Source of the DNA: Candidatus Zixiibacteriota bacterium
GTDB lineage: Bacteria; RBG-13-66-14; B26-G2; WVWN01
Assembly: GCA_030613505.1 (NCBI GenBank)
Contig: JAUWLW010000059.1
Coordinates: 1-16,002, forward strand
Direction: 5' to 3'
Length of the DNA stretch: 16,002 nucleotides
In this document: piece by piece, positions 1 through 16,002 of the stretch
Layout of the letters: every line of letters begins with the position of its first letter
Numbering within the stretch: position 1 is the stretch's first letter
Position numbers and translations under genes: made by a program
The notes under the pieces: generated by a model
Seen by the model: only the letters and a program-made list of their open reading frames with translations
Database searches by the model: none
Told to the model about the DNA's origin: nothing

Positions 1-1362
1 CTACCCACCCGTCACGACGCGTTCGGCGGTCTCAAGCTTGATGAAGCCCTCTTTCATTAGCAATTGCGTCTCCGCACGGGCTTTGCGGATCACGTCCTCG
101 GCCTGGCGAAGGAGCTCCTCCTTCGACGCCTTGACGCGCGCGATGCCCTGCTCGATGGCCTTGAGGCCCACGGCCACGGCCTCCCGCGGGAAAACCTCCC
201 ACTCGTCCATCGTCGGGATGAGGTACTCCTCGTGGAGCCCCTTGTCGTTGGCGATGTCGGCCAGCTCCTGCGCCGCGGCGATGGCCATCTCGTCGGTGAT
301 GGTCTTGGCCTGGACGTCCAGCGTGCCGCGGAAGATGCCGGGGAAGCCGAGCGAGTTGTTTACCTGGTTGGGGAAGTCGGAGCGGCCGGTGGCGACGATG
401 CGCGCGCCGGCCGCGTGCGCTTTCCAAGGCCAGATCTCGGGGACCGGGTTGGCGCATACGAAGACGACGGCGTCTTTCGCCATGCTCGCGATCCACTCCG
501 GCTTGACGGTGTCCGGGCCCGGGCGCGAGAGCGCGATCATAACGTCGGCGCCCTTGGCGGCCTCCGCCGGGCCGCCGGTCACGTTCTTCTCGTTCGTGAT
601 TTCGCAGAAGTGCCACTTCATCTTCCAGGCCGGGTCGTTCTTCAAGTCGTCGCGGCCGGCGTGGAGCGTGTCCTTGGAGTCGCACATTATTATGTGCTTG
701 GGGTTAACGCCGAACTTGATGAGGACGCGCGCGATGGCGATGTTGGAGGCGCCGGCGCCGATCATGACGACGTTGACGTCCTCCTTCTTCTTGCCGACGA
801 TGCGGAGGGCGTTGATGACGCCGGCCGTCGTGACGGACGCCGTCCCCTGCTGGTCGTCGTGCCACACCGGGATGTGGGCCTTCTCCCGCAGCGTATCGAG
901 TATATGGAAGCACTTGGGCTGGGCGATGTCCTCCAGGTTTATGCCGCCGAAGCACGGCTGCAGCTTGAGGGCGAAGTCGATGAGCTCGTCCGGGTCCTTG
1001 GTATCGACGCAGATGGGAAAGGCGTCCACGCCGCCCAGGTACTTGAACAGCAGCGCCTTGCCCTCCATCACCGGCATCGCGGCCTCCGGGCCGATGTCCC
1101 CCAGGCCCAGGACCCGCGTCCCGTCCGAGACGACGGCGACGAAGTTGGCCTTGTTGGTGTGGACGAACACCCTTTCCGGGTGCTTGGCGATGTCCTTGCA
1201 CGGCTCGGCCACGCCCGGCGTATACCAGATGGCGAAGTCGTCGAACGACGCGACGCGGCACTTGGGCGTAATCTCCACCTTGCCGCGGTAGAACGGGTGC
1301 AGCTTCATCGCGTCCTGGCCCGGCTTCTCGGCCTTGGCTATGAGTTCTTTTTCGTTCTTCAA
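1..1362 (-). CDS. Malic enzyme (NAD(P)-dependent, decarboxylating)
   Basis: Converts malate to pyruvate and CO2 with reduction of NAD(P); a cytosolic enzyme of central carbon metabolism. Family hallmarks are all visible in the 453-residue product: WYTPGVAEPC with the catalytic Tyr near residue 47, VLGLGDIGPEA, the MEGKA lysine near 102, NLEDIAQP near 142, WHDDQQGTA near 168 (metal-binding acids), a GAGASN dinucleotide loop near 202, and NNSLGFPGIFRG. It belongs to the short bacterial type but is somewhat longer because of a charged helical C-terminus. The start chosen is TTG at 1362-1360, which has AAGGAGG five bases upstream (plus-strand 1368-1374). An upstream in-frame start at 1440 would put that SD inside the gene. 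The stop is TAG at 3-1, so the gene is complete. Cofactor preference (NAD or NADP) cannot be told. Confidence 0.96.
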   Translation of the reverse strand: MKNEKELIAKAEKPGQDAMKLHPFYRGKVEITPKCRVASFDDFAIWYTPGVAEPCKDIAKHPERVFVHTNKANFVAVVSDGTRVLGLGDIGPEAAMPVMEGKALLFKYLGGVDAFPICVDTKDPDELIDFALKLQPCFGGINLEDIAQPKCFHILDTLREKAHIPVWHDDQQGTASVTTAGVINALRIVGKKKEDVNVVMIGAGASNIAIARVLIKFGVNPKHIIMCDSKDTLHAGRDDLKNDPAWKMKWHFCEITNEKNVTGGPAEAAKGADVMIALSRPGPDTVKPEWIASMAKDAVVFVCANPVPEIWPWKAHAAGARIVATGRSDFPNQVNNSLGFPGIFRGTLDVQAKTITDEMAIAAAQELADIANDKGLHEEYLIPTMDEWEVFPREAVAVGLKAIEQGIARVKASKEELLRQAEDVIRKARAETQLLMKEGFIKLETAERVVTGG

Positions 1363-1459
1363 TTCATCCTCCTTCGAGGGAACTTGACGCGGCCTTCGCT
1401 CGAAGCAGGCGCCGCGTCGAAAGAACGCTCGTGAAAGCAATCACGATATATCTATTAAC
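1363..1459 (-). promoter_or_regulatory. Structured leader of the malic enzyme mRNA
   Basis: Read on the minus strand, the stretch before the malic enzyme holds two hairpins. A small one is CGTGA/TCACG with a six-base loop. A larger one has an 8-bp perfect outer stem, GACGCGGC with GCCGCGTC (plus-strand 1386-1393 with 1411-1418), and an inner CTTCG/CGAAG pair. The SD AAGGAGG follows. The structure is seen directly; a regulatory role is inferred. I do not recognise a known riboswitch class. Confidence 0.4.
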
Positions 1460-1499
1460 AAAAAACCGCGGCGGGCCGGGGGGCTGGCCCGTCTCGCGG
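1460..1499 (-). terminator. Intrinsic terminator or attenuator upstream of the malic enzyme
   Basis: On the minus strand the sequence reads CCGCG, AGA, CGGGCC, an eight-base loop, GGCCCG, C, CGCGG, then six T. That is 11 paired bases with a small internal loop followed by a U-tract. It lies between the gene at 1609-2385 and the malic enzyme. It could end the upstream transcript or attenuate one that starts in the repeat at 1508-1536. Confidence 0.6.
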
Positions 1500-1507
1500 A
1501 ACGCGTT

Positions 1508-1536
1508 ATATAATAACACAAAAGCGGCGCCGCTGC
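1508..1536. repeat. 29-bp direct repeat, copy 1
   Basis: Identical base for base to 2434-2462. It contains a 12-bp perfect palindrome (AGCGGCGCCGCT) beside an AT-rich block with TATAAT on the plus strand and TATTAT on the minus strand. Similarity continues, less perfectly, for about 11 bases on the right (AAAGGGAAAGG versus GAACGGAAAGG). On the minus strand a possible promoter is TTGCAG, 17 bases, TATTAT (plus-strand 1533-1538 and 1510-1515), pointing at the malic enzyme. Confidence 0.85.
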
Positions 1537-1608
1537 AAAGGGAAAGGACCGAGGGTGTCAATATATAAGCCGCCGCCGACAGCGTTATAATCGCTTAACT
1601 TTCAAGGG

Positions 1609-2385
1609 CTAAAAATAAGACCCGAACGCCGTAAAATTCAACGTCGGGCCGACGAATACGGCCCAACAAAGCGCCGGCGGGTAGCCGATTTCCGCGAATC
1701 GTTCGTTATCCTTTGGTTCGCCCGGGCCGTCGACGTATAACGACGTGCGCACCCCTACGCCCAAGAAATCCCACAACCAATAACTGGCGTTCAGGTGTGA
1801 AGCCCACGTATCCGAGAGCACGTACCACGTTTGGATAGGGTCGCCGGTCCTACGCGTCGGCTTAACCCTACGCGTAAAACCGAATTGAAAAGACGTCCTC
1901 AACCGCTCGAGAGCCCGGAGGTCACAACCTACGTAAAACCCCGGTTGGAACGAGCCGTACCACCGTGATACGTCATGAAACGGGGAAGGGGGGTTATATA
2001 TTCCGGTAATTTCGAGGCATCCGGCCACCGAAAAAGCGGCCGGGGGGCGGACGAAGAAAAACCAACGCAGGTAAAAATCATGGTGGTACGCGGTGACCAG
2101 GGGGATTGGGTCTAAGGGGCTTCTGGGGTCTTTATAGACGTAACTGGGTTCGACCGTTAAATCGTACGCTACGCCTATTCGCTTTACGCGCAAATCGAAC
2201 CCGGCGGTCCAGGTCAATTCAGGCGTGTCGTCTCTCGGTATATCGCCTTTTACATCCTGTAAAAAATAGCCCACGCCACCCCCGAAAACCAGCTCGGCGC
2301 CTTCGCCGGGGGGTGTGGCCTCGACAGCAGACCCCGCGGCGAGTAGGCAACCCAAGGTCCATAATCTGATTATATCGTTTCCCAA
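1609..2385 (-). CDS. Putative exported outer-membrane beta-barrel protein
   Basis: No named family is recognised. Read from TTG at 2385 the protein has 258 residues. It begins with a short signal peptide (IIRLWTLGCLLAAGSAVEA), followed by many short amphipathic segments rich in Tyr, Trp and Phe alternating with polar residues. It ends in GSYF. A C-terminal Phe and such alternation are typical of outer-membrane barrels, so a porin-like or OmpA/W-like barrel is a reasonable guess. The frame stays open up to GTG at 2445, but that codon lies inside the 29-bp repeat. No clear SD precedes either start, so the start is uncertain. The gene is divergent from the glycosyltransferase at 2629. GC content looks lower than in its neighbours. 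Confidence 0.7.
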   Translation of the reverse strand: MGNDIIRLWTLGCLLAAGSAVEATPPGEGAELVFGGGVGYFLQDVKGDIPRDDTPELTWTAGFDLRVKRIGVAYDLTVEPSYVYKDPRSPLDPIPLVTAYHHDFYLRWFFFVRPPAAFSVAGCLEITGIYNPPSPFHDVSRWYGSFQPGFYVGCDLRALERLRTSFQFGFTRRVKPTRRTGDPIQTWYVLSDTWASHLNASYWLWDFLGVGVRTSLYVDGPGEPKDNERFAEIGYPPALCWAVFVGPTLNFTAFGSYF

Positions 2386-2433
2386 AACGCGGGCTTTAAT
2401 AAAAGACGGGGGCGTAGTAATGCGGAACCAGCG

Positions 2434-2462
2434 ATATAATAACACAAAAGCGGCGCCGCTGC
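2434..2462. repeat. 29-bp direct repeat, copy 2
   Basis: Exact copy of 1508-1536 at a spacing of 926 bases. It sits immediately upstream of the beta-barrel gene, just as copy 1 sits upstream of the malic enzyme. On the minus strand it offers TATTAT (plus-strand 2436-2441) with only a poor -35 (TCGCAG). The shared position relative to two minus-strand genes suggests a promoter or operator module, but a dispersed repeat element is equally possible. Confidence 0.85.
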
Positions 2463-2524
2463 GAACGGAAAGGCGGTCCTCGCGGCGGGGACGGCGGAGC
2501 GCGTCGGCCGGGCGGCTTTTTTTA

Positions 2525-2552
2525 TTGAAAATTAACCGCAGTTAGCTATAAT
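2525..2552 (+). promoter_or_regulatory. Sigma-70-type promoter for the glycosyltransferase genes
   Basis: TTGAAA at 2525-2530, 16 bases, then a perfect TATAAT at 2547-2552. Transcription would start near 2559, giving a leader of about 70 bases before ATG 2629. The -35 touches a run of seven T (2518-2524 region) that follows a short GCCG-GG-CGGC hairpin; I do not call that hairpin a terminator because no plus-strand gene lies upstream in the window. Confidence 0.55.
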
Positions 2553-2628
2553 AAAGGAAAAGGCCGCTACGTTCGGAAGACGTCGGCGTCGACGTCTTTC
2601 ATTTTTGCGCCGCGCCCGGGTTCCTATT

Positions 2629-3576
2629 ATGCGCCTCCTCGTCATAACCAATATGTACCCCCGCGACGAAGACCCCTCCTTCGGGTCCTTCGTCCACGAG
2701 CAGGTGGAGTCGCTCAAGGCCGCGGGCCTCGCCGTCGACGTCTACTTCATCCAGGGATACCGCGACCGGCTGGCCTACCCCCGCGCCGTCCGCGAGCTGC
2801 GCGCCCGGCGCCGCGATTACGACCTCTTCCACGCCCACCACGCGTACTCGGCGGCGGCGGCCCTAGTCGCCCGCGCCCGGCCGCTGGTCATGACCATCCA
2901 CGACAACCCGGTGGTCACGAGCCCGCTGTATCGCCGCTTCGCCCGGGCCGTGGCCCGCCGCGCGGACCGCTTCGTCGCCGTGACGCCCGCGGCCGTCCGC
3001 GCCATGGCCACCGTGGAATGCGTCGCCATCCCGATGGGGACGGACCTGGAGCTCTTCTACCCGCGCGACAAGCAGCAGTGCCGGCGCGAGCTGGGCCTGG
3101 ACGCCGACAAGAAGTACGTCCTCTTCCCCGCCAACCCGGCTCGCGCGTCGAAGCGCCACGACCTGGCGCAGGAGGCGGTGGCGCTCGCGCGCCAGGTGGA
3201 GCCCGCGCTCGAGCTCTTGACGTTTCACCCGGCGCCGCGCGAGCAGGTGCCTCTCTACTTCGGCGCCGCGGACGTTATAGTCGTCACCTCCGACGTGGAG
3301 CTGGGGCCGCTGACCGTCAAGGAGGCGGTGGCGTCGGCTCGCCCGGTCGTTAGCCGCCGCGTGGGCGACGTCGACTTCCTCGACCGCTGCGGCGCCTGCA
3401 TCGCGGTGGGCGACGACGCGCGGGACGTCGCCGACGGCATCGTCGAGGCGTTGTCGCTGGCGCCGGCGGACCCTTCGGCCGTGGAGCCGTACGGAATGAA
3501 AGCCGTGGCGCGGCAACTGATTTCGTTGTATAATGAGCTCGTCGGCGGCCCGGCGCCGGAAGCCGACGCGAAATAG
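2629..3576 (+). CDS. Glycosyltransferase, GT4-type (short)
   Basis: A GT-B fold, GT4-like transferase of 315 residues, acting in the cytoplasm on a nucleotide sugar. The N-terminus MRLLVITNMYP, with FVHEQVESLKAAG after it, is the usual first strand and helix of an acceptor domain. FHAHHAYSA and TIHDNPV follow. The donor half has IPMGTDLELF (about 134-143), LFPANPARASKRHD (about 165-178) and an EX7E motif from E224 to E232. ATG 2629 was chosen over an in-frame TTG at 2605 because it gives the canonical N-terminus; no SD precedes either. The protein is shorter than most GT4 enzymes (350-400) but has both halves. It is first of three transferases on this strand. Donor and acceptor are unknown. 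Confidence 0.88.
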   Translation: MRLLVITNMYPRDEDPSFGSFVHEQVESLKAAGLAVDVYFIQGYRDRLAYPRAVRELRARRRDYDLFHAHHAYSAAAALVARARPLVMTIHDNPVVTSPLYRRFARAVARRADRFVAVTPAAVRAMATVECVAIPMGTDLELFYPRDKQQCRRELGLDADKKYVLFPANPARASKRHDLAQEAVALARQVEPALELLTFHPAPREQVPLYFGAADVIVVTSDVELGPLTVKEAVASARPVVSRRVGDVDFLDRCGACIAVGDDARDVADGIVEALSLAPADPSAVEPYGMKAVARQLISLYNELVGGPAPEADAK

Positions 3577-3647
3577 GGGAGCCGCGGCAAAGGCCGCGAT
3601 ACGTACAGGCCGTTGGAAACGATAACTTGTCGCCCCGACGGTAACAG

Positions 3648-3676
3648 CCGCGCCGAAACTGCGGCGGCGGTTTTTT
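3648..3676 (+). terminator. Intrinsic terminator between two glycosyltransferases
   Basis: Eight base pairs (CCGC and GCCG with CGGC and GCGG, one bulged G), a six-base loop AAACTG, then six T. It follows the gene ending at 3576, with another small hairpin CGCGGC-AAAG-GCCGCG at 3583-3598 in between. The T-run ends only four bases before the ATG at 3681, so the next gene either depends on readthrough or has a start signal I cannot see. Confidence 0.6.
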
Positions 3677-3680
3677 ATTT

Positions 3681-4811
3681 ATGGCCGAATTCACCGTAGC
3701 GGTAGACGCGCGCCACCTCGCCGGCGAGGCCAAGGGGATAGGGCGCTACCTCCATACGCTGCTGGCCGGCATGTCGGCGCTGCCGGACCCGCCCGCCTTC
3801 GTGCTCGTCTCGGACCGGGAGCTCGACGCAGCTTACCCGGCGTTGACGATCGAGACGGTCGTCGCGACGGCCCGCCCCGTCTACGTGTGGGAACAGTTCG
3901 TCTTACCGCGGAAGTTGCGCCGGGCGGGCGCCGACGTCTTCCACGCGCCGGGCAACGCGCTCCCCCTCGGGCCGCCGTCGCCCACCGTCCTCACCCTCCA
4001 CGATACGATGATGTTCGAGCGGGGCTTCCACACCTTCGCCGCCAACCGCTACTACGTCTACCAGTCGTGGGTGCTCAAGCGCGCCGCGCCGCGCTGCGCC
4101 GCCATAATCACCGTATCGCGGACGTCGGCCGAGGACATAGCGCGTCGCCTCGGGCGGCGGGCGGCGAGCCGCGTTACCGTCATCGAGGAGGCGGTGGACC
4201 CCGTCTTCTTCGGGGAGAGGTCGGCGGCGGACCTGGCGGCCTTCCGCGAGCGCCTCGGCCTGCCGGCGCGTTACATGCTGCACCTGGGCGCCGCCTTCCC
4301 GCGCAAGAACACGCGGCTGGTGGTCGAGGCGTTCCGGCGCGTCGCGGCCGACGCGGGCATGCCGGACCTGGTCATCGGCGGCGTCGCCGGCGACGACGAG
4401 GCGACGGTACGCGGCTGGGTGCGCCAGGCCGGCGTCGCCGAGCGCGTTCGCGTCCAGCCCTATCTGCCGCGCGAGGACCACGCGCTACTGGCGGCGGCGG
4501 CGGAGATGCTCGTCTCCCCGTCGGCGTACGAGGGCTTCGGCCTACCGGCGCTGGAGGCCATGGCGGTAGGGGTGCCGGTGGTGGCGTCGCGGCGAGGCGC
4601 GCTTCCGGAGACCTGCGGCGACGCGGCCTACTACGTCGAGCCGGAAGTCGACGACGTGGTCGCGGCGATGCGGCTCATTGGTACGGACGAGGGCGAGAGG
4701 AGCAGGCTGGCCGCGGCGGGCGGAAAACACGTCAAAAAATTCTCGCCGCGGCGGATGGCGTCGCGGACGCTGGAGGTCTATCGGGCGGTGCGGGCGGCCA
4801 CAAAAAGTTAA
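3681..4811 (+). CDS. Glycosyltransferase, GT4 family (mannosyltransferase-like)
   Basis: A 376-residue GT4 enzyme of normal length. The N-terminus VAVDARHLAGEAKGIGRYL is the classical start of this subgroup. VWEQFVLPRKLRRAGADVFH and TLHDTM mark the acceptor domain. SRTSAEDI, VIEEAVDPVFF and MLHLGAAFPRKNTRLVVEAF follow. SAYEGFGLPALEAMAVGVPV carries the EX7E motif (E284, E292). Such enzymes add mannose, rhamnose or similar sugars to lipid-linked glycans, but the sugar here cannot be read off. The ATG at 3681 has no SD and follows directly on a terminator T-run, which is unusual. A small gap separates it from the next transferase. Confidence 0.93.
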   Translation: MAEFTVAVDARHLAGEAKGIGRYLHTLLAGMSALPDPPAFVLVSDRELDAAYPALTIETVVATARPVYVWEQFVLPRKLRRAGADVFHAPGNALPLGPPSPTVLTLHDTMMFERGFHTFAANRYYVYQSWVLKRAAPRCAAIITVSRTSAEDIARRLGRRAASRVTVIEEAVDPVFFGERSAADLAAFRERLGLPARYMLHLGAAFPRKNTRLVVEAFRRVAADAGMPDLVIGGVAGDDEATVRGWVRQAGVAERVRVQPYLPREDHALLAAAAEMLVSPSAYEGFGLPALEAMAVGVPVVASRRGALPETCGDAAYYVEPEVDDVVAAMRLIGTDEGERSRLAAAGGKHVKKFSPRRMASRTLEVYRAVRAATKS

Positions 4812-4875
4812 CACCTCCGCGACAATTTATGCTAAATTCCGCGCTCGTAAGGCCGTCCACCCCTAAGGCTTGGAT

Positions 4876-6066
4876 TTGAAAGTACTGCTCATAGCGTCCG
4901 AGATCCCGTACCCGCCCACCGATTCCAACCGGGCGTGTTACTATCACCTCTTGTCCCGGCTCGCCGGCAAGCACGAGTTCACGGTGCTGGCGATGTCGTC
5001 GGGCGGCAAGGCCGAGGACGCCGCGCAACTCAAGCCGTACGTCAAAGAGCTAATCGTCGTTCCCCACGAGATCAAGACGACGTTATGGCGGCGCTTGGCG
5101 GCGTCGTTTTCGCCGCTGCCGTTCGGCGTGCACGTCTTTCGGAACAAGGAATACGCCCGGGCGCTGGGGGAACTCCTGGCGCGCGAGAGCTTCGACGTCA
5201 TCGTCGCCGGCAACGTGAACATGGCGCAGTACACCGTCGGCCTGGAGGGCACGCCCAAGGTCCTCTTCCCCCAGGACGCGTGGTCGCTATATTACCGGCG
5301 CCAGATGAAGCACGCGGCCAACCCGGCGGCCTTTTTATACAGCCTACTCCAGCATTTAAAGTTGCGGCGCTACGAGCGGCGCACGTACGGCCGCTACGAC
5401 GGCTGCATAATGGTGGCGCAGCGAGACGCCGACATCGTGCGCGGGGCGTGCCCGGGGCTGCCGATATACCTCGCCCGCTCGGGCGTTAATATGCCGCCGC
5501 TGAAAGACGCGGCCAAAGAGCCCCACTCCGTCGTCTTCTCGGGCGTCATGGACTACCCGCCCAATAAGGATTGCGTCTTCTACTTCGCGAACGAGATATT
5601 CCCGCTGGTGCGGGAGAAGGTCCCGGAGGCCACGTTCCACGTCGTCGGGAAGAATACCGGCCCGGAGGTCCGCGCGCTGGCCGAGAGGCCGGGCGTGGTC
5701 GTTACGGGGACGGTCCCGGACCTGATAGCGTACATCCGGCGGATGGAGATCTACGTCTGCCCGATGCGGCTGGGCTCCGGGATGAAGATGAAGATCGTGG
5801 AGGCGTTGAGCGCGGGGCTGCCGGTGGTGAGCACCTCGGTGGGCGCCGACGGGATGGACCTGTTGGTGGCGGGGCGCGACTTCGTCGTCGCGGACGGGCC
5901 GGCGCCCTTCGCCGCGGCGGTGGTCGAGCTGTTGAAGGAAGAGGCCGCGCGGCGCCGCTTCGGCCGCTCCGGCCGCTCCGCCGTCAAGAAGGCCTATACC
6001 TGGGACGCCTACGCCAAGGCGTGGGGGAAAATTCTCAAGGCCGTCGCGGCCGGCGGAAAAGATTAA
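4876..6066 (+). CDS. Glycosyltransferase, GT4-type (Glyco_trans_1_4-like)
   Basis: A GT-B transferase of about 396 residues. It opens with MKVLLIASEIPYPPTDSNRA, typical of a GT4 subgroup that includes exopolysaccharide transferases. The donor domain has VVFSGVMDYPPNKDCVFYF, FHVVGKN and YVCPMRLGSGMKMKIVEALS. The first Glu of EX7E is replaced by a Gly-Ser-Gly loop, which is usual in this subgroup. Two in-frame TTG codons, 4870 and 4876, could start it. I prefer 4876 because AAGG at 4865-4868 is spaced seven bases from it and it gives the standard N-terminus. A TATGCT element at 4828-4833 could be a -10 box. A strong terminator follows, so this is the last gene of the polysaccharide group. Confidence 0.92.
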   Translation: MKVLLIASEIPYPPTDSNRACYYHLLSRLAGKHEFTVLAMSSGGKAEDAAQLKPYVKELIVVPHEIKTTLWRRLAASFSPLPFGVHVFRNKEYARALGELLARESFDVIVAGNVNMAQYTVGLEGTPKVLFPQDAWSLYYRRQMKHAANPAAFLYSLLQHLKLRRYERRTYGRYDGCIMVAQRDADIVRGACPGLPIYLARSGVNMPPLKDAAKEPHSVVFSGVMDYPPNKDCVFYFANEIFPLVREKVPEATFHVVGKNTGPEVRALAERPGVVVTGTVPDLIAYIRRMEIYVCPMRLGSGMKMKIVEALSAGLPVVSTSVGADGMDLLVAGRDFVVADGPAPFAAAVVELLKEEAARRRFGRSGRSAVKKAYTWDAYAKAWGKILKAVAAGGKD

Positions 6067-6080
6067 GATAAGTTAAAGTA

Positions 6081-6110
6081 AAAAGCCGCCCCCCGGGGCG
6101 GCTTTTTTTT
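6081..6110 (+). terminator. Strong intrinsic terminator after the glycosyltransferases
   Basis: Stem GCCGCCCC (6085-6092), two-base loop, GGGGCGGC (6095-6102), then eight T. Four A on the left pair with the T-run, so it may also work on the minus strand. The 24-nt core 6085-6108 recurs exactly at 11732-11755. Confidence 0.9.
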
Positions 6111-6136
6111 AGCGCGGCCGACCCTTCATTTTTTTC

Positions 6137-6165
6137 TTGACAACTGTAGTTTATAATGTTATTAT
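6137..6165 (+). promoter_or_regulatory. Consensus promoter of the MerR-led cluster
   Basis: Perfect TTGACA at 6137-6142, 17 bases, then TATTAT at 6160-6165. Transcription should begin near 6172, at or next to the GTG (6171) and ATG (6174) start codons of the regulator gene, implying a leaderless or nearly leaderless message. No SD is present. Confidence 0.75.
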
Positions 6166-6169
6166 AAAC
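6149..6169 (+). promoter_or_regulatory. Palindromic operator overlapping the -10 box
   Basis: A perfect inverted repeat, GTTTATAAT - GTT - ATTATAAAC, covers the spacer and the -10 box just before the MerR-family gene. MerR regulators bind such dyads as dimers. Its position over the -10 with a normal 17-bp spacer suggests autorepression more than classical MerR spacer-twisting activation. The dyad is seen directly; which protein binds it is inferred. Confidence 0.6.
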
Positions 6170-6173
6170 AGTG

Positions 6174-6569
6174 ATGGTAGGGAATGACGAACGTACTGAG
6201 CTGGACGAAAAGGAGCGCATCTACCCCATCGGCATCGCGGCGGAGCTTTTGGGCGTGCACCCGCGGACGCTGCGGATATACGAGGACGCGGGTTTGCTCA
6301 AGCCCGCGCGCCGGCGGGGTCGGCGCTACTACACCGAGGCGGACCTGAGCTGGCTGGAGTGCATCCGTCACCTCATCCACGACGATAAGATAAGCGTGGA
6401 GGGCCTAAGGCGGTTAGTCCAGCTTCAGGATTGTTGGGAGATCCGCGGTTGCGGCCGGGGGCACCGCGCCCGGTGCGGCCGGCGGGGAAAGGGCGGCGCC
6501 CACGGGGGCCGCGGAAGAACATCCGAAGACGTTAAACGCGAAATAAACGAAGATGGAAAGGAGGCATAG
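6174..6569 (+). CDS. MerR-family regulator with C-terminal Cys cluster
   Basis: A 131-residue DNA-binding regulator. A MerR-type winged helix spans about residues 18-80: YPIGIAAELLGVHPRTLRIYEDAGLLKPARR, then RRYYTEADLSWLECIRHLIH and ISVEGLRRLV. The HPRTLR helix resembles HspR-type members. After the wing comes DCWEIRGC and a Gly/Arg-rich tail. Cysteines at about 87, 93 and 101 (C-x5-C-x7-C), plus one near 63, could bind iron-sulfur or another metal, fitting the Fe-S genes that follow. The start is ATG 6174 or the adjacent GTG 6171; both lie at the predicted transcription start. The stop is two bases before the next ATG, whose SD lies within this gene, suggesting coupled translation. Confidence 0.85.
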   Translation: MVGNDERTELDEKERIYPIGIAAELLGVHPRTLRIYEDAGLLKPARRRGRRYYTEADLSWLECIRHLIHDDKISVEGLRRLVQLQDCWEIRGCGRGHRARCGRRGKGGAHGGRGRTSEDVKREINEDGKEA

Positions 6570-6571
6570 AT

Positions 6572-6979
6572 ATGCCAAGAGGAGATAGAACGGGACCGGC
6601 CGGCCAGGGGCCGCGCACGGGTCGCGGCATGGGCTACTGCTCCGGTTACGCGACGCCCGGTTACATGAATATCGGCCCGGGCCTCGGCATGGGCCTCGGC
6701 ATGGGCCGCGGTATGGGCGGCGGCCGGGGCGGCGGGGGCCGCGGTTGGCGCAATATGTATTACGCCACCGGCCTCCCGGGATGGGCCCGGGCAGGTTGGG
6801 AGCCGGCGTACAGCCAGCCGCCGGTTGCGCCGTACGGCGTCGCGCCGTACGGCCCGGCGCCTACGGCCGGCGACGAAGCCGAGCTCTTGAACGCGCAGGC
6901 CGAGTACTTCGAGCGGGGGCTCGAGGATATAAAAACGCGCCTCGCCGAGCTCGAGCGCAAGGCCAAGGAAGAGAAGTAA
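6572..6979 (+). CDS. DUF5320 domain-containing protein
   Basis: A 135-residue soluble protein of a family often found beside Mrp/NifX genes; function unknown. The N-terminus MPRGDRTGPAGQGPRTGRG and GYCSGY are characteristic. A Gly-Met-Arg repeat follows (GLGMGLGMGRGMGGG, residues 38-52, from a repeated 12-base unit), then GRGWRNMYYATGLPGW (57-71), a Pro/Tyr linker, and a predicted coiled coil from about 102 to the end (AEYFERGLEDIKTRLAELE). It has one Cys (C23). A strong SD (AAGGAGG) is placed about seven bases before the ATG. Its first codons match those of the zinc-ribbon gene at 9149. The family label is from remembered sequence features. Confidence 0.85.
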   Translation: MPRGDRTGPAGQGPRTGRGMGYCSGYATPGYMNIGPGLGMGLGMGRGMGGGRGGGGRGWRNMYYATGLPGWARAGWEPAYSQPPVAPYGVAPYGPAPTAGDEAELLNAQAEYFERGLEDIKTRLAELERKAKEEK

Positions 6980-6986
6980 GGTAACG

Positions 6987-7013
6987 GGGGCCGGCTCGCG
7001 CCGGCCCCGCTTT
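6987..7013 (+). terminator. Hairpin between the DUF5320 and Mrp genes
   Basis: A perfect 9-bp stem GGGGCCGGC with GCCGGCCCC around a TCGC loop, followed by GCTTTATAT. The U-tract is weak, so it may cause partial termination or stabilise the 3' end of the upstream mRNA rather than stop transcription fully. Confidence 0.5.
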
Positions 7014-7040
7014 ATATGTTCGCGGTACAACGGAGGCTAT

Positions 7041-7991
7041 ATGCCCAAAGACGAAGTAACCGGCAACAAGTCTTCGCCCAAGGAGAAAGTAGCGCGTGAG
7101 CGCTCCGAGCAACAAGCTCAACTCGAAAGGCATATTGGCGCCCGGATGGCTCGGATACGTCACAAGGTATTGATTGCCTCCGGCAAAGGAGGCGTGGGTA
7201 AAACGACGGCTGCGGTAAACCTAGCGGTAGGCCTGGCGGAGGCGGGCGACACAGTCGCACTACTCGACGCCGATATGCACGGGCCGACCGTACCGAGGAT
7301 GCTCGGCCTTGGCGATATCCGACCCGCCGGCGGCGAGGACGGGATCAATCCAGTAACCTACAACGAAAGAATCGTCGTAATGAGTATTGCGTTTCTACTC
7401 CCGCACGACTCGGATGCCGTGATTTGGCGCGGCCCCCTCAAGGGAAAGATGGTGGATAACTTCCTCGCCGATATCGACTGGGGCGAGCGCGACTGGCTCG
7501 TTGTCGACACGCCTCCCGGTACGGGTGACGAGATTCTTTCGGTCGCTCAAAGGATTAAAGACCTCGACGGCCTGATTATGGTTACAACGCCTCAGGAAAC
7601 GGCCGTTGCCTCTGCGTGTAAAAGCCTCACCTTTGCTATCAAGACCAAGACCCCGATCCTGGGCGTAATCGAGAACATGGGCCCGTTTACGTGCCCAAAG
7701 TGCGGTTACAAGATGAGTCCCTTCGGGGAGGGAGGAGGGGAACGCATCGCCGCTGAATTCGGCGTGCCGTTTCTCGGCTCGGTTCCGTTCGACCCGGAGG
7801 TCGTTACGGAGTCCGACAAGGGGCGGCCGCTTCTATTGAGTCAGCGAAACAGCTCGGCCGCGGTGGCTTGGCGCAATATTGTAGGGGAAGTCCGCGGCTT
7901 AGTGACCGGCCGGGCCGGGCCCGACCATGACCCCCCGAAAGCGGAAAACAAAACGGCGATGAGCGGGGAGTTACAGCCCCGGAGCAAATAA
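7041..7991 (+). CDS. Mrp/NBP35-family Fe-S cluster carrier ATPase
   Basis: A 316-residue P-loop ATPase of the Mrp/ApbC/NBP35 family, which binds a 4Fe-4S cluster at a dimer interface and passes it to target proteins in the cytoplasm. Visible motifs: the deviant Walker A SGKGGVGKTT at 47-56, LLDADMHGPT (74-83), VIWRGPLKG (128-135), the Walker B-like VVDTPPGTGDE (154-164), and ENMGPFTCPKCG with the CxxC pair C218/C221. GGAGG stands four bases before the ATG. The N-terminal 40 residues are a charged extension. Codon use is less GC-rich than in the MinD genes downstream, with more GTA, ATT and TCT-type codons. Its stop runs into an AAGGAGG that once served the broken gene that follows. Confidence 0.94.
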   Translation: MPKDEVTGNKSSPKEKVARERSEQQAQLERHIGARMARIRHKVLIASGKGGVGKTTAAVNLAVGLAEAGDTVALLDADMHGPTVPRMLGLGDIRPAGGEDGINPVTYNERIVVMSIAFLLPHDSDAVIWRGPLKGKMVDNFLADIDWGERDWLVVDTPPGTGDEILSVAQRIKDLDGLIMVTTPQETAVASACKSLTFAIKTKTPILGVIENMGPFTCPKCGYKMSPFGEGGGERIAAEFGVPFLGSVPFDPEVVTESDKGRPLLLSQRNSSAAVAWRNIVGEVRGLVTGRAGPDHDPPKAENKTAMSGELQPRSK

Positions 7992-7995
7992 GGAG

Positions 7996-8700
7996 GCGGC
8001 CGGCGGCGAACCAACCTTCGATATTAACCTGGGCAAGGGAATCGAATCGCTTAAGTCGTTGGGGAGCGAAGTTGCGGTTATCTCGAATTAGTCTCTCGTA
8101 TAGCGAGCCGACGTACGGTACGATTTACATAAGGTCCGTTGGGTATCTTTAAAAATCGATACGCCCGATCCAGAAATACGGCTTCGGGTCAACAGGTCGC
8201 ATGGGGCGTTAGTAAATAATCAAATTTTCTGGCGTATTTCGCGTTTCGCAGGGACGCACCGCGGGGGATTAGTAACGGAAACGATGCCGGTTCGAGGTAT
8301 TAACGACGACGGGAGAGTATTAAGGTAAGTTGCAGCGTTTATTACCGGTTTAAACTCTAGGAGGAGTTATATATCGATACCGACGCGACCTCCGGCGGAG
8401 AAAGAAGTTGACCCGCCTACGTAGCATAAGCTACACTCAGCCTACCAGGTTTTTAGCGAGGCGGGAATAAAAACGGAATACTCAATCGGATACGAGGGCA
8501 ACGCGTTCGGTTTCACCGGGAACGCCGAGAGCGACCTTATTAGTATTGCCGCCGTACGTCCGGTGAAGAAAGATAGCGTCGTCGAGTTGCTTGAGAAGGC
8601 CGGCGCGAAGTGGGCTGTCTTAGATAAATTAATAAGATCAAGGTGTACTGTTACGGTCGGAATATCGTGGAAACGTTTTTTACTTAAAGAAATCGAATAA
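7996..8700 (+). pseudogene. Radical SAM protein relic (COG0731-like), 5'-truncated, four internal stops
   Basis: One reading frame can be followed from about 7996 to TAA 8698-8700 without a frameshift. It matches the middle and C-terminal parts of a radical SAM family often found in Mrp/NifX clusters: GGEPTFD, VAVISN, RADVR, WVSLKID, LVTETMPVRGIND, YISIPTRPPAE, HSAYQVF, GYEGNAFGFTGNAESDLISI, LLEKAGAKW and a final KRFLLKEI. In-frame stops lie at 8089 (TAG), 8101 (TAG), 8326 (TAA) and 8422 (TAG). The N-terminal part with the CxxxCxxC iron-sulfur motif is missing; GGEPT follows the SD AAGGAGG by about ten bases. Base composition has drifted toward AT. Family assignment is from memory of conserved motifs. 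Confidence 0.85.
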
Positions 8701-8760
8701 GAAGTCGCGTAAATCGGGCTAGTGCGCCCGGATCACACGATCGTTGTAAGGAGGTTTTTC

Positions 8761-9126
8761 ATGAAAGTAGTCGTTACCGCCGCGGGCGGCGACCTCGACG
8801 CTGAGGTAGACCCGCGTTTCGGCCGGGCCCCGTATTTCCTGGTAGTGGAGACGGACGATATGTCGTTCGAAGCCGTCGAAAACGCCGCGGCGGACGCCTC
8901 GGGCGGCGCCGGCATCCAGGCGGCGCAGACGGTGGCCGGCGCAAGCGCGAAGGCGGTTCTCACCGGTAACTGCGGCCCGAATGCCCACCGGACCCTTCAA
9001 GCGGCCGGTATTGCGGTAGTGGTCGGCGTCGCGGGGACGGTGCGCGAGGCGGTGGAACGGTACTTGAAGGACGAATACGCCGAGGCGGAGGGGCCCAACG
9101 TCGAGGGCGGCTTCGGCTCAAGATAG
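8761..9126 (+). CDS. NifX/orange-protein-like metal-cofactor protein
   Basis: A 121-residue protein of the dinitrogenase Fe-Mo cofactor family (NifX/NifB-C-terminal/NafY, also orange protein ORP). Members bind Fe-Mo-S or Mo-Cu-S clusters in the cytoplasm. Visible: MKVVVTAAGGDLDAEVDPRFGRAPYF, then SGGAGIQAAQTVA and LTGNCGPNAHRTLQAAGIAV with C71. No nitrogenase genes are in the window, so an ORP-like role with the two MinD-like ATPases downstream is more likely than nitrogen fixation. ATG 8761 has AAGGAGG nine bases ahead (8748 region). A small hairpin CGGGC/GCCCG lies at 8715-8730. Confidence 0.9.
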   Translation: MKVVVTAAGGDLDAEVDPRFGRAPYFLVVETDDMSFEAVENAAADASGGAGIQAAQTVAGASAKAVLTGNCGPNAHRTLQAAGIAVVVGVAGTVREAVERYLKDEYAEAEGPNVEGGFGSR

Positions 9127-9148
9127 GTCAAAACGAAAGGAGACATCG

Positions 9149-9376
9149 ATGCCAAGAGGACAAGGACAGGGTGGCGGCGGCGGGGGCTCCGGTCAAGGCG
9201 GCGGCTCCGGGCAAGGCCGGGGCGGCGGCCGCGGCTTGGGCGGCGGCTCCGGCCTCGGGCCCGGCGGCAACTGCGTCTGCCCGAGCTGCGGGGCCACCGC
9301 ACCCCACAAGCAGGGCGTTCCCTGCTACCAGGAGAAGTGCCCCAAGTGCAACGCGCCGATGACGCGCGAGCGGTAG
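9149..9376 (+). CDS. Small Gly-rich zinc-ribbon protein
   Basis: A 75-residue protein in two parts. Residues 4-40 are almost only Gly with Gln, Ser and Arg. Residues 41-75 carry six cysteines, NCVCPSCGATAPH (C42, C44, C47), PC (C59) and CPKC (C64, C67), arranged like a zinc ribbon or rubredoxin-like knuckle pair. Proteins of this kind are common in Mrp/NifX clusters, but no function is established that I know of. A clear SD (AAAGGAG) precedes the ATG. The opening ATGCCAAGAGGA is identical to that of the DUF5320 gene at 6572, suggesting common origin of the N-termini. The stop is 12 bases from the next start. Confidence 0.85.
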   Translation: MPRGQGQGGGGGGSGQGGGSGQGRGGGRGLGGGSGLGPGGNCVCPSCGATAPHKQGVPCYQEKCPKCNAPMTRER

Positions 9377-9388
9377 GGGCGCAAATAA

Positions 9389-10234
9389 ATGCTCGTCACG
9401 ATCGCCAGCGGCAAAGGCGGAACCGGCAAGACGACGATCGCGGTCAACCTCGCGGTGGCGGCCGCGGCCGCCGGCCTACCCGTCACGCTGCTCGACTGCG
9501 ACGCCGAGGACCCGGACTGCCACATCTTCCTGCGGCCAGAGGGCCTTACGCTCGAGCCCTTCGCGGTCGAGGTGCCGGCCTTCGCGCGCGACCTGTGCGA
9601 CTTCTGCGGCCGCTGCGGCGAGGTGTGCCGCTTCAACGCCATCGCGGCGTTGAAGGACGACGTGCTCATTTTCCCGGAGGTTTGCCACAGCTGCGGCGGC
9701 TGTTGGGAGGTCTGCCCGCGCGGCGCGCTGAAGCCGGCGCCGCGGGTCGTGGGCGAGATCCGCCGGGGGAGCGCGCGCGGCGTGGCGTTCGTGGAGGGGC
9801 GCCTCACGGTGGGCGAGCGCACGCCGGTCCCCATAATCCGCGAGGTGAAGCGGCGGGCGGCGAAAGACGGCCTTACGATCGCGGACGCGCCCCCCGGTAC
9901 CGCCTGCCCCATGGTGGCCGCGGCCCGCGGCAGCGACGTCGTCCTCCTTGTGACCGAGCCGACCCCCTTCGGCCTGTACGACCTGAAGCTCGCGGCCGCG
10001 GTCGCGCGCGAGCTCGGCCTCCGCCGCGCCGTCTTCGTAAACCGCGCCGGCGAGGGCGAGGAAGAGCTGCGGGCGTACTGCGCGGCCGAAGGGCTGGAGA
10101 TATGGGGGACGCTACCCGACGACCGGCGCGCGGCCGAGGTCTACGCCGGCGCCGGCCTTATCGTCGACGAGCTGCCCCACTACCGCCGCGTTTTCGAGGA
10201 CCTCCTCGCGCGGCTCGACGGCAGGCCGGAATGA
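9389..10234 (+). CDS. MinD/ParA-like ATPase with two 4Fe-4S motifs (A)
   Basis: A 281-residue deviant Walker ATPase with an inserted ferredoxin domain. Walker A is SGKGGTGKTT (residues 7-16); LLDCDAEDPDCH follows (35-45). Two CX2CX2CX3C motifs are intact: C70, C73, C76, C80 and C99, C102, C105, C109, the pattern for two 4Fe-4S clusters. IADAPPGTACPM is the Walker B/switch II region and VTEPTPFGLYDLKL is typical of the group. Homologous pairs occur in orange-protein operons and are thought to act in metal-cluster assembly or electron supply. No SD precedes ATG 9389; translation may be coupled to the gene before it. Its last codons overlap the next gene at ATGA (10231-10234). Confidence 0.93.
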   Translation: MLVTIASGKGGTGKTTIAVNLAVAAAAAGLPVTLLDCDAEDPDCHIFLRPEGLTLEPFAVEVPAFARDLCDFCGRCGEVCRFNAIAALKDDVLIFPEVCHSCGGCWEVCPRGALKPAPRVVGEIRRGSARGVAFVEGRLTVGERTPVPIIREVKRRAAKDGLTIADAPPGTACPMVAAARGSDVVLLVTEPTPFGLYDLKLAAAVARELGLRRAVFVNRAGEGEEELRAYCAAEGLEIWGTLPDDRRAAEVYAGAGLIVDELPHYRRVFEDLLARLDGRPE

Positions 10235-11085
10235 AAGAACTCGTCATATTGAGCGGCAAGGGCGGCACCGGTAAGACGAGTTTTGTCGCGGCGTTCGCGA
10301 CGCTTGCCGCACCCGTGGTCGTCGCCGACGCCGACGTCGACGCGCCGGACTTGCACATCCTGCTGGGGCCCGAGCTGCGCTCGCGGCGGGAGTTCCGCGC
10401 CAGCTCCGAGGCGCAAATAAGGCCGGAGGATTGCACGGCGTGCGGCCGGTGCCTCGAGCTGTGCCGCTTCGACGCCATAAGCGAAGACTACGTCGTCGAC
10501 GCCACGGCCTGCGAGGGCTGCGGCGTGTGCGTGGACTTGTGCCCGGAGGAGGCGATCGACTTCGTCGAGAAGGTCGCCGGCGAGTGGTACCTGTCGCGGA
10601 CGCGCTTCGGGCCTATGGCGCACGCGCTCCTCAAGCCGGGCGGGGAGAACTCCGGCAAGCTCGTGGCCGTGGTCCGGAAAGCGGCCCAGGCCCTCGCCGC
10701 GGAGGAGAAGCTGCCGCTTATCCTGGTGGACGGGCCGCCCGGCGTCGGCTGCCCCGTCATATCGTCGGTGACGGGGGCGACCGCGACGTTAATAGTCGCG
10801 GAGCCGACGTTGACCGGCATCCAGGGTTTCACCCGGGCGGCGGACCTGGCCGCGCACTTCGGCGTCCCGGCGGCGGTAGCCATAAATAAGTTCGATATCC
10901 ACGAGGAGAACGCGGCGGCGCTGGCGCGCGAGGCCGAACGCCGCGACATTCCCGTCGTGGGCCGCGTCCCCTACGACGACGCCTTCACCGCGGCGCAGCG
11001 CGAGCGAAAAACGGTGGTCGAGTTCGGGGGGGCGGCGGCGGAGGCGGTCGAGGGGATATGGCATCGGTTGGGTGCCTTCCCGTAA
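10231..11085 (+). CDS. MinD/ParA-like ATPase with two 4Fe-4S motifs (B)
   Basis: A 284-residue paralogue of the preceding ATPase, with which it probably forms a heterodimer. Walker A SGKGGTGKTS is at 8-17, VADADVDAPDLH at 31-42. Ferredoxin motifs are complete: C68, C71, C74, C78 and C94, C97, C100, C104. VDGPPGVGCPV and AEPTLTGIQGFTRA follow, then AVAINKFDI and the C-terminal AAQRERKTVVEFGG. ATG 10231 overlaps the stop of the previous gene by four bases, the sign of tight translational coupling; the frame is open far upstream but that part overlaps gene A. The segment 10986-11022 is repeated almost exactly in the relic downstream. No clear terminator follows the stop. Confidence 0.93.
   Translation: MKELVILSGKGGTGKTSFVAAFATLAAPVVVADADVDAPDLHILLGPELRSRREFRASSEAQIRPEDCTACGRCLELCRFDAISEDYVVDATACEGCGVCVDLCPEEAIDFVEKVAGEWYLSRTRFGPMAHALLKPGGENSGKLVAVVRKAAQALAAEEKLPLILVDGPPGVGCPVISSVTGATATLIVAEPTLTGIQGFTRAADLAAHFGVPAAVAINKFDIHEENAAALAREAERRDIPVVGRVPYDDAFTAAQRERKTVVEFGGAAAEAVEGIWHRLGAFP
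10986..11022 (+). repeat. 37-bp direct repeat, copy 1 (inside MinD-like gene B)
   Basis: Matches 11606-11642 at 36 of 37 positions, the only difference being G at 10995 versus C at 11615. It encodes the TAAQRERKTVVE region of the ATPase. Confidence 0.9.
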
Positions 11086-11205
11086 TATCGGTCCGTTAAA
11101 GCCCCAAACCTGAGATAAACTGAAAACGCCGTCTAAATAAGTCGAAAACGGCTGAGCGGAAAAAAACCTTCCGGTGGTTCCGGTTGTCGTAGCGTTAGTC
11201 CGTAA

Positions 11206-11231
11206 AGACAATATAATAATTCCTTAAAGGA
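11206..11231 (+). promoter_or_regulatory. Possible promoter and dyad before the orphan small gene
   Basis: A perfect TATAAT lies at 11212-11217, followed by the small inverted repeat TCCTT-A-AAGGA at 11221-11231. No convincing -35 is present 16-18 bases upstream, so the promoter is tentative. The rest of 11086-11257 is AT-richer non-coding sequence without a recognised feature. Confidence 0.35.
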
Positions 11232-11257
11232 CTAAAAGATTAGGAGAGGTGGATAAG

Positions 11258-11443
11258 ATGAGGGTAGAACTAGTGAGGGGCAAACACGGCGAAACCGGGT
11301 TTACAATGACCCCCGAGAACGAAGCTGATAAAAGCGCTTTCGAGGAGTGGTGTCATCTCTTGGCCCGCCCCTGGGACGTAACGGTTTACGAGTATGACGA
11401 AAAGGGAGAGCATCTTATCAGCTTAACGTATTTCGCGAAATAG
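11258..11443 (+). CDS. Small hypothetical protein (61 residues)
   Basis: Not recognised. The product is a small acidic-to-neutral soluble protein, MRVELVRGKHGETGFTMTPE at the N-terminus, then FEEWCHLLARPWDVTVYEYD and a C-terminal beta-like LISLTYFAK. It has one Cys, no signal peptide and no membrane segment. ATG 11258 is preceded at eight bases by a good SD (AGGAGAGG, 11242-11249); an alternative GTG at 11249 would overlap that SD. The gene stands alone between the Fe-S cluster and the MinD relic. Its lower GC content differs from both neighbours and hints at a separate origin. The SD and codon pattern make it likely to be real. Confidence 0.65.
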   Translation: MRVELVRGKHGETGFTMTPENEADKSAFEEWCHLLARPWDVTVYEYDEKGEHLISLTYFAK

Positions 11444-11474
11444 TCGCGGTAGTTAGTTTTGTTAACTCTATTAA

Positions 11475-11730
11475 ACCGGTTTCCCTTTCGCAGGGGTCGC
11501 GATTAACAAGTCGGATTTAGGCGCCGAAAATACCTCGGCTATTGAGCGGGAGGCCCCGCGCCAGGGCGTTCCCCTCGTCGGCCGTTTTCCCCACGACCCC
11601 TCGTCCACCGCGGCCCAGCGCGAGCGAAAAACGGTGGTCGAGACGGGGGGCGGCGCGGCGGCCGAGGCGCTGGCCGAAAATATGGACGGCGTTGGCGGGT
11701 TTCTTGGACGAATGCGCCTGAGCCAACGAC
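11475..11730 (+). pseudogene. C-terminal relic of a MinD-like Fe-S ATPase
   Basis: The frame opening after TAA 11472 reads GVAINKSDLGAENTSAIERE, VPLVGRFPHD, then TAAQRERKTVVETGGGAAAEAL. It aligns with the last 80 or so residues of the intact ATPase at 10231 (AVAINKFDI, IPVVGRVPYDD, TAAQRERKTVVEFGGAAAEAV). There is no start codon, P-loop or ferredoxin part. Toward the end a shift of frame would reach TGA at 11719. This is a 5'-truncated remnant of a paralogue or of a duplicated copy. It is followed directly by a strong terminator. Confidence 0.8.
11606..11642 (+). repeat. 37-bp direct repeat, copy 2 (inside the MinD relic)
   Basis: 36 of 37 bases equal to 10986-11022, with 27 consecutive identical bases at 11616-11642. 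The sequence on both sides is far less alike. Confidence 0.9.
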
Positions 11731-11731
11731 G

Positions 11732-11755
11732 GCCGCCCCCCGGGGCGGCTTTTTT
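11732..11755 (+). terminator. Strong intrinsic terminator after the MinD relic
   Basis: Stem GCCGCCCC (11732-11739), two-base loop, GGGGCGGC (11742-11749), then six T. It is an exact 24-base copy of 6085-6108. It separates the Fe-S cluster from the DUF2723 gene. The rest of 11756-11825 shows no further feature. Confidence 0.88.
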
Positions 11756-11825
11756 ACTATTAACCCGCTCCCCTCCGTCTCTTTTAGATTGACGCAACTC
11801 GAGCCAAGATTTACGATAAGGACCT

Positions 11826-13925
11826 GTGGCGTCGGAAATAACAAACGCACCCCAAAGGCGCGAGACGCTGTGGCGCAACGTCGGCCTGGCCGCGGCCTTC
11901 GCCGTCCCCTTAGTCGCCTACCTCTACACCCTCGCGCCGTCGCTCAACTTCGAGGATTCGGTAGAGTTCGCGCTCGGGTGCGCCGTTCTGGGCGTCAACC
12001 ACCCCGCGGGCTACCCCCTCCAGACCCTCGCCGGCCACCTCTTCACGTACTTGCCGTTCGGCGAGGTGGCGTGGCGCGTCAACGTCGCCTCGGCCACTTT
12101 CGGCGCGCTGGCCTCGGCCTTCATCTTCCTGCTGACGTGGGAACTCCTCGCGCCGGTCATAAAAAACCGCGGCCTGCTGGCGGCCGGCTCGTGGGCGGCG
12201 GGAGGCCTCTTCGCCTTCTCGGCGACGTTCTGGCCGCAGGCCGTAATCACGGAGGTGTACGCGCTGAACGCCGCGGCGCTGGCGGCCACGCTGTGGTGCG
12301 GCGCGCGGTGCAACGCCCGGCGCGACGCCCGGTGGTTCTACGCCACCGCCTTCGCCGCGGCTTTGGCCGCCGCCAACCACCCGCTGTCCTTCGTCGCGAC
12401 GGGGCCGCTCCTGGCCTACCTGTGGTTCAAACTGCGCGCGACGGCAGGCGGCGGCCGCCTGCTCGCCAACGCCGCGACGCTGTTGGTGCTGGGCGTCTCG
12501 GTTTACCTGTACCTGGCGCTGCGGGCCTCCCGCGAGCCGCCGCTCAACTGGGGCGTCCCGGCGGACCTGCCGCGTTTTTGGGACCACGTCCGGCGGCGCG
12601 AGTTCGGGACGATATTCTGGCCCCGGTACCGCTACCTCGGCTATCACGCGTGGGAGCTCGGCAAGCTGCTGCTGCTGCAATTCGGCCCGGGCGCGGGCGC
12701 GCTGGCCGCCGTCGGCCTGGTGTGGCTGCTCAAGTTACGGACGCCGTACGCGGGGATGCTGGCCGTCCTGGCCGCCGTCGTCGGGCCGGCGACGATGCTG
12801 CCGCTGGTGGGACTTTTGACGCCCATTCAAGTCTTCGAAATAGAGGTGTGGTATTTATCGTTCTTTTTGATATGCGCGCCGTTCGCGGCCGGCGCGGCGC
12901 TTATTTTGATAAGCAAAATACGACGCCGACGGTTCGCCGCGGCGGCGACGGCCTTGCTCGTGCTGCTCCCGGCCTATCCGTGCCTGGCCAACTTGTCGAA
13001 GGCGGACCTGCGCGGCTTCACCTTTCCCGCGGAGCACGGTCGCAACCGCCTCCGCACCTTAGGTTACCGCGGCATCGTCGCCTTTCCCTTCTACGGCCGC
13101 CAGGGGCTCTTCGGGCAATCGTACTTCCACTTTGTCCACGGCCGGCGCCCGGACGTGGTCGTCGCCGACCCTCGCAACGTCATACGAAGCGAATTTACGG
13201 CCATGGGGCGCGCCCCCCGCTTCATCGTCGACCCCGGCGCCGCGGAAAATTGGTGGCTCGCGTTCAGGAAAGACCTCTTGTCGGGGAACGCGAACCGGCC
13301 CTTCTACTACAACGTCCCCGAAGGAAACTCCCGCGGCTGGGGCGCCGAGCTCGTTCCGTACGGCCTCTTTTACCGCGCGCGACGCCTCGGCTCAACAGAG
13401 GCCGCGCCCGGGCCGCCGTGGGAGCGATACGAGTACCGCGGCTTTCGCCTCGTCGGCGAAAGCTTGGGCGAAAAACGAACGGCCTACTGCCCGACGACGT
13501 ATCGCATCTGGATGAATTACTTCGTTATGGCGGCCGATTACTGTTTTAATACGTGGCGGAACGACGTGGCGCTCCGCAACCTCGGCGCCGCCGAGCGCGC
13601 CAACGTAAAAGACGCCAACATCGCGCTGCTGATAGCTTCGATATACAACGCCAACGGGTACCCCGAAAAGGCCATCCCGCTCTACCTCGAGTTCCTGCCC
13701 GCCATGGAACGACACCGCCACGACTCGCTATTGTTCCGTCGCGAGTACTCGGGCATACTGAACGACGTAGGGGCGGCGTACGTTAAGCTGGGCGACGCCG
13801 AAAGGGCGAGGCGATTTTGGGAGGAATCGCTGGCCGTTACGCCGGAACAAACCGGCCTTGCCGGTTACTTATACCCGGAGAGACCAACGCCGGGAACCTC
13901 CCGGCCCGGCGACGCCGGGCGTTGA
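11826..13925 (+). CDS. DUF2723 multi-pass membrane protein with TPR-like tail
   Basis: A 699-residue inner-membrane protein of the DUF2723 family (related to TMEM260), regarded as GT-C-fold glycosyltransferases that use lipid-linked sugars on the outer face. The hallmark N-terminal block is clear: a first membrane helix (about 18-36), NFEDSVEF (41-48) with acidic residues expected in the active site, GVNHPAGYPLQTL (56-68), and LPFGEVAWRVN. About ten hydrophobic helices follow up to near residue 390. The soluble C-terminal part ends in TPR-like helices (IALLIASIYNANGYPEKAIP, VGAAYVKLGDAERARRFWEE). Start is GTG 11826 with AAGGA at 11818-11822, rather close. A GCCCGGC/GCCGGGC hairpin (13904-13920) lies at the gene end. 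Target and sugar are unknown. Confidence 0.9.
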   Translation: MASEITNAPQRRETLWRNVGLAAAFAVPLVAYLYTLAPSLNFEDSVEFALGCAVLGVNHPAGYPLQTLAGHLFTYLPFGEVAWRVNVASATFGALASAFIFLLTWELLAPVIKNRGLLAAGSWAAGGLFAFSATFWPQAVITEVYALNAAALAATLWCGARCNARRDARWFYATAFAAALAAANHPLSFVATGPLLAYLWFKLRATAGGGRLLANAATLLVLGVSVYLYLALRASREPPLNWGVPADLPRFWDHVRRREFGTIFWPRYRYLGYHAWELGKLLLLQFGPGAGALAAVGLVWLLKLRTPYAGMLAVLAAVVGPATMLPLVGLLTPIQVFEIEVWYLSFFLICAPFAAGAALILISKIRRRRFAAAATALLVLLPAYPCLANLSKADLRGFTFPAEHGRNRLRTLGYRGIVAFPFYGRQGLFGQSYFHFVHGRRPDVVVADPRNVIRSEFTAMGRAPRFIVDPGAAENWWLAFRKDLLSGNANRPFYYNVPEGNSRGWGAELVPYGLFYRARRLGSTEAAPGPPWERYEYRGFRLVGESLGEKRTAYCPTTYRIWMNYFVMAADYCFNTWRNDVALRNLGAAERANVKDANIALLIASIYNANGYPEKAIPLYLEFLPAMERHRHDSLLFRREYSGILNDVGAAYVKLGDAERARRFWEESLAVTPEQTGLAGYLYPERPTPGTSRPGDAGR

Positions 13926-13978
13926 CGCCGTTAACCGCCGTACGCGTGGGGCGAAATATTTCGGGACGGGTCCGGCGC

Positions 13979-14007
13979 TTGACTTTTACGCGGCTATACG
14001 ATATGCT
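13979..14007 (+). promoter_or_regulatory. Promoter upstream of the exported pseudoprotease
   Basis: TTGACT at 13979-13984, 17 bases, TATGCT at 14002-14007. Transcription would begin near 14014, leaving a 46-base leader before the GTG at 14060. Confidence 0.55.
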
Positions 14008-14044
14008 CAACGAGTAAGCGTAGCGCTGACTATTTAGGAATTAC

Positions 14045-14059
14045 AGGGGGCGCGCCCCC
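14045..14059 (+). promoter_or_regulatory. SD-like AGGGGG inside a hairpin next to the start codon
   Basis: The only SD-like element, AGGGGG at 14045-14050, is also the 5' arm of the perfect palindrome GGGGGCGCGCCCCC (14046-14059), which ends at the GTG start. Folding would hide the ribosome site. Confidence 0.45.
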
Positions 14060-16002
14060 GTGCGCGAAACAATCCGGATCGTCTTTGCAATAGGCGTACT
14101 ATACGCGACGGCCGCTTTCGCCGGCGACTCGGGCGACGGCCGTTTGCAAATTATCAAGCTCGAGCTGGACGAGCTGGGGAAGTACCGCGCGTGCGCGTGG
14201 GGCGACACGCGGTACGGCGGATATCCCAAATACCATTACGATACGCCCACCGGCAACCTTCGCGTTTGGTACGTACTGGAGGGGCCGAACGCTCTCCAAG
14301 ACCAGCGAGACCGCGACCGCAACGGCTTCCCGGACGTCGTGGAATGGATCGGGACCAACTTCGAGTGGTCGCTCTACAATACAGAGGCCGACAACTGGTT
14401 CTACCATCCGGACCCGCGCGAGGGGCAGTATTTGCCCATCCGCGATTACTACCCGGCGCTGAACTGGCCCGGCGAAGACGAGGACTACGGCGGCAGCAAC
14501 CGGTGGGACGCTTACTGCGGCAAGCTCACCGGCGGACTGGAAGGGATAACGTACGCCTTCGGCCCGTTCCCCGCCTCGGCCCGGAGTTGTTACTCCGCCT
14601 ATTTCAACGTTAGCAACGCTTACGACGAATACGATTCGCCCCGCATAGCGGCGGGTCTGTGGGGTGTGGCGGTAACGTACATGTTCGACGCCGCCGAAAC
14701 CAGCGAAACGGTTATACCACGGTGGTTGGCGGCCGGCACCAAGTCGTGGTTAATAGACCACGTCTATAAACCCAAATCGCCCGAAGTCCCGGGCGGCGCT
14801 TTCTTCGAGAACCTATTTAAAGACCCTCTCGCGCCGCTGACGCAACACGGCACCCCGTTCATATATTTTCTGGAGGATTGGAGCAACCGGTACTGGGTCG
14901 CTCCCGGGTGGAAGCCGCGCCCCGCCGGCGACGAACCGCTAATCCGCGGCGTCTGGCGCGCCACCAGCAAGGGCGACGCCTGGTACACCGGCGAGCCGGG
15001 ACTCGACCGTTCCAGCGAAGGAGCCGTAACGTACGTTATCGATATCCACGACCGCTCGAGCGCCTTCGCCGAGGGGCGGGCGTTTAAAGAAGCTTTCGAA
15101 TTGTTTACGGCGTGGAATTGGTTCACCGGCCAACGGGACGACGGCCGCCACTACCGATACGGCGCCAACTACCCCACCCTCCAACCTCAAAACGTGTGGA
15201 CCGCCTACCCGGTCGTAAATTTCGAGCCGGGCCCGGGCGCGCTTATGAATTACCTCGGCGCCGGGTACTACCGCTTCGATTCGCCGCCCCCTTGGCGCGC
15301 CGCGGTGTTCAAGGTGAAAGCCGCGGCGTCGAATAAGCCGGCGTCGAAAGACTGGGGCGGCTGGGCCACGGTTACCAAAAACGGCTCGACCTGGACCGAC
15401 CTCGACGGCTCCGCCGGCGCCGCGTCGCCCTTATTCAGCCCGGGCGATAAGTGCATAGTAAGAATAGAGGACCCCTCCCAATACCAATCCATAACGACCG
15501 TCGTCAATTGCCCCGCGTACGAGGGGACCGAATTGAGGTTCAAGTACAGCTTCCTCGCCACCAACGATTTCAGGCCGCCGGCGATCGCCGTCGCCGTAGC
15601 GCGCCCCCAGACTAACCCCGCCGCGCTGAAAATACTACTGGGGGCCGACGAGAAGCTCTTCGGCGCCGAGGCCGACGTCGTCTTCGCAAAGCGGGGGGAA
15701 CCGGAAATATCCAGGAAAAAGGTCGAACTCGCCGTCGCCAAGCCCGGGTACGCGTTCGTCGGTACCTACGACATTAACGGCGGCGCGGCCGGCGAGGGTT
15801 TCGTAGATTGGCGGGGCGCGGATGACGCCGGCAACGTCGTATCGGGCCAAAAGCACTTCGCCGCCGGCTTCCTGACGGCGCGCGGCGGCACGGTGGGCGG
15901 CGAACGGGCGTCCCTCAAGTTGCCCGCCGGCGCTTTGATCGGGCCGACGTTGTTCTCGATCGTCCCGGTATCCGAGGAGCCGACCGTCGCCACGGCGGCC
16001 GC
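14060..16002 (+). CDS. Exported MXAN_6640-like protein, metal-site residues missing (3' end outside window)
   Basis: An open frame of 647 codons running off the window. It starts at GTG 14060 with a signal peptide RETIRIVFAIGVLYATAAFA, cleavage expected near residue 21. Residues about 60-260 resemble putative metalloproteases of the MXAN_6640 type: LRVWYVLEG, DRDRNGFPDVVEW, GGSNRWDAYCG, SCYSAYF, TYMFDAAE and WLAAGTKSWLIDHVY. Where those proteins have HExxH this one reads GLWGV, and the usual WxxEGTATW Glu is Ala, so catalysis is doubtful. Later parts look like beta-sandwich domains; near the end RASLKLPAGALIGPT resembles a ZU5-like strand pattern. It is probably periplasmic, outer-membrane or secreted. 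Its upstream neighbour is the DUF2723 gene, 134 bases away, with its own promoter between. Family assignment is from memory. Confidence 0.75.
   Translation, partial: MRETIRIVFAIGVLYATAAFAGDSGDGRLQIIKLELDELGKYRACAWGDTRYGGYPKYHYDTPTGNLRVWYVLEGPNALQDQRDRDRNGFPDVVEWIGTNFEWSLYNTEADNWFYHPDPREGQYLPIRDYYPALNWPGEDEDYGGSNRWDAYCGKLTGGLEGITYAFGPFPASARSCYSAYFNVSNAYDEYDSPRIAAGLWGVAVTYMFDAAETSETVIPRWLAAGTKSWLIDHVYKPKSPEVPGGAFFENLFKDPLAPLTQHGTPFIYFLEDWSNRYWVAPGWKPRPAGDEPLIRGVWRATSKGDAWYTGEPGLDRSSEGAVTYVIDIHDRSSAFAEGRAFKEAFELFTAWNWFTGQRDDGRHYRYGANYPTLQPQNVWTAYPVVNFEPGPGALMNYLGAGYYRFDSPPPWRAAVFKVKAAASNKPASKDWGGWATVTKNGSTWTDLDGSAGAASPLFSPGDKCIVRIEDPSQYQSITTVVNCPAYEGTELRFKYSFLATNDFRPPAIAVAVARPQTNPAALKILLGADEKLFGAEADVVFAKRGEPEISRKKVELAVAKPGYAFVGTYDINGGAAGEGFVDWRGADDAGNVVSGQKHFAAGFLTARGGTVGGERASLKLPAGALIGPTLFSIVPVSEEPTVATAA

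Follow-up and report, generated by a model that had tools for sequence, protein, structure and literature searches.

The closest described counterpart of the locus analyzed here is the orange protein (ORP) complex cluster of Desulfovibrio, which includes MrpORP (PMC6345978). The two have in common a NifX/ORP-domain protein, an Mrp/NBP35 P-loop protein, and two MinD-like 4Fe-4S ATPases. In Desulfovibrio the Mrp and ORP domains are fused in MrpORP and the ORP/MrpORP cluster is laid out as divergent operons under sigma-54 control, whereas here the two domains are encoded by separate genes and all genes share one orientation, with a MerR-type gene at their head. Radical SAM proteins (PF04055) are likewise encoded near Mrp, NifX and MinD genes in anaerobic bacteria and archaea. 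For genes that have lost their function, a described set of Salmonella pseudogenes (PMC2916853) offers a comparison: premature stops and deletions are among its inactivating changes, and short indels are common.

Here, we describe a cluster of this type in a window of 16,002 nucleotides (the whole stretch of DNA that was analyzed) from a Candidatus Zixiibacteriota bacterium. Between its Mrp and NifX genes lies what is very probably a radical SAM enzyme gene that has been inactivated and is decaying, and as such an ordinary pseudogene; the rest of the cluster is intact.

An orange-protein-like cluster

The cluster reads, in order, MerR, DUF5320, Mrp2, the radical SAM remnant, NifX, zinc ribbon, MinD1 and MinD2. 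The genes around the remnant are:

6171..6569, + strand: MerR-type regulator, the cluster's first gene
6572..6979, + strand: DUF5320 gene
7041..7991, + strand: intact second Mrp/NBP35-type iron-sulfur carrier gene (Mrp2)
8761..9126, + strand: NifX/orange-protein-domain gene, preceded by a GGAGG ribosome site of its own at 8750
9149..9376, + strand: gene for a small cysteine-rich (zinc-ribbon-like) protein
9389..10234, + strand: MinD/ParA-type ATPase with 4Fe-4S motifs (MinD1)
10228..11085, + strand: MinD/ParA-type ATPase with 4Fe-4S motifs (MinD2)

An ORP/NifX-domain gene, two genes for MinD-like 4Fe-4S ATPases and an Mrp/NBP35 gene, the set that marks an orange-protein cluster, are all present. 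Mrp2 matches one half of the MrpORP model NF041136 and NifX the other, as separate genes and below its cut-off; these matches and the 4Fe-4S ATPases give the cluster its resemblance to the Desulfovibrio orange-protein cluster, to whose genes the DUF5320 and zinc-ribbon genes found here were not matched. A NifX-type gene is also carried by 18 of 80 related radical SAM loci, and at an Acetothermia locus an Mrp gene precedes the radical SAM gene by 35 bases.

A radical SAM gene remnant with four in-frame stops

The frame that runs from position 7996 comprises 235 codons, is interrupted only at 8089, 8101, 8326 and 8422, and ends with a TAA at 8698. The residues given for the stops are those found at the same positions in an alignment of 84 intact relatives:

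7992..8001, + strand: presumed deletion junction, at which only a few bases separate a Shine-Dalgarno-like GGAGG (7992-7996) from the GEPT codons
8002..8697, + strand: radical SAM pseudogene remnant, the C-terminal ~232 codons from the GEPT motif on, with four internal stops
8089..8091, + strand: in-frame stop TAG; Ala/Ser in most relatives
8101..8103, + strand: in-frame stop TAG; Trp in 67 of 84 relatives
8326..8328, + strand: in-frame stop TAA; Lys in 39 of 84 relatives
8422..8424, + strand: in-frame stop TAG; Glu in 80 of 84 relatives

The remnant matches an intact 320-codon gene of the same genome with E = 1.9e-64 (48% identity over 228 residues) and is 43-53% identical to 80 loci from many phyla of bacteria and archaea; judged from these alignments, its similarity to radical SAM enzymes is far beyond chance. 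Its score against the Pfam Radical_SAM family (PF04055) is 18.8 bits, under the gathering threshold of 29.5, as expected because the iron-sulfur part is missing; by the same alignments, homology by descent is clear despite this score. The GGE-type SAM-binding motif is kept as GGEPT at 8002-8016. With the PF04055 proteins encoded near Mrp, NifX and MinD genes, the remnant shares this GEPT motif and a gap-free C-terminal stretch of 230 codons; it differs from them in its four stops, its lost conserved residues and the absence of both a start and the CxxxCxxC motif. The 230 codons align without a gap to the genome's own intact homologue, and relative to 65 of the 84 intact relatives, whose gap status it shares, the remnant has no net indel. 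Because the radical SAM family itself rarely has indels, a gap-free match across phyla is less striking than it first appears.

An earlier, sequence-only reading had described this stretch as a radical SAM gene preserved in a single frame with four stops (TAG, TAG, TAA, TAG) and undisturbed by any indel, and both descriptions hold. Its further statement that stops sit where relatives have Trp, Lys or Glu applies to three of the four, the stop at 8089 replacing Ala or Ser, and the homology begins at 8002 rather than at 7996, where that reading had placed it. The CxxxCxxC-bearing part that it reported as a missing N-terminal half is indeed gone, but what is lost is about the first quarter of the gene, roughly 80 of 320 codons.

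Neither a CxxxCxxC motif nor an open frame with a start, both expected of a functional radical SAM gene, is found in the remnant, which lacks the start codon together with the first ~80 codons. Its homology starts 10 bases past the stop of the upstream Mrp gene. With Mrp2 ending at 7991, GGAGG at 7992-7996 and homology from 8002, a deletion seems, as judged from this one sequence, to have taken everything from the ribosome site to the GEPT codons. A sensitive tblastn search found no N-terminal part of the radical SAM gene anywhere within the window, and relocation of this part to another place in the window was rejected on that result.

Loss of constraint

In the alignment of 84 intact relatives, 47 columns are near-invariant (at least 95% conservation). 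The remnant departs from the conserved residue at nine of them (19%), compared with 2.6% on average and 12% at most for the intact relatives themselves, and it forms the longest end branch in a maximum-likelihood tree (1.28 changes per column against a median of 0.25). Its average identity to the family is reduced from end to end, and a comparison of identity by position revealed no segment spared from decay. Base composition has shifted as well, with a G+C content of 0.49 in the remnant against 0.59 in the upstream Mrp gene and 0.64-0.75 in the other cluster genes. When intact relatives were mutated in silico without selection, about nine conserved-residue losses were reached at about 0.1 changes per site, with a mean of 1.7-3 stops; the four stops and nine losses jointly fit about 0.05-0.15 neutral changes per site.

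Differences at codon positions 1, 2 and 3 number 98, 69 and 151 for the remnant and 85, 69 and 161 for two working family members. This likeness suggests that most of the remnant's divergence probably arose while the gene still worked, and that its decay is comparatively young. At the indel:substitution ratios of bacteria, about 0.10-0.36 as calculated from PMC4978911 (Table 1), about 35-70 neutral substitutions should come with at least three small indels, and the remnant has none. Since such ratios also count slippage in repeats, and since the number of neutral changes is a rough estimate, we regard the missing indels as a weak anomaly.

The cluster in related genomes and the origin of the remnant

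In a genome of the same genus (G001), the merR-DUF5320-NifX-zinc ribbon-MinD1-MinD2 series is present at 83-86% DNA identity, with DUF5320 followed directly by NifX and neither an Mrp nor a radical SAM gene between them. Homology between the window and this genome ends after a hairpin at 7008 and restarts at the NifX ribosome site at 8750. A 100% complete genome of the same class (G005) encodes DUF5320, zinc ribbon, NifX, MinD1 and MinD2 without an Mrp or radical SAM gene in this group, and a search of that genome gave no match to the remnant's radical SAM family. The sequence-only reading had stressed the loss of this gene while all its partners remained intact and had asked whether the cluster works without it. 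The flanking genes are intact, but the status of partner is doubtful: given the G001 cluster, the Mrp and radical SAM genes seem to be an additional pair and not part of the core. The question is largely answered by these two genomes and by the intact homologue elsewhere in the genome. The simpler reading is that this lineage gained the pair; its loss in the other lineages could still account for the pattern, because DUF5320 and NifX flank an Mrp gene in at least one archaeal locus (L108).

An intact copy elsewhere in the genome, for which the same reading had proposed to look, does exist: the full-length homologue of 320 codons is found on contig 6, outside the cluster. We reject the remnant as a recent duplicate of it, as the contig 6 copy is 85% identical to the G001 copy and the remnant is 47-49% identical to either. 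In the free tree the remnant falls in another part of the family, apart from the contig 6 copy, yet a grouping of the two is not rejected by an AU test (p = 0.237). The remnant may thus be an old duplicate or may have come from outside. A search for solved structures related by sequence to the contig 6 homologue returned none.

Inactivation history and alternative explanations

The remnant combines disabling changes with lost constraint at conserved residues, as bacterial pseudogenes do, and it is known from one genome, a draft assembly in 100 contigs. Like the Salmonella pseudogenes it has premature stops and a deletion; unlike them, it has no short indels. We propose that a radical SAM gene followed the second Mrp gene in an orange-protein-like (Mrp/NifX/MinD) cluster, to which the Mrp-radical SAM pair would have been added in this lineage. 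The radical SAM gene would then have become dispensable, a deletion would have removed its start and iron-sulfur-binding part, and the rest would have drifted without selection while the flanking cluster genes remained intact. Gene loss had already been suggested from the sequence, with point mutations coming first; the loss fits our results, whereas that order does not follow from them, as the start and ~80 codons were also deleted and a single sequence does not record whether the deletion or the stops came earlier.

Several accounts would have the stretch do something still, or never have been broken. Remaining selection could have held the frame free of indels, for example if ribosomes translating parts of it kept transcription from ending ahead of NifX and the MinD genes, but we consider this very unlikely. 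We give slightly less credence to a remnant that serves the NifX-MinD part as a small RNA or an untranslated leader, or that acts through a peptide from a segment of the frame. The frame without net indel and the open final 91 codons before 8698 fit such a role; against it, an Rfam scan gave no match, the strand folds much as its shuffled versions do (z 0.18), the remnant has decayed throughout without sparing any segment, no open reading frame of at least 70 amino acids with a start lies in the remnant's frame, and the same-genus G001 manages without it. The earlier suggestion of a fragment useful as RNA finds no support in these results.

That suggestion's companion, use through readthrough, fares no better. 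Three of the four internal stops are TAG, as readthrough or recoding to a functional protein might favor, but the fourth is TAA, so no single recoding rescues the frame, and TAG terminates intact neighbors such as NifX and the zinc-ribbon gene. Nine of 47 near-invariant residues would still be altered, and with the start and CxxxCxxC part missing, radical SAM chemistry is not expected; we judge the chance of such a protein to be close to nil. An assembly or consensus error that makes an intact gene look broken, to which the draft state of the genome lends some color, is hardly more credible: it would have to create four stops, a lost N-terminus, many conserved losses and a composition shift, yet not one frame error, a pattern unlike that of sequencing errors.

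A decaying pseudogene is the reading that we prefer. This Mrp/NifX/MinD cluster does not require the radical SAM gene, as close relatives keep the cluster without one, and pseudogenes of this type mark dispensable accessory genes in poorly understood anaerobic iron-sulfur clusters.

Other features of the locus

Downstream of MinD2 lies a second truncated gene:

about 11491..11690, + strand: C-terminal tail of a MinD2-like 4Fe-4S ATPase, without a start

Over 50 residues this tail shares 62% identity with the intact MinD2 that closely precedes it, and the terminator that follows it at about 11732-11755 corresponds to the one directly after MinD2 in G001. Two front-truncated remnants in one cluster suggest the ongoing decay, at this site, of an additional or rearranged copy of the cluster. 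Between MinD2 and this tail, at 11258-11440, lies a 61-residue open reading frame (MRVELVRGKHGETG...) of which no second copy was found in the genome.

The genome (G000) has a second Mrp gene on contig 8 (35530-36408), 67% identical to Mrp2. Mrp2 groups with the genus's own Mrp proteins (support 100/99) on a longer branch (0.38 versus 0.03-0.18), and its differences from Mrp1 fall mostly at third codon positions (72, 52 and 172 at positions 1, 2 and 3). This grouping and the third-position excess point to Mrp2 being, most likely, a working gene. Mrp2 carries an extra C-terminal tail of about 20 residues, and its third-position G+C is 0.68, compared with 0.82 in the contig 8 copy. Between DUF5320 and Mrp2, a strong G+C hairpin at 6987-7008, followed by CTTTATATG, may be an attenuator or terminator; the same hairpin is found in G001, ahead of NifX.
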